Below, piece by piece: positions 1 through 64,000 of a stretch of 64,000 bases of DNA. The notes under the pieces are model-generated. The model saw only the letters and a program-made list of their open reading frames with translations. It ran no database searches and was not told where the DNA came from. The number at the start of each line of letters is the position of its first letter. Within the stretch, counting starts at the first letter, position 1. Both the position numbers and the translations under genes were made by a program. Source of the DNA: Verrucomicrobiota bacterium (GTDB taxonomy: Bacteria; Verrucomicrobiota; Verrucomicrobiia; Chthoniobacterales; Terrimicrobiaceae); the NCBI GenBank assembly GCA_026398275.1, contig JAPLTF010000067.1, positions 1 to 64,000 on the forward strand, given 5' to 3'.

Positions 1-320
1 AAATAGCGCGCCCGCGAAGTGTCCGCCTCCGCCTCCGCCCGGCGCAGTTCCTCGTTCTGCATCTCCAGTTCGATCTGGTGGACCCGTAGCTCGTGGAGAA
101 TCGTCCGCATGGTTTCCGGCGACAGGGCATCGATGTGCTCATGCGACTGTTCAATCATTCCCCGCAACGCCTCCTCCGCTTGCAGGCGAAGCGCCGGATT
201 GGAGCCATGTCGAACCGGGACCGCCGGTGGCGAGCCGGTTGGTTTGGATGAAAATTGCGACAGGCTGTAAAAACTTTCCGCTGTCGGAACCACTGAGGTT
301 TTTTTATCCTGACTTTTCAT
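1..320 (-). CDS. PAS-type sensor histidine kinase, N-terminal part (cut by window edge)
   Basis: About 106 residues are visible; the rest lies left of the window. The start is the ATG at 320-318, which overlaps the TGA of the CheB-CheR gene upstream (ATGA), so the two are probably translationally coupled. The visible part has a low-complexity head, a stretch reading ALRGMIEQSHEHIDALSPE, and then LRVHQIELEMQNEELRRA followed by RARYF. That last segment is the helical lead-in that precedes a PAS domain in a well-known group of bacterial PAS sensor kinases. No catalytic domain is in view, so calling it a kinase is inference from this lead-in and from the CheB-CheR neighbour. A diguanylate cyclase or a plain PAS response protein would share the same start. 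Confidence 0.7.
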   Translation of the reverse strand, partial: MKSQDKKTSVVPTAESFYSLSQFSSKPTGSPPAVPVRHGSNPALRLQAEEALRGMIEQSHEHIDALSPETMRTILHELRVHQIELEMQNEELRRAEAEADTSRARY

Positions 321-3300
321 GGCACACCTCCATCGACCACCCGCTCCGTGGTCGCAATCGCATACATTTCTCCGGCTTCATTGAGCAAGGCTGTGGAGAT
401 GATCGACACCTCCAAGACAGCGCCATCCTTTCTTATCCGCTTCGTGCGATACGGCTCAAGGATTTGTGCCCGGCTGAGCTTGGCGAGCGTGTCTATCGCT
501 CCCTCACGTAGATCCATCGGGATCCGGTCGCGCACATTCAGCAGCAGCGCTTCGGCCTCGGTCCAGCCATACATCCGCACGGCACCGGGATTCCATGCGA
601 GCATGCGGCCCTCCAAATCCTGCACCGTGACAGCATCATGCGCATCGCGCACGACCACCGCGAGACGCGCCAGCTCGTTGGACTTGTGGAGCGATTCCTC
701 CGTATGTTTGCGGTCCGTGATGTCCACAAACGTGAGCACCGCGCCTTCGATCACATTGTCGAGCGTGCGGTAGGGCTGGATGCGCAGCGTGAACCACTTT
801 CCTGCCGCAGTCTGCACGTCCACCACTTTCGGCGCCAGCGTTTTTAGGACCGCTTGCACATCCGCCCGCAGGGAGTCGTAGCCGACAAGATTGGACACGA
901 TATGAGCCACGGGCCGCCCGACATCGCTGAGGATCAGGTTGATGATCTCGGTTACGGACGGGGTAAAGCGCAGGATGCGCAGTTCAAAGTCCACAAAAAC
1001 CGTTCCGATATTGGTGCCGGCGATCAGGTTGTTCATGTCGTTGCTCGCCTGCGACAGCCCGGCAACTTTGTTTTGCAGCTCGGCGTTGACAGTGGACAGC
1101 TCCTCATTGACCGACTGCATCTCCTCCTTCGCCGTCTCCAACTCCTCGTTGGTGGATTGCAATTCCTCATTCACCGACTGCATTTCCTCGTTCGAGGATC
1201 TGAGCTCCTCGGTCGAGCTCTCCAGCTCCTCGTGCATGCTCTGGATGTATTCTTCCTTCGCTCGCAATTCCTGCACCAGCGTGGCGGTGCCTGCCTCGGC
1301 AGCCGATCCAGTTGCTCTCTGTCCACTGTCCGCCACCACCTGTCCACTGCCCTCTGGCGCTTCCTCCAAGATGACCAAGTAGAGCGGCGACTCCGGCGAG
1401 GCGGCCGGTCCGCTGGTCACGGGGCGGACAGTTAGGTTGGCCGTCGTAAAATGCCCGTTGGTTTTGACTCGCAGACCGGGAGCTCGCACGGTTTCTTTGG
1501 TTCCAACGGCTTTGTGCAAGGTCGTCGTCAGGGCCGTGCGCAGCCCTTCGCGGGCCATTTTTAGAATGTTTTGCATTCCCGCTTTTCCGGGGGTCGGCTC
1601 CAGAAACATCCCGGTATGGCCGTGGAGGTAGAGGATCTCGCCATCGGCCTTGACGAGCGCCCCGACTGAAATGATCTGCTGCAACAGCGCCTGCTCGGTC
1701 TGCTCGCGCAGGGGATCTTTCGTCAGGCTTGCAGGGGGCGTCTGAGGGTGCGAGGCATTCGTTGCTGTCTGCGACTGCGGGGGCACGGGCGGCAGAGAGG
1801 TCGGGACGGCCGGGTGCCGGAAATCTTCCTTGCGGTGGTAGAGCTTGGATTTGCGGTCCAGCACCGCAAACAGATCCCCACACTCGCCGATGCCTTCGGA
1901 AGTGCCCAAAAGCAGGACGCCGTTCGGGTTGAGAGCGTAATGGAACAGGGGGATGAGCTTCTTCTGTAGCTCCGCGTCCAGATAGATCAGAAGGTTGCGG
2001 CAACTGATCAGGTCGAGCTTCGAGAACGGCGGGTCTTTTATCACGTCCTGCTCGGAAAAGACCAAAATGTCGCGGATACCTTTGTTGACGCGGTAGGCGC
2101 TGCCATCCGGTTCAGCAGTGAAAAACCGTGCCAGCCGTTCTGGCGTGATGTCGGCGGCGATGCTGGCCGGATAGACACCGGCGCGTGCTGCGGCAATCGC
2201 CCGGCTGTCAATGTCGGTGGCGAACACCTGCACCTTGTAGCTTTGCTTGAGTGCCTCCATGCGCTCGGCCAGCAGGATGGCCAGAGAATAGGCCTCTTCT
2301 CCGGTGGAACACCCCGGCGACCAGACCCGCACTGCCGCACCGGCCTGCTTGCCCTCAAAAAGCTTGGGCACCACCTGATCCTTCAGCATCTGGAAGACCT
2401 CCGGGTCGCGGAAGAAATTCGTCACCCCGATGAGCAAGTCGCGAAACAGCGCTTCCACCTCTGCCGGTGTCTGCTGGAGAAATTTGACGTAGCTGTCCAG
2501 CCCCTCAATCTGGTGGACGGCCATGCGCCGCTCGATCCGGCGTGTGATCGTGCTCGGCTTGTATTTGGAAAAGTCGTGGCCGGTCTGCGCCCGCAACAGA
2601 ACAAAAGCCTTCTTCATCGCGCTCTCGCTCTTGTGCGGCAACATTGTCCCGGTGCGTGGAAGCTTCCCAAAGGCGTGAGCGACATAGGCGATGAGCTGGG
2701 CGGGCATCTCGGCCGGCGGTAGCTCGTAGTCCATCAACCCCGTGGCAATCGCGCTGCGCGGCATGCCATCGAATTCGCTGGAGGCGGTGTTCTGCGCCAT
2801 GACCATGCCGCCCTCGCCCTTGATCGCCCGCACCCCGAGCGTGCCGTCGCTGCCGGTGCCGGAAAGGATGATGCCTATCGCCAGCTCATGCTGGTCCTGG
2901 GCGAGCGAGTGAAAAAAGAAATCGATCGGCAGGCGCTGGCCGCGAGGCTCGCTCGGCTCAAATAATTGGAGCGTCCCGTTCAGGAACGCCATCTCCCGCC
3001 CAGGCGGGATGATATAGACACAGTTGATCTGCACCGGCATCCCGTCCTCGACCTCGAACACCTCCATGCGCGTGTAGCGCCGGATCAGGTCGCAGAGAAT
3101 GCTCGTGTGGTCCGGGGCAAGATGCTGCACCAGCACAAACGCCATGCCGGGGTCGGCATCGACGGGCATCCCCGAGAAAAATGCCTCAAACGCGGCAAGC
3201 CCCCCTGCCGAGGCCCCGATGCCAACAATCGGAAAATCATGTGACTGGCTGACTGGCTGACTGGCTGACTGGCTGACTGGCTGACTGGCTGACTGGCTGA

Positions 3301-3349
3301 CGCCCGTTGCCGGGCGAGAGTTCAACCGACGAGGGCTTTTTTTTTTCAT
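317..3349 (-). CDS. CheB-CheR-PAS hybrid chemotaxis-type signalling protein with 5' octanucleotide repeat
   Basis: A 1010-aa fusion of a CheB methylesterase domain, a CheR methyltransferase domain, a long coiled coil and PAS domains. Such proteins adjust methylation of chemoreceptor-like sensors or act as stand-alone signalling hubs. The CheB triad is intact: Ser47 in GASAGG, His76 in VQHLAPDH and Asp168 in GTGSDGTLG. CheR follows from about residue 240, with TNFFRDPEVF and the SAM site SPGCSTGEEAY. A coiled coil (repeated SVNEEL/STNEEL) then leads to one or two PAS domains near the C terminus (ITDRKHTEE between them). I chose the ATG at 3349-3347; an in-frame ATG at 3400 would add 17 residues and neither has a strong Shine-Dalgarno. 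The start is followed by ten A and then by seven 8-bp repeats coding for residues 17-36. No receiver domain is fused. Overlaps the downstream kinase start by 4 bp. Confidence 0.92.
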   Translation of the reverse strand: MKKKSPRRLNSRPATGVSQSASQPVSQSASQPVSQSHDFPIVGIGASAGGLAAFEAFFSGMPVDADPGMAFVLVQHLAPDHTSILCDLIRRYTRMEVFEVEDGMPVQINCVYIIPPGREMAFLNGTLQLFEPSEPRGQRLPIDFFFHSLAQDQHELAIGIILSGTGSDGTLGVRAIKGEGGMVMAQNTASSEFDGMPRSAIATGLMDYELPPAEMPAQLIAYVAHAFGKLPRTGTMLPHKSESAMKKAFVLLRAQTGHDFSKYKPSTITRRIERRMAVHQIEGLDSYVKFLQQTPAEVEALFRDLLIGVTNFFRDPEVFQMLKDQVVPKLFEGKQAGAAVRVWSPGCSTGEEAYSLAILLAERMEALKQSYKVQVFATDIDSRAIAAARAGVYPASIAADITPERLARFFTAEPDGSAYRVNKGIRDILVFSEQDVIKDPPFSKLDLISCRNLLIYLDAELQKKLIPLFHYALNPNGVLLLGTSEGIGECGDLFAVLDRKSKLYHRKEDFRHPAVPTSLPPVPPQSQTATNASHPQTPPASLTKDPLREQTEQALLQQIISVGALVKADGEILYLHGHTGMFLEPTPGKAGMQNILKMAREGLRTALTTTLHKAVGTKETVRAPGLRVKTNGHFTTANLTVRPVTSGPAASPESPLYLVILEEAPEGSGQVVADSGQRATGSAAEAGTATLVQELRAKEEYIQSMHEELESSTEELRSSNEEMQSVNEELQSTNEELETAKEEMQSVNEELSTVNAELQNKVAGLSQASNDMNNLIAGTNIGTVFVDFELRILRFTPSVTEIINLILSDVGRPVAHIVSNLVGYDSLRADVQAVLKTLAPKVVDVQTAAGKWFTLRIQPYRTLDNVIEGAVLTFVDITDRKHTEESLHKSNELARLAVVVRDAHDAVTVQDLEGRMLAWNPGAVRMYGWTEAEALLLNVRDRIPMDLREGAIDTLAKLSRAQILEPYRTKRIRKDGAVLEVSIISTALLNEAGEMYAIATTERVVDGGVP
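3243..3298 (-). repeat. Seven perfect copies of an 8-bp tandem repeat inside the CheB-CheR coding start
   Basis: On the plus strand the unit is GACTGGCT (coding strand AGCCAGTC), seven exact copies plus a 3-base partial copy. The unit is not a multiple of three, so any gain or loss of one copy shifts the reading frame. All three frames through the repeat are open and give the same 8-residue period (SQSASQPV). Just past the repeat one shifted frame meets TGA at once (ACA TGA) and the other about 50 codons later, both before the CheB active site is complete. Confidence 0.97.
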
Positions 3350-3787
3350 ATTGCTCGTGCGACTTCCCGCACGCGGGTTGGAACCAGCCTTATGCCACAT
3401 TGAATATCCGGCGTTCGGGCCATTTTAGCAATGCTAGATTTGGCCAGGACAGAATTGGGAGTGGGGACTTCACCCCATGGACAAGTTGTCACCAACCGAG
3501 TTTTTGTCGGCGGCAAAGTTACTCACAATCGACGGCGAAGGGCGCTTGCCCGAGGCCCTCTCCGCCAATTGATGAATAGCTTTGAAAAGGCTGCCAGCGA
3601 AGCAACGTGTTCCTCCAGACCCGACTTTATGCGCGGAGAAGAGGATTTTCATGGGTGATTGTCATGTTCGCGTAGTTCGCGTATGTCTAAACTTACCACT
3701 CGTTTTCAGCATGTTATGAATTCTGGAACGAGAAAAAAAACCTGTTCCTCGACATGAGGGTTGAGTGGGAGATATTTTTCTCCTGAA
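3350..3787. other. Divergent intergenic region between CheB-CheR gene and cysE; no supported gene
   Basis: This 438-bp stretch separates two divergent genes and must hold both promoters, but I see no convincing -35/-10 pair. It contains a 9-bp direct repeat GTTCGCGTA at 3665-3673 and 3674-3682, and a small stem TGGGG-acttca-CCCCA near 3468-3483. Short open frames on both strands (for example 60 codons at 3470-3652, minus) have no recognisable protein character, so I do not call them. Confidence 0.6.
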
Positions 3788-4699
3788 ATGGATAGCACAC
3801 TGAGACAGATCATCCGGGACACGCTGGTTTCTTACGAGGAGTTGGGCGGTTTGAATAATGCGGATGGACACAATCTTCCGTCGAAACGGATGTTGGGGCA
3901 GATCTGCGGCCAGTTGCTCCAGATAGTATTTCCAGGATTCCACGATGAGAATCCGATTCACAAAAGCGAATTGGGTGATTTGACCGGGGAGCGTTTGAAG
4001 AAGCTGGCGAAGGGGCTCGGAGATCAAATTGCGAAAAGCCTGCAGGTGGCGGATCCGGCCTGCCCGGAGACCAAAGCGCAGGACGTGTTGATGCGTTTCC
4101 TTCAGCGCCTGCCTGAGGTGCGCAATCTTCTGCGGACGGACATCGAGGCGGCATACGAAGGGGACCCGGCGGCAATCAGCAATGAGGAGATCATCCTCTC
4201 GTATCCCTGCATCGAGGCGATAGCGATCCAGCGCGCGGCGCACATTCTTTACGTGGATGCCGTGCCGTTGCTGCCCCGGATGATGACCGAGTGGGCGCAT
4301 GCCCGCACCGGCATCGACATTCATCCGGGCGCGGAGATCGGAGCCTATTTTTTCATCGATCACGGGACCGGGGTGGTGATCGGGGAGACGTGCCGGATCG
4401 GCTCGCGCGTGAAGCTTTACCACGGGGTGACGCTGGGGGCGCGGAGCTTTGCGAAAGATGATGCCGGAAAGATCGTTAAGGGAGGCAAGCGCCACCCGGA
4501 TGTGGAAGACCGCGTGACGATCTATCCGAACTCGACGATTCTGGGAGGAGAAACCGTGATCGGGGCCTCCTCCACGATCGGCGCGAACGTTTTTCTCATG
4601 CACAGCGTCCCGGCCAACTCGCTGGTTTATTACGAGGAGAAGCAGCTGCGCATCGTGGACAAATCCGCGCCATCCCGGCAACTCGAATGGTCTATCTAG
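3788..4699 (+). CDS. cysE: Serine O-acetyltransferase
   Basis: Transfers acetyl from acetyl-CoA to L-serine, giving O-acetylserine, the first committed step of cysteine synthesis. The 303-aa protein has the helical N-terminal SAT domain and, from about residue 170, the left-handed beta-helix of hexapeptide repeats (IDIHPGAEIGAYFFIDHG, VVIGETCRIGSRVKLYHGV, then ILGGETVIGASSTIGANV). The His-Gly pair in DHGTG is typical of the active site. It ends in an extension reaching into the next gene. The frame is open to a TTG at 3761 (nine more codons); I prefer the ATG at 3788. Its stop overlaps the start of the cysteine desulfurase gene by 13 bp, so cysteine synthesis and sulfur mobilisation are coupled here. 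The length matches the longer EpsC/plant-like SAT proteins. Confidence 0.9.
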   Translation: MDSTLRQIIRDTLVSYEELGGLNNADGHNLPSKRMLGQICGQLLQIVFPGFHDENPIHKSELGDLTGERLKKLAKGLGDQIAKSLQVADPACPETKAQDVLMRFLQRLPEVRNLLRTDIEAAYEGDPAAISNEEIILSYPCIEAIAIQRAAHILYVDAVPLLPRMMTEWAHARTGIDIHPGAEIGAYFFIDHGTGVVIGETCRIGSRVKLYHGVTLGARSFAKDDAGKIVKGGKRHPDVEDRVTIYPNSTILGGETVIGASSTIGANVFLMHSVPANSLVYYEEKQLRIVDKSAPSRQLEWSI

Positions 4700-5823
4700 A
4701 TTACAATGCCACGACCCCGCTCTGCCGCGAGGCGAGGGAGGCGATGCTCCCCTTTCTCGATGGGGGGTTCGGCAACCCGTCGTCGATCCACTCCGAAGGG
4801 CGGATCGCGCGGGCGGCGGTGGATGATGCCCGCGACCGCCTGGCGGCGACGCTTGCGGCCAGGCCGCACGAAATCATTTTCACCGGCGGAGGAACGGAGT
4901 CGTGCAACCTGGGAGTGATCGGGCTCGCCCGCGCGCATGCGCCCCGGGGAAGGCACATCATCACCTCGGCGATCGAGCATCACGCCGTGCTCCACGCTTT
5001 TGAATACCTGAAGCACTTCGAGGATTTTGAGGTCGCAATCCTTCCGGTGAATCGGGCGGGAAGCGTTGCCCCGGATGACCTGGAGAGGGCGATCCGTCCG
5101 GACACATCCCTCGTCTCGGTCATGCATGCGAACAACGAGACCGGGGCCATCCAGCCGCTCCGCGAGCTCGCGGCGATCTGTCGGAGACACGGGGTCCTCT
5201 TTCACACGGACTCCGTGCAGACGTTCGGAAAGCTCGCTCTCAATCCGCACGAGGACGGCCTGTCGGCCGTGTCGCTCGCCGCCCACAAGTTCCACGGGCC
5301 AAAAGGTGTCGGCGTGCTTTTTCTTTCCGCTGGCGTCGCCATATCCCGGACCTCCCACGGCGGGGCTCATGAAAACACCCGCCGGCCGGGCACGGAAAAT
5401 GTTGCGGGGATCGCCGGCATGGCCGCGGCGGCGGAGGCGGCGGTTTCGCAGGCTGCAGAAAATTTTCACCCGCTCCGCGAGTTGCTGTGGCGCGGCATAG
5501 CCGGCGCGTGCCCCGAGGCTGTTCGCAACGGGGATCCGTCTCTGTGCCTCTCCAATACCCTGAACGTCAGCTTCCCCGGGGCGGATGGCGAATCGCTCCT
5601 CATGGGGCTCGATCTGGAAGGGATCTGCGTGTCCAGCGGATCCGCCTGCATGGTCGGATCGGTCCAGCCATCGCATGTCCTCATCGCCATGGGAATCCCC
5701 TCCCCGACCGCCCTGGCGAGCGTGCGGTTTTCCCTCGGACGCGGAACCACGGAGGGCGACATCCGGCAAACGATCCGCGCCGTGGAGCGCGTGCTCGAAC
5801 TTCAACCGCTCGCCGCCCGATGA
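4687..5823 (+). CDS. iscS: Cysteine desulfurase (NifS/IscS family)
   Basis: A 378-aa PLP-dependent enzyme that removes sulfur from cysteine as a persulfide for Fe-S clusters and thio-modifications. It begins VYLDYNATTPL as the family does. The substrate-binding segment MHANNETGAIQP, the PLP lysine in AAHKFHGPKG (about residue 201) and the persulfide cysteine in SSGSACMVGS (about residue 322) are all present. It overlaps cysE upstream and shares an ATGA overlap with the SprT-like gene downstream, so the three genes form one operon. No iscU, iscA or iscR lies nearby. Whether its main role is Fe-S assembly or tRNA thiolation cannot be told from the sequence, so the symbol is tentative. Confidence 0.92.
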   Translation: MVYLDYNATTPLCREAREAMLPFLDGGFGNPSSIHSEGRIARAAVDDARDRLAATLAARPHEIIFTGGGTESCNLGVIGLARAHAPRGRHIITSAIEHHAVLHAFEYLKHFEDFEVAILPVNRAGSVAPDDLERAIRPDTSLVSVMHANNETGAIQPLRELAAICRRHGVLFHTDSVQTFGKLALNPHEDGLSAVSLAAHKFHGPKGVGVLFLSAGVAISRTSHGGAHENTRRPGTENVAGIAGMAAAAEAAVSQAAENFHPLRELLWRGIAGACPEAVRNGDPSLCLSNTLNVSFPGADGESLLMGLDLEGICVSSGSACMVGSVQPSHVLIAMGIPSPTALASVRFSLGRGTTEGDIRQTIRAVERVLELQPLAAR

Positions 5824-6434
5824 AATACCAGCAGCTGCTTTTGAATTTTGGAAGGGCCGTGATGCGGAGGGTCCGCGCCTCGCCCGACGACCTCCAAAAG
5901 CCAAGGAAGAGTTCGCGCCTGCGCGCCGATCCCCTCCTGGAGGATTTTGCGAACCAGCTTCTGACCGCCGCCAACTGCCGCGGACTGACGGTCTCGGTCT
6001 GCTGGAATCCCGGGCTCCGAACCACCGCGGGGCTCGCAAGCTGGCGGGAGCGGAAGATCATTCTGAATCCCAAGCTCCTGGAATTTTCCGCCGGGGAAGT
6101 GCAGAGAACCCTGCGGCACGAGCTGGCCCACCTGCTCGCCCAGCACCGCGCCGGGAGGCGGCGCATCGACGCCCACGGTCCCGAGTGGCGGGAAGCCTGC
6201 GCGGCACTCGGAATCCCGAACGAACCGCGATGCCACGACCTGCCGTTCAAGCGCCGCAAAGTCGGACGCAAATTTTTTTACGCCTGCCCCGAGTGCTCGA
6301 CCGTCCTCGCCCGCGTCCGCCCGCTGCGCCGGAGGGTGGCGTGCGTGAAATGCTGCCGCAAACATAACGGCGGGGCCTACCAGGAACGCTTCCGGTTCAA
6401 AACAATCGAGTCGCCGTCCGAGATCGCGGCGTAA
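5820..6434 (+). CDS. SprT-like zinc metallopeptidase-type protein
   Basis: A 204-aa protein with the SprT-like fold: a HExxH motif in LRHELAHLLAQHRAG (about residues 102-112), a following histidine in DAHGPEW, and a C-terminal zinc ribbon with two CxxC pairs (ACPEC and CVKCC). Family members include bacterial SprT and, in eukaryotes, the DNA-protein crosslink protease SPRTN; the bacterial role is poorly defined. The ATG at 5820 overlaps the desulfurase stop (ATGA). The context, third gene after cysE and a cysteine desulfurase, is unusual and may simply reflect cotranscription. The first 40 residues are basic and probably disordered. Confidence 0.8.
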   Translation: MKYQQLLLNFGRAVMRRVRASPDDLQKPRKSSRLRADPLLEDFANQLLTAANCRGLTVSVCWNPGLRTTAGLASWRERKIILNPKLLEFSAGEVQRTLRHELAHLLAQHRAGRRRIDAHGPEWREACAALGIPNEPRCHDLPFKRRKVGRKFFYACPECSTVLARVRPLRRRVACVKCCRKHNGGAYQERFRFKTIESPSEIAA

Positions 6435-6513
6435 GCAACCTCTAACCCGCATGTCACACGGCCGCGTTGTGGGGGTGCCCTCTGAGCGCCCAGCCCCGCT
6501 GGCTTGCCGGGTG

Positions 6514-6660
6514 GACCGGGGTCACAGAACCGGGGTCACAGGACCGGGGTCACAGGACCGGGGTCACAGAACCGGGGTCACAGAACCGGGGTCACAGAAC
6601 CGGGGTCACAGAACCGGGGTCACAGAACCGGGGTCACAGAACCGGGGTCACAGACCCCGG
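6514..6660. repeat. Ten-copy 14-bp tandem array ending in a hairpin
   Basis: Ten direct copies of (A/G)ACCGGGGTCACAG run from 6514 to 6653; copies 1, 3 and 4 begin with G and the rest with A. The array ends with ACCCCGG, so the last copy can fold as CCGGGGT-CACAG-ACCCCGG (6642-6660), a 7-bp stem with a 5-base loop. The array fills the gap between the convergent SprT-like gene and the membrane protein at 6705. The frames through it are open but read only as repeats, so I do not call them genes. Confidence 0.95.
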
Positions 6661-6704
6661 CTACAACCTGCAAGCCTCCCAAACTGGACTGTGAGACATG
6701 CGGG

Positions 6705-8030
6705 CTAATTCAGAGGACCACCGCTGCTGTCGATGAGGCCGGTGCCCGGCTGGTTGGGCTCGAAGTTGAGAACCAGCATCTCCGGAAGGGCGAGGGACTC
6801 GACCTCTTTGAGCTCCTCGGCGCTGCTCTTCATGAACGCCGCCAACTCGGTCTGCAGGCTGAGGGTCTTGTGGGTGTTCCTCGCGGCCACGATCGAGAAT
6901 CCGATGCGCTTGTTTGCCGTGATCAGCTTTTTGCGCTGGTTCTCGAGGTTTCGAATCGTCCAGTTGGCACCCTCGATCGTCTGCTTGCAGGTATTGATGT
7001 TCAGTCCCAGGGCGGCCGATCCCTGGGCGTTCTCCAGCGCCTCTTTCGAGAGCAGGGCTTCCTGCGCCTCGCGGATCGTCTTGTCCGCCTCGGCAACGAT
7101 GGATTTCGCATACGGGATATGCACGGCCTCGATCTTGTCCATGTAGTTCCTCTGGATCTTGTCGAGCGCCATGAGGAGCACGGTGTAGGTCGCGTAATAT
7201 TTCCGGGCGAGGCTCTTGTCCGGCTGCGCCAGGACCATGAGCTCGAGTTCCTTGGTCATCACCTGAATGCTCCGGAAGCTCTGGGCGAGACCGATGATAT
7301 CGTTTCTGTCGGGAGCGGCGCAGAGGTTCTTGACCCCTTGGACATCGATCGGAAAGCCCTGCTGCTGGAGCGCCTTGGCGATCCTTTCAGCCAGCTCGTC
7401 GTTCTGCGCGATCGAGGTCTCGATCTGCTTGTTCGCCTCCTTGGTGGAGTCCAGGCTGCTGGCTTTCGAATGGGCGATGGCCTCGGCGGCCGCCGGGTTG
7501 CTGGCCTTGATCGCCAGGACGTCCTTTTCAGAAACCTTCGCGAGCTCCTCGCTGTTCGCGATCTGCTTGCGGGCGACGCTGATGAGCTCGTCGTTCTCGC
7601 GGTAGGTTTTGATGAGGCTGTAAAGCTCCGAGCTTCCCAGCTCGACGGCCAGCGCCTCCAGCATCTGCGAGATCGTGTTCTCGTTCGAAAGCCGGTCCTC
7701 CCGCAGCAGCGAGCGCTCGGGCAGCATCGCATTCCGGTCGAGGCGCTCGGCCAGCTGCTGGGCCAGCTTGATTTTTTCCGGGCTCGGCACCTCCTTGTCA
7801 GGAGGGTCCGGCAAAAGCTCCACTGTTGTCCCGTTCGGCTTGGTGACAGTGACCGACTGCCGGGCCCAGGGCGCGCCCCAGTCCCCGCGGATCACCTTTT
7901 GCAGCAACCCCGATTGAAACAGCGGATAAGCCAAACCGATGGCCAGGAGTGCCAGGATGCCGATGGCCGAGAGCGCGGAGGACAACTTCCCCGCGCCGAA
8001 AAACTCACGTGATGGTTTTGTGCGCGCCAT
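6705..8030 (-). CDS. Membrane-anchored coiled-coil protein of unknown function
   Basis: I do not recognise a family for this 441-aa protein. It has one N-terminal membrane segment (about residues 18-40, ALSAIGILALLAIGLAYPLF) after a basic start, so the bulk probably lies in the periplasm. The rest is highly charged, rich in Ala, Glu, Lys and Leu, and has the heptad-like character of long coiled coils (for example around residues 90-210 and 300-410). It contains few cysteines and ends in a Pro/Gly-rich tail. Its start overlaps the CDGSH gene upstream by 26 bp, so the two are probably cotranscribed. It could be a cell-envelope scaffold; nothing in the sequence shows a catalytic site. Confidence 0.75.
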   Translation of the reverse strand: MARTKPSREFFGAGKLSSALSAIGILALLAIGLAYPLFQSGLLQKVIRGDWGAPWARQSVTVTKPNGTTVELLPDPPDKEVPSPEKIKLAQQLAERLDRNAMLPERSLLREDRLSNENTISQMLEALAVELGSSELYSLIKTYRENDELISVARKQIANSEELAKVSEKDVLAIKASNPAAAEAIAHSKASSLDSTKEANKQIETSIAQNDELAERIAKALQQQGFPIDVQGVKNLCAAPDRNDIIGLAQSFRSIQVMTKELELMVLAQPDKSLARKYYATYTVLLMALDKIQRNYMDKIEAVHIPYAKSIVAEADKTIREAQEALLSKEALENAQGSAALGLNINTCKQTIEGANWTIRNLENQRKKLITANKRIGFSIVAARNTHKTLSLQTELAAFMKSSAEELKEVESLALPEMLVLNFEPNQPGTGLIDSSGGPLN

Positions 8031-8244
8031 CGCAGAACGGCTGGGTTGCGGATTGCTTGCATTGGCAGAGCCAGGCGGGTCCGGATTTGTCGGCGGTAAA
8101 TTTCATGGGGGCAAACCCGCTCCCCTTGTGGGCACCGTCACAAAATGGCTGCGATGCCGACAGGCCGCATGAGCAATACCAGTAGTCCTTGCCGGCCTCC
8201 AATTCCACTTTGGCGGGGCATTTGGCAGCAACGTGCGGGCTCAT
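8005..8244 (-). CDS. Double-CDGSH iron-sulfur protein
   Basis: A 79-aa protein with two CDGSH-type 2Fe-2S binding motifs, YCSCGLSASQPFCDGAH and LCQCKQSATQPFCDGAH, each with the three-Cys one-His ligand set. Tandem-CDGSH proteins of this size occur widely in bacteria and are thought to carry electrons or clusters; a precise role is unknown. I used the ATG at 8244; the frame is open to a TTG at 8262. It lies between pepF (45 bp upstream) and the coiled-coil membrane protein, which it overlaps by 26 bp at its 3' end, consistent with one minus-strand transcript. Confidence 0.88.
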   Translation of the reverse strand: MSPHVAAKCPAKVELEAGKDYWYCSCGLSASQPFCDGAHKGSGFAPMKFTADKSGPAWLCQCKQSATQPFCDGAHKTIT

Positions 8245-8289
8245 GCTGCGAGTATCGCCCAAACTCCCGGAAACTCAATGCGAAAAATC

Positions 8290-10083
8290 TCAGCCGAGCA
8301 GCTCCTTCAACTCCCCCACCCTCCGGGCAAAAAGGTCCAGGGCAGCCTGCACCGGAGCCGGGCCGCTCATGTTGACTCCGGCAGCCGCCAGGGTCTCGAT
8401 CGGATACCGGCTCCCCCCGCTCCGCAGGAACGTCAGGAACCCCGAGGCGTCGCCTGACTCCAGAACCTGCACCGCCAGCGCCGCGGCCGCGGAGATGCCG
8501 GTCGCGTATTTGTAGACGTAAAAGGCATTGTAAAAATGCGGGATCCGGAGGCATTCGAGCTCGAGCTCCGGATCCAGCGCAAAGCGCGGACCAAAGTAGT
8601 CCGAAAGCAATGCCCGGTAGATCCGCTGGAAAGAGTCGAGCGTCAGCGCCTCGCCGGCTTCCTCGGCGGCGTGGATGTCCCGCTCGAACTCCGCGAACAT
8701 CGTCTGGCGGTAGAGCGTGCCCCGCAGGTCGTCGATCTGGCGGTTGAGGATGTAGGCGCGGGTGCGCCTGTCGCCGGTCGTTTTCAGCAGGTGCTCGGTG
8801 AGGAGGATCTCGTTGAACGTCGAGGCCACCTCCGCCAGAAAGATCGGGTAGTGATAATTCTGGTAGAGTTGCTCGCGCTGGGAATACCACGTGTGCATCG
8901 AGTGCCCGGCCTCGTGCGCCAGGGTGTAGACGTCGGAGAAGACGTCCGCCTTGTAGTTCATCATGATGTAGGGCGGGCTGGCGTAGGTGCCGTAGGAAAA
9001 GGCCCCGCTGCGCTTGCCCTTGTTTTCGTAGCGGTCGCACCAGCGCCCCTCGCGGACGCCGTGGCCGAGGGTTTTTACGTATTCCCCGCCCAGCGGCGCG
9101 ACGGCCGCAAGAACCCGCTCCACCGCCTGATCCCAGGGCACGTCGGCCTGGACGTTCTCGACCATCGGAACATACGTGTCGTAGTGGTGGATTTCTTCGA
9201 GCCCGAGGACATTGCGGCGGAGTTCAAAGTAATCGAACAACGCGCCCAGGTTGCCGCGGACGGTTGAGATCAGCCCGTCGTAAACGCCGGCCGGCACGTC
9301 ATCCCCGAACAGCGCTGCGTCGCGGGCGGAGGGATAATTTCTCGCCCTGGCGTGGAAGACGTCGGCACGGACGGAATTCGTGAGGCTCGCGGCCAGCGTG
9401 AATTTGTGGTCGGCAAATTCCGCATAAAACTGGTGGAACGCCGCCTTCCTCACCGCCGGATCGCGCTGCTGGAGAAACGAGGAAAACGAGCTCTGCGTCA
9501 GCTCGCGCTCGCCGCCATCCCCGTCGCGCAGCTTCCCGAACTTCATGTCCACATTCGTGAGCTGGGAAAAGGTTTCGCTGTGCCCGCGCAGCGCGGACGA
9601 CCCGAGCGCCATCAGACGCTCCTCGGCGGCGCTCAGCGTGTGGGCCCGCATCCGGCGCAGCTTGCGGAGAGGGATCGTCCAATCGCGCAGGGCGTCCGAG
9701 GCCAGGAACGCTTCGAATTTCTCATCCGGCAATGCCTGGATCTCTGGCAGGAGAAAGGAAAACGCCTCGGCCACGCGCACGAGCAGGCTTTCCAGCCGGG
9801 CCTCGCGGTCGAGGGCGGGAGGATTCGAGCTGTCCTCGGTCACGCGCAGCGCCGCGAACTGGTTCAGACGCTCGATCCTCTGCTCGACGGACTTTTCAAA
9901 TTCGAGGCACTCCGCGAGCACCTCCGCCGATTCCCCCAGCCGGTCGCGAAACCGCCCGGCGGTGGGAAATTCCTGTTGCAGCCGATCAAAATCCCCGTCC
10001 CATGCGGCATCGGACGAATAAAGGGGCGTGAGATCCCAGGTATCGGAAACGGCGACTTCGGAGCGGAGCGGAGTAGAGGACAT
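8290..10083 (-). CDS. pepF: Oligoendopeptidase F (M3 metallopeptidase)
   Basis: A 597-aa cytoplasmic zinc peptidase of the M3 family that cleaves oligopeptides. The catalytic zinc site is HEAGHSMHTW (HExxH, about residue 388), and the family segment YASPPYIMMNYKAD lies just before it; the C-terminal YATGISAAAALA region also fits PepF. The ATG at 10083 is chosen because AGGA lies nine bases upstream; an in-frame start at 10104 lacks this. Length matches the family. It is the first gene of the minus-strand group pepF - CDGSH - coiled-coil protein. The region just upstream is a graveyard of gene fragments. Confidence 0.93.
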   Translation of the reverse strand: MSSTPLRSEVAVSDTWDLTPLYSSDAAWDGDFDRLQQEFPTAGRFRDRLGESAEVLAECLEFEKSVEQRIERLNQFAALRVTEDSSNPPALDREARLESLLVRVAEAFSFLLPEIQALPDEKFEAFLASDALRDWTIPLRKLRRMRAHTLSAAEERLMALGSSALRGHSETFSQLTNVDMKFGKLRDGDGGERELTQSSFSSFLQQRDPAVRKAAFHQFYAEFADHKFTLAASLTNSVRADVFHARARNYPSARDAALFGDDVPAGVYDGLISTVRGNLGALFDYFELRRNVLGLEEIHHYDTYVPMVENVQADVPWDQAVERVLAAVAPLGGEYVKTLGHGVREGRWCDRYENKGKRSGAFSYGTYASPPYIMMNYKADVFSDVYTLAHEAGHSMHTWYSQREQLYQNYHYPIFLAEVASTFNEILLTEHLLKTTGDRRTRAYILNRQIDDLRGTLYRQTMFAEFERDIHAAEEAGEALTLDSFQRIYRALLSDYFGPRFALDPELELECLRIPHFYNAFYVYKYATGISAAAALAVQVLESGDASGFLTFLRSGGSRYPIETLAAAGVNMSGPAPVQAALDLFARRVGELKELLG

Positions 10084-10089
10084 GGAGGG

Positions 10090-10420
10090 TGATCCTACAC
10101 ACATCCGGGCACGACTGCAAATGGCACGCCCAGCGCCAAAAGGTCTATGGCAATCTCGCCGGCTACGACGTGGACGACCAGATGGTGAAGCTCAGCAAGG
10201 TCAACCTCTTCCTCCACGGCTTCCCCGACCCCGCCATCCACATCTACGACACCCTCAGCAACGACGCCCGCTGGAACGAAAAGGCCGACCTCATCCTCGC
10301 AACCCGCCGTTCATGACCCCGAAAGGCGGCGTCACCCCGCACACGAAATTCCGCATCGCCGCCAAAAAAGCAGAAGTCCTCTTCACCGATTACACCGCCG
10401 ATGGGTTTGACCTCGGGGAA
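10090..10420 (+). pseudogene. Fragment of a type I restriction-modification methylase subunit (hsdM), frameshifted
   Basis: The plus strand reads KVYGNLAGYDVDDQMVKLSKVNLFLHGF, then DTLSNDARWNEKADLILA, which is the stretch of N6-adenine methylases of the HsdM type just before the catalytic NPPF motif. At about 10301-10305 the frame breaks: the expected Ala-Asn-Pro-Pro-Phe is encoded one base short, so NPPFMTPKGGV continues in the next frame (to about 10415, ending in AEVLFTDYTADGFD). A single-base deletion explains it. Both the N-terminal and the C-terminal parts of the methylase are missing, and no hsdS or intact hsdR is nearby, so this is a dead remnant. Confidence 0.75.
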
Positions 10421-10467
10421 CTTCGGGCACAGCATGAGGTCCTGCGGGAAGATCGGACACCGCTGGA

Positions 10468-10926
10468 GTGTTCACATTCCTCGAAGTGGATCTCGGGCTT
10501 GACCCAATACCATTCGACGACCTGACGGCAAAATACCGAGTAGAGGCAGCCATCACCGCAGACTTCAGCGGCATTTATCTTGATGCGGAGCAGTATGTGC
10601 TGATGGAGCGCGGGCCGGAGTGGAAGCTGAACCGCCTGCGTTTCACGGTCGCCCACGAGCTTGCCCACTACTTTCTTCACCGGGATGTCCCACAGGCGCG
10701 GCATTTCATGTCCCTCCCGAATTACGCCGTCTGGACCGAGAGCTATGGGGGAAGGAATCACGTTTCGGCGGTAATCGGCCAGACCGCGTTTCCATGCTTC
10801 GGTTGGCGGTTTCGGGGGCGAGGTCAGAGCTTCAACCAAGCGCTCAGATTCATCGAGAGTCAGGCGGATGGGAGATTTTGGAGTGTCGGAAAAGTCCATA
10901 AGATTGGCAGTCTGATGCCTCGATGA
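10468..10926 (+). pseudogene. ImmA/IrrE-family metallopeptidase, truncated at both ends
   Basis: From about 10480 to 10755 this frame reads like the ImmA/IrrE (DUF955) peptidases: LEVDLGLDPIPFDDL, then IYLDAEQYVLMERG and the zinc motif FTVAHELAHYFLHRDV. After AVWTESYGGR the expected continuation with the conserved N-[EQ]-FA segment is absent, and the remaining 55 codons look unlike the family. The open frame starts at a GTG (10468) shortly after an in-frame stop, so the N terminus is also missing. Family members cleave phage-type repressors or antitoxins. A functional short protein of 152 aa cannot be excluded, but the broken C terminus and the neighbouring fragments favour decay. Confidence 0.65.
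10750..10899 (-). pseudogene. Possible C-terminal fragment of a DUF1778/TacA-like antitoxin
   Basis: On the minus strand, opposite the part of the ImmA frame that no longer resembles its family, the reading MDFSDTPKSPIRLTLDESE followed by RLVEALTSPPKPPTEAWKR looks like real protein. It resembles the C-terminal half of DUF1778 antitoxins (a short beta/helix with ALxxPPxP and a basic tail). The ribbon-helix-helix half is absent. The assignment rests on pattern memory only; the piece could be another family. Confidence 0.35.
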
Positions 10927-11056
10927 GCAAAGGTTTGCGGCCCGCGATGCCAGCCTCTTCAACTCGCTGTCACAACTCGAATCGCCAGAGCGCGAAGCAT
11001 TGATTGGCTACCTGCAATCCCAGGTGCCACTCAAGGAATTTGAGTTGGTCGCGTAG
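10922..11056 (+). pseudogene. C-terminal remnant of an unassigned gene
   Basis: Forty-four codons with strong coding character end in TAG at 11054-11056: the frame reads RFAARDASLFNSLSQLESPE and then REALIGYLQSQVPLKEFELVA's equivalent tail just before the stop. There is no start and no body. Beside hsdM and ImmA fragments, a restriction or helicase protein 3' end is plausible, but I cannot name the family. Confidence 0.4.
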
Positions 11057-11128
11057 CCCATATCCAATCGCCTCGCAGGAGAAAGATCGGCTACTTTTCC
11101 CGAATGGAAGGCAACCGGGAAGCAGAGC

Positions 11129-11737
11129 TCAGGCGCGAACGGCGACCGGGCGGCGAACCATGAACAAAACGGCTCCCAGCGCCAGGAATCCCATCACCCA
11201 TGTGCTGGTTTCTGGAACCGCGACCGGAGACGCCGTGGCCGGCTTGAACGAGGTCAGCCGCATGCTCTCGCCACCGCCCGAAAGTAGGGAAAAAATACTC
11301 GACCCGCTCGGAGTCAACGCGGAGAGACCATTGGAGAAAAGGTTGAAATCGCCCACCACTGTCGGGAAAGCTGTGGCACCCCAAAGCCCGCCTGGAGTTG
11401 ATTGCCCCACGAGGTCCGAGTGAAAATCCAGCGTGCCGCCCGCAGTGTTCAGAAAGATCACGCTGAAGTCGGAGGCGGTGAACACCCCGTTCCCGGATGA
11501 GGCCCCCGTCACGGTGAGCTGGAAATTCTGGAACGCATTCGAAAAATTGGCTCCAGTAAAAGACGAAAACCCCGGGTTATTCAAAAGCGACGTGTCGAGC
11601 GTGAAGCTCGCCAGTGCCGAAGCGCCGTTGGCAAAAGACGAACCCGACCACTCGGCCTGGATGTCGATCAGGTCCGCATGCGAAGTCGTGACAAGCGCCA
11701 CAGCAGCCGCGAGAGAAAGGAGGAGGTGTGTTTTCAT
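11129..11737 (-). CDS. PEP-CTERM sorted exported protein
   Basis: A 202-aa secreted protein. It starts with a signal peptide (MKTHLLLSLAAAVALVTTSHA), has a Gly/Ser/Asn/Phe-rich body of beta type, and ends with the PEP-CTERM anchor: VAVPETSTWVMGFLALGAVL, then a basic FMVRRPVAVRA tail. Such tails are recognised by exosortase, which processes the protein at the outer surface, often in organisms that make exopolysaccharide. No exosortase or EPS cluster lies in this window. I used the ATG at 11737; a TTG four codons upstream is also in frame, and neither has a clear ribosome site. It stands alone between the fragment region and the RND pump. Confidence 0.85.
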   Translation of the reverse strand: MKTHLLLSLAAAVALVTTSHADLIDIQAEWSGSSFANGASALASFTLDTSLLNNPGFSSFTGANFSNAFQNFQLTVTGASSGNGVFTASDFSVIFLNTAGGTLDFHSDLVGQSTPGGLWGATAFPTVVGDFNLFSNGLSALTPSGSSIFSLLSGGGESMRLTSFKPATASPVAVPETSTWVMGFLALGAVLFMVRRPVAVRA

Positions 11738-11823
11738 ATGTTTACGCAACAGGTTTGAATGTTGCCTGCATATATTTGATTTGGATCAATATTGTCCAGA
11801 AAAAAGTTGAAAAAAATGACGAA

Positions 11824-14800
11824 TCACCCCACCGAGGGAAGCGCCCCAAACTCGTCGTCCGTCGCCTCCCACTTTTTGGCGACGACCGTGTAGATGGCCG
11901 GCACGACGAAGAGGGTGAAGATCGTGCCGATGATCATGCCGGAAACGAGGACGATGCCGATGCTGTTGCGGGCACCGGCGCCGGGGCCGCTGGCGATGAC
12001 GAGCGGGAAGTGGCCCATGACGGTGGCGGCGGTGGTCATGAGGATCGGGCGGAGCCGGGTCACTGCGGCCTGTCGGACGGCATCAAACTTTCCGAGTCCG
12101 GTCCGCTGGAGGACGTTGGCGAACTCGACGATCAGGATCCCGTTTTTCGCGATCAGCCCGACGAGCGTCACGAGCCCGACCTGGCTGTAGATGTTGACGG
12201 TGGTGAAGCCGAGGAATGTGAACATCAACGCGCCGGAGAGGGCGAGCGGGACCGAGCCGAAGAGGATGATGAACGGATCCCGGAAGCTCTCGAACTGCGC
12301 GGCGAGGACGAGGAAGATCAGGATGAAGGAGAGGACCATCGTGAAGACGAGCTTGTTCCCCTCCTTGCGGAGCTGCCGGGATTGCCCGGCGTAATCGACC
12401 GTGAACCCGGCCGGCAGGATTTTCGCGGCCTCACCCTCAAGAACCTTGAGCGCCGCATCCAGCGGGACTCCAGGCGGAATCGCCCCCTGGATGGTCACCG
12501 AGTTGAGCTGCTGAAACCGGAGGATGCTGCGCGGCTCGGTCGTGGTGTTCAGGGTGGCGAACGTCGAGAGCTTGACCAGCTTGCCATCGGTCGCGCGCAC
12601 GTAGAGGTCCTTGAGCTGGTCCGTCGTGAGGCGGTCGTTCCGCTTCACCTGCGGGATGACCTTGTAGCTCCGGCCCTGGATGCTGAAGCGGTTGACAAAA
12701 TCGCCTCCGAGGAGGGTCGAGAGATCGGCACCGATCCGCCTCAGATCCAGCCCCTGGGCAGCCACCTTGTCGCGGTCGAAGACGATCTCGGCCTGGGGCT
12801 GGTCGAATTTGAGATCGGTGTCGGCGAACATGAACATCCCGCTCGCGAACGCCTTGCCCACGAGCTTCTGCGCGAATTCGACGAGCTCCTTCGGCTCCGC
12901 CGTCGAGGCGATGACGAGCTCGACATCGAAGTTGCTCCCGCCCGGGAGCGGCGGCGGGGTGACGGGAATGATTCGGACGCCCGGCATCTGCGCGGTCATC
13001 GGGAAGAGCCCGTTGGCGATCTGCGCGGTCGTGCGCTTGCGCTCGCTCCACGGCTTGGTGACCAGCCCCGCGAATCCGAACGTGGGGTTGAGGATCTGAA
13101 ACGTGGCGTCGCACTCGGGCTGCGTCCGGAAGATCTTATCCATGTTGCCGGCGAAGAGCGCGGCCTGGTCGAGCGTGGCATTGGCCGGCGTTTGCACGAT
13201 GCCGAAGACGACCCCCTGGTCCTCCTTCGGGGCCAGCTCGTGCATGCTGAACATCCAGAAGGGCAGGATCAGAAACACCACGGCCGCCGCGATGAACATC
13301 ACAATCCAGCGGTTCTGGAGGGTCGCGCTCAGAGCCATGGAATATTTTTCCCGCAGCCATGCGAACCGGTTGTTGATCCAGCCCGCAAATCCTCTCTCGT
13401 CATCACCGGGCCGCAATAGGCGGGACGACATCATCGGCGAAAGCGTGAGGGCCACCACGCCGGAAACCAGGACGGCTCCCGCAAGCGTGAACGCGAACTC
13501 GCGGAAGAGCGCGCCGGTGAGCCCGCCCTGGATGCCGATCGGCGTATAGACCGCAGCGAGGGTGATCGTCATCGCGATGATCGGCCCGACGAGCTCGCGG
13601 GCCCCGATCAGCGCGGCCTGGAAGGCATTCTTTCCCTCCTGCATGTGCCGCTCGACATTTTCCACAACGACGATCGCATCGTCGACGACAAGCCCGACCG
13701 ACAGCACGATCGCCAGGAGCGTGAGCAGGTTGATCGTGAATCCGAGCACCAGCATCAAAAGCACCGCGCCGATGAGGGAAATGGGAATCGCAGTGATCGG
13801 GACGAGGACCGCCCGCAGCGACCCCATGAAAAGGAAGATGACCAGCATCACGATGACAAGCGTCTCGCCGAGCGTCTTGATCACCTCGTTGATCGCATCG
13901 TTGATGTAGACGGTCGAGTCGTAGGGGACGCCGAGCTTGATCCCCGCGGGCATCGCTTTCTCGATCCCCGGCAGCGCCTCGCGGACCTCGCGGATCACGT
14001 CCAGCGCGTTTGCGGTCGGGAGGACCCAGATGCCCATGAACGTGGCGGTCTGACCGTTGAAGCGGACCTCCTCGTTGTAGTTCTCGGCACCGAGGACGAC
14101 GTCGGCAATTTCTTCGAGCCGCACGATCGTCCCATCCGCCTGCTTGATCGCCAGCTTGCGGAATTCCTCCGCCGTCTTGAGGTTGGTGTTGGCGACGAGG
14201 TTCACCGAAATCATCGAGCCTTTTGTGCTCCCGACCGCTGACAGGTAGTTGTTCGCCTGCAGTGCATCCCGCACGTCGGTCGGCGAGATGTTCAGCGCAG
14301 CCATCCGGTCGGGCTTGAGCCAGATCCTCATCGCAAATGTCCGGTCGCCGAGGATCTCGGCCCGCTGGACCCCGTTGATCGCCGAGAGCTTCGGCTGCAC
14401 GACGCGCGTCAGGTAATCCGTGATCTGGTTGGCATCGAGCTCGCTCGAATAAAACCCGAGATACATCGAGGAGAATTCGTTGTCCGCCGTCTCGAGTTCG
14501 ATGACCGGCGACTGGGCTTCGGGGGGCAGGTCGTTCCGCACCCGGGCCACCTTGGTCTGGACCTGGGTGAGCGCGGCGTTGGCGTCGTAGTTGAGCTTCA
14601 GGTGGACCTTGATCGTGCTGAGTCCCTGCGAGCTGGTGGAGTCGAGGTAATCGATCCCGTCCGCGCTGGCGATCACCCGCTCGAGCGGGGTCGTGATATA
14701 TCCGCGGACGAGGTCCGCATTCGCACCGATGTAGGCGGTCGTCACTGTGATCACCGCCACATCGCTCCGCGGATACTGGCGCACGGTGAGGACCCGGATC

Positions 14801-14883
14801 GCGACCAGCCCGCCCAGCAGGATCAGGAGATTGATCACGAGCGCCAGCACCGGGCGCCGGATGAAGATGTCGGTAAACGCCAT
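11824..14883 (-). CDS. RND efflux pump, inner-membrane transporter (AcrB/MexF family)
   Basis: A 1019-aa proton-driven exporter. It shows the canonical layout: TM1 after FTDIFIRRPVLALVINLLIL, a first periplasmic loop, the TM2-6 block with VGLVVDDAIVVVENVERHM (the paired Asp of the proton relay) and LVGPIIAMTITLAAVYTPIG, a second loop, and TM8-12 with GLIAKNGILIVEFAN. It has hydrophobic/amphiphilic-pump (HAE-1) features rather than those of a metal exporter. The adaptor gene ends one base before this gene begins, so they form an operon. No outer-membrane channel gene is present, so the pump must borrow one. Substrate is unknown. Confidence 0.93.
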   Translation of the reverse strand: MAFTDIFIRRPVLALVINLLILLGGLVAIRVLTVRQYPRSDVAVITVTTAYIGANADLVRGYITTPLERVIASADGIDYLDSTSSQGLSTIKVHLKLNYDANAALTQVQTKVARVRNDLPPEAQSPVIELETADNEFSSMYLGFYSSELDANQITDYLTRVVQPKLSAINGVQRAEILGDRTFAMRIWLKPDRMAALNISPTDVRDALQANNYLSAVGSTKGSMISVNLVANTNLKTAEEFRKLAIKQADGTIVRLEEIADVVLGAENYNEEVRFNGQTATFMGIWVLPTANALDVIREVREALPGIEKAMPAGIKLGVPYDSTVYINDAINEVIKTLGETLVIVMLVIFLFMGSLRAVLVPITAIPISLIGAVLLMLVLGFTINLLTLLAIVLSVGLVVDDAIVVVENVERHMQEGKNAFQAALIGARELVGPIIAMTITLAAVYTPIGIQGGLTGALFREFAFTLAGAVLVSGVVALTLSPMMSSRLLRPGDDERGFAGWINNRFAWLREKYSMALSATLQNRWIVMFIAAAVVFLILPFWMFSMHELAPKEDQGVVFGIVQTPANATLDQAALFAGNMDKIFRTQPECDATFQILNPTFGFAGLVTKPWSERKRTTAQIANGLFPMTAQMPGVRIIPVTPPPLPGGSNFDVELVIASTAEPKELVEFAQKLVGKAFASGMFMFADTDLKFDQPQAEIVFDRDKVAAQGLDLRRIGADLSTLLGGDFVNRFSIQGRSYKVIPQVKRNDRLTTDQLKDLYVRATDGKLVKLSTFATLNTTTEPRSILRFQQLNSVTIQGAIPPGVPLDAALKVLEGEAAKILPAGFTVDYAGQSRQLRKEGNKLVFTMVLSFILIFLVLAAQFESFRDPFIILFGSVPLALSGALMFTFLGFTTVNIYSQVGLVTLVGLIAKNGILIVEFANVLQRTGLGKFDAVRQAAVTRLRPILMTTAATVMGHFPLVIASGPGAGARNSIGIVLVSGMIIGTIFTLFVVPAIYTVVAKKWEATDDEFGALPSVG

Positions 14884-14884
14884 G

Positions 14885-16063
14885 TCAGCGGTCCTCGGTC
14901 TGCGGGGCCAGATCGGTCGGCGGCTGGACCTGGTTGTTCACCTTGACCGCCGCCTTCGGCCGGAGCTTGAAGATCCCGGACGAGGCGATCTCATCGCCGG
15001 CCTGGATGCCGGACAAAATCTCCACCTGGTCCCCCCGCGCCTCGCCGAGCTTCACAAAATGCTGGTCGACTCCGGTGAACTTTTTCCCCGACTTCCCGCC
15101 GGCCATCTCGCTTAGCACAAAAACCGAATCCCCGTATGGCGCGTAGCTGATCGAGGTGGCGGGGATCGCCAGCACGGACTTCGTTCCGGGAAGGATCACC
15201 TCCGCGCCGACAAACATCCCCGGTCGCAGCAAGCCCTCCGGATTCTCGAGCGTCGCCTGCACGAGAAAATTTCTCGTCGCCTCATCCACAATCGAGTTCA
15301 CCGCAGTGACCTTGCCCTCGAAAACTCTGCCGGCAGCCCCCGAGGAGGTGACCTTCACAGTGCTCCCGACATGCACGTCCGCGAGGTTCTGCTGCGGCAG
15401 GCTGAAATTCGCATAGATCGGGCTCATCGACTGCAGCGGCACGATCTCCTGCCCGGGCTGAAGGTATTCGCCCTCGTTCACCATCCGGATCCCGGCCATC
15501 CCGTCGAACGGTGCCCGGATCGTTTTCTTTTCGATCACCGCCTTGATCTCCTGGCACTTTGCCTGCGCCTGCAAATAGTCCGCCGCCGTCGAGTCGTAGT
15601 CGGACTGCGAGGAAACCCGCTTGTCGAGAAGCCCCTTGAACCTGCGAAGGTTCGCCTCGGCAAGCTGCTGGCGGGCCTGGGCCGCGCGGAGCTGGGCCTC
15701 CTCCTCCGAAATGTCCTGCTGCACGAGGAGGTCGCCTTTTCGGACGGCCACGCCGGACTGGAATCCGATCGATTCCACATTCCCGGCGAGATCGGCGCGG
15801 AGGGTGAGGCCGTTGACCGGCTTGATCGTCCCCACGGCTGTCAGAGTTCCCGGCCACTCCTGCTGCTGCACGACCACCGTCGTGATCGCCTCCGGAGGCA
15901 TGGCAAAAGACATGTGACCAGCGATCGCTGCCCGGATCTGAAAAAACTTGAACGCCCCGAGCCCGGCGATCACGGCGACGACCAATAGAACTGCCACGAT
16001 CCATTTCCCCGCACTGCTTCCCGTTTTTCCGGCTTTCAGGCCTTTGATGCTGTCGTGAACCAT
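14885..16063 (-). CDS. RND efflux periplasmic adaptor (membrane fusion protein)
   Basis: A 392-aa adaptor joining the RND transporter to an outer-membrane channel. A single N-terminal membrane segment (about residues 20-45) is followed by the lipoyl half-motif, an alpha-hairpin (AQARQQLAEANLRRFKGLLD, about 110-170), the second lipoyl half (IRAPFDGMAGIRMVNEGEYL) and beta-barrel domains. It lacks a lipobox cysteine, so it is anchored by its TM helix. The ATG is at 16063. The upstream region carries a promoter-like sequence and a small palindrome. Confidence 0.92.
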   Translation of the reverse strand: MVHDSIKGLKAGKTGSSAGKWIVAVLLVVAVIAGLGAFKFFQIRAAIAGHMSFAMPPEAITTVVVQQQEWPGTLTAVGTIKPVNGLTLRADLAGNVESIGFQSGVAVRKGDLLVQQDISEEEAQLRAAQARQQLAEANLRRFKGLLDKRVSSQSDYDSTAADYLQAQAKCQEIKAVIEKKTIRAPFDGMAGIRMVNEGEYLQPGQEIVPLQSMSPIYANFSLPQQNLADVHVGSTVKVTSSGAAGRVFEGKVTAVNSIVDEATRNFLVQATLENPEGLLRPGMFVGAEVILPGTKSVLAIPATSISYAPYGDSVFVLSEMAGGKSGKKFTGVDQHFVKLGEARGDQVEILSGIQAGDEIASSGIFKLRPKAAVKVNNQVQPPTDLAPQTEDR

Positions 16064-16071
16064 ATTTACTT

Positions 16072-16084
16072 AATCACTTTGATT
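16072..16084. promoter_or_regulatory. Palindrome AATCA-ctt-TGATT, candidate operator of the RND operon
   Basis: A perfect 5-bp inverted repeat with a 3-base centre, flanked by weaker symmetry (TTA/TAA), lies between the promoter-like sequence at 16096-16124 and the start of the adaptor gene. Its place just upstream of an efflux operon fits a repressor site, but no regulator gene is adjacent. Confidence 0.35.
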
Positions 16085-16095
16085 GTTAATGGGGT

Positions 16096-16124
16096 TAAAT
16101 AGATATTCATGGCGATTTGTCAAG
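16096..16124 (-). promoter_or_regulatory. Candidate sigma70-type promoter of the RND operon
   Basis: Reading the minus strand, a perfect -35 TTGACA (16124-16119) is followed after 17 bases by TATTTA (16101-16096), a 3-of-6 match to the -10 consensus. Transcription would start near 16089, about 25 bases before the adaptor ATG. The -35 and spacing are good; the -10 is weak. Confidence 0.45.
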
Positions 16125-16149
16125 CGGGCCGCAGAAAACTTCCTCCGAA

Positions 16150-16401
16150 TCACCGGTCAAGCCCCTCGCGCAGTGCCTTCCAGTGCTCATCGACAAACCA
16201 TTCCTCGACCTTCTTCCTCGCCCAGGGAGTCTTCCGCAGAAAGGTCAGGCTGGACTTGATGCTCGGGTCGCTCTGAAAACAGCGGATCCGGATGCGGCTC
16301 CCCATTTCATCCCAACCGTGCTTTTCCAGCAGGTGATTCAATATCTTCTCCAGCGTCACGCCGTGCAGGGGATCGCGGGGATGGGAGGCGGGAGATGGCA
16401 T
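16150..16401 (-). CDS. VF530-family (DUF2132) small DNA-binding-like protein
   Basis: An 83-aa protein with the signature of the VF530 family: [20 protein letters not shown], then [20 protein letters not shown] and [11 protein letters not shown]. The family is named after a Vibrio protein of solved structure and is annotated as double-stranded-DNA binding; its role is not established. Length fits. It follows a truncated ParE-like gene on the same strand and is not tightly linked to either neighbour. Confidence 0.88.
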
Positions 16402-16442
16402 GAGGTCGGCTGTTCCGGTCTGGTTGAACGCAAGGCGGGTTT

Positions 16443-16676
16443 TCAGATACGGAGGCGCAGGGTTTTCGGATCACGGGCACCGTGCCAAGCCCGCAGGACT
16501 TCGACCGTCCTGTGAGGCTCGTTGACGTCGTAATAGATCAAGAAGTGATACCGCAGCACTTTGCGGGCACCGGGACGCTTTTTGACAGACTGCCCGATGA
16601 ACGGGCGTTGGCCCGCCTCCATGGCGCAATCGAGCAACTCATTGCCAATGCGTGATGCGGTTACCGGACCGGACAC
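16443..16676 (-). pseudogene. RelE/ParE-type toxin, 5'-truncated and without antitoxin
   Basis: The frame gives 77 aa from a GTG at 16676 and reads like the ParE toxin core and C terminus: ASRIGNELLDCAMEAGQRPF, then GARKVLRYHFLIYYDV and [13 protein letters not shown]. Upstream the frame adds only KYLAE and two more residues before a stop (TGA), so the first beta strand and helix start (about 15 residues in the family) are missing. No antitoxin frame adjoins it. The C terminus is intact. The gene has probably been cut by whatever event placed the TPR gene's promoter here, although expression from the GTG of a shortened protein cannot be excluded. Confidence 0.6.
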
Positions 16677-16691
16677 CTCCGCCAGATATTT

Positions 16692-16697
16692 TATAAT
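16692..16697 (+). promoter_or_regulatory. TATAAT -10 box ahead of the TPR/alpha-2-macroglobulin operon
   Basis: A perfect TATAAT lies about 42 bases before the TPR gene ATG. No good -35 is seen at 16-18 bases upstream, so this would be a weak or activator-dependent promoter, or chance in an AT-rich spot. Confidence 0.3.
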
Positions 16698-16738
16698 TCA
16701 ACTTGTGTCCTGACGTGACGAAGATCAAGAATCCGCCC

Positions 16739-18067
16739 ATGCGAATCCCGCTGGTGGTTTTTCTGATCGTGGCGACCATCGCGTCCGCAGGGGCGGCTTC
16801 GGATCTGGAGCAGAAGCTGGATCTGGCGCGCGAAGCGGAGGACACGCACGCGGAGATCGAATTGCTCCGCCGCTGGCTCGACATCCATCCGAACGATCCG
16901 GCCGCAGTGGAGGAACTCGTCGGGCTCTGGCTCCAGGTGGAAGATTTCAGGATGGCCCTCCAAACGCTCCAGCAGACAGCCTCTCCGGAGCCGGGCCTCG
17001 TCGCCCGGACGAATGCCGAGGTCGCCTGGCGCCGGGATGACAAGATGCAGGACGCCCTGGGGATCCTGCGCACCCGGGCAGGCGCCGCTCCCAAAGACCG
17101 CGACACGCGGCTGCTGCTCGCGGAGTATCTGGCCAAGGCGAACGAACGCAAGGAGCAGATCGCGGTGTTGGACACTCTGATCAACGAGGGGAGCGGCTAC
17201 GACCTCCTGCTCGACCGCGCCGAGGCAAAGCTCGCTGCGGATGACCCCAAGGGCGCGCTGGCGGATTTCCGCCAGGCGGCGGCGGACTCGCCGGACGAAT
17301 CCCGGGTGCAGGGTGCGCGGGCGGGATTTGAGCGGCTGGAGAGCGCGCTCGCGGCCATTGCGATTCTCGACAAGGCTCCTGCAAGCCCGCTGGTTCACTT
17401 TAACAAGAGCTACTTTTGGTTCTACGGGGGCGTTCCAAATATGGGCCTCGCCGAGGCGCGTGAGGGGCTGCGCGAATGGCCGGACTCGACCTACGGAAAA
17501 ATCCTCGAAACGCGCGGCCTCGTCGCCAATGGCACGCTGACCGCCGCGCAAGCGCGCGAGGACCGCCACATCGATGTGTCCGCCGCGCTGGACGAGGAGA
17601 AGGCCCGCATGGGAATCCTCCAGGCGGATGCGGCGCTCGCGAAGAAGCCGAGCGACCTGCAGCAGATCATCAACCGCGCCTCCTGGCTGAACTACTCAGC
17701 CCAATACACGCTGGCGATGGACCAGATCGAGACGGTCCTGAAGGCGGATCCCTCGAACATCTCCGCCCTGCACTACGCGGCAGCGATCAGCCTCCGCCAG
17801 GGGAATTTCCCCGCCGCAACCGCCTATGCGGAAAAATTGAAATCGCTGAAGGCCTCGCGCGACATCCTCTCCGATGTCTACGCCGGGCTCGCGCAGATCG
17901 CGTTCGAGCAATCCAAGTTTCCGCTCGCGCTGGATTTTGCCCAGCGATCGCTCGATGCCAAACCACTCGCCCAGGTCTGGAAATTAAAATCGGCCTGCTA
18001 CACGCGGCTCGGACAGACGAACGAAGCGGCGGACGCCTTGAAGCAGGCGGAGAAAGGCTCCCGATGA
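16739..18067 (+). CDS. Exported TPR-repeat protein, partner of alpha-2-macroglobulin
   Basis: A 442-aa periplasmic or lipid-side protein with a signal peptide (MRIPLVVFLIVATIASAGAA) followed by helical pairs typical of tetratricopeptide repeats throughout, for example RAEAKLAADDPKGALADFRQ and the last repeat LAQIAFEQSKFPLALDFAQR. The ATG at 16739 is preferred to an in-frame start at 16703 because it gives a clean signal peptide. Its stop overlaps the next gene's ATG (ATGA), so it is translated with the alpha-2-macroglobulin gene and is a likely partner or scaffold for it. No catalytic motif is seen. Confidence 0.85.
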   Translation: MRIPLVVFLIVATIASAGAASDLEQKLDLAREAEDTHAEIELLRRWLDIHPNDPAAVEELVGLWLQVEDFRMALQTLQQTASPEPGLVARTNAEVAWRRDDKMQDALGILRTRAGAAPKDRDTRLLLAEYLAKANERKEQIAVLDTLINEGSGYDLLLDRAEAKLAADDPKGALADFRQAAADSPDESRVQGARAGFERLESALAAIAILDKAPASPLVHFNKSYFWFYGGVPNMGLAEAREGLREWPDSTYGKILETRGLVANGTLTAAQAREDRHIDVSAALDEEKARMGILQADAALAKKPSDLQQIINRASWLNYSAQYTLAMDQIETVLKADPSNISALHYAAAISLRQGNFPAATAYAEKLKSLKASRDILSDVYAGLAQIAFEQSKFPLALDFAQRSLDAKPLAQVWKLKSACYTRLGQTNEAADALKQAEKGSR

Positions 18068-21000
18068 AAAAGTGGTTTCTTGCAGGATTTGTCGCCCTCG
18101 GCTCCGCCTACGCGATGCAGCCGCATCCCCCGAAAGCGGATGGCCCTGCCCCAACCGTCTCCCCCACCCCGCTCCCGCCTCCGCAGGTCTTTGAGATCCC
18201 CGAGGACACGCGCCTGTTCACCGACGACCCCGAGGCGGGAGGCGTCACAATCTCCCCGGCGGATCAAAAAATCGAGCCGTTCGCGAGCTTCAGCATCACG
18301 TTCCCGACCGACATCGTCACGCCGGACAAGATCGATGCCGAGGGTGCGCAGTCCCCGCTCGTTGTCTGGCCGCCACTGGATGCGAGCTTTTTCTGGAGAT
18401 CCCCGACGACCGGCGACTTCCAGATCACGGGCCCGCGGATTCCGGGCCAGACCTACCGGTTCCGTCTCCGCGAGGATTTGAAGACCCTGGACGGAAGCGC
18501 GCTGCCGATCGGCGCATGGGGTGCCGAATTCAGCAGCGATCCGCTCAAGGTCTCGAGCTGGTATGACGAGCGCAGCCAGCTCAACTCCCGCCCGGTCGTT
18601 CCGCTGGAGTTCACCTACCCGATCCGCCTCCATGATGTGGCGGACGGGCTCTGGTTCCAGGACCGCGCCACCCGGAAGAAATTCCCCGCTGAGATCAATG
18701 TCCAGATCGAGGAGGAAAACAAAGGCCTCCCGACGCCGACCACTGTCCGCGCCACCCCGCGCGATCCGCTCCCGGTCGGGGCCACATACGACCTGGTCGT
18801 CGAAAATGTCCGCGACGCCTACGCCGGACGCACGCTCCCGTATCCGAAGGTCTTCCCGCTCGGAACAACCCGCCCGCTGACGGTTGACTACGTGGCCGCA
18901 AGGAACTGGGCCACGGACAAGCCGCATCTCGAAATCAAATTCGACACGTATCTTTCCGATGATCCCCTCCCCGCGGATGCCGTCAAGGTCGAGCCGGCGG
19001 TTTCCCATCTCGCCCTGCGGAAGGGCGGAGAGGAGATCGATGTCGATGGCGATTTCGATCCCAATATCCGCTACAAGGTCACGATCTCGAAAGCCATCAC
19101 CGGCGACCGGGGATTCCCGCTGGTAGAGAATTCGGTCTGGGGCGCGACCTTCCCGCACAAGCCGCCGACGATCCTGTTTCCCCCGGGAGAATTCCGTCAG
19201 CGCGGTGCGCTCGGCCTCCGGTTTGCGCTCGTCCAATCGAACACCGACGCCCTGCACTGGCGGCTGGCCCGCATCCCGAACGAGAAGCTTCCCGCTGTCC
19301 TCAAGCAGATCCGGGCAGAAACGATGGCGGGCGATCCGCTCCTCGTCGATGCCCTCGCCCTTGAAGTTGTCGGCAGCGGAGATTTTCCCGCAGTCACAAA
19401 CGACAAGGAAGAGCTCCGGAAAATCGAATGGAAATCCGACCTCGCCGGCCCGTATATTTTTGAAGCCTCTGCGGGGGCCGCTGACGGCACGAAGGTCGCA
19501 AACCACGCGCTCATCTGGTTCGGCGATCTCGCCCTCACCCAGAAGCTCAGTCCGGATACCCTCACCGTCCGCGTCGCCGGCATGGGGAACGGCCAGCCGG
19601 TCCCGGGCGTCCGCGTCCAGCTCCTGACCAGCGAACTGCTGGACATCGCCTCCGCGGTCAGCGATGACTCGGGCCTCGTCACCTTCCCCCGCACCGCCTC
19701 GACCGCAGCCTCGTTCTTCCAGGCCACAAACAACGGAAAATCCACGCTCTGGCCCGCATCTCCAGATGCGCAGTTCCCCTCCGGCACCTCGTATTTTTCC
19801 CCGCAGCCGACCGTTCTCGGGCGCGTCCTGACCGACCGTCCGCTCTACCGCCCCGGCCAGGAGCTGAAGATCAAGGGCTTTGTCCGCACCAAGAAGGACG
19901 GCCTCCTCACCGTTCCGGAAAACCAGGTCATCTCATGGGAAATTGTGAAAGCCTGGCAGGACGATGTCCTCGCCTCGGGAACAGCGAAGGTCTCGCCGTC
20001 CGGCGGATGGAACGCCGCATGGGTCACCCCCGAGGATGGCGCCCTCGGCGAATACCGCGTGCGGGCGAAACTCGGCATCGCGGATGCCGGAAACCCCGCG
20101 ATGTTCCGCATCGAGGAATTCCGGAATCCCCCGTTCTCGGTGAGCTGCGAGGCGGACGAGATCGGCAAACTGGCCGAGTCGGTCCTCCATGTTTCGTCGC
20201 GGTATTTTCACGGTGCCCCGAATGCCGGCAGCCGGGTCAAATGGAAGGCCACATGGCTGAGCGACCACGAGGGAGATTTCTATTTCAGCGAAGAGAGCGA
20301 TGGCTTCATCCAGGTCGATCTCTATTCCCAACTCGTGAAGGAGCCGGTATACCAAATCGCTGTGGAGGGGGAAACCTCGCTGGACGGCAACGGCCAGGCT
20401 GTCCTCACCTCGCCCCAGCCATTCCCGGACCCCGGCAACCGCGCCGATTCCACGGTCATCTGGCAGGTGGATATCACCGGACCGGACGGACAGACGATCT
20501 CCGGCGGAGCGACCGACTACGTCAAGATGAACGAGGTCACGCTCGGCGTGAAAGCGATCGGTGAAGACCCGGAAAATTCCGCCAAATTCGAACTCCGCGC
20601 GCTCCCGCGCTTCGAAGGCGCTCCGGTCCCGGCGAAAGTTCCGGTCGTCCTCTACATCGTCAAGGCGAAGTCGGTGAAGGAACAGATCGCCCCGTTTGTT
20701 TATCGCTATCGGAATTTTGACGACTTCATCAAGATCGCCTCGAAGGATGTGCCGTCGACGGGGACCGTGGAATTTCCCGCAAAGGAACCCGGACGCTACG
20801 TCCTCGTGGCCGGACCGGTCACGGGCGGAATGCAGGTCAGCGCACAGCAGACGGTGACCGGACCGGGCGAGTCGGAATTCCCGATCCGCAACGAGGAATC
20901 GCTCGAAGTCACCGGCCCCAAAACTCCTGTCGTTCTCGGCCGGAACGCCGGCTTCGACATCGTCGCCCCCTCGGGCGGAATCGCATGGGTTACGGTCGAG

Positions 21001-23547
21001 ACGGATCACATCCTCGAATCCCGCACGGTCGAACTCCCGGGCAATGCCACCCACATCGACATCCTCACGAAGGAACAATTTTTACCGAACGCCTTCGCCA
21101 CCGTCTATCTCCTCCGGCCGGGCGGAAACGACAAGATCCCGGGCGAGATGTTCGGATTCAGCGCATTCGCGATTTCTGATCCCTCGAAGGAATTGAGCGT
21201 CCACCCGCAGGTCGGCAAACCGGCCTACGAACCTCGCGAAAAAGTCACAGGCTCGGTCCTCGTCACCAGCGAAGGCAAACCGGTCGAGGGCGCCGAGGTC
21301 ACGGTCTATGCCGTCGACGACTCGATCCTCACGCTCGGCGGCTGGGAGCTGCCGGACATCGCCTCGCCGTTCTTCCCGCAGAATACTTTCAACGTCATCA
21401 CCTCGCCCGCCCTGCGCGGGCTTTCGGATGGCATCAACCCGGAGCAGCTCACGCAAAAAGGCTACACCGTCGGCGACGGCGGCGACGAGGCGATCGGCAA
21501 TGTGGAGTTCACCCGGAAGGATTTCAAACCGATCCTCTTCTGGAGCCCGAACCTGAAGTCCGACGCCAAGGGCGAGGTCACATTCGAGACGGCTGCGCCG
21601 GACAACCTCACGCGCTTCCGCGTCATCGCGTTCGCCCAGACACCGAAAAGCCAGTTCGGTGCCGCATCGGACACGTTCGAGGTTTCCAAGAAGCTCATCA
21701 TCGAACCCGCCCTGCCCCGGTTCCTGCGCGAGGGCGACGAGATCGAGCTCCGCGCGGTCGCGCGACAGAAGTTTGCAGCAAACGAAAAACTCGTCGTCCG
21801 CTGCTCGACCAGCCTCAACCCTGGTATTTCGGCTCGAACTGAGGTCAGTGCCGACAAGGATGCACCTGCAGTCGTCCGGGTCCCGGTCAAAATCAAAAAC
21901 GATATATCGAGCGTCACCATCCGCTTCGATGTCGCCTCCACCGGCCCGGAAAAGGCGGCGGACTCGGTCGAAGTCACACTCCCGGTCCTCCCGCGCACGA
22001 TCCTCGTCAACGAATCGAAAGCCGGAAGCTGGGCGGGCGACAAATTCCCCGCGCCGGACTTCATGCCACCGTCCTGGCTCTCCTCGCGCGGAACGTTCAG
22101 CACGACGCTCTCGACCTCTCCCTGGCTCACCAAGCTCATGGGACTGCCGTCGGTGCTGGACTATCCGCACGGATGCCTCGAACAGCAGTCGTCCCGCATC
22201 CTCGCATTCACCTCGCTGGCCGACCTCCTCAAATGGATCCCGTCGAACAAGGAACGCGACGAGAACTACCGCCATACGATTCTCGAATCGCTGAAGGTCA
22301 CCGAATCCTCGCTCCTCCCGGATGGCCTTCTGCCCTACTGGCCGATGGGCACGACCGGCAGCCCGTTCGTCACCATCCAGACCGCCCTCGCCACAGCCCT
22401 GGCTGAGTCCGAGGGAATGGATGTTCCCGCGCGGCTGAGCGATGAACTCCCTACCGCGCTCCACGGAATGATCGAACGCACGATCCCGGTCTCGCCAACC
22501 CTCCGCGCCTTTGCGATGTTCGTCATCACTCAGATCGAGGAAAAACCCGACCTCACCGCCGCGGCGGATGAGCTATATCTCGAACGCGACAAGCTCACCT
22601 ACGAGGGCAAGGCCTTCCTCGCCCTGTCCTACGCCGAGCTCAAAGCCTCTCCCGCCAAAGAAAAGCAGCTCGTCAGCGAACTACCCGCAGAATTCGGCGA
22701 CGGAGGGTTCGATCCGCAGACATTCTCCTCGCCGACCCGCACCGAGGCCCTCTGCCTGCTCGCCCGGTTCTCGCAGGACCCGAATGCCAACGCCTCAACC
22801 ATCCGCTCGCGGATCGACAAGCTCATGGAGTCGTCGTCATCGCTTTCCACGCAGGAAAATCTCTGGCTCCTCCTCACGTTCAAGGCCCTCTTGAAAACCC
22901 AGCCGCCTGCAGCGATCGCGAAGACGGTCAAGCCGGTGCCCGACGCACTCGCCCCGAACAAATCCGCCGCCGAGTGGACGGACCGCCTGCTCACCAAAGC
23001 CGCCGAACTCCAGATCACCGGCCTCGGTAACACGGCCAAGGGAACGTTTGTCCTCAACGCCCGCCGCCAGCTCTCGGACGCCGAAACCCAGCCGGTCCAG
23101 AAGGGAATGCGCCTCGACCGCCTCGTGAGGAACGTCACCGATCCCGCACGCAAGGGAACCCCCGAAGCCCCGTTCAAACTCGGCGACGAGATCCTCATCA
23201 CCTACCGCTTCCAATCCTCGAAGCCCCAAAGCTTCGTCGCCCTCGAGGATGCCCTCCCCGCGAGCATCGAGGTCCTCAACCCGAACCTCGACCTCTTCGG
23301 CAAAGCCTACTCGATCAGCGAGGAATCCGGCGTCAGCACCGCGGCCCTCTCCCATTCCGAGATGCACGACAGCCGCACCGACCTCTACTTCGACGACATC
23401 TCCGCCGGGCTCCATTCCTACACCGTCCTCGCCCGCGTCACCTCCGCAGGCACATTCGAATGGCCGGCCGCCCAGATCTACCCGATGTATGACAGCCGCA
23501 TCTACGCCCGCACCGCCCCCAATACCTGCGCGGTGAAGGCGGAGTAG
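18064..23547 (+). CDS. Bacterial alpha-2-macroglobulin with thioester motif
   Basis: A very large (1827 aa) periplasmic protein of the bacterial alpha-2-macroglobulin family. Such proteins trap proteases: cleavage of a bait region exposes a reactive thioester. An N-terminal signal region (MKKWFLAGFVALGSAYA) is followed by Ig-like and MG domains (about 30-1000), the A2M segment FKPILFWSPNL / ETAAPDNLTRFRVIAFA, and the thioester motif GCLEQ with Cys1371 and Gln1374 intact in the helical TED domain, ending in a receptor-like beta domain. There is no lipobox, unlike E. coli YfhM. The start is the ATG at 18064, overlapping the TPR gene stop; the frame is open much further upstream but that is antiparallel noise inside the TPR gene. 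No pbpC (the usual partner) is found here. Confidence 0.92.
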   Translation: MKKWFLAGFVALGSAYAMQPHPPKADGPAPTVSPTPLPPPQVFEIPEDTRLFTDDPEAGGVTISPADQKIEPFASFSITFPTDIVTPDKIDAEGAQSPLVVWPPLDASFFWRSPTTGDFQITGPRIPGQTYRFRLREDLKTLDGSALPIGAWGAEFSSDPLKVSSWYDERSQLNSRPVVPLEFTYPIRLHDVADGLWFQDRATRKKFPAEINVQIEEENKGLPTPTTVRATPRDPLPVGATYDLVVENVRDAYAGRTLPYPKVFPLGTTRPLTVDYVAARNWATDKPHLEIKFDTYLSDDPLPADAVKVEPAVSHLALRKGGEEIDVDGDFDPNIRYKVTISKAITGDRGFPLVENSVWGATFPHKPPTILFPPGEFRQRGALGLRFALVQSNTDALHWRLARIPNEKLPAVLKQIRAETMAGDPLLVDALALEVVGSGDFPAVTNDKEELRKIEWKSDLAGPYIFEASAGAADGTKVANHALIWFGDLALTQKLSPDTLTVRVAGMGNGQPVPGVRVQLLTSELLDIASAVSDDSGLVTFPRTASTAASFFQATNNGKSTLWPASPDAQFPSGTSYFSPQPTVLGRVLTDRPLYRPGQELKIKGFVRTKKDGLLTVPENQVISWEIVKAWQDDVLASGTAKVSPSGGWNAAWVTPEDGALGEYRVRAKLGIADAGNPAMFRIEEFRNPPFSVSCEADEIGKLAESVLHVSSRYFHGAPNAGSRVKWKATWLSDHEGDFYFSEESDGFIQVDLYSQLVKEPVYQIAVEGETSLDGNGQAVLTSPQPFPDPGNRADSTVIWQVDITGPDGQTISGGATDYVKMNEVTLGVKAIGEDPENSAKFELRALPRFEGAPVPAKVPVVLYIVKAKSVKEQIAPFVYRYRNFDDFIKIASKDVPSTGTVEFPAKEPGRYVLVAGPVTGGMQVSAQQTVTGPGESEFPIRNEESLEVTGPKTPVVLGRNAGFDIVAPSGGIAWVTVETDHILESRTVELPGNATHIDILTKEQFLPNAFATVYLLRPGGNDKIPGEMFGFSAFAISDPSKELSVHPQVGKPAYEPREKVTGSVLVTSEGKPVEGAEVTVYAVDDSILTLGGWELPDIASPFFPQNTFNVITSPALRGLSDGINPEQLTQKGYTVGDGGDEAIGNVEFTRKDFKPILFWSPNLKSDAKGEVTFETAAPDNLTRFRVIAFAQTPKSQFGAASDTFEVSKKLIIEPALPRFLREGDEIELRAVARQKFAANEKLVVRCSTSLNPGISARTEVSADKDAPAVVRVPVKIKNDISSVTIRFDVASTGPEKAADSVEVTLPVLPRTILVNESKAGSWAGDKFPAPDFMPPSWLSSRGTFSTTLSTSPWLTKLMGLPSVLDYPHGCLEQQSSRILAFTSLADLLKWIPSNKERDENYRHTILESLKVTESSLLPDGLLPYWPMGTTGSPFVTIQTALATALAESEGMDVPARLSDELPTALHGMIERTIPVSPTLRAFAMFVITQIEEKPDLTAAADELYLERDKLTYEGKAFLALSYAELKASPAKEKQLVSELPAEFGDGGFDPQTFSSPTRTEALCLLARFSQDPNANASTIRSRIDKLMESSSSLSTQENLWLLLTFKALLKTQPPAAIAKTVKPVPDALAPNKSAAEWTDRLLTKAAELQITGLGNTAKGTFVLNARRQLSDAETQPVQKGMRLDRLVRNVTDPARKGTPEAPFKLGDEILITYRFQSSKPQSFVALEDALPASIEVLNPNLDLFGKAYSISEESGVSTAALSHSEMHDSRTDLYFDDISAGLHSYTVLARVTSAGTFEWPAAQIYPMYDSRIYARTAPNTCAVKAE

Positions 23548-23576
23548 AACGCTGACCGACCGCCATCGAAACATTT

Positions 23577-23638
23577 TGGAGGGACCGGCGCCGTCCGGTC
23601 CGTCGCATTTCACGGACGACACAGCGGTCGTCCCTCCA
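23577..23638 (-). repeat. REP-like palindromic element, copy 1
   Basis: A 62-bp GC-rich element bounded by GGAGGGACC and GGTCGTCCCTCC on the plus strand. On the minus strand it aligns almost base for base with the element at 32161-32221. It lies 30 bp after the alpha-2-macroglobulin stop, between convergent genes, where a hairpin could also stop transcription. Confidence 0.8.
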
Positions 23639-23668
23639 GCACCAAAGCCGAAGCAAAAATGGGGAAAA

Positions 23669-24940
23669 TCAACCCTGCCCCGCGCGACGATTCCTCAACA
23701 TTGCAAAAATCACCGGAATCATAAGCAGCGGACACAGCGAAGTCGCTAGGAACGCCGCCTTTAAGCCGAACGCCTGCAGGCTCATGTCCGGACCGAGGAT
23801 GCTGCCGATGAAAGTGGTTCTGAGGCTGGTGCCCTGATCCGCAATCACTCCGACCAGCCACGGCATCAGCGCGGCCCCGCCATCTCCCGCTGCGGCCAGC
23901 AGCGCGAACATCGATGCGCCGGCGAGCGGATACCTCGCTGCGGACATCGAAATCGTCCCCGGCCAGAGCATGCTCACGAAGACCCCGGAAAGCCCGATGG
24001 CGACCAGCGCAATGATCGCCGATGGCGAGACCGCCATGACCGCGCAGGTGAGCGCTGAGAGCAGGGCACTCCACAGCAGCACCCGTCCCAGATTGGCGTG
24101 CCCGCCTTTGAATCCGAACCAGAGGCGCCCGACAATCATGCCGACGCCGAAGAGAAAAAATCCGACAAGATCGGCGATCACCTTCGGATACCCGAGAGCG
24201 GTTTCGACGTAGGCCGACGTCCACTGCGCGATCGTCACCTCGGTTGCCCCGGCAAGCGCCATGGCCGCCAGAAGCCAGTAGATCGAGGGATTCCGCAGCA
24301 TCGACCGGAGCGTGTGGCGGAGGTCCGGGTTCGCGAGCGGCGGAAGTTTAACGAGAAGGAATGCCACCGTGTTGGTGACCGGTAGCAGGCTCCACGCAAG
24401 CATGACCCACGGCCAGGATCCCGCGCCGAGCAGATACAGCGCCAGCCCGGTCACGACGATGACCGCCACTTTTCCAATCGGATAGAACGCATGCAGCACG
24501 GCCATCGCCCCGCTCTTGTTCTCCGAGGGCAGCGCGTTGATCAGCGGACTCAGCAGAACCTCAAGAAGGCCGCAGCCGATCGAGAAGGCGATCGTTCCGA
24601 AAACAAATCCGGCATAGGGGCTGGGCAGAAACGCCGGCGACAGCGCGAAGATCCACAGCCCGATCGCGGACAGCGCGTTGGCGGCGGCGATCAGCGGTTT
24701 TGGATGCACGCGATCCGCAACGGCCGTGCACACGAGATCGACCAGCAACTGGGTGAGAAAGTTGACCAGGATCAGCCGCCCGATCTGCTCGAATGTCAGC
24801 CCGAACTCCTTCCGCAGCGGAATAAACAGGAGCGGGGTGATATTGATCACCAGCGCCTGGATGAACATGCCCAGGTAACAACACCATGTCACCCGGCGGA
24901 CGGAGGAGGCTTCCTGCATTGGCGAATGGCTTTGATCCAT
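23669..24940 (-). CDS. MFS transporter (FucP/sugar-permease-like)
   Basis: A 423-aa integral membrane protein with about 12 predicted membrane segments in two halves. The N-terminal part (CCYLGMFIQALVINITPLLF, then the loop after TM2 with ADRVHPKPLI, a divergent form of the MFS motif A) and the central FGVGMIVGRLWFGF segment fit the major facilitator superfamily, closest in feel to the FucP/sugar-permease group. The substrate cannot be read from the sequence. It stands alone on the minus strand, convergent with the alpha-2-macroglobulin gene. Confidence 0.85.
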   Translation of the reverse strand: MDQSHSPMQEASSVRRVTWCCYLGMFIQALVINITPLLFIPLRKEFGLTFEQIGRLILVNFLTQLLVDLVCTAVADRVHPKPLIAAANALSAIGLWIFALSPAFLPSPYAGFVFGTIAFSIGCGLLEVLLSPLINALPSENKSGAMAVLHAFYPIGKVAVIVVTGLALYLLGAGSWPWVMLAWSLLPVTNTVAFLLVKLPPLANPDLRHTLRSMLRNPSIYWLLAAMALAGATEVTIAQWTSAYVETALGYPKVIADLVGFFLFGVGMIVGRLWFGFKGGHANLGRVLLWSALLSALTCAVMAVSPSAIIALVAIGLSGVFVSMLWPGTISMSAARYPLAGASMFALLAAAGDGGAALMPWLVGVIADQGTSLRTTFIGSILGPDMSLQAFGLKAAFLATSLCPLLMIPVIFAMLRNRRAGQG

Positions 24941-25091
24941 GCTTGGCGGCGGGCCTCAGCTTTGCGAATAGCCACCCTGCGTGAAAGTGAAATATTTGAA
25001 GCCAGATGGTTGTCGCTTTGCCTTGATTCCCGATTCAGGGCACCAGAATCACATTTTCCGGCGTGCGCGGGACTGAATAGTTTTCACGAGG

Positions 25092-25265
25092 CTACATCAC
25101 AAATGGCTCGATCACCTCACGACGAAGGACTTCTTCTTCCCGCAGGTGCATTGTCTGGATGATCTCCTCAAATGCCGCCACTGCCTGCTCATACGTCATC
25201 GGCGACGGCGTCTCGTCCATCGGGCGGTCAAAAACCGGCAACTCAAAATCATCTTCTGGTCTCAT
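25092..25265 (-). CDS. Small acidic protein paired with a nucleotidyltransferase
   Basis: A 57-aa acidic protein starting at the ATG 25265 one base after the stop of the nucleotidyltransferase gene, and ending in TAG at 25092. It begins RPEDDFELPVFDRP and has one clear amphipathic helix (TYEQAVAAFEEIIQTMHLRE) followed by EEEVLRREVIEPF. I do not recognise a family. The tight spacing says it is cotranslated with the enzyme, and its size and charge would suit a binding partner or antitoxin-like subunit, but that is inference from position. Confidence 0.7.
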   Translation of the reverse strand: MRPEDDFELPVFDRPMDETPSPMTYEQAVAAFEEIIQTMHLREEEVLRREVIEPFVM

Positions 25266-25266
25266 T

Positions 25267-25809
25267 TCAGGCCCCCTGTTTGATGAAACGCTGCCATATT
25301 TCCACGATCCGCGCCAGCGATTCGTTCCCGCCGTAACGAAGTATCAAATCGCGAAAAGTGCTTTCCGAAGGATCGAGGCGATGGAGCATCACAAGCTGCC
25401 GTATGTCCTCCCAATCCTGATCCGGTTTCGAGCGGTCCGGGCTGCGTGCCGCATGAAGCTTCAGCGCAACCATGTGCCGCGCAGATGGAGTTTTCACCGC
25501 GTCGCTCCCAGTTGCCTCGGCGGAGAGTTTTGCGAACGTGGCATCGTCCAGGATCATCAAATCCACCCTCGGCCACCCGACCTTCCCACTGAACTGCGCG
25601 AACGCATTCCCCTCCGAGTAACAAGTGTATCCGAATGCGGCCAGCATCGCCTCCCACTCCCTGCGCTGCTCAGATCGCACCAGAAAGTCCACATCCAGCG
25701 TCATCCGCGAATGCCCCAGCTTTGAAACTGCTTGCCCTCCGATCAAAAGCAGATCCAGCCCGCGCTTCCCTGCCTCCTTTGTCACTCGATCAATGAGTTC
25801 CTGGATCAT
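25267..25809 (-). CDS. Nucleotidyltransferase-fold protein (AbiEii/MNT-like)
   Basis: A 180-aa protein with the start of a nucleotidyltransferase domain: LLLIGGQAVSKLGHSRMTLD with Gly24-Gly25 and the metal-binding pair Asp39 and Asp41 (DVDFLV). The rest fits the DUF6036/AbiEii type: a third acidic position in RVDLMILDD, then HMVALKLHAARSPDRSKPDQ and EDIRQLVMLH. Family members include toxins of AbiE-like toxin-antitoxin systems and uncharacterised nucleotidyltransferases. A 57-aa gene follows after one base. There is no AbiEi-type regulator upstream, so the order differs from AbiE. The transketolase gene ends 29 bp before this region on the same strand. Confidence 0.8.
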   Translation of the reverse strand: MIQELIDRVTKEAGKRGLDLLLIGGQAVSKLGHSRMTLDVDFLVRSEQRREWEAMLAAFGYTCYSEGNAFAQFSGKVGWPRVDLMILDDATFAKLSAEATGSDAVKTPSARHMVALKLHAARSPDRSKPDQDWEDIRQLVMLHRLDPSESTFRDLILRYGGNESLARIVEIWQRFIKQGA

Positions 25810-25838
25810 CGGTCAGAAACTTCAGGAGATCGGTCCGC

Positions 25839-27821
25839 CTACAGGCTTCTGGCCACTTCCACGAGATGTGCGGCGGTGATTCCGAGCACCTCCATCGCGG
25901 TGTTGCCGGGGGCGCTGAGGCCGAAGCGGTCGACGGCGACGGTGCGGCCGTCGAGGCCGACGTAGCGGAACCACGGATCCGAGACGCCTGCCTCGATCGA
26001 GACGCGCTTGCGGCAGGCGGCGGGGAGGACGGATTCCTTGTATTCCGCGCTCTGCGCCTCAAAGCGCTCGAAGCACGGCATCGAGACGACGCGGGTTCCG
26101 GGTCCGAGATCCGCGGCCGCCTTGATCGCGTGCTGGAGTTCGCTGCCCGTCGCCAGCAGGATGAGGCTGAGCGGGGCGGCCTCTTTCTTCGCGATGTAGC
26201 CGCCGAGGAACACGCCCTCGCGGCGGACGTCGACGGGGATTTCATTCAGCGTCTGCAGATTCTGGCGCGAGAGCACGAGCATCGTCGGACCGTCGGTCTT
26301 CTCGAATGCGGCGGCAAATGCGCCGGCAGTTTCCTCGGGGTCCGCCGGGCGGATGACATCCAGCCCGGGGATCGCCCGCAGCGCGGCGACCGTCTCCACC
26401 GGCTCGTGCGTCGGGCCGTCCTCGCCGACCCCGATCGAGTCGTGGGTGAAAATATAGACGACCGGCAGCTTCGAGAGAGCCGCAATGCGGATCGATGGCC
26501 GCCCGTAGTCGCTGAACACCAGAAATGTCGCGCCGCTCGGGCGGAAGATTCCGTCGTAGGCAAGCCCGTTCATGAGCCCGCACATCGCGTGCTCGCGGAT
26601 CCCGAAGTGCAGGTTCCTTCCCGCACGATTCTCGCGGTTGAAATCCCCGCCGTTCTTGATGTAGTTGAGCGTCGAGCCGTGGAGGTCGGCGCTGCCGCTG
26701 ACCAGGAGCGGCATGGCGTGGGCGACGGGCTGCAGGACATCGCTGCCGGCTTTCCGCGTGGCGATGTTCACAGCGGGATCAAACGGCGGGATCACTTTCA
26801 GCAGGTCCGGAACTTTTCCGGCGATGGCATCGTCGAGCTCCCGGGCGAGGTCCTTGTTCGCCGCGCGCCAGGTCTGGAATTTTTTCTCCCACTCCGCATA
26901 GGCGGTTTTCTGGCCGGCCTTGTGGCAGGCGAAATAGGCACGGGTTTCGGGCGAGACAAAGAACGTCTCCTCCGGAAGCCCGAGCGCCTTTCTTGCCTCG
27001 GCGACAAACTTCACGCCGGCCTCGCCGTGGGCCTTGTTCGTGCCCGAGACCTCGGGGATGCCTTTTCCAATCAGCGTCTTCGCGATGATGAACTGCGGCT
27101 TCCCGCTGGTCGCGGATTTCGCCTTGTCGAGCGCGTTGGCGATCTCGTGCAAATTGTGCCCGTCGATCTCCTGGACATCCCAGCCATACGCGCGGTATCG
27201 CCCGGCCGTGTCCTCGCTCTGCGTGACCGGAGCCATGGCATCGAGGGTCACGTTGTTGGAATCATAAATGAGGATGAGGTTGTCCAGTCCGAGGTGCGCG
27301 GCGAGCGCGCTGGCTTCCTGCGCCACGCCTTCCTGCAGGCAGCCGTCCCCCGCAAGCGCGAAGACATGGTGGTCGAAGATCGCGTGTTCGGCGGTGTTGA
27401 ACCTCGCCTCGCACATCTTCGCCGAGACCGCGTAGCCGACCGCATTCGAAACCCCCTGGCCGAGCGGCCCGGTCGTTGCCTCGACGCCGGGCGTCTCATG
27501 AAACTCCGGATGCCCGGGAGTCGTGCTGTGAAGCTGGCGGAAATTTTTGACCTGCTCCATCGGCAGGTCGAATCCGGACAGATGCAGCCAGCCGTAGAGG
27601 AACATGCTGCCATGGCCGGCGGAGAGGATGAACCGGTCGCGGTTCAGCCAGCGCGGCTCATCGGGGTTGTAGCTCATCGAATGCCCGTAGAGCACGGCTC
27701 CCACATCAGCGGTCCCGAGCGGAAGACCGAGATGGCCGGATTTGCATTTCGTGATCGCGTCCATCGCAAGGCCGCGCGCATCGCGGGCAGCCAGTTCAAG
27801 TGTGGGAATATCAAGTTTCAT
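25839..27821 (-). CDS. tkt: Transketolase
   Basis: A 660-aa thiamine-diphosphate enzyme of the pentose phosphate pathway that moves two-carbon units between sugar phosphates. Visible are the N-terminal substrate region [20 protein letters not shown], the TPP/Mg site [14 protein letters not shown]...NN (GDG then [10 protein letters not shown]), the pyrimidine-domain segment [12 protein letters not shown] and [15 protein letters not shown]. The ATG at 27821 gives the family length; the frame is open a further 120 codons upstream into the MoxR gene, which I reject as an extension. It lies 62 bp after the MoxR gene on the same strand. Confidence 0.95.
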
Positions 27822-27883
27822 GTTGGAAATGGTGTGGGAACGGGAAGCAAAGCGGTTGCCGGCCAAAAAGGAAAATGGAAAAT

Positions 27884-28813
27884 TTACCGCACCGGCGTTT
27901 CGGCGACCAGCGTGCGGCCCATCCCGGCGGCCTCGCGGGAATCCCCTGCGACCGCCGCAAACTGCGCAAGGCGGTGCGTCACCACGGGCAGGAAGACCGC
28001 CTGCACGTCGTCGGGAAGGACGTGGGCGCGCCCGTTGAGCAGGGCGAACGACTGCGCGGACCGCTGGAGGCCGAGCCCGGCCCGCGGGGACAGCGTCCAG
28101 CCGCGCCCTGCGGCCGATTCGCAGAGGTCCAGAATGTATTCGGCGACCACCTCGGAGACATGGATGTTTGCCGCCTCCCCCTGCCACTGCAAAAGCTCCG
28201 CCGGCGAGGACAGGTTCCGCAGCGACTGAAAATCAAATGTGAGTCCGCCCCCGCGCTCGCGGTCCCTCACCAGCAATTTCCGCTGGGTCGTGCGTTCCGG
28301 CGGGCCGAGCTCGATCCGCATGAGAAACCGGTCGACCTGCGACTCCGGCAGCGGGGCCGTTCCCGTCTGGTCGTGGGGATTCTGCGTGCCGATAAAAAAG
28401 AACGGCTCCGGCAACGAATGCGTGTGCCCCTCGATCGTGACCTCATGCTCGTCCATCGCCTGCAGAACGGCGCTCTGGGTGCGCGGGGACGCACGGTTGA
28501 GCTCATCGCCGAGGACGAGCTGCGCAAAAATCGGGCCGCGGTGGAACGTGAACACCTGCCGCGCCGCATCAAAGACCTGGCTGCCGAGAATATCGGACGG
28601 CAGGAGGTCGTTCGTGAACTGCACCCGCTTGAAATCCAGCCCCAGCACGCGGGCCAGCACTTTCACCAGCGTCGTCTTTCCAACCCCCGGCACGTCCTCG
28701 ATGAGCAGGTTCCCGCCCGAGATCAAACAGCAGAGCGCAAGCTCCAGCTCGCTCCCGCGGTCCACCAGCGCACGTCCGGCCTCGGCATGAAACTCGTTGA
28801 GAAATGATCGCAT
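27884..28813 (-). CDS. MoxR-family AAA+ ATPase
   Basis: A 309-aa AAA+ ATPase of the MoxR type; these act as chaperones that insert cofactors or activate partner proteins, often ones with a von Willebrand A domain. The Walker A is GVGKTT in [16 protein letters not shown] (about residue 42), Walker B is [15 protein letters not shown], and sensor 1 lies in [20 protein letters not shown]; the C-terminal lid is present. The usual companions (DUF58 and vWA membrane proteins) are not next to it: transketolase follows, and a divergent retropepsin-like lipoprotein lies on the other side. Confidence 0.92.
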
Positions 28814-28952
28814 TCCACCAACCCCAATACACGGGAATGCAGAGGGTTTCCATCATTCCCTGCCCACCGGATTGACGACGAAGCGAAGATCGCAAAAGAA
28901 CGGTTCGCGTCTTCGATCTCGACGGCCCCGAAAAAACCGCGAATACAAAAGC

Positions 28953-30191
28953 ATGAGATCCTCCCTGTTTGAGCGTTTCGGACTCGCCCCGCTGGCGACC
29001 CTTCTCGCCGGCCTCCTGGTTTTTCAGTCCGGCTGCCAGAGCCTCTCGATCGCGCCCTCGCAGGCACGCGGGATCCGTGCGGTCATTGGCCGGTATCAGG
29101 AGGCGTTGAACCAGCGGTCGGCCGAAAAGCTTTTCGCCCTGCTCGGGGAGACGATCCAGGTCGACGGCATGACGGATGAGATGTCGCGGGCGGGATTGAA
29201 GGCCGGCATGCACTGGCCTCCGGCGGCGATCACGCGCTTTCAGATTCTTTCGATTTCCAAAACGCGGGGCGGACTCGATGTGAAGGCGGCGTTCTATTTC
29301 TCAAATGCCGTGCTGCAGGAACGGCTCGGGTTCGACGATTCGCTGCGGATCCGCACGATTGATCCGGTCCCGGTGTGGAAGACTCCGGAGGCTCAGGTCA
29401 TTCACGCGTTCTCCTCCCCGTTCGCCGAAGCCAACGGGCTGATGTTCGTGCGCGCCCGCGTCAATGAGCGGACCGGATTCTTCCTGTTCGACACCGGCAG
29501 CTCCGGCCTTCTCCTGAACAAGGAATATTTTTCGTCGGACTCCCGCAACGAGCTCCCTGGCTTCACGAGCACGGTGCAGGGGATCAAGCCGCGCTGGGGG
29601 ACGTGCGGGGTCCGCTCGTTCGGATGGGGGCAGCTCCATGTGGAGGGGATCCGCGGGCAGCTGCATGACTTTTCGATGATGGAGACGCCGGCGATCAGCC
29701 CGCTTCTCGGCGCCATCGGGCACGAGCAGCTCAAAAAGTGCGCGGTCGTCTTCGACTGGAAAAACCGGCGGCTCGATGTGCGCACGGCCGATGGAAACTC
29801 AACCGGCCCCCGCAGCGCAAAGGCGGTGATCCCGTTCTCGTATTTTCTTCATGCGCCGTCTTTCCCCATAAAGATCGGGGAAACGACCCGGCGGGTGATC
29901 TTCGACAGCGGTGCCCAGATCAACCTCCTGCCGAACGTCGATGGCATCGAAAGCCACTTCCACAAGATCGATGCGGTGACAAAGATCAGCGACGGCGGAA
30001 AGCTCGGCAAGGAGACCGCGCTGCTTGGTCTCGCCGATGAAACCTGGATCGGAGGCGTCCGCTATCAGGACCTCCCCTACGCGGTCTTTGAGGTGCCGTA
30101 TCTCTCCGGTCAGGGAATTCTCGGAAGCCCGCTCATCCAGCGGGGTCTGCTGGAAATCAACTTCCCGAAAAAGACGCTCTCGCTCTGGTGA
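28953..30191 (+). CDS. Two-lobed retropepsin-like aspartic protease, probable lipoprotein
   Basis: A 412-aa exported protein. After a membrane segment there is a probable lipobox ending in Cys28 (FQSGC; the -3 position is atypical). Residues about 35-155 form an uncharacterised N-terminal domain. Two retropepsin-like halves follow: FFLFDTGSSGLLL (Asp180-Thr-Gly) with LLGAIGHEQLKKCAVVFDWK, and RVIFDSGAQINLL (Asp318-Ser-Gly) with GILGSPLIQRGLLEINF. Each half has the D-[ST]-G loop and the later hydrophobic-Gly element of the fold, so one chain could build a complete pepsin-like active site. Divergent from moxR. The ATG at 28953 is preferred because upstream in-frame codons lack protein character. 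Single-lobe relatives (SdpA-type, gag-asp) need to dimerise. Confidence 0.78.
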   Translation: MRSSLFERFGLAPLATLLAGLLVFQSGCQSLSIAPSQARGIRAVIGRYQEALNQRSAEKLFALLGETIQVDGMTDEMSRAGLKAGMHWPPAAITRFQILSISKTRGGLDVKAAFYFSNAVLQERLGFDDSLRIRTIDPVPVWKTPEAQVIHAFSSPFAEANGLMFVRARVNERTGFFLFDTGSSGLLLNKEYFSSDSRNELPGFTSTVQGIKPRWGTCGVRSFGWGQLHVEGIRGQLHDFSMMETPAISPLLGAIGHEQLKKCAVVFDWKNRRLDVRTADGNSTGPRSAKAVIPFSYFLHAPSFPIKIGETTRRVIFDSGAQINLLPNVDGIESHFHKIDAVTKISDGGKLGKETALLGLADETWIGGVRYQDLPYAVFEVPYLSGQGILGSPLIQRGLLEINFPKKTLSLW

Positions 30192-30244
30192 TGCGAGGGA
30201 TTTGCTTTCCGGCGGGCCCGAGTTGCGGCTAATTGTTCCCCGAC

Positions 30245-32143
30245 ATGGCCGATCGCTTGGTTTACATTGTAGTTTCCGTTCTGGTGGGCACGGTGCGCCG
30301 CCTGCCACTGGCGGTCTGCTTTCTCCTTGGCCAGTCGGTCGGAGCATTGATGTGGCTCATCCTTCCCGGCTACCGGCGGCTCGCCCGCGAAAATCTCAGC
30401 AAGGCCTTCGCGGGAGAAAAATCGAAAACCGCAATCCGGGCGCTCACGTTCAAACACTTCACGACGCTCGGGGCGAACGCGGTCTGCGCCTTCAAAATCC
30501 CCGCGGTGCCGCAGCAGGACATCCAGCGGATCGCCGTCATCGAAAACCTCGACCGCATCCGCACGAACATCGCCAACGGCCGGCCGGTCGTCCTCGCGAT
30601 CAACCACATCGGCAACTGGGAACTCTATGCCCAGCTCATTTTCCAGGTCCCGGAGGCCCGGTTCGGAACCGTCTACCAGTCGCTCCGCAACGCCCTCGTG
30701 GACGACCTCGTCAACCGCGACCGCCGGAGGCTCGGCGTGGCGACATTCGACAGAAAGAAAGGCTTCAATGCAGCGATCGCACTGCTCCGCGAGCCCGGGA
30801 TTGTCGGCGTCCTCGTGGACCAGAATGCCGGCGACGGAGGAATCTGGACGCCATTTTTCAACCGCCTCTCCTCGACCTCCCCGCTCGCCACCACCCTCGC
30901 CATGCGGACCGGCGCGGCGGTCATCCCCGTGGCCATCTACACCGCCGGATTCGCGAAATGGAGGGTCGTCCTGAGCGAGGAGATTCCATGGACGGCGGAC
31001 CAGCCGGAAAAGCTCACGGCCGACATCAACGCCGCGCTCGAACGCCAGATCCGCGTCTCTCCGCAGGATTGGTTCTGGGTCCACAACCGCTGGAAAATGC
31101 CGTGGCCGAACTTTCTCACCGCCTCCGCGAAGCGCGGCACATTCGTCCCGCCCGACTCAAAAAACCTCCGGCCGTTCCGGATCGTCCTGCGCTCGCCGAA
31201 CTGGCTGGGCGACGCGGTCATGTGCCTGCAGGCCGCGCGCGCCTTCAAGACCAGCCGCCCGGACGTCCGGCTCTCGGTCCTCGCTCCGGAGAAGCTGGCC
31301 GGGCTCTGGCGGAGGATTCCCGGGGTCGATGAGGTCATCGGCTTTTCAAAGGAGGACTCCGTATTTTCCATCGCCGCAAAACTCCGCGGCCGCTTCGAGG
31401 CGGCCGTGCTGTTCACAAATTCCCTCCGGTCCGCACTGGAGGTTCGCTTGGCCGGAATTCCCCGCCGCGCCGGATTCGCCGGCCACTCGCGCAAGGCTCT
31501 CCTCAACCAGATCATCCCCCCTCCGAAAAAAAAGCTGCGCCAGCCGGAACACCATGCGGAGCGGTATTGGAGGATCGCCGCGCACTGCGGGGCTGTCACT
31601 CCCCCGCCGCTGGTCCCCCAATGGAACCCGCCGAAAAGCGAGATCGTCTTCGGACTCTGTCCGGGTGCCGAATATGGGCCTGCAAAACGCTGGCCGGTGA
31701 AACGCTTCCGCGAGGTCATCAAGCTCATCAACGCCCTGATGCCCTGCCGGTGGGTCGTCCTCGGCACGACCGCCGATTCCGAAACCGCCCGCTCGCTCTC
31801 CGCCGGACTCCCGAACGTCTCCGACCTCACCGGAAAAACCACGCTCGACGAATTGATGGACACCCTCTGCGGACTCTCCGCCCTGCTGACGAATGACACC
31901 GGCACGATGCACCTCGCGGATTTTCTCGGCGTCCCCCTCGTCGCGATCTTCGGCTCGACCGAGCCCGCCTTCACCGGCCCGCGCGGCCCCCGAAGCCGCG
32001 CCATCCGCCATCAGGTCGAATGCAGCCCCTGCTTCCTCCGCGACTGCCCGCTCGATTTCCGCTGCATGAACGAGATCTCCACGGAATCCGTCGCCGATGC
32101 GCTGGAAGCCTGCCTCTCCTCTCCGGAAGCTGCGAAACCCTGA
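30245..32143 (+). CDS. Fusion of lipid A acyltransferase (LpxL/HtrB) and ADP-heptose-LPS heptosyltransferase (WaaF)
   Basis: A 632-aa bifunctional LPS-assembly protein. Residues about 1-300 form the LpxL/HtrB acyltransferase: an N-terminal membrane helix, the catalytic INHIGNWE (HxxxxE; here His-Ile-Gly-Asn-Trp-Glu) and VDQNAGDGGIWTPFF. From about residue 310 a GT-B glycosyltransferase of family 9 begins with IVLRSPNWLGDAVMCLQAAR and contains FGLCPGAEYGPAKRWP and LTNDTGTMHLADFLGVPLVA, as in WaaF. The linker is short (around KNLRPFR). Both sets of key motifs look intact, so lipid A acylation and core heptose addition are probably done by one membrane-bound protein. A LptF/G permease gene follows, supporting an LPS role. 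Confidence 0.9.
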   Translation: MADRLVYIVVSVLVGTVRRLPLAVCFLLGQSVGALMWLILPGYRRLARENLSKAFAGEKSKTAIRALTFKHFTTLGANAVCAFKIPAVPQQDIQRIAVIENLDRIRTNIANGRPVVLAINHIGNWELYAQLIFQVPEARFGTVYQSLRNALVDDLVNRDRRRLGVATFDRKKGFNAAIALLREPGIVGVLVDQNAGDGGIWTPFFNRLSSTSPLATTLAMRTGAAVIPVAIYTAGFAKWRVVLSEEIPWTADQPEKLTADINAALERQIRVSPQDWFWVHNRWKMPWPNFLTASAKRGTFVPPDSKNLRPFRIVLRSPNWLGDAVMCLQAARAFKTSRPDVRLSVLAPEKLAGLWRRIPGVDEVIGFSKEDSVFSIAAKLRGRFEAAVLFTNSLRSALEVRLAGIPRRAGFAGHSRKALLNQIIPPPKKKLRQPEHHAERYWRIAAHCGAVTPPPLVPQWNPPKSEIVFGLCPGAEYGPAKRWPVKRFREVIKLINALMPCRWVVLGTTADSETARSLSAGLPNVSDLTGKTTLDELMDTLCGLSALLTNDTGTMHLADFLGVPLVAIFGSTEPAFTGPRGPRSRAIRHQVECSPCFLRDCPLDFRCMNEISTESVADALEACLSSPEAAKP

Positions 32144-32160
32144 GAAATCCATTTCCGAAA

Positions 32161-32221
32161 TGGAGGATCGACCGCCGTGTCGGCCCTTGAATAGATCGGA
32201 CCGGACAGCACGGTCCCTCCA
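32161..32221 (+). repeat. REP-like palindromic element, copy 2
   Basis: A 61-bp element starting TGGAGGATCGACCGCCGTGT and ending CGGTCCCTCCA, in opposite orientation to copy 1 at 23577-23638, with which it shares most bases including GGACCGGAC and the ends. It lies between the acyltransferase-heptosyltransferase fusion and the LptF/G gene, just before that gene's promoter. Confidence 0.8.
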
Positions 32222-32247
32222 GCGATTCCGGTCGGGGGATGAAGCCG

Positions 32248-32276
32248 TTGACGTGCGCGGGCTGGCCCGCTAGATT
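32248..32276 (+). promoter_or_regulatory. Sigma70-type promoter of the LptF/G gene
   Basis: TTGACG (32248-32253), a 17-base spacer and TAGATT (32271-32276). Matches are 5 of 6 at -35 and 4 of 6 at -10. Transcription would start near 32283, giving a leader of only about 8 bases before the ATG at 32291. Confidence 0.55.
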
Positions 32277-32290
32277 CAACCTTTCGCCAG

Positions 32291-33418
32291 ATGACGATTC
32301 TCGACCGATATATTCTCCAAAAATTTGCGACACCGTTCGCCTACTGCTTTCTCGGGTTTATCGGGATCTGGTTCATTTTCGATCTGAGCGACAACCTGCC
32401 GGACTTCATCCAGGGCCATGCGGGTTTTGACGTCCTGATGGAATACTACGGGTCGCAGATCCCGCAGCTCGTCGTCGTCTGCCTTCCCATCGGCCTCCTG
32501 CTGGGCCTGCTCTATTCGCTGACCGCCATGTCGCGCTCGAACGAGATCATCTCGATGCTCGGTGCCGGGCTCAGCGTGACGAGGATCCTTGTCCCCCTCA
32601 TAGCGGTCGGCGTGCTCCTGTCGCTGGTGACGACATTTTTCAACTTCGCGGGAGCCCCGCACGCGGCGGCGGCAAAAAAGCAGATGGTCCGGGACATCAA
32701 GCGCGGAGAAAAGCGGACGGAGGCGGTCTTCGGCCACCTGTTCCGGAACCGCGAAGAGCTTCGCACATGGTTCATGCGGCGCATCAACATCCAGCGCGGG
32801 AAGATCGGCGACATCCAGATCCTCCAACAAAATGCGGACGGCGACATCCTGCAGCAATGGTATGCCCGCGAGGCGAACTACCAGCCCGAGATGAAGCAAT
32901 GGATTCTCTCCAACGCAAGGTATGTGGAGATGGCCCCGAACGGGGACATCACGAAATCCGAACTCAAGGACACGCTGGTGATCAACGGCTGGAATGAGAC
33001 CCCCTGGCGGATCCTCAGCTCAGTGATGAACCCGGAATTCCTCGCTGTTCCCGAACTGGAGGATTACCTCACCTACAATAGCGATTTTCCCGAAAAGCGG
33101 CTCGCAGCCTACCGCACGCACCTTTATTATCGATGGGCCCTGCCGTGGTTCTGCCTGGTGGTCGTCTTTCTGGCGGCCCCGATGGGGATCGTCTATTCGA
33201 GGCGGGGCATCCTCGGCGGAGTCGCCGTGGCGATCGCGATGTTCTTCTCGCTGGTGTTCACGAGCAGCCTTTTCGTGGCGCTTGGAAAAGGGCAGCGGAT
33301 TCCGCCGTTCATCGCGGCGTGGGGGCCGGTGATTTTCTTTTTTGCGATCGGCCTGGTGCTGGTCTGGTATCGCTCCACGAACCGCGAGCTGCCGAAGCTG
33401 AGGATTCCGGGACTTTAA
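32291..33418 (+). CDS. LPS export permease, LptF/LptG (YjgP/YjgQ) family
   Basis: A 375-aa membrane protein of the LptBFGC complex, which pulls LPS from the inner membrane for transport to the cell surface. It starts with ILDRYILQKFATPFAYCFLG, has TM helices near the N terminus (about 10-35, 60-85, 100-125), a large periplasmic beta domain (about 125-275) and three C-terminal TM helices (about 280-365, with FLAAPMGIVYSRRG). LptF and LptG cannot be told apart with certainty; DLSDNLPDFI near residue 35 fits either. It follows the LPS acyltransferase-heptosyltransferase fusion and has its own promoter. Confidence 0.9.
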   Translation: MTILDRYILQKFATPFAYCFLGFIGIWFIFDLSDNLPDFIQGHAGFDVLMEYYGSQIPQLVVVCLPIGLLLGLLYSLTAMSRSNEIISMLGAGLSVTRILVPLIAVGVLLSLVTTFFNFAGAPHAAAAKKQMVRDIKRGEKRTEAVFGHLFRNREELRTWFMRRINIQRGKIGDIQILQQNADGDILQQWYAREANYQPEMKQWILSNARYVEMAPNGDITKSELKDTLVINGWNETPWRILSSVMNPEFLAVPELEDYLTYNSDFPEKRLAAYRTHLYYRWALPWFCLVVVFLAAPMGIVYSRRGILGGVAVAIAMFFSLVFTSSLFVALGKGQRIPPFIAAWGPVIFFFAIGLVLVWYRSTNRELPKLRIPGL

Positions 33419-33421
33419 ATC

Positions 33422-33919
33422 ATGCAAGCCGACTGGGAAATCAAATCACGGGCGCACGTGTGCTCAAGGACCGGAGTGGAATTCCAGCCCGGGGAGGCCT
33501 TCTATACGATGCTGATCCGCGAGGGGGAGGGCTTCCGCCGGGAGGATCTTTCGGAAGAAGCCTGGGAGTCGCGGAATGACAACATCCAGCCTTTCTCATT
33601 CTGGCGCTCGAAATACGAGCCGCCGGCCCCGCCGCGTCCGGAGCCCCTCCCCCGCGACGATGCGGAGGGCCTTCTGCGCCGCCTGGTCGCGGAGAACGAC
33701 CCCGCGTATGCAAACGTGCGTTACATCCTCGCCCTCATGCTGGAGCGCAAGCGGCTGCTTCGTCCGGTGGAGAGCCAGGACGAGGACATGCTCGTTTACG
33801 AGCACCTCGCGACCGGAGAGACCATCGTGCTCGCCAACCCGCACCTGAGCTTCGACCAGATCCCCGCGGTCCAGAAGGAAGTCAGCGCGCTCCTCTCACC
33901 CGAGACCACGACCGGGTGA
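33422..33919 (+). CDS. Conserved hypothetical protein
   Basis: A 165-aa soluble protein. It begins three bases after the LptF/G stop, so it is probably cotranslated. It starts with DWEIKSRAHVCSRTGVEFQP, has an acidic middle, a Pro-rich patch (YEPPAPPRPEPLPRDD), then a predicted helical C-terminal half with RYILALMLERKRLLRP and TIVLANPHLSFDQIPAVQ. I recall similar short proteins in Verrucomicrobiota and Planctomycetota but know no function. No metal site or membrane segment is seen. Confidence 0.75.
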   Translation: MQADWEIKSRAHVCSRTGVEFQPGEAFYTMLIREGEGFRREDLSEEAWESRNDNIQPFSFWRSKYEPPAPPRPEPLPRDDAEGLLRRLVAENDPAYANVRYILALMLERKRLLRPVESQDEDMLVYEHLATGETIVLANPHLSFDQIPAVQKEVSALLSPETTTG

Positions 33920-33947
33920 GCCCCCGCCGCAGCGGCGACTGCAGAAA

Positions 33948-34907
33948 ATGCGATCCGTCCCGATGACTCCACGCCCGCTGCTTTTTCTTGCCCCGATGGC
34001 AGGGGTGACCAACACCGTGTTCCGCCGCCTGTGCAAAGGGTTCGGTGCCGACGTGCTCACCACGGAATTCGTCTCGGCCGAGGGGATTCTCCATCGCAAC
34101 GAACGAACGAAGCGGTATCTGGAATTCCACCCGGAGGAGCGGCCGCTCGGAGTCCAGCTCTTCGGCGCGAACCCCGCCCACCTCGCGGAGGCAGCGCGCG
34201 CGGTGATTGACTGGGTGAACCCGGATTTTATCGATCTGAACCTCGGTTGCCCGGTCAACAAAGTCGTCTGCAAGAACGGCGGATCCTCGCTCCTGCGCGA
34301 CTGTCCTCTGCTGGCCAGCGTCGCAGGGACGGTGGTCAAAGCCGCAGGCGACGTGCCCGTGACCGCAAAAATCCGGATCGGCTGGGATGCCCATTCGGTG
34401 AATGCGGTCGAGGTTTCGCGCATTCTCGAAGCCGAGGGAATCCGCCGGATCGCCGTGCACGGGCGAACCAAGGCGCAGGGATATTCCGGTCCGGCAGACT
34501 GGGCGGTCATCGGGGAGGTCGCGAAATCCGTCTCTGTCCCCGTCATCGGCAACGGCGACATCAGCAGCGCCGCGATCGCTCTGCAGCGGCTTCAGGAAAC
34601 CCGCGTGGCCGGGCTCATGATCGGGCGCGCCGCGATGCATCACCCATGGATATTTTCCGAAATCCGGCAAGTGCTGGCAGGAATGCCCTGCCCGGAGCCG
34701 CCGGCCCTGGAGCAGCAGTGGGAGTTGATCTTCCTCCACTGCGCCAAGGAGATCGAATGGTGGGGCGGCCGCGAGGATCTCGCGATGAGGTCGATGCGGG
34801 CAAGGCTTATGGCCTACACGCGCGGGATGCCCGGCGGCCCGCGCCTACGCGAGCAGCTCCAGCGGGTCGAATCGCTCGATCAGGTGCGGGAAATCGCGGG
34901 GCGGTAA
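33948..34907 (+). CDS. dusB: tRNA-dihydrouridine synthase (DusB-like)
   Basis: A 319-aa FMN enzyme that reduces uridines in the tRNA D-loop. It opens with LFLAPMAGVTNTVFRRLCKG, has the catalytic cysteine in LNLGCPVNKVVCKNGGSSLL (Cys near residue 101), the phosphate-binding KIRIGWD, HGRTKAQGYSGPADW and VIGNGDISSA, then GLMIGRAAMHHPWIF. The C-terminal helical recognition domain is present. The ATG at 33948 is used; another at 33963 is possible. It is convergent with rsmH, 10 bp apart. Confidence 0.93.
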   Translation: MRSVPMTPRPLLFLAPMAGVTNTVFRRLCKGFGADVLTTEFVSAEGILHRNERTKRYLEFHPEERPLGVQLFGANPAHLAEAARAVIDWVNPDFIDLNLGCPVNKVVCKNGGSSLLRDCPLLASVAGTVVKAAGDVPVTAKIRIGWDAHSVNAVEVSRILEAEGIRRIAVHGRTKAQGYSGPADWAVIGEVAKSVSVPVIGNGDISSAAIALQRLQETRVAGLMIGRAAMHHPWIFSEIRQVLAGMPCPEPPALEQQWELIFLHCAKEIEWWGGREDLAMRSMRARLMAYTRGMPGGPRLREQLQRVESLDQVREIAGR

Positions 34908-34917
34908 TCCTCGCCAC

Positions 34918-35940
34918 TCAGCGGACCGCCCAGCGGAGCTTGGCGGACGTCGCCCGCGGATTGGCGCGGCATTCGCCCGGGGAGGGACGCGTCACGTTGT
35001 CGGAGATTCCGGTGTAAATGCCTTCGCGGTGCGCGGCCTGAAAGGCCTTTTTCACGCGGCGGTCCTCGCCGGAGTGGAATGTCAGGACGGCGACGCGGCC
35101 GCCCGGATTCAGGCTCCCCGGCAGGACGCGCAGGAGGTTGTCGAGCGCGCTGAACTCCTCGTTGACCTCGATCCTCAGTGCCTGAAAAACCCGCCTCACC
35201 GACTTCTCGGTTTCATCACCGCCCACCGAGCGCAGACAGGCGCGGATGGCATCCGCGAGATCCGTGGTGAGGAAATATTCCTTTCCTGCGATCGCGGGCG
35301 CGATCATCCCGGCGTGCGGCTCATCGGCATTCTCCCGCAGAATCGCTGCGAGAGATGCAGGAACGAGGGTCTTCAATAATTGCGCGGCGGAGATCCCGCG
35401 CGCGGGGTTCATCCGCATATCCAGCGGGCCGGGAACTTTTGTCGAGAACCCCCGGCCGGGAGTGTCGAGCTGCATCGACGAAACCCCGAGGTCGGCAAGG
35501 ATGCAGTCCGCCCCGCCCAGACCTTCCGCCGCCATCGCCTGGGGAAGCCCGGCGAAATTCGATCTCCGGACCATGAGAACGTCCGGCCCGAATCCCATGG
35601 CCCGCAGGCGCGCTTCGGTCTTCGGCAGCTCCAGCGGATCGACATCGAGGCCGAGGAGCAGCCCGCCCGGCAGGAGCCTCGGGAGGATCGCCGAGGAGTG
35701 CCCCCCGTGCCCGAGCGTGCAATCCACGGCGGCCTCCCCCGGCCTCGGGTGCAGGATCTCCAGGATCTCTGCGACCATGATCGGCACATGCGATCCAGCA
35801 GGGGTTTTTCCCGAGGCCAGAACTTTTTCCACGGTCTCCGGATATTTTTCCGGCGAGAGTTCCTTGTATTTTTCCTCGAACCTCCGTGGGTTTTTTCCGG
35901 AGTAGCGCGGCCGCCTGCGATGGGGGATCCCCTCGCTCAA
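34918..35940 (-). CDS. rsmH: 16S rRNA (cytosine-1402 N4)-methyltransferase
   Basis: A 340-aa SAM-dependent enzyme (formerly MraW). The SAM site is VDCTLGHGGHSSAILPRL, followed by GLDVDPLELPKTEARLRAMG and ILADLGVSSMQLDTPGRGFS; the C-terminal VLTFHSGEDRRVKKAF is diagnostic. The N terminus is longer than usual by about 45 residues (RRRPRYSGKNPRRFEEKY). The start is a TTG at 35940 that overlaps the stop of the MazG-like gene, so coupled translation is likely; no ATG fits. It is not in a dcw (cell-wall) cluster, unlike its usual place. Confidence 0.92.
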   Translation of the reverse strand: MSEGIPHRRRPRYSGKNPRRFEEKYKELSPEKYPETVEKVLASGKTPAGSHVPIMVAEILEILHPRPGEAAVDCTLGHGGHSSAILPRLLPGGLLLGLDVDPLELPKTEARLRAMGFGPDVLMVRRSNFAGLPQAMAAEGLGGADCILADLGVSSMQLDTPGRGFSTKVPGPLDMRMNPARGISAAQLLKTLVPASLAAILRENADEPHAGMIAPAIAGKEYFLTTDLADAIRACLRSVGGDETEKSVRRVFQALRIEVNEEFSALDNLLRVLPGSLNPGGRVAVLTFHSGEDRRVKKAFQAAHREGIYTGISDNVTRPSPGECRANPRATSAKLRWAVR

Positions 35941-36287
35941 AGCTCGTTGTATTTTTTGTTCGATCCCTTCGCTTTCGCGACCGGATAGCGATCCTCATTG
36001 CGGGCGAGCTTCGCACGGATGGCATCGGCGAGGTTGATCCCGCAGTTGTCCGCCATCTCGAAGAGGAGGATTGCGATGTCGGCCATCTCGGATTCGAGTT
36101 CGGGCCTGCGATCGCTCACACGCTGCTCCGACTGCTCGGCGCTCTGCCAGACGAAATGCTGGAGAAGCTCGCCGGCCTCGGCGGTAATCGCCACGGCCAG
36201 CTCCTTCGGATTGTGAAACTGCCGCCAGTCCCGCGCGTCGCGGAATGCGCGGATTTCTCGGGTCAGGGATTCGATGCGGTTGGGCAT
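35937..36287 (-). CDS. MazG-like nucleotide pyrophosphohydrolase
   Basis: A 116-aa enzyme of the all-alpha NTP pyrophosphatase superfamily (RS21-C6/dCTPase type), which cleaves odd or excess nucleotides to monophosphates. The core is FRDARDWRQFHNPKELAVAI, the metal-binding EAGELLQHFVW and the second helix EMADIAILLFEMADNCG, whose Glu/Asp residues form the EExxE...ExxD site. The ATG at 36287 is used; the frame is open to 36380. The stop overlaps the rsmH start. Confidence 0.9.
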   Translation of the reverse strand: MPNRIESLTREIRAFRDARDWRQFHNPKELAVAITAEAGELLQHFVWQSAEQSEQRVSDRRPELESEMADIAILLFEMADNCGINLADAIRAKLARNEDRYPVAKAKGSNKKYNEL

Positions 36288-36334
36288 GCAAAATGTTCTA
36301 GCCGGCCGCGAGTTCCTGGACAACCTTGCAGTCC

Positions 36335-37240
36335 ATGGAAGGGCATCATCACGACCACGGCGGCCATGCGCCGCAATCATTCGGGGCGGCGTTTGCGATC
36401 GGGATCGCGCTCAACACGGCGTTTGTGGTTGTCGAGGTTCTCATCGGCCTGCGCTCGGACTCGATGGCGCTTGTGGCCGACGGGGTTCACAACTTTGCGG
36501 ACGTCATCAGCCTCGTTCTGGCGTGGGTCGGCTGTTGGTTCCAGAGCCGGAAGCCGTCGGGGCGCTTCACCTACGGCTACGGGGCGGTGAGCATCCAGTC
36601 CGCCGTCATCAATGCCTTCCTTCTCGTTGGCGGGGTCACATTGATTTTATGGGAATCCATCGCCCGGCTCCGCCATCCTGAAGAAGTGCCCGGGGGCACG
36701 CTCATGGTCGTGGCCGGAATCGGAATCCTCATCAACGGTGCGACGGCACTCCTCTTCATGAAGGGCAGCAAGGGGGATGTGAACATCCGCGGGGCATTCA
36801 TCCATATGGCGGCCGACGCAGGGGTTTCACTCGGGGTGGTGATCGCCGGCGGAGTGGTGCTCCTCACCGGATGGACCATCGTGGATCCTCTCGTGGGGAT
36901 CGCGATCGCGGTCATGATCCTTCTCAGCTCCTGGGAACTCCTCACCGAATCCCTCAACCTCGCTCTCCATGCCGCCCCGAAAAGCGTGGATCTCAAGGCG
37001 CTGCAAACCTGGCTCCGGTCGCAACCCGGAGTGGTCGGAATCCACGACCTGCACGTCTGGCCGCTGAGCACGAACAAGACCGCCCTCAGCGCCCATGTGG
37101 AGATCTCCGGCGTCGGGGATACGGACGCGCTCCTGCACGAGCTCTCCCATGAACTTCACGAGCACTTCGGCATCGAACACGCGACCATCCAGACCGAGAC
37201 AGCCGCCGGCGGATGCGGACACGGCTGTCACGCGGCCTGA
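36335..37240 (+). CDS. Cation diffusion facilitator (CzcD/ZitB-like zinc exporter)
   Basis: A 301-aa metal/proton antiporter. A His-rich N terminus (EGHHHDHGGH) is followed by six TM helices with the metal-site pairs in DSMALVADGVHNFADVISL (HxxxD) and FIHMAADAGVSLGV (HxxxD), and a C-terminal cytoplasmic domain with HDLHVWPLSTNKTALSAHV. The tail is His/Cys rich (GGCGHGCHAA), suggesting metal sensing. The pattern matches Zn/Cd/Co exporters of the CzcD group. The ATG at 36335 is preferred to a TTG at 36326. It ends near the bidirectional terminator shared with the RRM gene. Confidence 0.93.
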   Translation: MEGHHHDHGGHAPQSFGAAFAIGIALNTAFVVVEVLIGLRSDSMALVADGVHNFADVISLVLAWVGCWFQSRKPSGRFTYGYGAVSIQSAVINAFLLVGGVTLILWESIARLRHPEEVPGGTLMVVAGIGILINGATALLFMKGSKGDVNIRGAFIHMAADAGVSLGVVIAGGVVLLTGWTIVDPLVGIAIAVMILLSSWELLTESLNLALHAAPKSVDLKALQTWLRSQPGVVGIHDLHVWPLSTNKTALSAHVEISGVGDTDALLHELSHELHEHFGIEHATIQTETAAGGCGHGCHAA

Positions 37241-37330
37241 TGGGCGGACCCCGGCGGAAATTCCTCGCTTTAAAAAATCGCTCAGACTCGCCCTCCGCCA
37301 CGGATCCGAAGGCTTTCGGCTCACAGGCAC

Positions 37331-37364
37331 AAAAAAACGCCCCGGCGCGAACCGGGGCGTTTTT
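37331..37364. terminator. Bidirectional rho-independent terminator
   Basis: A perfect stem CGCCCCGG / CCGGGGCG with a 6-base loop, flanked by seven A on the left and five T on the right. It works in both directions, ending the CDF gene (plus) and the RRM gene (minus). Confidence 0.93.
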
Positions 37365-37373
37365 GTTGATTGG

Positions 37374-37691
37374 TTAGTAGCGCTTGCCGGCTGGACGACG
37401 GTCCGGGCCGAAGTTGCGGCCGCCACCGCCGCCGCCGGCTGGTTCGCGGTCCTTGGCTTCATTGACCGTAAGGTTCCGGCCGTGAAGCTCCATTCCGTTG
37501 AACTTCGCGGTTGCCGCCGCGGCACCCGCTGCGTCGGACATGGTGACGAATGCAAAACCGCGCGAGCGGCCGGTCATTTTGTCGTTGATCAGAGCCGCCT
37601 CGGTGACGGATCCGGCTTGTGAGAAAAGATCGCTGAGATCTGATTGAGTGGTGTCGAAGGAAAGATTCCCGACATAGAGTTTGTTTGACAT
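37374..37691 (-). CDS. RRM-domain RNA-binding protein (cold-shock-type)
   Basis: A 105-aa protein with one RNA recognition motif: RNP2 is LYVGNLSF (residues 5-12) and RNP1 is RGFAFVTM (about 44-51). It ends in a Gly-rich tail (EPAGGGGGGRNFGP). Such small RRM proteins in cyanobacteria and other bacteria are often cold-induced RNA chaperones or mRNA localisers. It stands alone with a long intergenic region upstream (about 250 bp to the oxidase gene) where a promoter and leader must lie, and a strong terminator downstream. Confidence 0.93.
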   Translation of the reverse strand: MSNKLYVGNLSFDTTQSDLSDLFSQAGSVTEAALINDKMTGRSRGFAFVTMSDAAGAAAATAKFNGMELHGRNLTVNEAKDREPAGGGGGGRNFGPDRRPAGKRY

Positions 37692-37938
37692 AGTTGTGTT
37701 TTATTAAGGCTCGTCTGAGCGGCTGTTTCCGAGAACCGGATTTCAAATCGCCACTGAGAGAACCCGGCTTTCACCGGAAGAAACGCAACTAGCAAGATAC
37801 CATGCCCCGTGAGGGCCTTGAGCGGACCGTAGTCGTGACCGGCCCCGATGCAAGGTATTTCTTCAACAATCGTGTCAGGCTGGTTTTTCCCATGCGGAGG
37901 GGGGCTTGGTGGTACCAAGGCCGAAAGCGCGGAGGCGG

Positions 37939-39348
37939 TTATCGTCGTTGAGATCCTCCAGGAAGTTGCAGGCTGGAGCTCGACACAAATTTCCCGGGAT
38001 TGAGGATCCCCCTTGGGTCGAGTGCGGATTTGAGCGTGGCGTGAAGTTCGCGTGTGGATTGCGGGACGGCCTGGTTCCACCACGGCTTTTTTGCGAGGCC
38101 GATCCCGTGCTCGCCGGTAATCGATCCGTTCCAGGCAAGCACCTGGAGGAACAGCGCGTCGAGCGCGGCCCGGGACTTTTTTTGGACGGCGGGCCTGTCC
38201 GGATCCGCGACCATGATGTTGGTGTGGATGTTGCCGTCGCCGGCATGGCCGAAGCAGGCGATGGGAAATCCGGATTTTTTCTGCAGGCGCTCCGCGAAGC
38301 GCACAAGATCGACCAGCCGACCGCGGGGGACAACGATGTCCTCGTTGAGTTTTTTCAGGCCTGTCGCCTTGAGCGACTGGGAGTAGGCTCGCCGGAGCCC
38401 CCAGAGTTTGTCGCAGGCCTTGGGCGTGGTCGCCTTGCTCACGGCAAGGGCGCCGGCGGACAGCAGGATTTTTTCGAGCGCGGCCGCCTCGCTGCGGACA
38501 GAATCAGGCTGGCCGTCGACTTCGAGGATGACCTGCGCGTTGCCCGGGGGAAAATCCGCTCCGGGATTGAACGCCCGCGCGGCATCGAGCGTGAATCGAT
38601 CCGCGACCTCGACGGCTGCGGGCAGAAACCCGCCGGCGAACACGGCCTGAATGGCAGCCGCGGCCGCATCCATCGTCGCAAAGCCGGCGGAGAGCGCGGC
38701 GTGTGCCGGCGGGAGGGGGATCAGGCGGAGGGTGGCCTCGGTGACAATCCCGAGCAGCCCCTCCGACCCGGTGAAGAGGCCGACAAGGTCGAAACCGGTC
38801 TTGTTTTTGTGGGTCCGCCCGCCGCAACGGACGATCGTCCCGTCGGCAAGAACCACCTCGAGGCCGAGGATGTAGTTTCTGGTGACCCCGTATTTCAGGC
38901 ATCGCGGGCCACCGGCATTCGTGGCGATATTTCCCCCGATGCTGCAGTCCTTGAGGCTCGCTGGGTCGGGAGGATACGAAAGGTTTTTCTTCTTTGCCGC
39001 CGCCTGGAGGTCGCCGGTGATCACACCCGGCTGGACCACCGCCACAAAATCCTTCGGGTGGATTTCGAGGATCCTGTTCATGCGGTCGAGCGCGAGGACG
39101 ATGCCCTTGTGGACCGGGGTGCACCCGCCGACATAGCCATAGCCGGCGCCGCGCGGAGTCACCGGCACATTGGCGCGGAAGGCCTCGCGAAGAACGAACG
39201 AGACCTCCGCGGTCGAGGAGGGAAATACGACGACATCCGGCCGGGTCCGCGCGAACCATTTGTCGCCGGAATACTCGGGTGCCGGATCGGTCTGGACGGC
39301 GGTTTTTCCGAGTCGGGTTTGGAGTTTTTTGAGAAGCGCGGGCGTCAT
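37939..39348 (-). CDS. FAD-linked oxidase, GlcD-like (glycolate/D-lactate oxidase family)
   Basis: A 469-aa flavoprotein of the FAD_binding_4 / FAD-oxidase_C family that oxidises 2-hydroxy acids such as glycolate or D-lactate. It shows the PP-loop region VTPRGAGYGYVGGCTPVHKG, CSIGGNIATNAGGPRCLKYG for FAD binding, FTGSEGLLGIVTEATLRL, and the C-terminal active-site histidine region CFGHAGDGNIHTNIM followed by GSITGEHGIGLAKKPW. The ATG at 39348 overlaps the stop of the HAD gene (ATGA). No glcE or glcF subunits adjoin it. A phosphatase gene directly upstream would suit a phosphoglycolate-glycolate salvage pair, which is inference. Confidence 0.9.
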   Translation of the reverse strand: MTPALLKKLQTRLGKTAVQTDPAPEYSGDKWFARTRPDVVVFPSSTAEVSFVLREAFRANVPVTPRGAGYGYVGGCTPVHKGIVLALDRMNRILEIHPKDFVAVVQPGVITGDLQAAAKKKNLSYPPDPASLKDCSIGGNIATNAGGPRCLKYGVTRNYILGLEVVLADGTIVRCGGRTHKNKTGFDLVGLFTGSEGLLGIVTEATLRLIPLPPAHAALSAGFATMDAAAAAIQAVFAGGFLPAAVEVADRFTLDAARAFNPGADFPPGNAQVILEVDGQPDSVRSEAAALEKILLSAGALAVSKATTPKACDKLWGLRRAYSQSLKATGLKKLNEDIVVPRGRLVDLVRFAERLQKKSGFPIACFGHAGDGNIHTNIMVADPDRPAVQKKSRAALDALFLQVLAWNGSITGEHGIGLAKKPWWNQAVPQSTRELHATLKSALDPRGILNPGKFVSSSSLQLPGGSQRR

Positions 39349-40121
39349 TGTTGGTTGGTAAAATGGTTCCAAGCCTCGGCGATGCCGTCGGCTGCCGGCA
39401 GCGATGCGACATAGCCGCCCGCGACGTGCACCGCAGATTTGACTTCAGGAATCGCGTTGGAGGGGCAGCAGGGAAATGCGGCATACTTTCCGTCCAGCAT
39501 CGACAGATCGTTGAAATGATCGCCCGCCGCAAACACCTCCTCGCGCGCAATCGAGAGGCTCCTGCAGAGCCCGCCCAAGGCGGCACCCTTGTGGTAGTCG
39601 CGATGGCAGAAACGCATGTAAACCGTGTTCCTTTGGAAGCTGAACTCCGGAAAGTGGCCAGCCTCGCGCCCGATGAATTCTGCCACCTCCTCCATCACCT
39701 TCTCGCTGGTGGTGAGCAGACCGACGAGCACGCCACTTTCATGGATCAGAGTGACATCCGGGGAGTGGGTGGCCAGCTCGGTGATCCGGGAAAAAACCGC
39801 ACCAGCCTGCGAAAAAAGCTGCCCGTGCCGCTCCCGGCAAAGCCCGTTCCACTTCCGGTCCGGCTCCCACGTCCCCTCACCCGTCCGCAAAAATATTTCG
39901 CGCTCGTTGGTCAGGAGAAAGTCCGGCTCATAGGGTGCGGAGAAAATCCCGATCCCTTCGATGGCATGTTCCAGCCCTCGTCCGGTATTGACCGCCCAGA
40001 GCCCGCCGGCTTCGCGGTGGAGGGTCAGGACGTCGGCAAACGCCCTGGAGCAGCGCCCGTTCGAGGGATGCGCGATCAGTGTGCCGTCGAAGTCGGTGCT
40101 CAGAAGCCGCAGATGTGCCAT
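39345..40121 (-). CDS. HAD-superfamily phosphatase (Cof/SPP-like)
   Basis: A 258-aa hydrolase. Motif I is STDFDGTLIA, motif II lies in AVNTGRG, and motif IV is AAGDHFNDLSMLDG; the type II cap between them and the overall shape resemble Cof-type and sucrose-phosphate phosphatases. Substrate is unknown. Its stop overlaps the start of the GlcD-like oxidase gene, so the two are one operon; phosphoglycolate or another sugar phosphate is conceivable but this cap type does not match the classical Gph enzyme. The ATG at 40121 is used. Confidence 0.85.
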   Translation of the reverse strand: MAHLRLLSTDFDGTLIAHPSNGRCSRAFADVLTLHREAGGLWAVNTGRGLEHAIEGIGIFSAPYEPDFLLTNEREIFLRTGEGTWEPDRKWNGLCRERHGQLFSQAGAVFSRITELATHSPDVTLIHESGVLVGLLTTSEKVMEEVAEFIGREAGHFPEFSFQRNTVYMRFCHRDYHKGAALGGLCRSLSIAREEVFAAGDHFNDLSMLDGKYAAFPCCPSNAIPEVKSAVHVAGGYVASLPAADGIAEAWNHFTNQQ

Positions 40122-40201
40122 GGAGCCGCCACTAAACACACTCGGGGGCGGGCGTGCAATTTTTCTGTCTCTGCGCGGAAAACTTTCGCAGGATGGCTCC
40201 C

Positions 40202-40471
40202 ATGAAATCCGCCTACGAACTGGCCATGAGCCGCCTGGAAAAAAATGCCCCGTCCGTCAGCCTCACCGGGAAGCAGAAGCAGGCGATCGCCGACGTCGAC
40301 AGCGAGATCAATGCCAAGCTCGCCGAAAAGAAGCTCCTTCTGGAAGGCGAGCTGACGAAGGCGGATCCAGCGGAGCAGGACCAGATCCGCCGTCAGCTTG
40401 CCTCGGAAATCCAGCGCCTCGAGGAAAAGCGCGAGCGCGAAAAAGAAAAAGTCCGGTCGGGAGCCGCGTGA
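40202..40471 (+). CDS. Small charged conserved hypothetical protein
   Basis: An 89-aa highly charged, all-helical protein: KSAYELAMSRLEKNAPSVSL then IADVDSEINAKLAEKKLLLE and a Lys/Glu-rich tail (EEKREREKEKV). I recall near-identical layouts (AYELAMSRLEKxxP) in Verrucomicrobiota and Planctomycetota, without known function. An ATG three codons upstream (40193) is an alternative. It is divergent from the HAD gene and stands 100 bp before accB. Confidence 0.75.
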   Translation: MKSAYELAMSRLEKNAPSVSLTGKQKQAIADVDSEINAKLAEKKLLLEGELTKADPAEQDQIRRQLASEIQRLEEKREREKEKVRSGAA

Positions 40472-40573
40472 TCGCCGCCCGATTTGGAGGGCGATGCGCC
40501 GTCAGCGCCCACTTGTTCATCTTCCGATCCCAATCCATTGTCTTGACCCTGCCAACTCGGGCGTGTCAGGATT

Positions 40574-41053
40574 TTGAGTTCAGTCAAAAACTACAAGCCT
40601 GTGGACCTTAAAGAAATTCGCACATTGGTCGATCTCATGAAGAAAAACGGCATCGCCGTTTTCAAAATGGAGAAAGAAGGATTCAAAATCACCATGAAAA
40701 CCGGCGAGGCCGGAGGACCGGTTCACTATGTGACATCCGCTCCGGCATCTGCCGCCCCCGCGTTGCCGCCGTCCGCCCCTGCCGAGGCGCCGGCAGCCGC
40801 CGCAGCGGCAGTCGCGGACGGCATCGAGATCAAGTCCCCGATGGTCGGCACATTTTACGCCTCCCCCTCCCCGGAGAACCCGCCCTTCGTCACGGTCGGG
40901 CAGGAGATCACTCCGGACACCGTCGTCTGCATCATCGAGGCCATGAAAGTGATGAACGAGATCAAGGCGGAAGTTTCAGGAACCGTCGTCGAGATTTCCG
41001 CGGAAAACGGGAAGCCCGTTCAATTCGGCCAGACCCTGTTCCGGTTGAAATAG
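40574..41053 (+). CDS. accB: Biotin carboxyl carrier protein of acetyl-CoA carboxylase
   Basis: A protein of up to 159 aa that carries biotin between the carboxylase and transferase parts of acetyl-CoA carboxylase in fatty-acid synthesis. The C-terminal biotinyl domain has the biotinylation site EAMKVMNEI (Lys near residue 121) and the thumb region typical of AccB ([18 protein letters not shown]). An Ala/Pro-rich linker joins it to the N-terminal helix ([16 protein letters not shown]). The frame begins at a TTG (40574, AGG three bases upstream); a GTG at 40601 would give the usual short start, [10 protein letters not shown]. accC follows after four bases. Confidence 0.93.
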
Positions 41054-41057
41054 TCAC

Positions 41058-42443
<1,386 letters not shown>

Positions 42444-42461
42444 AGATCCCGAGTTTCCGGC

Positions 42462-43397
42462 ATGGAAGCGTTTGATGCGGCGGGAGTCACCGGGATTGTC
42501 TGGAGGCGGGTGCTTCCCGCCAAGGAGGGGCAGGCGGAAGCGATCATGCGGGAACTCATGCTGCTCTCCCGCGAGGCCGAGGGCTATCTAGGGTCGGAGA
42601 TTTTTCCTCCGGTGCCCGGCATTCAGGACGCCTATGTCGTGCTCTACCGGTTCAGCCGGGGAACCCACTTGCGACAATGGCTGGCCAGCAGCCGGCGTCA
42701 GGAGTTGCTCCGGGAAATGGATGGCCTGCTGGCCGCACCCGCCCTCGAGTTCTTTTTCACCCATGGCCGGAAGCAGGCCGGATCCGCCTCGTCGGTTTTT
42801 GCATATCGCATCCGCCCGGACAGGGAGGAGGCATTCCAGGATTGGCGGCGGCGCATACTCGAAGCGGTCCGGATGTGGAAAGGATTTTTGGGCACGGAAT
42901 CCTTCGACGCGCTGGACGGGGTGGAGCCGGAGTTTATCGTGGTCGTGCGGTTCGACAGCCGGGCGAGCCTGGATGCGTGGCTGAAGTCGAAAGTCCGGAA
43001 CGACTTCATGAAGGAAGTCCGCGCTTATGTGCACCACTATACCCTGCGCCGCATCAGCAGCGGGTTTGAAGGCTGGTTCGATACATCCGAAAATACGGCG
43101 CCGCCCGCCCGCTGGCGCCAGGCGCTCGTGATTCTCTCCGCCCTCTTCCCGGTCATCATGACGATGCGGCAGTTGCTTTCGCCGATCTTTCTCGTGCTCC
43201 CGCTGCCCGTTGCCTTCCTCATTCTTCTAACCCTCGACATGGCCTTCCTCACGTATGTGGTGATGCCTCATTACTCCCGCCTGATGAATTTCTGGCTGAG
43301 GCCCGGCGCGGATTTCACCTGGCGGGGCGAACTCGCCGGATGCGCGATCATCGCCGGCATCATCGCCATCACGCTCCTCGGTTTTCTCCTTCTGTAG
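42462..43397 (+). CDS. Membrane protein with two antibiotic-biosynthesis-monooxygenase (ABM) domains
   Basis: A 311-aa protein. Two ferredoxin-like ABM domains follow each other: about 8-100 (VWRRVLPAKEGQAEAIMREL, then YVVLYRFSRGTHLRQWLASS) and about 110-195 (AYRIRPDREEAFQDWRRRIL, then EFIVVVRFDSRASLDAWLKS). Two or three TM helices make up the C-terminal third (about 225-265 and 288-311). This layout occurs in several phyla as an uncharacterised membrane-bound protein; ABM domains can act as heme-degrading or quinone monooxygenases, but no catalytic residue is certain here. It starts 18 bp after accC. Confidence 0.85.
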   Translation: MEAFDAAGVTGIVWRRVLPAKEGQAEAIMRELMLLSREAEGYLGSEIFPPVPGIQDAYVVLYRFSRGTHLRQWLASSRRQELLREMDGLLAAPALEFFFTHGRKQAGSASSVFAYRIRPDREEAFQDWRRRILEAVRMWKGFLGTESFDALDGVEPEFIVVVRFDSRASLDAWLKSKVRNDFMKEVRAYVHHYTLRRISSGFEGWFDTSENTAPPARWRQALVILSALFPVIMTMRQLLSPIFLVLPLPVAFLILLTLDMAFLTYVVMPHYSRLMNFWLRPGADFTWRGELAGCAIIAGIIAITLLGFLLL

Positions 43398-43497
43398 CGT
43401 CGCATCTCTTCCTCCTGCAGCGCTGATGGAGCGGTGCTGCACCGGGGGATTGCTTGTTGGTGACGTTCTCCCCTACAATTCACGCCTCTTCCCCGGA

Positions 43498-44247
43498 ATG
43501 CCCAAGTCCCCGCCGCAAAAAGCCAAAAAAACAGCCAAGCGTCCCAGCACGTCCTCCTGGCTTTTCCGCTCGATCTCACGACTGCTCGGCCGGCCGGAAA
43601 AAACCCCGCCAAAACCCGCATTGCACCCACACGGCAAAACCCGGCCGCTGGCGCCAACGAAAGCGGAAACCGCGCTTCTGGAACCGTTCTCCGGACTTTC
43701 TCCCGACCGTATTTTTGTTCCAAAAACAAAGGCCGAGTGCGTGGCGGCCGCCAACGAAATCCTTGCCGCAGGCGTGGCCGGATTTGATACCGAGGCGAAG
43801 CCGACCTTCCGCGCCGGCGAAAAAAGCGGCGGGCCGCATGTCGTCCAGTTTGCCCTCACGGACAAGGCCTTCATCTTCCAGCTTCACCGCCAGGTTTGTC
43901 AGAAGGTCGTCGCCGGCCTGATCGAATCCGACCGCCTGCTGAAGGTGGGGTTCGGGCTGAAAAACGATCACGGGCAAATCCGGAACCGCCTGGGAGTCAG
44001 CCTCAACGCCGTCCTCGACCTCGACAACATCTTTCGCAAGAGGGGCTACAAGCATCAGATGGGCGTGCGGGCGGCCATGGGGTCGGTGCTCAACCTGAGC
44101 TTTCCGAAATCCAAATCCACCACCACCAGCAACTGGGCGGCTCCTGAACTCACGCCGCGCCAGCTTCGCTACGCCGCCAACGACGCCTTCGCAGCCCTGA
44201 AAATCATGGAGGCGCTGGACCTCAAACCGGACGAGATCCGGCGCTGA
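43498..44247 (+). CDS. 3'-5' exonuclease, DEDDy (RNase D/WRN-like) type
   Basis: A 249-aa nuclease-like protein. After a basic Pro/Lys-rich N terminus (about 50 residues, maybe disordered), the exonuclease fold carries the acidic set: VAGFDTEAKP (Asp-x-Glu), VGFGLKNDHGQIR (Asp) and LRYAANDAFAALKI (Tyr-x3-Asp). In this small group the first motif's context (TEAKPTF) resembles plant/bacterial WRN-exonuclease-like proteins. It probably trims RNA or DNA 3' ends. The gene is convergent with the ABC transporter gene. Confidence 0.88.
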   Translation: MPKSPPQKAKKTAKRPSTSSWLFRSISRLLGRPEKTPPKPALHPHGKTRPLAPTKAETALLEPFSGLSPDRIFVPKTKAECVAAANEILAAGVAGFDTEAKPTFRAGEKSGGPHVVQFALTDKAFIFQLHRQVCQKVVAGLIESDRLLKVGFGLKNDHGQIRNRLGVSLNAVLDLDNIFRKRGYKHQMGVRAAMGSVLNLSFPKSKSTTTSNWAAPELTPRQLRYAANDAFAALKIMEALDLKPDEIRR

Positions 44248-44263
44248 CAACCCCCATCGCCCT

Positions 44264-44280
44264 GGGCGGAAAAACCGCCC
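44264..44280. terminator. Possible hairpin between convergent genes
   Basis: GGGCGG-aaaaa-CCGCCC forms a 6-bp GC stem in the 51-bp gap between the exonuclease and ABC transporter stops. There is no T-run on either side, so it may be only a weak or rho-assisted stop. Confidence 0.35.
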
Positions 44281-44298
44281 GCTATGTTAATACCGCTC

Positions 44299-46053
44299 CT
44301 AAACCAGGCTCCGGCGCTGGCACCCGATCCAGGCGGCGAAAAGTCCGATGATGATGTGCGAGCAGAGCACCCAGACGCAGAGACCGGCGGGAGAGAGCGC
44401 GGTCTGCACGACCATCTGCACGATGTCGTAGTAGCGCTCGCCTTTGAGCGTCTGGAGAACGCCCGACCAGCTCCAGTAAGCGGCGATGAACGGCCTGACG
44501 AGGACCCCCAGGAAATCCGGCAGGGCGAGGACCGCGCCCGAGAGCGGCAGCTGGAAGCCGACGAGGTAGATCGAGACGAGCGACGCCTGCTCGGCGGAGC
44601 CGAGGAAGCTCGACACGGCAAGGCACACCGAGGTCATGGCCGCATTCACCAGGATGAGGAAGACGAGCTGCGGGGCAAGGTCGCCCGGAAACCCGCAGAC
44701 ATAGTGGACGAACAGCCCCATCCACAAGGACTGGGCAAGGACCAGCAGCCCCAGGAAGACAGCCTTGCCCGCGACGTAGCTCAGCGGGCGGAGGCCGGCG
44801 AGCTTTTCCTTCTCGAAGATCAGCCGCTCGGCGGCGATCTCGCGGCCGGAATTATTCGCCCCCATCAGGGTCAGCAGCACGACCTGGAACATGACAATGC
44901 CCGAGACCAGGCTCCCGACCTTGCTGGATTGGATCAAAAATTCCTTTGCCTCAACGAGCTGCTGGACGACATCGAGGCCGAGTCCCATGCTCAGGTTTTT
45001 CACAGTGGGCAGGCCGTTCCATGCAAAGGTCGCGACCAGCACCGGGAAGCCGAAAATCAAGCCAAGCTGGAGGGCAAGCTGCGCGCGGTTCCGGAAAAAG
45101 ATCTTCATCCGGCGGGAGAGAAGCGTGAGGAACTGGCTGATGGCTCCCGGGCCGGGAAGCGACGACGAATCGGGCGGAGCATCCGGCTTGATCTCGACCG
45201 TGGGGGCGGACTCGGCGCCCGCGCTGTCAAATGTCACCGCCTTGACCAGATCCCGTCCGCCGCGTGTTTCGGCAAAGGCCTGCCGGTGTTTCTTCCAGGA
45301 CTGGGCCCACTCCTTGCCGGACCGGACCTCCAACTGCTTGTAGAGGTCCTGCGCGTCGCCCGCGCGAAAATAGTGCGTGAGAAACTGCGGCGGACCGTGA
45401 TAGGCGACCACGCCCTCGTAAAGCACCAGCACGGAGTCGTAGAGCTCGACGTGCCGGAGGCTGTGCGTGACCGAGAGAACCACCCGGCCTTCCGTGCGCG
45501 AGAGCCCGTGCAAAAGATGGACGATCTCGTCCTCGGACTGCGGGTCCAGCCCGCTGGTCACCTCATCGCAGAGGAGCATCGCCGGCTTGCTGACGAGCTC
45601 CATCGCGAGCGCAAGGCGCCGCCGCTGCCCGCCGGAGAGCACGCTCACCAGGCGGTCGTCGAACCCGGCCATCCCGACCTCCTCGAGAACATTGCCGACC
45701 GCCTCCTCGAGCGCCTTCGAGTGCATCCTCCTCACCCGGAGCCGCATCGCATAGGAGACGCACTCGCGGACGGTCAGTTCCTCGTGCGCGATGCTGAACT
45801 GCGGCACGTAGCCGATTTCCGACGGCGAAAAATCCTCCTCCGCCACATCGCGTCCGTTCCAAACAATCGAGCCCTCCTCCTCGCCGGGCGCGATCCCGGT
45901 GATGACCTTGAGCATTGTGCTCTTCCCGCAGCCCGAGGGGCCGATGATCGCCCCGAAGTGGCCTTTGGGAAAGGAAACCGACACATCGGAGAGGAGCGGG
46001 CGAACGTCCTCCCCGGTTCCGATAAACAGCGTTACTTCCTTGAGATCCAGCAC
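44299..46053 (-). CDS. ABCG-like half transporter (ATPase fused to ABC-2 permease)
   Basis: A 584-aa fusion of an N-terminal ATPase and a C-terminal ABC-2 type permease, the layout of eukaryotic WHITE/ABCG half transporters. Walker A is IIGPSGCGKSTMLKV, the signature is VLSGGQRRRLALAMEL, Walker B is MLLCDEVTSGLDPQ, with the H-loop in SVTHSLRHV. About six TM helices lie from residue 350 to the end. Bacterial relatives are poorly characterised exporters. The start is a GTG (46053) that lies inside a 12-bp perfect palindrome GCACGATCGTGC (46050-46061). Confidence 0.9.
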   Translation of the reverse strand: MLDLKEVTLFIGTGEDVRPLLSDVSVSFPKGHFGAIIGPSGCGKSTMLKVITGIAPGEEEGSIVWNGRDVAEEDFSPSEIGYVPQFSIAHEELTVRECVSYAMRLRVRRMHSKALEEAVGNVLEEVGMAGFDDRLVSVLSGGQRRRLALAMELVSKPAMLLCDEVTSGLDPQSEDEIVHLLHGLSRTEGRVVLSVTHSLRHVELYDSVLVLYEGVVAYHGPPQFLTHYFRAGDAQDLYKQLEVRSGKEWAQSWKKHRQAFAETRGGRDLVKAVTFDSAGAESAPTVEIKPDAPPDSSSLPGPGAISQFLTLLSRRMKIFFRNRAQLALQLGLIFGFPVLVATFAWNGLPTVKNLSMGLGLDVVQQLVEAKEFLIQSSKVGSLVSGIVMFQVVLLTLMGANNSGREIAAERLIFEKEKLAGLRPLSYVAGKAVFLGLLVLAQSLWMGLFVHYVCGFPGDLAPQLVFLILVNAAMTSVCLAVSSFLGSAEQASLVSIYLVGFQLPLSGAVLALPDFLGVLVRPFIAAYWSWSGVLQTLKGERYYDIVQMVVQTALSPAGLCVWVLCSHIIIGLFAAWIGCQRRSLV

Positions 46054-46201
46054 GATCGTGCACCATGCCGGATTCCCGTCCGTTTTGACAACGCAAAAGC
46101 AGGAAAGTTTTGTGCACCCGCGGCGGCCATTGATCTTGGCGGGAAATATTGAAAGACTTCCCCGAGATCACGCATGAGCAATCCACGTTCCGGCTTTCAC
46201 A

Positions 46202-46834
46202 ATGACTAGAAAAACGGGTTCCGCAGACTCCATCGCTGCCGCAAAAGCCGGTGATGATCTTGCCTTCGCCTCGGCCGCGCCGGTTTTGCTCGATACCTCC
46301 TGGCCGCCCGGCCCACCGCATGCAAAGACCCTGGTGCGGGTGGCATGGAATCCGGAGGGTCTTCTCGTCCGCGGCGAGATGGAAGACGAAGATGTCACAA
46401 CCCTCGCCACGGCAGATTCCCAGAATTTATGGGAATTGGGAGATGTCTTCGAAATCTTTTTGGAGGCAGAGGGGGCCGGATTTTACACGGAGATGCACGT
46501 GGCACCTGGCAACCATCGCCTGCATCTGCGCATCGGCCACGACGATTACGAGGCGATGCGGCAAAAACAGCTCGCCCCCTCCGACCTGATGGTCCGCCCG
46601 CCCGGCTTTGAAAGCCGTTCCGCTGTCACGCCATCCGGCTGGACCGCAGAAGTCCGCATCCCCGCCGCGCTGGTCGATCCCAATGGCCGGATCACACCGG
46701 AATCGCGCTGGCGCGCCTCATTTTGCCGATACGACGCCTGGTCGGATGGCCGGCCTCCGGTGCTTTCCTCGACATCCCCCCACGAGCAGTTAAACTTTCA
46801 CCGCCGTCAGGAATGGAGACCGCTATGCTTTTGA
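46202..46834 (+). CDS. CBM9-like (DOMON-type) carbohydrate-binding domain protein
   Basis: A 210-aa protein built from a single beta-sandwich resembling family 9 carbohydrate-binding modules: RVAWNPEGLLVRGEMEDEDV, NLWELGDVFEIFLEAEG, FYTEMHVAPGNHRLHLRI, then GWTAEVRIPAALV and WRASFCRYDAW. In this family the domain binds sugar chain ends or heme. No signal peptide is evident, so it may be cytoplasmic. It overlaps the next small gene by 10 bp and is divergent from the ABC transporter gene. Confidence 0.78.
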   Translation: MTRKTGSADSIAAAKAGDDLAFASAAPVLLDTSWPPGPPHAKTLVRVAWNPEGLLVRGEMEDEDVTTLATADSQNLWELGDVFEIFLEAEGAGFYTEMHVAPGNHRLHLRIGHDDYEAMRQKQLAPSDLMVRPPGFESRSAVTPSGWTAEVRIPAALVDPNGRITPESRWRASFCRYDAWSDGRPPVLSSTSPHEQLNFHRRQEWRPLCF

Positions 46835-47106
46835 CCGAAGAACAATTGGAACTGCTGAGGGGCGATCTGGATTACATCCTGGCGCGGACGACGTGCAATT
46901 CGATCCAGCTCACGAAAGGCCAGGTCTCGAACGCGATCGAGCGGGACCCGGATGTCCTGCTCGACCTGGTGGAAGGCATGCCAGCTGCGGAAGCGCGCTG
47001 GCTCAGCGTTCCGCCGGACGCCCTCCGTCCGCTTATCAACAGCCGCGCCCGGGGAGCCACCGGCCGCTCGGCTGCCGTCGAAGGCGGAGTTTTGATCCCC
47101 ACCTGA
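46825..47106 (+). CDS. Small hypothetical protein
   Basis: A 93-aa protein with a mainly helical N terminus (LTEEQLELLRGDLDYILART) and a loop-rich C terminus. I do not recognise a family. The ATG at 46825 is chosen because GGAG lies six bases upstream; an ATG at 46813 is also in frame. It overlaps the stop of the CBM9-like gene and precedes the DUF2339 gene by 46 bp. Confidence 0.65.
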   Translation: MLLTEEQLELLRGDLDYILARTTCNSIQLTKGQVSNAIERDPDVLLDLVEGMPAAEARWLSVPPDALRPLINSRARGATGRSAAVEGGVLIPT

Positions 47107-47152
47107 AACACGGCGGGTTGACAGATGCCAGCGGGAAGGGCTTCTTGGCAGG

Positions 47153-49573
47153 ATGAATGATGAGGATCGGGCCAGACTGGATGCTCTCGAACGCCGCCAG
47201 GCGCTGCTCCGGCAGGAACTGGCCGGGCTGGATGAGATATTGGCGGATTTAAAATCGAGTGTCTTCAGCGGGACGCCGGCTGCACCTCAACCGCCAGTGC
47301 CTCCGCCGATCGCTCCGCCCCGGCCGCCGCCCGTGCCTGAGCCTCCAGCCGCGCAAGCACCCGCGGTGCCACAGCCGCCGCCGTTTTTGGAATCGCGTGA
47401 GCCCGAGGCCATCCAGCCGGTCCGCAAAGTCTCTCCCCCGCCGCTGCCGAAGGCCCCCAGGGAATCGTCATTCGAGATGCAGGTCGGCACGGTCTGGCTG
47501 GCGCGGATCGGGATTGTCATCGTGCTCACCGGCCTCGTCTTCCTCGCGAACTACGCCTGGAAAAGCCTCGTCGAAAATTTTGGCTCCGTCGCGAAACTGG
47601 GCCTCCTCTACCTCGCGGGCGGAGCGCTCTGCGCGATCGGCCTGATCATCGAGCGGGGCCGCGAATCGCTCCGGAGCTACTCGCGAATCCTCATCGCCGG
47701 CGGCCTGGCGGCGATCTACTACACGACCTACGCCGCCTATTACATCCCCTCGCTGAAGGTGATCGGAAGCCCGCTGCTGGCCGGAGTCCTCCTCGTGGCG
47801 CTGGCGGGAATCATCGGCTGGATGGCCGACCGGCGGAACTCCCAGTCCACGGCCGGGCTCGCGATCGTCCTCGCGTTCTACGCGTCAGCCGTCAATCCCC
47901 TCACCTACTTCACGCTCACGTCGAACGCGATCCTCGCGCTGGCTGCGGTGGTTCTGATGGCGCGCAAGCGCTGGATGGTCGTGCCATTTTTGGCGCTGGT
48001 CGCGACTTACTGGTCCTACCTCTACTGGCGACTTGCGGAGAGCTGGCGGTTCTGGGAGGTGAGCGTCCCCGGCGATTCGGACCTCACCGTCCGCCTGTGC
48101 TTTCTCTCTCTTTACTGGATCATTTTCTCCGTTGGGGTGTTCCTCACCAACGGCCCGAAAGTCTCGGGTGCGACGCGGGTGGTTTTCTCGACCCTCAACG
48201 ACGCCGCATTCTTCTGCCTGGCCGCCATCGCGATCTCCCCGTCCCACCATGACAGCCTCTGGCTCATCTCCCTGGCCTTTGGCCTGATCCAGCTCGCCCT
48301 CTCGCTGGCTGCCAGAAAGGTCTACGGCCCGGGCACGCCGCTTGGATCGGCCTGGCTGGCCAAGGCCCTGTTCTTCCTGACGCTCGCGATCCTGATCCAC
48401 TTCACTGGCAACAGCCTCGCCATCATTCTGGCCGTGGAATCTTCTCTGCTGGTCTTCGCCGCCAGGCAGTTGCCGTCGCGCGTCCTCGCAGCGGCGGGAC
48501 CCCTGGCCGGAATCATCGCCGCGCTCGCCGGCATCGTTTCGCTCACAGAGTCCGGATCTCCGGGCACCGCCGGATTGGTGGCTCTTCTCCTGATGGGAAA
48601 CGCCTGGTTGTGCTGCCGCCGCCCGGATGTCTCGCTCCCATCGCTCACCCTTGCGCTCAGCGGGGTCGGCCTGGGATGCACGATTCTCGTGGATCAGCTC
48701 CCCGATGAATGGGAAGCGTCAGGCCCCGCGTTTCTCTGCATGGTTCTCGTGGCGGGCATCACATTCCACAAATGCCGCGAGCTGACATTTTCCGGGCTGC
48801 TCGCTGGCGCAGGCTCGGCGCTGATGCAATTTGCCGTCATGGGCAGCGCCGGTTTCTGGCCGTCGCTGACAGGCCTCGGCCTTCTCACGGCGTCCGCAGT
48901 GGTCGGCCCGCTCGTCGCCGACGGCGATAAGCTCATCAGATTCCCGAGCGGCCTCCTCGCAGTTGCCTCAACCCTTCTCCTCTGGGAATGGGTCTGTGAT
49001 TATATTCCGGAGAGCCACCGGTTCTGGCTGCTCGCTCTGGCAGCCGCGCTCAGCCTCGTGCTCTCCCGCGCAAGGCCTCTCCGCCAGGCGGTCGCAACGA
49101 TCCTCGCCATCTCCGCTCTCCTGGTTTATCTGGATCACGCGATCGGGTCGGATGCGCGCTACATTTTCTGGGATGTCTTCGGCTGCCTGCTTCTTCTCGG
49201 GCAGGAGAGGCTCGCCCGGATCGTGCGTGCCCCGGTCGGGCTGGCGCGGTTCGCGGGGGTTGCGGGACTGCTCGCGCTCCTGATCTGGGTGACTGCGACC
49301 GTCCGGTTCCACCACGACCCCCTTCCCCTCACCGCCGCATGGGCGCTTCTGGCCCTCGCGGTTTTCTTTGCGGGGCTCGTCCTGCGCGCCCGGATTTTCC
49401 GGCTGGGCGGCTTGAGCATTCTTGCGCTTGCGCTCTGCAGGGTTGCTCTCTTCGATGTCTGGAGGCTCGACGTTCCGTTCCGGATATTGAGCTTCCTGGT
49501 GCTGGGCAGCGTCCTCCTCCTGCTCGGGTATCTCTACAATCGCTATGCGGACAGAATCCGGCAGTGGCTATAA
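47153..49573 (+). CDS. DUF2339 polytopic membrane protein
   Basis: An 806-aa membrane protein. Its N terminus is a short coiled coil (ALERRQALLRQELAGLDEIL) and a long Pro-rich linker (about 42-95), followed by FEMQVGTVWLARIGIVIVLT, the conserved start of the DUF2339 membrane region, and then some 20 or more TM helices to the end. DUF2339 proteins are widespread and uncharacterised; a link to surface polymers or stress has been guessed but I know of no firm role. The linker is unusually Pro/Ala rich. Confidence 0.88.
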   Translation: MNDEDRARLDALERRQALLRQELAGLDEILADLKSSVFSGTPAAPQPPVPPPIAPPRPPPVPEPPAAQAPAVPQPPPFLESREPEAIQPVRKVSPPPLPKAPRESSFEMQVGTVWLARIGIVIVLTGLVFLANYAWKSLVENFGSVAKLGLLYLAGGALCAIGLIIERGRESLRSYSRILIAGGLAAIYYTTYAAYYIPSLKVIGSPLLAGVLLVALAGIIGWMADRRNSQSTAGLAIVLAFYASAVNPLTYFTLTSNAILALAAVVLMARKRWMVVPFLALVATYWSYLYWRLAESWRFWEVSVPGDSDLTVRLCFLSLYWIIFSVGVFLTNGPKVSGATRVVFSTLNDAAFFCLAAIAISPSHHDSLWLISLAFGLIQLALSLAARKVYGPGTPLGSAWLAKALFFLTLAILIHFTGNSLAIILAVESSLLVFAARQLPSRVLAAAGPLAGIIAALAGIVSLTESGSPGTAGLVALLLMGNAWLCCRRPDVSLPSLTLALSGVGLGCTILVDQLPDEWEASGPAFLCMVLVAGITFHKCRELTFSGLLAGAGSALMQFAVMGSAGFWPSLTGLGLLTASAVVGPLVADGDKLIRFPSGLLAVASTLLLWEWVCDYIPESHRFWLLALAAALSLVLSRARPLRQAVATILAISALLVYLDHAIGSDARYIFWDVFGCLLLLGQERLARIVRAPVGLARFAGVAGLLALLIWVTATVRFHHDPLPLTAAWALLALAVFFAGLVLRARIFRLGGLSILALALCRVALFDVWRLDVPFRILSFLVLGSVLLLLGYLYNRYADRIRQWL

Positions 49574-49615
49574 GGATTTTTCCCTTTCCCGAAAATTGGT
49601 TATGTTGGACCTGAC

Positions 49616-50854
49616 ATGAGCAGGCTCTTTTTCTTCTTCCTTGCTGCGATCACGATCACCGTCCGCGCGGAGGATTCCCCGACTCCGGGCGACGACTCCC
49701 CCTACGAGCAGATGCAGATCCTCGCCCGGGCCATGCAGCTGATCCGGCAGGACTATGTGGACGATTCCAAGGTCTCTTACAAGGAGCTCTCCTACGATGC
49801 GATGAAGGGGATGCTCACCGCACTCGATCCCCACAGCCAGTTCATGGATCCGGAGGAATTCAAGAGCATGCAGGAGGACACGAAGAGCGAGTTCGGCGGA
49901 CTCGGCGTGGTGGTCGGCCAGAAGAACGGCATCTTCACAGTGATCAACCCGATGGAGGACTCCCCGGGCTTCGCGGCGGGCATCCTGCCGGGCGATCAGA
50001 TCCTCAAGATCAACGGGCAGACCACCGACAAGCTTTCGCTCCAGGAGGCGGTGGAAAAACTCCGCGGGAAGGTGGGCGAAAAAGTCACCCTCACCATCAA
50101 CCGTCCGGCCACCAAGGAAATCAAGGACTACGAGCTTACCCGCGCGGTGATCAAGGTCCCGACCGTCAAGGATGCCCGGATCCTTCCCGTCCGCGGAGGC
50201 GCCCGGATAGGCTATGTCCGGATCACCCAGTTCAACGAGCCCACGGCGGACGAGCTTTCCAAGGCGCTCGACAAGCTCGAGAAGCAGGGCATGGACGCGC
50301 TCGTGCTGGACCTGCGCTACAATCCGGGCGGCCTCCTCAACAGCGCGGTTGATGTCAGCGGGCAGTTCCTTCCGGCGAACACGATGGTGGCCTTCACGCA
50401 GGGCCGAACGCCGACCAGGGAATACAGGACGGAGAACCGCAAGGGCCCGCAGCGGAAATACCCGCTCGCCGTCCTGGCGAACTACGCGAGCGCGAGCGGA
50501 TCGGAGATCGTGGCGGGCGCGCTCAAGGACCTGAACCGCGCACTCCTTGTCGGGGAGACGACGTTTGGAAAGGGCTCGGTCCAGAGCGTGATCGCCCTCC
50601 CCGACGGCTCGGCCGTCCGCCTCACCACAGCAAAATATTTCACGCCGGGAAAAAACCTCATCCACCAGCATGGGGTCACACCTCACATCCGGGCCACGCT
50701 GACATACGATCAGGAGACGGAGCTGCTTCGCTCGCGGCGGCCCAAGGAAGACGGCTCGAAGGACGCGCAGGTTTTCATGGACCCCCAGCTCGAACGGGCG
50801 GTCGATGCGCTGCAGGGCACGCTCCTCTACGCAGGCAAGGCGACGAAACCGTGA
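49616..50854 (+). CDS. ctpA: Carboxyl-terminal processing protease (S41 family)
   Basis: A 412-aa periplasmic serine protease that trims C termini of envelope proteins. It has a signal peptide (MSRLFFFFLAAITITVRAE), the N-terminal region with MLTALDPHSQFMDPEEF, a PDZ domain (about 95-175; GLGVVVGQKNGIFTVI, AGILPGDQILKINGQT) and the Ser/Lys catalytic dyad: Ser in ASGSEIVAGAL and Lys in TTFGKGSVQSV. The stop overlaps the tsaD start (GTGA). Confidence 0.94.
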   Translation: MSRLFFFFLAAITITVRAEDSPTPGDDSPYEQMQILARAMQLIRQDYVDDSKVSYKELSYDAMKGMLTALDPHSQFMDPEEFKSMQEDTKSEFGGLGVVVGQKNGIFTVINPMEDSPGFAAGILPGDQILKINGQTTDKLSLQEAVEKLRGKVGEKVTLTINRPATKEIKDYELTRAVIKVPTVKDARILPVRGGARIGYVRITQFNEPTADELSKALDKLEKQGMDALVLDLRYNPGGLLNSAVDVSGQFLPANTMVAFTQGRTPTREYRTENRKGPQRKYPLAVLANYASASGSEIVAGALKDLNRALLVGETTFGKGSVQSVIALPDGSAVRLTTAKYFTPGKNLIHQHGVTPHIRATLTYDQETELLRSRRPKEDGSKDAQVFMDPQLERAVDALQGTLLYAGKATKP

Positions 50855-51855
50855 GCATCCTCGCCATCGAAACTTCTTGCGACGAAACCGCCGCTGCCGT
50901 GCTGGACGGCTTCGACCGCGTGCTCGCGCACGAGATCTTCAGCCAGGCCGGGATCCATTCGGAGTTTGGCGGTGTCGTCCCCGAGGTCGCCTCCAGAAAC
51001 CACCTCGAGTTTCTGCCCCGCATCGTCGATCTTGCTCGCAGCACGGCCGGCGTGGATTTCACCGAGCTGGATGCCGTGGCCGCGACAACTGGCCCCGGCC
51101 TTGCCGCAGCGCTGCTCGTGGGGGCATCCGCCGCGAAGGGCCTCGCGCTCGGGGCCGGATGCCCGTTCCTCGCAGTCAACCACATCGAAGGCCACCTCCT
51201 CTCCCCGTTTTTCGGCGAGGCCGAAATCCCGCCGCACATCGCGCTCGTCGTGAGCGGCGGGCACACCCTGCTTTTCGATGTTCAGGCATTTGGAAGATAT
51301 GAACTCCTCGGACGGACCCGCGATGATGCCGCAGGCGAGGCGTTCGACAAGGTCGCGAAAATGCTCGGCCTCGGATACCCGGGCGGCGCCGAAGTCGACC
51401 GCCTCGCCCGCTCGGGCAATCCCTCCCGCTTCGATCTCCCGCGAGGGATGATGGAATCCGGCGATTTCCATTTCAGCTTCAGCGGGCTCAAGACCGCCGT
51501 CCGCATCTTCTTGGAAAAGGGATTTTCCGAAGCCGATCTTCCGGACATCTGCGCCTCGTTCCAAATGGCCGTCGTCGACGTGCTCGTGGCGAAAGCATTC
51601 CGGGCGGCAAAGGCCCGCGGGAGATCCATTGTCTCCATGAGCGGAGGGGTCAGCGGCAACACCTGCCTCCGCTCGGCCGCGACCGCCCGCGCGGAAAAAT
51701 CCGGCATCACCCTCCGCTTCGCCCCCGACGGCCTGCGCACCGACAACGCACTGATGATCGCCTACGCGGCCGCCCACCATCTCGCGGCCGGACACCGCCA
51801 CCCCGTCAGCGTGGACATCACCCCGAATTTCGACCCGGCCGCTCTTTGCATTTGA
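50851..51855 (+). CDS. tsaD: tRNA N6-threonylcarbamoyladenosine synthase subunit
   Basis: A 334-aa ASKHA-fold protein (formerly Gcp/YgjD) that transfers threonylcarbamoyl to A37 of ANN-decoding tRNAs. It starts SILAIETSCDETAAAVLDG, has the metal-binding HIEGH in NHIEGHLLSPFF, and the SGGHTLLFDV and GLGYPGGAEVDRLA elements. A GTG start overlaps the ctpA stop. The partner genes tsaB, tsaC and tsaE are not in this window. Confidence 0.95.
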   Translation: MSILAIETSCDETAAAVLDGFDRVLAHEIFSQAGIHSEFGGVVPEVASRNHLEFLPRIVDLARSTAGVDFTELDAVAATTGPGLAAALLVGASAAKGLALGAGCPFLAVNHIEGHLLSPFFGEAEIPPHIALVVSGGHTLLFDVQAFGRYELLGRTRDDAAGEAFDKVAKMLGLGYPGGAEVDRLARSGNPSRFDLPRGMMESGDFHFSFSGLKTAVRIFLEKGFSEADLPDICASFQMAVVDVLVAKAFRAAKARGRSIVSMSGGVSGNTCLRSAATARAEKSGITLRFAPDGLRTDNALMIAYAAAHHLAAGHRHPVSVDITPNFDPAALCI

Positions 51856-51888
51856 TTTTCAAAAATCCCGCGCGAGTATTTCATCCTT

Positions 51889-52320
51889 ATGAAACGCCTC
51901 ATCCTCTCCGCCCTCGTCCTTGCAGCCTCCACCGTGTTCGCCGGCGATGGCTGGCAAACCGACTACAAAGCCGCCCTCGAACAGGCCGCCAAGGAAAACA
52001 AGACCGTCCTGCTCGACTTCACCGGGTCCGACTGGTGCGGATGGTGCATCAAGATGAACAAGGACACGTTCTCCCAGCAGGCGTTCAAGGACTTCGCCGC
52101 AAAGAACCTGATCCTGGTCGAACTGGACTTCCCGAACAGCAAGCCCCAGTCGGCCGAAGTTAAAAATCAGAACGAGGAGCTGCAGAAAAAATTCGGCGTG
52201 GATGGCTTTCCAACCCTCGTCCTCCTGGATAGCAATGGCAAGGAGATCGCCCGCAACGCAGGCTATCTGGCCGGCGGCCCGAAGGCCTTTGAGGCGTGGT
52301 TTGCGAAGTCGGTCAAGTAG
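51889..52320 (+). CDS. Periplasmic thioredoxin-like protein
   Basis: A 143-aa exported protein with signal peptide MKRLILSALVLAASTVFAGD and a thioredoxin fold of the DUF255/thioredoxin_7 type: VLLDFTGSDWCGWCIKMNKD holds the CGWC active site, and the cis-proline is in VDGFPTLVLLDSNG. Probable role is thiol-disulfide exchange in the envelope. It follows tsaD by 33 bp on the same strand. Confidence 0.9.
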   Translation: MKRLILSALVLAASTVFAGDGWQTDYKAALEQAAKENKTVLLDFTGSDWCGWCIKMNKDTFSQQAFKDFAAKNLILVELDFPNSKPQSAEVKNQNEELQKKFGVDGFPTLVLLDSNGKEIARNAGYLAGGPKAFEAWFAKSVK

Positions 52321-52332
52321 TCGCGACTGATA

Positions 52333-52689
52333 TCAACTATTGGCGGTGCGTTCGCGCATGGGCAAGCCGCACACCGGGCATGAGGGCGCACGCGCATCGC
52401 GCGCTTTTGTGCGCGCGGCATGGAGTTTTTCGGTGAAGCCTCCCTCGCTGAGAAAATCGGTCTCGAGCCGCACGATCTGTCGCCCAAGCAGATAACTCGC
52501 CTGATTCACCAGGCAGAGCAGGGTGTTGGCCGCAACCTCGGGGGTGCAGAGCAAGACTTTCTCCGCTGTGAATGCTCCCGCACGCAATCTGTCGCGCACG
52601 AGCTCCGCCTTGCGGCTCTCTTTTTCCCAAGTCGGGTGGCCCCGTTGACGGAGAAAAATCAGATGGCTGGCTGGTGGTTCATTACCCAT
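52333..52689 (-). pseudogene. Remnant of a four-helix-bundle 'suffix' protein
   Basis: The frame gives 118 aa with the layout known from the C-terminal extension of Verrucomicrobiota four-helix-bundle (23S-rRNA IVP-like) proteins: LIFLRQRGHPTWEKESRKA, then VAANTLLCLVNQASYLLGRQ and LSEGGFTEKL. A zinc-ribbon begins (CPVCGLPMRERTA) but the frame stops at once, before the second CxxC-type half. The N-terminal four-helix bundle is missing too. So this is a double-truncated leftover beside the thioredoxin gene, unless the piece has been kept as a stand-alone protein. The family recognition is from memory. Confidence 0.6.
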
Positions 52690-52708
52690 GCCGAGGCTTT
52701 TCAGCCCC

Positions 52709-53278
52709 CTAAAAAGACTCGGCAAGGCAAAGAAGCCGCTCCTTACCCGGGACATCGGCATTGAGCAGGAGAAAATCCAGCATCAGCCGCTGATCCGCCG
52801 GATCTGCTTCGTCGGCTTGCTCGACGGCTTCCCTGAGAAGGCCGGCCATGTCTGCGGGCATGGCACGCAGAGCCTCCGCGCGATCCTCCACCGGCAGAGC
52901 CCGGAGGTTCCACAGTGCCTGAAGGAGTCTGATCGCGTCCACTCCCCCGAAAACCCTCGCGCCTTTTTTATAGTCCGAATGCGGCGCAAACCCGAGCGAC
53001 GCCGCGTAGCGCACCGCCTCCTCGACCAGCTTCCTCCCCCAGGATGCCGGCTTCGGGGCCGGAAGCCCGTCGGGAAAATACCGGGCGAGGCAGTCCTCGC
53101 GAAACTCCCCCTCCTCGAAAACCCTGAAAAAGGCATCCTTCACCCCGAGGCAATACACGTCCACCAGAAAGCTCCCCGTCTCGACCCGCCCCCCGCTCTT
53201 GTAACGGCACACCACCACCTGCCCGATGCCGGTCTTGAAAATTGCGTCGTCACAATAGGTCTCAGGTTCGCGTGCCAT
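52709..53278 (-). CDS. Conserved hypothetical protein
   Basis: A 189-aa soluble protein. The N-terminal half reads IGQVVVCRYKSGGRVETGSF, then LVDVYCLGVKDAFFRV, a pattern I associate with uncharacterised proteins of Planctomycetota and Verrucomicrobiota; the C-terminal half is helical and acidic. I know no function. The ATG at 53278 is preferred over an in-frame ATG at 53314. It lies 19 bp upstream of the four-helix-bundle suffix remnant. Confidence 0.7.
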   Translation of the reverse strand: MAREPETYCDDAIFKTGIGQVVVCRYKSGGRVETGSFLVDVYCLGVKDAFFRVFEEGEFREDCLARYFPDGLPAPKPASWGRKLVEEAVRYAASLGFAPHSDYKKGARVFGGVDAIRLLQALWNLRALPVEDRAEALRAMPADMAGLLREAVEQADEADPADQRLMLDFLLLNADVPGKERLLCLAESF

Positions 53279-53370
53279 GCCGGCACTCTGGAGGAAAAGA
53301 TCCCCGCTGCTCAAATGTTTTTTCTTTTTCCAGTATGGACAGCGGACCTGCGCTCTGAGAGGGGATGGAT

Positions 53371-54150
53371 ATGACCGTTCAAGCGATCCTGTTCGACCTC
53401 GACGACACGCTGATTGTGGATGAGGCGATCTCCAAATCCGCGATGGAAACGACTGCCGTATTGGCGGCGAAACTCCATGGCGCGGAGACCGCGCGCTTCC
53501 TTGCCGACGCCGGAAAACTTTCGCAGGCGATGTGGCGGGACAACCCCTGCCTGGACTACTGCAACGGGATCGGCGTCACTGCGGAGGAATGCCTGTGGGG
53601 AATCTTTTCCGGGAACTCGTCCGACCTCGTTGCCCTCCGCACCTGGTCCATGGGATTCCGCCGAAGCCTCTTCGACGCCATCCTCCGCGAGCAGGGGCTG
53701 CCGGATGACGACGGGGCTCTCGCCGAGGAATTCTCACGCGCGCGCCGGAAGCTCCAGCGCCTGATGCCCGACGCCAAGGAAACCCTCGCCCGGCTGAAGG
53801 CCGCATTCAAAATCGGCCTCCTCACAAACGGGGTCCCCGACATTCAGCGCGAAAAGCTCGCCGCCTCCGGCCTGGCACCGTTCTTCGACGCGGTCGCCGT
53901 CTCCGGCGAGCATCTCGTCGGAAAGCCGAAGCCTGAAATCTTCCACATCCTGCTCCGCGAACTCGGGACTCCGCCGGAGGCGGCCATGATGGTCGGCAAC
54001 AGCCTCGCCCGCGACATTGCGGGCGCACAGGCCGCAGGGATCGGAAGCACCGTCTGGATCAAAGTCCCCGGCTCGGAAGAATTCGCCGATGTCATCCCCG
54101 ACCACACGATCACCGGCCTGCACGAACTGCCCCCGCTTCTTCTCGGGTGA
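53371..54150 (+). CDS. HAD-IA family phosphatase
   Basis: A 259-aa hydrolase with motif I ILFDLDDTLIVDE, motif II GLLTNGVPDIQ, the motif III lysine in VGKPKPEIFHIL and motif IV MVGNSLARDIAGAQAAG; a helical cap lies between motifs I and II. It resembles YjjG/NANP-type nucleotide or sugar phosphatases. I used the ATG at 53371 since GAGAGG lies eight bases upstream; the ATG at 53365 is also possible. DUF1015 follows after 37 bp. Confidence 0.9.
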   Translation: MTVQAILFDLDDTLIVDEAISKSAMETTAVLAAKLHGAETARFLADAGKLSQAMWRDNPCLDYCNGIGVTAEECLWGIFSGNSSDLVALRTWSMGFRRSLFDAILREQGLPDDDGALAEEFSRARRKLQRLMPDAKETLARLKAAFKIGLLTNGVPDIQREKLAASGLAPFFDAVAVSGEHLVGKPKPEIFHILLRELGTPPEAAMMVGNSLARDIAGAQAAGIGSTVWIKVPGSEEFADVIPDHTITGLHELPPLLLG

Positions 54151-54187
54151 CTTGCACGGCCCGCTTTGCGCTGATAAACAGGCGGGC

Positions 54188-55408
54188 ATGTTGAGAGTCC
54201 GAGCATTCCAGGGGCTGAGCCCGAAACCCGAACTGGCCGCAGATGTCGCCTGCGTGCCTTATGATGTGGTGAACCGCGAGGAGGCCGCCGCGCTGGCCGA
54301 CGGAAACCCGCACACCCTCATGCATGTCGACCGCGCGGAAATTGATCTTCCGCCGGAGACCGACCCGTATTCGGACATCGTCTATTCGACGGCGAAAATA
54401 AATCTGGACGGGCTGGTCTCCTCTGGCGCGCTCGTCCGCGAGCAGGGACCGACGGTGTATTTGTATCGCCAGCAGATGGGCGACCATGTGCAGACTGGCG
54501 TGGCGGCGGTCTGCCACATCGACGACTACGAAAACGACATCATCCGCAAACACGAAAAAACGCGGAAGGACAAGGAGGACGACCGCACCCGGCTCATCGG
54601 CACGCTCGGGGCCGACACGGGACCGGTCTTCCTGACCTACCGCGGGCGGGCGGAAATCGACGCGCTCGTCGGCGGGCAGGCATCGCTTCCGCCGGCGGTG
54701 GACTTCGTGGCCCCGGACGGCATCCGCCACTCGCTCTGGAAGGTCCAGGCAACCGGCCCGCTCTCGGAGGAATTCGCCAAGGTCCCCCTCGCTTACGTGG
54801 CCGACGGACACCACCGCAGCGCCAGCGCCGCGAGGGTCGGCAGGGAGCGCCGCGCAATGAATCCGCATCACACGGGGGACGAGGAATACAATTGGTTCCT
54901 CTGCGTGCTTTTCCCCGCCGACCAGCTCCGCATCCTTCCCTACAACCGCGTCGTGAACGACCTCAACGGACATAGCGCGGAGGAGTTTCTCGCAAAGGTG
55001 CGCGAGACATTCGAGGTCACGGAAAATGCACCGGCATCGCCTGCTGCACCCGGCAAGGTCAGCATGTTCCTGGACGGCCGCTGGATCGGGCTCTCCTGGA
55101 AATCCGACCCCTCGGCCGATCCGGTCGCACGCCTCGATGTGAGCGTGCTCCAGGACCGCCTGCTGGCCCCGGTCCTCGGCATCGACGACCCCCGCACGAG
55201 CAAGCGCGTGGATTTTGTCGGGGGCATCCGGGGAACCTCCGAGCTCGAGGAGCGCGTGAAAACCGGCCGCGCCGCCGTGGCGTTTTCGATGTATCCCGTG
55301 ACCGTCGACCAGCTCATGGACATTGCAGACGCCGGCCAGATCATGCCGCCGAAAAGCACGTGGTTCGAGCCCAAGCTCCGCTCCGGGCTCTTCATCCACA
55401 CGTTCTGA
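54188..55408 (+). CDS. DUF1015 family protein
   Basis: A 406-aa soluble protein of the DUF1015 family: it starts RVRAFQGLSPKPELAADVAC then VPYDVVNREEA, has the central YVADGHHRSASAARVG (HHR motif) and ends with MPPKSTWFEPKLRSGLFIHT. This family is widespread and often lies next to serA or other serine-metabolism genes; the HHR motif suggests kinase-like chemistry, as in the ADP-dependent SerK relatives with a ParB-like HxxR site. serA is not in the window. It is cotranscribed with the HAD phosphatase. Confidence 0.9.
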   Translation: MLRVRAFQGLSPKPELAADVACVPYDVVNREEAAALADGNPHTLMHVDRAEIDLPPETDPYSDIVYSTAKINLDGLVSSGALVREQGPTVYLYRQQMGDHVQTGVAAVCHIDDYENDIIRKHEKTRKDKEDDRTRLIGTLGADTGPVFLTYRGRAEIDALVGGQASLPPAVDFVAPDGIRHSLWKVQATGPLSEEFAKVPLAYVADGHHRSASAARVGRERRAMNPHHTGDEEYNWFLCVLFPADQLRILPYNRVVNDLNGHSAEEFLAKVRETFEVTENAPASPAAPGKVSMFLDGRWIGLSWKSDPSADPVARLDVSVLQDRLLAPVLGIDDPRTSKRVDFVGGIRGTSELEERVKTGRAAVAFSMYPVTVDQLMDIADAGQIMPPKSTWFEPKLRSGLFIHTF

Positions 55409-55412
55409 GGTT

Positions 55413-55595
55413 TTAAACCTCTTCCGCCTCCCAGAGGATCCAGTCACGCATTTGCGGGCTGACTTCCTTGAGGCTGAAAACGTGAAGGCGGTTGATCCCG
55501 TCCGTGTCCCGGTGGCCGAAGTGGAACCTGCAATCGGATGCCGCATCCGCGTTGGAGTCAGCATCAAGGTCCTCCCTTGCCCCCTCAAATCCCAC
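55413..55595 (-). CDS. Hypothetical small protein lacking a clear start codon
   Basis: Between livF and the DUF1015 gene a 60-codon frame from a GTG (55595) ends at 55413. It has good protein character: CRFHFGHRDTDGINRLHVFS, then LKEVSPQMRDWILWEAEEV. The character extends upstream of the GTG (PINPDLSPVT) for about 15 codons to a stop that is the livF TGA, without any ATG. It may be a fragment whose start has been lost or a gene using the GTG. I recognise no family. Confidence 0.4.
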   Translation of the reverse strand: MGFEGAREDLDADSNADAASDCRFHFGHRDTDGINRLHVFSLKEVSPQMRDWILWEAEEV

Positions 55596-55640
55596 GGTGA
55601 CCGGGGAAAGGTCGGGGTTGATTGGAATAGGAGAGGTGCC

Positions 55641-56360
55641 TCAGCCCCCGAGATAGGCGGCCCGGACGGCGGGGTCCTGCCTCAGCACGGCGGGCTCGCC
55701 TTCGAGGGTGATGCGTCCGGTTTCGAGAACGTAGGCGTAGTGGGAGACTTCGAGGGCGAGGTTCGCGTTCTGCTCGACCAGCAGGATGGTGAGCCCGATG
55801 TCCCGGTTGATCTCGACGATCTTGTCAAAGATCGTTCGCACCAGGATCGGAGCGATGCCGAGCGAAGGCTCGTCGAGCATCAGGCAGTCCGGCTTGCTCA
55901 TGAGCGCCCTGGCGATGGCGAGCATTTGCTGTTCACCGCCGCTGAGCGTCCCGGCCTCCTGCTTCACCCGCTCCGCTAGCCGTGGAAAAATCGCGAATGC
56001 CTGGTCCATGCTCGCGGCCATTTCCTTTTTGCACTTCCGCAGATAGGCACCCATCCGCAGATTTTCGTGAACGGTGAGGTTGGAAAAGATCATCCTGCCC
56101 TCGGGCGCCTGCGCGATTCCGCGGGCGACGATCTTGTGGGGAGGAAGGCCTGTGATATTCTGATCCCGGAAAACGATCTGCCCGGCCGTCGGCTTGAGGA
56201 TGCCGGAAATCGTGCGGAGGGTGGTGGTTTTTCCGGCGCCATTTGCGCCGACAAGCGTCACGATCTGGCCCTTGGTGATGCTGAGGGAAATTCCGTGGAG
56301 GGCGCTGATCGCGCCGTAGGAGACAGAGAGGTTCCGGACATCCAGAATGGGCGCGCTCAT
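55641..56360 (-). CDS. livF: Branched-chain amino acid ABC transporter, ATPase LivF
   Basis: A 239-aa ABC ATPase with Walker A LVGANGAGKTTTLRTI, signature AGTLSGGEQQMLAIARAL and Walker B CLMLDEPSLGIAP, which has the LivF-typical SLGLAP-like form. It is the last gene of the minus-strand livK-livH-livM-livG-livF cluster. Start ATG 56360 overlaps the livG stop. Confidence 0.95.
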   Translation of the reverse strand: MSAPILDVRNLSVSYGAISALHGISLSITKGQIVTLVGANGAGKTTTLRTISGILKPTAGQIVFRDQNITGLPPHKIVARGIAQAPEGRMIFSNLTVHENLRMGAYLRKCKKEMAASMDQAFAIFPRLAERVKQEAGTLSGGEQQMLAIARALMSKPDCLMLDEPSLGIAPILVRTIFDKIVEINRDIGLTILLVEQNANLALEVSHYAYVLETGRITLEGEPAVLRQDPAVRAAYLGG

Positions 56361-57124
56361 CCTCCCTCCTTGCCAAGATAGGCCGCGATGACCGCCGGGT
56401 TCGTGCGGATATCCGCAGGGGCTCCCTCGGCGATCTTGCGGCCATACTCGAGGACGATGATCCGCTCGCAAATCCCCATGACGACTTTCATGTCGTGCTC
56501 AACGAGCAGGATGCTCAGACCAAACTTTTCCTTCGTGAATCGGATCAGGTTCATCAGATTCACTTTTTCCGATGGGTTCATCCCCGCTGCGGGCTCGTCG
56601 AGAAGGAGAAGTTTCGGCTTCGTCGCGAGCGCGCGGACAATCTCCAGCCGTCGCTGGTCACCGTAAGGCAGCGATTTTCCCGGGCGATCGCGATACTCGA
56701 TCAGGCCGAAGATCTCGAGCAGTTCGAGCACGTGCGCACGGATCTGCTCCTCCTCATCATGGTATCCCCTGCCCCGGAAAACTGCGTGCGAGATCCCGTG
56801 CTTGAGATGCATGTTGCAGGCGGTCCGGACATTGTCAAAAACGCTCAGCGACCCGAAAAGCCGGATATTCTGGAACGTCCGTGCAATCCCGCGTCCGGTG
56901 ATCCTGTAGGGACGCTGGCCGGAGACATTCACCCCGTCGAAGGTCACGCGTCCGGCTGTCGGCGGATAGACGCCAGTCACCATGTTGAAGACGGTTGTCT
57001 TGCCGGCACCGTTTGGCCCGATGAGGCCGACGAGTTCATCGTGCGCAAGGTCAAAGGAAAGGTCGGTGACGCATTTGAGCCCGCCGAACTGCATCGAGGC
57101 ATTCTGGATCTCAAGAAGGCTCAT
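56357..57124 (-). CDS. livG: Branched-chain amino acid ABC transporter, ATPase LivG
   Basis: A 255-aa ATPase with Walker A GLIGPNGAGKTTVFNMVTG, the RGIARTFQNIRLFGSLSVFD segment diagnostic of LivG, Walker B LLLLDEPAAGMNPSE (AAGMNP is LivG-typical) and IIVLEYGRKIAEGAPADIR at the end. The signature is slightly degenerate (LPYGDQRRLEIVRAL), as usual in LivG. ATG 57124 overlaps the livM stop. Confidence 0.95.
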   Translation of the reverse strand: MSLLEIQNASMQFGGLKCVTDLSFDLAHDELVGLIGPNGAGKTTVFNMVTGVYPPTAGRVTFDGVNVSGQRPYRITGRGIARTFQNIRLFGSLSVFDNVRTACNMHLKHGISHAVFRGRGYHDEEEQIRAHVLELLEIFGLIEYRDRPGKSLPYGDQRRLEIVRALATKPKLLLLDEPAAGMNPSEKVNLMNLIRFTKEKFGLSILLVEHDMKVVMGICERIIVLEYGRKIAEGAPADIRTNPAVIAAYLGKEGG

Positions 57125-58098
57125 GATTTTCGCGATCCGAAATTGAGCTTTCCGAACAGCCCCTGCGGGCGGTTCAGCATGAGCACGATGAGCAGGACCG
57201 AGTAGAGGATCATCCGGTTGTCGGCCAGATTGCGGACCGGCTCCGGCAGCCACGGATAGTCGGAAACCGCCCGCAGAAGTTCGGGAAGAATCGTGAGGAT
57301 GACCGCCGCCAGGCACACGCCTGCCGTGCTGCCCATTCCGCCGAGGATGACCATCACAACGATGTCCACAGACTTCAGGAAATTGAACCCCTCCGGATGA
57401 ATGAACTGCTTGAAATGCGCGTAGAGGCCGCCGGCAAGGCCGGCAAAAAATGCGCCGATCACAAACGCAAGCACCTTGTATTTCGTGGTGTTGATCCCCA
57501 TGGCCTCTGCCGCAATCTCGTCGTCCCGCACGGCAAGGAATCCGCTCCCGTAGGTCGAATGCACGAGGGCCAGGATCCCGTAAACCGCGAGGGCGACACC
57601 GGTGAACGTCCAGAAAATATCCGTGTGCTGGACGATCCCCCCCAGCCCGCGCTGGGCTCCGAGGGGTTCGGCATTTTGAATGACCCCCTTGATAATTTCA
57701 CTGAATCCCAGGGTGACAATCGCCAGGTAATCGCCCCTCAAACGAAGCGAGGGAACACCGACCAGCAGGCCCGTGGCAGCGGCCACGAGTCCGCCGGAGG
57801 CAAGCGCCAGGACATAAACCGTGGTCGTGGCCGGCACGGTCGCCCCCAGCACAAATCCGAAATTCAGCGTGACCCATGCGGAAAAATACGCGCCGACCGC
57901 CATAAACCCGGCATGCCCGAGAGAAAACTGCCCGGTGTAGCCGATGACAAGGTTCAGGCTGACGGCGAGAATGATGTTGATCCCGATCGTGATCAGGATG
58001 TCGTAGTAGTAGGGGTTGATCGACGACGAGAAGACGTTCGCCACGGCGGCGAGAACGACCGCCAGAATCAGAAGAATTTTCGGGTTCAGCCTCCTCAT
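57121..58098 (-). CDS. livM: Branched-chain amino acid ABC transporter, permease LivM
   Basis: A 325-aa inner-membrane permease with about ten TM helices. LVIGYTGQFSLGHAGFMAVG and GLLVGVPSLRLRGDYLAIVT are the LivM hallmark motifs. Its start overlaps the livH stop by 4 bp. The C terminus (RPQGLFGKL) also fits the family. Confidence 0.95.
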   Translation of the reverse strand: MRRLNPKILLILAVVLAAVANVFSSSINPYYYDILITIGINIILAVSLNLVIGYTGQFSLGHAGFMAVGAYFSAWVTLNFGFVLGATVPATTTVYVLALASGGLVAAATGLLVGVPSLRLRGDYLAIVTLGFSEIIKGVIQNAEPLGAQRGLGGIVQHTDIFWTFTGVALAVYGILALVHSTYGSGFLAVRDDEIAAEAMGINTTKYKVLAFVIGAFFAGLAGGLYAHFKQFIHPEGFNFLKSVDIVVMVILGGMGSTAGVCLAAVILTILPELLRAVSDYPWLPEPVRNLADNRMILYSVLLIVLMLNRPQGLFGKLNFGSRKS

Positions 58099-59021
58099 AC
58101 CTTTTCACGCTCCGGTTTTCCGAGCAGCCCGGATGGTTTGAAGAGCAGCACCAGAATCAGGACGGCAAACACCAGCGGATCGCGGTAGGTCGGGTTCACG
58201 TATCCGACAACCAGGGCCTCAAGCAAGCCGATCAGGAGCCCGCCCAGCGCTGCCCCGGGGATATTTCCGATCCCTCCCAGGACGGCCGCGACAAAGGCCT
58301 TGAGCCCGGCGTTGATCCCCATCAGCGGGTCGATGCTGGGTTGCTGGATCGAGGTCAGCACGCCCGCCGCGCCGGCCATGGCCGAACCGATGGCAAACGT
58401 GAAGGAGAGGATCGCGTCCAGATTCACCCCCATCAGAGAGGCCGCCATGGGATTCAAAGAGAGCGCCCGCATGGCCATGCCGGTCCGCGTGTGCAGGACC
58501 ACGGTGCGCAGGACGAGCAGCAGGACAAGAGTCGAGCCTACGACGAGCACCTGGCCAATCGTGATCGTGAGCGTGGAGAAGATCCCCCACGAGGCCGGAA
58601 ACTCGATCGCCGCGTCCGCGATGATTTCTGGGAACGCCTGAGGATCGGCCCCGAACACATACTGCCCGCCACTCTCAAGGAGGAGCGAAACCCCGATCGC
58701 GGTGATCAGCACGGTCAGGCGCGGATGCTGCCGGAGCGGGCGGTAGCAAACCCGCTCGATCAGCACGCCGATCACCGCGCAGATCGACATCGCCGAGACC
58801 AGCACCAGCGCCGCCCCCGCATACGAGGGCCCGCCTCCAAACAGGCCCATCAGCTTCGGCGCGGTGTAAAACCCCGCAAACGCGCCGAGCATGTAAACAT
58901 CGCCGTGCGCAAAATTGATAAAGCGCAGCACACCGAAAACCATCGTGTAGCCAATGGCGATCAGGGCGTAAATCGACCCCTGGGCCAGACCGTTGATGAG
59001 TTGCTGAAGAAATTCTATCAA
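58095..59021 (-). CDS. livH: Branched-chain amino acid ABC transporter, permease LivH
   Basis: A 308-aa permease with eight or so TM helices, starting FLQQLINGLAQGSIYALIAI, then INFAHGDVYMLGAF and GLKAFVAAVLGGIGNIPGAA, all typical of LivH. Start appears to be a TTG at 59021; the first in-frame ATG is well inside the protein. It begins 22 bp after livK. Confidence 0.94.
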   Translation of the reverse strand: MIEFLQQLINGLAQGSIYALIAIGYTMVFGVLRFINFAHGDVYMLGAFAGFYTAPKLMGLFGGGPSYAGAALVLVSAMSICAVIGVLIERVCYRPLRQHPRLTVLITAIGVSLLLESGGQYVFGADPQAFPEIIADAAIEFPASWGIFSTLTITIGQVLVVGSTLVLLLVLRTVVLHTRTGMAMRALSLNPMAASLMGVNLDAILSFTFAIGSAMAGAAGVLTSIQQPSIDPLMGINAGLKAFVAAVLGGIGNIPGAALGGLLIGLLEALVVGYVNPTYRDPLVFAVLILVLLFKPSGLLGKPEREKV

Positions 59022-59043
59022 GTCCGCTCAGGGTTGAAAATTC

Positions 59044-60174
59044 TCAGGGCTGGACGGATTCGACGAATTCAAATCCGCCATTCCCGATCGAGAGGATCAC
59101 TGCGGACTTCGACGCATTTCTGTTGGCATCGAGCGTGATCATCCCGGTGACGGCGTCGAAGCCCTTGGTGCCGGCGATCGCATCCCGCAAGGCGGCGGAT
59201 TCCGTCGTCCCGGCACGCCGCATCGCATCGGCGAGAATCATCGCACTGTCATACCCGAGCGCCGCCATGTCGTCGGGAACCTCCCCGTATTTCGCTTTGA
59301 ACTTCGAGACAAAATTCTGCACTTTTTCCGCCTTGTCGCTGGCGCTGAAGTGGGAGGAGAAAAATGAGCCGTCCAGGGATTTTCCGGCCACTTTGAGAAG
59401 CGAGTCCCCCACCCATCCGTCCCCGCCGAGAAGCGGAACTTTGATCCCCAGCAGCTTGGCCTGCTTGGCGATCAGGGAGACCTCGCCGTAGTAGCCGGGA
59501 ACAAAGATCGCGTCGGGCTGCGCGGCCTTGATCGACGTGAGCTGGGGCTTGAAATCCTTGTCGCCGGTCGAATACTTCTGCTCCCGAACGATCTCACCCC
59601 CGTTGGCCAGGATGTCTTTGACGAAGAATTCCGCCAGCCCCACGCTGTAGTCCTGCTTCACATCGGTGAGCACCGCAATTTTCTTCCAGCCCTTCCCCCG
59701 CGCGAACTTCGACATCACGGTTCCCTGGAAGGGATCGATGAAGCAGACCCGGAAAATATAGTCTCCGACCTCGGTGACCTTCGGGTTTGTCGAGGCGGGG
59801 CTGATCATCGGGATCTTGTTCTGCTGGCAGATCGGGGCGGCCTCGAGCGACTTCGAGGACGCGACCTCCCCGAGGATGGCGACCACCTTGTCCTGGGAGA
59901 TCAGCTTCCGGACGATCGTTGCCGGCTGGCCGGCCTGCGACTGGTCGTCCTCGGTGATCAGACGGATTTTTTTGCCGAGGACCCCGCCGGCGGCATTGAT
60001 CTGCTCGACGGCCAGTTCGGTCCCCTTGTGGGACGACTGCCCGAAGCTCGCGCTCGCGCCGGTCAGCGAAGCGAATTCCCCGACGGGAATTTCGCCCTCC
60101 GCCATGGCGGAAAAGACGGGAATGCTGACGCTGGCAGCGAGGGCAAGGACTCGAAGAATCTGAGGTGTTTGCAT
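59044..60174 (-). CDS. livK: Branched-chain amino acid ABC transporter, substrate-binding protein
   Basis: A 376-aa periplasmic binding protein: signal peptide (LRVLALAASVSIPVFSAMAE), then the type I periplasmic binding fold IPVGEFASLTGASASFGQSS, GVLGKKIRLITEDDQ and IFVPGYYGEVSLIAKQAK. The first gene of the liv cluster and the one that fixes substrate choice; it could equally bind amides or other amino acids. The ATG at 60174 gives a clean signal peptide. Confidence 0.93.
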   Translation of the reverse strand: MQTPQILRVLALAASVSIPVFSAMAEGEIPVGEFASLTGASASFGQSSHKGTELAVEQINAAGGVLGKKIRLITEDDQSQAGQPATIVRKLISQDKVVAILGEVASSKSLEAAPICQQNKIPMISPASTNPKVTEVGDYIFRVCFIDPFQGTVMSKFARGKGWKKIAVLTDVKQDYSVGLAEFFVKDILANGGEIVREQKYSTGDKDFKPQLTSIKAAQPDAIFVPGYYGEVSLIAKQAKLLGIKVPLLGGDGWVGDSLLKVAGKSLDGSFFSSHFSASDKAEKVQNFVSKFKAKYGEVPDDMAALGYDSAMILADAMRRAGTTESAALRDAIAGTKGFDAVTGMITLDANRNASKSAVILSIGNGGFEFVESVQP

Positions 60175-60275
60175 GGATGGTGGTTTGTTTGCGGTTTGGA
60201 ACCGTATCGTCGGGACAAGCATTTGCCGTTCCTGCCTGCGGGAGTCAATCCCGATGTGGCGTCAGCCCGGGGAAT

Positions 60276-61223
60276 CTAGCGCTTCCCCGCTGGCCTGGGT
60301 GTTGGCGACTTCGGAGGCGACCCCCAGAGCAGCAGGGATGGGCGCTTTTTTACTTCCGTGCTGAGCTGCTCCAGGTTCGAGGTCGTTGTCGTGAGGTTGC
60401 TGACGATTTCCCTGACCTGCGCCGGGTTCAGTTTGGTTGCGGGCTCGATGTTCTTCAGAATCTGCCGGAGCTCGCGGTTCGAGGCTTCCAGCTCGCCGAG
60501 GAACTTCGAGGCATCCGCCGAAAGCTCGGGGATCCTGGCCTTTTGCAAAACAGTATTCGAGTCCCTGATGAGGGTTTGGAGATCACCGCTGATCTTGTCG
60601 ACCTGTGCTCCGACGACAGCCTTGTTCAGGTTGTCGAGCAGTTCGGTCCCTGTCTGGCTGATCCCGTTGATGTTGAGCTTCTCCACCTCGCGAAGGATGG
60701 CGTTGATCGAGTCCAGGAAGCTGGTGAGTTCGCCGGGGGCGGATGGAATGTAATAGACCTCGGGCTTCCACGGCGGCCAGAGCGCGGGAAAACGCGTGGG
60801 GTCGAAGTAGTCGATATCAAGATAGTTCAGACCCGTGATGCCCTGCGGCTCGATCCGCACCCGGAGACCCTGCTCGATGCTCTTGGTCAGCAGCGGGGTG
60901 AGGTCGTCGGTAAACATGTTCGGAAAGACCTCGCGGTTGATCTCCATGAAGAGAACCACGTAGTTGTAGAGGCCGTCGGTTTCCTTCAGGTGATACTCGG
61001 TGAAGGCGAACGCGATCTTTGTGACCTTTCCGATGAGGACGCCACGGAATTTGACCGGCGTCCCCACGTCGATCCCCTGGACCGACCCCTTCACGTAGGT
61101 CTCCATCTCGATCTTCGGGCGAAACATCTGTCCTCCGCCAAAAACAAAGATCGCAAACACCAGCAGCGCCACCCCTCCGGACACGAAGATTCCGATGCGG
61201 AAATAATCCGGCTTGGCGCTCAT
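60276..61223 (-). CDS. mlaD: MlaD/MCE-domain lipid transport protein
   Basis: A 315-aa protein with one N-terminal TM helix (about 10-30; YFRIGIFVSGGVALLVFAIF) and an MCE domain (about 40-115; MFRPKIEMETYVKGSVQGID, VGTPVKFRGVLIGKVTKI), then a long helical tail. MCE proteins form hexameric rings that bind phospholipids in the Mla system, keeping the outer membrane asymmetric. It overlaps mlaF. The helical C terminus is longer than in E. coli MlaD (183 aa), as in PqiB/LetB or Ttg2C-like variants. Confidence 0.92.
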   Translation of the reverse strand: MSAKPDYFRIGIFVSGGVALLVFAIFVFGGGQMFRPKIEMETYVKGSVQGIDVGTPVKFRGVLIGKVTKIAFAFTEYHLKETDGLYNYVVLFMEINREVFPNMFTDDLTPLLTKSIEQGLRVRIEPQGITGLNYLDIDYFDPTRFPALWPPWKPEVYYIPSAPGELTSFLDSINAILREVEKLNINGISQTGTELLDNLNKAVVGAQVDKISGDLQTLIRDSNTVLQKARIPELSADASKFLGELEASNRELRQILKNIEPATKLNPAQVREIVSNLTTTTSNLEQLSTEVKKRPSLLLWGSPPKSPTPRPAGKR

Positions 61224-61987
61224 GCGGGAACCTCCCTCGCCTCGCGGTGGAAAAACGCATGCACGCCGGGATCGCTGTCGTGATCGCGGAGGTCGGCAGG
61301 CGATCCCTCGGCAAGGATTCCCTTCTTGGTTGAGTCGAGCATAATCACACGGTCTGCGACCGCATAGATACTGGCCAGCTCATGGCTGACAATCACAAAG
61401 GTGACTCCCAGGTTGTGGTTGAGGCTCAAAATCAGGGCATCCAGCCCGGCGGAGGTCACCGGGTCGAGGCCTGCGGACGGCTCGTCCAAAAAGAGGACCG
61501 CCGGATCCAGCGCCATGGCCCGCGCGATGGCTGCGCGCTTTTGCATCCCCCCGCTGACCTCGGCGGGAAAATGGGCCGCGAACCGCTCGAGGCCAACGAG
61601 GGAGAGCTTCATCCTCGCCACAAGCTGCCGGGCGTCTGCCGGCAGGTCGGTGAACTCCTCCATCGCGAGCATCACATTTTCCTCGAGCGTGAGGGATCCG
61701 AACAGCGCCCCGCTCTGATACATCACCCCGAACTTCTTGATCAGCGCCTCCTTCTCCGCCCCGGTGGCGGTGGAAATGTTTTGTCCGTCGATGAGGATCT
61801 CCCCGGCGGCGGGCGGCAGCAGCCCGATGAGGTGCTTCATCAGCGTGCTCTTCCCGCAGCCCGAGCCCCCGATGATCACGAAGACCTCGCCGCGGCGGAC
61901 ATCGAACGAGATCTTGTCGAGCAGGACAAAATCCCCATACGCGGCTGTGAGACCCCGGACTTCAATGATGTTCGATCCGGTCACCAT
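61220..61987 (-). CDS. mlaF: Mla-type lipid ABC transporter ATPase
   Basis: A 255-aa ATPase with Walker A IIGGSGCGKSTLMKHLIG, signature EVSGGMQKRAAIARAMALDP, Walker B VLFLDEPSAGLDPVT and the H-loop VTFVIVSHELASIYAVADRV. Sequence type is MlaF/Ttg2A, which powers phospholipid movement with MlaE and MlaD. It overlaps mlaE by 7 bp and mlaD by 4 bp. Confidence 0.94.
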   Translation of the reverse strand: MVTGSNIIEVRGLTAAYGDFVLLDKISFDVRRGEVFVIIGGSGCGKSTLMKHLIGLLPPAAGEILIDGQNISTATGAEKEALIKKFGVMYQSGALFGSLTLEENVMLAMEEFTDLPADARQLVARMKLSLVGLERFAAHFPAEVSGGMQKRAAIARAMALDPAVLFLDEPSAGLDPVTSAGLDALILSLNHNLGVTFVIVSHELASIYAVADRVIMLDSTKKGILAEGSPADLRDHDSDPGVHAFFHREAREVPA

Positions 61988-63048
61988 TTGAGCACGTAGA
62001 AAATTCCGGCGAACACCGCATCAACCAGCACGATCAGGAAGATCCCGCTCACGACAGCCCGCGTTGTCGATTCCCCGACTGCAGTGGCTCCGTTCCCGGT
62101 CTGGAGCCCGCGCAGGCAGCCGACCCCGGCCACAAGGATGCCGAACACAAACGACTTGATCATGCCGGTCATCACGTCGCTCACCCCGACCGCGCTGACG
62201 AGCTGGATCCAGAGCGCGGCAAACGGAAACCCCTGCGCCATCATCACCAGAAAGCCGCCGGCCACCCCGAGCACGCTCGCATAGATCGTCAAAACCGGCG
62301 TGACAATGAACCCGGCCAGCACCCGGGGCACGACAAGAAACCGCATCGGATCGAGCCCCATCGTCTCCAGCGCGCTGATCTCCTCGTTGACGGTCATCGT
62401 CCCGATCTCGGCGGCAAACGCCGATCCCGAGCGCCCTGCCAGCACCACGGCGGTCATGATCGGCCCCATCTCGCGCAGCAGCGCGAGCGCGACGAGGTTC
62501 ACCACAAAAATATCAACCCCGAACTGCTTGAGCGGCACCGCCGCCTGGAAGGCCATGATCATCCCGGTCAGAAACGAGACCATGCCCGCGACCACCAGCG
62601 CATCCACCCCGGCCTTCTGGGCAATCACCCACATGTCCCCCCACCTCACCAACCGCGGCCTCGCCAAGCAGAGCAGGGCCGTGGCCGTGAATTCCCCGAT
62701 AAACGAAATCTGCTCCCGGATGTCCTTCAGGAGGCCCCAGGACATGCGCCCGATCTGCCCGAACAGCGATTGGTCCCGCTCGGGCGCATCCCCCGGCTCC
62801 GCAGGCATATCATCGAACGGCTTGAGCAGCGCCGCAATCTCAGGCCGCAGGCCCGTGATCTCCGCGCCCCTCTGGCGGCTCAGCGACCACAGAAATGCCA
62901 GGCCGGCCCCATCCGCGACCCTCAGCTTCGACGCGTCCACCCGGCAGCTCTTCGAGACCTGCCCAAGGAGTTTCCAGGATAGCGACACCTCCGTCGCATC
63001 CAGCCGCTCACCCAGAATCAGGCTCTGGCTCTTCGGGTCAAAATTCAT
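61981..63048 (-). CDS. mlaE: MlaE lipid permease with fused N-terminal STAS-like (MlaB) domain
   Basis: A 355-aa protein. Residues about 1-85 form a STAS-like domain (SKLRVADGAGLAFLWSLSRQ is the phosphate/ligand-loop region), and from about 95 the MlaE permease begins with five TM helices (LVVAGMVSFLTGMIMAFQAA, FVVNLVALALLREMGPIMTA, GRSGSAFAAEIGTMTVNEEI). In E. coli the STAS protein MlaB is separate; here it is fused. The periplasmic shuttle MlaC and outer-membrane MlaA are not in the window. First gene of the operon. Confidence 0.92.
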   Translation of the reverse strand: MNFDPKSQSLILGERLDATEVSLSWKLLGQVSKSCRVDASKLRVADGAGLAFLWSLSRQRGAEITGLRPEIAALLKPFDDMPAEPGDAPERDQSLFGQIGRMSWGLLKDIREQISFIGEFTATALLCLARPRLVRWGDMWVIAQKAGVDALVVAGMVSFLTGMIMAFQAAVPLKQFGVDIFVVNLVALALLREMGPIMTAVVLAGRSGSAFAAEIGTMTVNEEISALETMGLDPMRFLVVPRVLAGFIVTPVLTIYASVLGVAGGFLVMMAQGFPFAALWIQLVSAVGVSDVMTGMIKSFVFGILVAGVGCLRGLQTGNGATAVGESTTRAVVSGIFLIVLVDAVFAGIFYVLKW

Positions 63049-63136
63049 GCGCCAATGTCACCACGGAATTGATAGCGGCCCAACCATCCCCCAGCAAATC
63101 CCAATTCACCGGAGAGCGGCAGCCAGGACTTCAGAT

Positions 63137-63174
63137 TTACAACACTTTGACGCGGCCGCATCAAGATGTTGTAA
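63137..63174. promoter_or_regulatory. 38-bp palindrome with overlapping divergent promoter-like elements
   Basis: An imperfect inverted repeat with outer arms TTACAACA/TGTTGTAA and centre GCGGCCGC; 16 of 19 arm positions pair. On the plus strand it carries TTGACG (63147-63152), 17 bases, TGTAAT (63170-63175), facing the CDF gene; on the minus strand TTGATG, 17 bases, TGTAAA, facing mlaE. It is the only clear regulatory structure in the 205-bp gap and probably an operator for a dimeric regulator, though a chance hairpin is possible. Confidence 0.6.
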
Positions 63175-63253
63175 TCGAGGCGAGTCGTTCATCGTCCATT
63201 TTCAGCGGGGAATCCATTCGACTCCTGGCTTTGATTCCGCCAGTTTGAAGCCC

Positions 63254-64000
63254 ATGTCCCGCCCATCGCTTACCCGTTTCGCCTGGATGTCCATCGCGGC
63301 CGCTCTCGTCACGATCCTGCTCAAAACCTGGGCGTGGTATGTCACGGGATCGGTTGGGCTGCTCTCGGACGCGCTGGAATCGATCGTGAACCTGATCGGG
63401 GGCATCATGGCGCTGGCCATGCTCACCATTGCGCAGCGGCCGGCGGATGAGGACCACGCCTTCGGCCACGGGAAGGCGGAGTATTTTTCCAGCGGGGTCG
63501 AGGGGTCGCTGATCCTTGTGGCGGCCGCCAGCATCGGCTTTGCCTCGTTTGAAAGGCTCATGAACCCCCAACCGCTGGAGCAGCCCGGCCTCGGCCTGGC
63601 GGTGGCGCTTGTCGCCTCGGTGGTGAACCTCGTCGTCGCCCTCGTCTTGCGGCGGGTCGGGCGCGAACGGCGTTCCATCACGCTCGAGGCCAACGCCCAA
63701 CACCTCCTCACCGATGTCTGGACCTCTGTTGGCGTGCTGGTCGGCGTCGGTCTCGTCGTCCTCACCGGCTGGAACCGCCTCGATCCGATTGTCGGCCTTC
63801 TCGTCGCCGCGAACATCGTCTGGACCGGCGCAGGCATCGTGCGCCGATCCATTGCAGGGCTTATGGACACCGCCCTTCCCGCATCGGACCTCGTTGAGGT
63901 GAAGAAGGTTCTCGAAGGATACCGCACCAACAAAGTCGAGTTCCATGCGCTGTGGACCCGCCAGTCGGGCTCGCGGAAGTTCATTTCTTTTCATGTCTTG
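63254..64000 (+). CDS. Cation diffusion facilitator family transporter (cut by window edge)
   Basis: The first 249 residues of a CDF metal exporter; the gene runs past the window end. Six TM helices with the metal-site motifs SVGLLSDALESIVNLIGGIM (Asp pair with DxxxE-like DALES instead of HxxxD) and ANAQHLLTDVWTSVGVLVG (HxxxD) are seen, plus DEDHAFGHGKAEYFSSGVEG, the conserved loop. The Asp-rich first site resembles the FieF/Fe-Zn subgroup rather than CzcD, so the two CDF genes in the window are probably different in metal. No stop is visible. The palindromic promoter lies 80 bp upstream. Confidence 0.88.
   Translation, partial: MSRPSLTRFAWMSIAAALVTILLKTWAWYVTGSVGLLSDALESIVNLIGGIMALAMLTIAQRPADEDHAFGHGKAEYFSSGVEGSLILVAAASIGFASFERLMNPQPLEQPGLGLAVALVASVVNLVVALVLRRVGRERRSITLEANAQHLLTDVWTSVGVLVGVGLVVLTGWNRLDPIVGLLVAANIVWTGAGIVRRSIAGLMDTALPASDLVEVKKVLEGYRTNKVEFHALWTRQSGSRKFISFHVL

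Follow-up and report, generated by a model that had tools for sequence, protein, structure and literature searches.

A probable lipid-anchored aspartic protease of two lobes in one chain, with an N-terminal NTF2-like module, from a Verrucomicrobiota bacterium

The window analyzed here, a stretch of 64,000 nucleotides from a Verrucomicrobiota bacterium, contains a gene whose product is best read as a two-lobed aspartic protease of retropepsin descent, formed by a single chain, probably held by a lipid anchor and bearing an NTF2-like module at its N terminus. It is most likely an envelope-anchored aspartic protease in which both halves of the active site are supplied by one chain. The reading frame opens with an ATG at 28953 and ends with a stop codon at 30191 on the forward strand, encoding 412 amino acids, and the gene sits on contig C33 of an assembly totaling 4.66 Mb. 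Its features are given below, where A9 denotes a family profile of 26 sequences trimmed to the protease part.

28953..30191, + strand: complete gene (412 aa), encoding a signal/lipoprotein peptide, an NTF2-like domain and two aspartyl-protease lobes
28953..29033, + strand: N-terminal signal peptide, residues 1–27, ending FQSG before Cys28 (from sequence; VLAGC and LLSAC at the equivalent place in orthologs)
29034..29036, + strand: Cys28, probable lipidation site (invariant in three orthologs, aligned in the distant relative L041)
29043..29387, + strand: NTF2-like (SnoaL/ketosteroid-isomerase-like) domain, residues 31–145 (AF2 model and VIA-align)
29415..29807, + strand: protease lobe 1, residues about 155–285 (two PF13650 stretches; held-out profile alignment)
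29490..29498, + strand: D180-T-G, predicted catalytic Asp of lobe 1 (invariant in the 26 A9 sequences; Asp in 52/52 two-unit ORFs)
29703..29711, + strand: L251-L-G253, hydrophobic-hydrophobic-Gly of lobe 1 (Gly invariant in A9, or one column from nearly invariant)
29808..30188, + strand: protease lobe 2, residues about 286–412 (best PF13650 stretch 305–393)
29904..29912, + strand: D318-S-G, predicted catalytic Asp of lobe 2 (A9 shows no variation at D or G; Asp in 52/52 two-unit ORFs)
30117..30125, + strand: I389-L-G391, hydrophobic-hydrophobic-Gly of lobe 2 (Gly nearly invariant in A9)

The N-terminal region and its genomic setting

A hydrophobic signal segment precedes the NTF2-like domain and ends in Cys28. 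Lipoprotein signal peptides close with the lipobox consensus [LVI][ASTVI][GAS]C, and two orthologs (L002/L006 and L003/L007) have canonical versions, LAGC and LSAC (within VLAGC and LLSAC, respectively). The corresponding context in the window protein is QSGC, a weaker lipobox since Gln at −3 lies off the consensus; L041 has IYC at the Cys position, also off consensus. The initial annotation suggested a probable lipid anchor, and this remains the reading of the sequence: the lipobox-type Cys28, with Gln at −3 in the window protein, is invariant in three orthologs.

In an AF2 model of the full protein, computed from three sequences (A3), residues 31–140 form a block with pLDDT values of 56–94. 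VIA-align of this model, for which the match covered residues 31–145 only, places that region among many NTF2-like, SnoaL/ketosteroid-isomerase-like chains (Z 11–13.6, 98–117 aligned residues). Residues 31–145 match no Pfam family, and they have the helices followed by a curved antiparallel sheet that characterize the NTF2-like fold, in a confident model that matches solved members. A distinct N-terminal domain had been proposed, and by AF2 and VIA-align it is a separate NTF2-like module.

The gene is flanked upstream by a divergent MoxR-type AAA ATPase gene (PF07726; 27884–28813, − strand), with 139 bases between the start codons, and downstream by a single gene fusing a lipid A acyltransferase (PF03279) to a GT9 heptosyltransferase (PF01075; 30245–32140, + strand), followed by LptF/G. 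In 21 of the 26 genomes of the family a match spans 600 or more of the fusion's 632 residues. Further along, a 165 aa ORF between LptF/G and dihydrouridine synthase (33422–33919, + strand) has no Pfam match at E 0.01. A search of some 6 kb around the orthologs in L006 and L007 found neither the MoxR-type ATPase nor the acyltransferase/GT9 fusion nor LptF/G, so we rejected the neighborhood as a clue to substrate. In stretches of two genomes of the same genus, the acyltransferase gene lacks both the MoxR gene and the protease gene on its upstream side. Membership of a defense system was likewise rejected, there being no PADLOC match.

Two retropepsin-like units in one chain

Inspection of the translation reveals two units with the retropepsin (MEROPS A2-like) signature, a D-[ST]-G loop with a hydrophobic-hydrophobic-Gly element in each: D180-T-G-S with LLG 251–253 in unit 1, and D318-S-G-A with ILG 389–391 in unit 2. 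Two full units in one chain, each with a hydrophobic-Gly partner, had been claimed around Asp180 and Asp318; both motifs are found at these positions, and both Pfam and a held-out profile agree. The Asp_protease_2 family (PF13650) matches in two stretches, above its curated cut-off (40.9 bits versus 24.3, E 3.4e-10), and is also matched by all three orthologs and, at E up to 1, by all 26 A9 sequences. Other families fare less well in the same protein. Gag-asp_proteas (PF13975) falls below its curated cut-off (24.4 bits versus 28.2), the pepsin A1 family (PF00026) has no match at E up to 10, and PF20729, the PE-PGRS C-terminal aspartyl peptidase (PecA), has none in the Pfam scan; PF00026 is matched by three of the 26 A9 sequences (best E 0.024) and PF20729 by one of three orthologs (E 0.058). 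An NCBIfam scan of the protease protein gave no match, and a direct sequence search with this protein alone against solved structures gave a chance match only (E 1.6).

The held-out profile comprises 22 distant two-unit proteins; the window protein itself, both its orthologs and L041, the next nearest relative, are excluded from it. It matches the window protein with an E of 1.7e-25, whereas the best of 200 shuffles reaches E 29 (HMMER --max, nominal Z 24736). Part of lobe 2 of the window protein can also be aligned with that half of the profile which represents lobe 1, showing a relationship between the two lobes; a direct BLASTP comparison of the two lobes (E 0.031, 22% over 83 residues) is weak by itself. 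With two units, the chain departs from the retropepsin arrangement, in which a single unit per chain is active as a dimer of chains, and as read from the sequence it has two lobes per chain with one predicted catalytic Asp each, as in pepsin A1.

Structure prediction gives low confidence for this part of the protein, with pLDDT below 50 over residues 140–412 of the full model and a mean pLDDT of 29 for the protease part alone (A4, 3 sequences). In a search of solved structures, the first match to A9 is PDB 9iy9_A, an “Exported protein” of 420 aa (E 2.7e-19). Its two protease units align with the profile one after the other, both have a DTG loop, and the protease part starts after about 165 residues. 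An earlier, PDZ-containing family profile (A6) gave many PDZ matches and the same first match. After 9iy9_A, A9 matches the retropepsins ASPRV1, Ddi1 and ApRick (5c9b_A, E 9.7e-7) on lobe 2 and tethered single-chain HIV protease dimers in two stretches. Weaker matches cover parts of candidapepsin, plasmepsin IV and endothiapepsin (E 5.6e-5 to 3e-4) and of PE_PGRS16 (4ehc, E 0.00087). The three-ortholog profile (A4) alone reaches 9iy9_A only at E 0.22, so the link to the window protein runs only through the wider family. By these alignments the structure of a two-unit relative is already solved; a text search of papers found none that mentions 9IY9.

In both tethered HIV dimers and pepsins, fused units pair intramolecularly. 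This, together with the finding that 52 of 56 ORFs in the examined loci (described below) contain two units each, neither more nor fewer, and the sequence alignment of 9iy9_A as one two-lobed chain, makes it very unlikely that the two units dimerize separately, each lobe pairing with its like in another chain rather than with its neighbor, even though the remaining four ORFs are single-unit relatives and single-unit bacterial retropepsins form homodimers, as reported for RloA (PMC12239564).

Distribution and conservation of both aspartates

Orthologs of the window protease are sparse. Matches occur in three of the 26 genomes of the family, its own included, and in five of 213 genomes of the order, two of these five being only distant two-unit proteins. 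The two orthologs are 47 and 41% identical to the window protein, with both aspartates and both Gly partners invariant. Both were recovered in a scan of genome contigs, from metagenome assemblies labeled Chthoniobacter flavus; scans of viral contigs found no relative. L041, from another family of the class, is more distant but has its parts arranged in the same order (23% identity across the full protein; protease-profile match E 4e-30).

The two-unit architecture, in contrast to these orthologs, is common in this bacterial class. Of 141 genomes sampled from the class, 82 contain PF13650, and scanning 67 loci with the two-unit profile (E 1e-5 or better) gave 67 ORFs, or 56 after removal of duplicates, a set that includes the window gene and both orthologs. 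Both units are present in 52 of these 56 and a single unit in four (L008–L011). The initial annotation had presented the two-unit chain as an exception among bacterial retropepsin-like proteins, which does not hold for the matching ORFs of the examined loci. Among the 52 two-unit ORFs the motif pair is DTG/DTG in 34 and DTG/DSG in 15, with DTG/DCG, DSG/DLG and DIG/DTG found once each, so that 49 have D[TS]G at both sites; in L029 and L015 (DSG/DLG and DIG/DTG) the odd unit was possibly forced by the aligner, and a stricter motif scan finds one D[TS]G in each.

All 52 have Asp at both places, a figure that is an upper view of conservation because the loci were best-scoring matches, which favors intact copies, and because 26 of the sequences had built the profile. 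There is no free loss of one aspartate among these homologs, the three orthologs included, and by sequence comparison two homologous units are conserved across very divergent relatives. Such retention argues against a two-unit retropepsin fold that has given up cleavage and been kept as a peptide- or envelope-binding lipoprotein, since if binding were the only role, loss of the aspartates would be expected in some lineages. The crystallized PE_PGRS16 domain has no observed activity, according to the PecA paper (PMC6819658), and the orthologs here have no known activity, but a non-cutting protein is, in our assessment, quite unlikely.

The tandem Asp_protease_2 proteins of the same class (for example L012, L004 and L037; L005, L024, L042 and L055 with PDZ; L014 with TPR) resemble the window protein in having two units and both Asp residues, and differ in carrying PDZ, TPR, Sel1 or no extra domain where it has the NTF2-like domain. 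The two orthologs aside, A9 relatives are 14–24% identical to the window protein. A Pfam scan of ten relatives found PDZ, TPR, Sel1 or nothing beside the two units, with L008 single-unit; in some of the nine two-unit relatives scanned, Pfam marks only one of the units. One group (L024, L025, L021, L028, L031, L036, L043, L044, L049 and L061) consists of probable lipoproteins which resemble the window protein in having a cysteine near the N terminus, here in an invariant Gly-Cys, and two retropepsin-like units (DTG and mostly DSG); their C-terminal region is PDZ by Pfam in L024, the one scanned.

A model for the probable envelope protease and its place among aspartic proteases

Considered as a whole, we favor, with a probability of roughly 0.8, a single-chain two-lobed aspartic endopeptidase that arose from a duplicated retropepsin-like domain, is exported, and is probably held in the envelope by a lipid anchor, on the side of the periplasm. 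The two lobes would pack on each other around a pseudo-twofold axis, as in tethered retropepsin dimers or pepsin, so that a single catalytic water lies between D180 and D318 and peptides are cleaved where the lobes meet, in the cleft, on the periplasmic side of the envelope. The pairing of D180 and D318 in one cleft is inferred from the family, and the assignment of the lobes to a retropepsin-like exported protease stands at the level of sequence. NTF2-like domains serve in small-ligand binding or oligomer assembly, and the domain here may act as a binding or assembly module.

Several known proteases share part of this design. PecA (PE_PGRS35) of mycobacteria is described as a single-chain surface protease with DTG and DSG motifs, whose D293G mutant shows no self-cleavage (PMC6819658). 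Like PecA and PE_PGRS16 (4ehc), which the same report places at the cell surface, the window protein combines the two motifs in a single bacterial chain; unlike them, it has no PF20729 match, and they carry PE/PGRS secretion parts. The single-unit retropepsins RloA/RimB and APRc (ApRick) have the same unit signature, with a D-T-G loop, but one unit per chain, RloA being reported to work as a homodimer (PMC12239564). Pepsins of family A1, bacterial members included, have two lobes with one Asp each and hydrophobic-hydrophobic-Gly partners. The window protein, in contrast, has no match to the pepsin family profile and lobes of about 130 residues, and it has a signal peptide, which bacterial A1 pepsins are reported to lack (PMC2761423).

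The window protein adds an NTF2-bearing branch to a two-unit design that is already known. According to the PecA report, bacteria have relatively few aspartic proteases, and these are generally cytoplasmic (PMC6819658). The exported two-unit form, which is widespread in a single bacterial class, seems to have been little studied, and our literature searches found no paper on it. A broader reading, which we consider unlikely, is that the tandem retropepsin-like proteins of the class, the NTF2-bearing lipoprotein branch included, are a living bridge from one-unit retropepsins to two-lobed pepsins, in which a fused pair forms one cleft; its basis is the span of family-profile matches, from retropepsins (ASPRV1, Ddi1, ApRick) through tethered HIV dimers to, weakly, pepsin stretches and PE_PGRS16. 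The exported two-unit form, combined here with the NTF2-like domain and what is probably a lipid anchor, would offer a tractable setting for testing the origin of two-lobed aspartic proteases from one-unit ones and for finding their envelope substrates.
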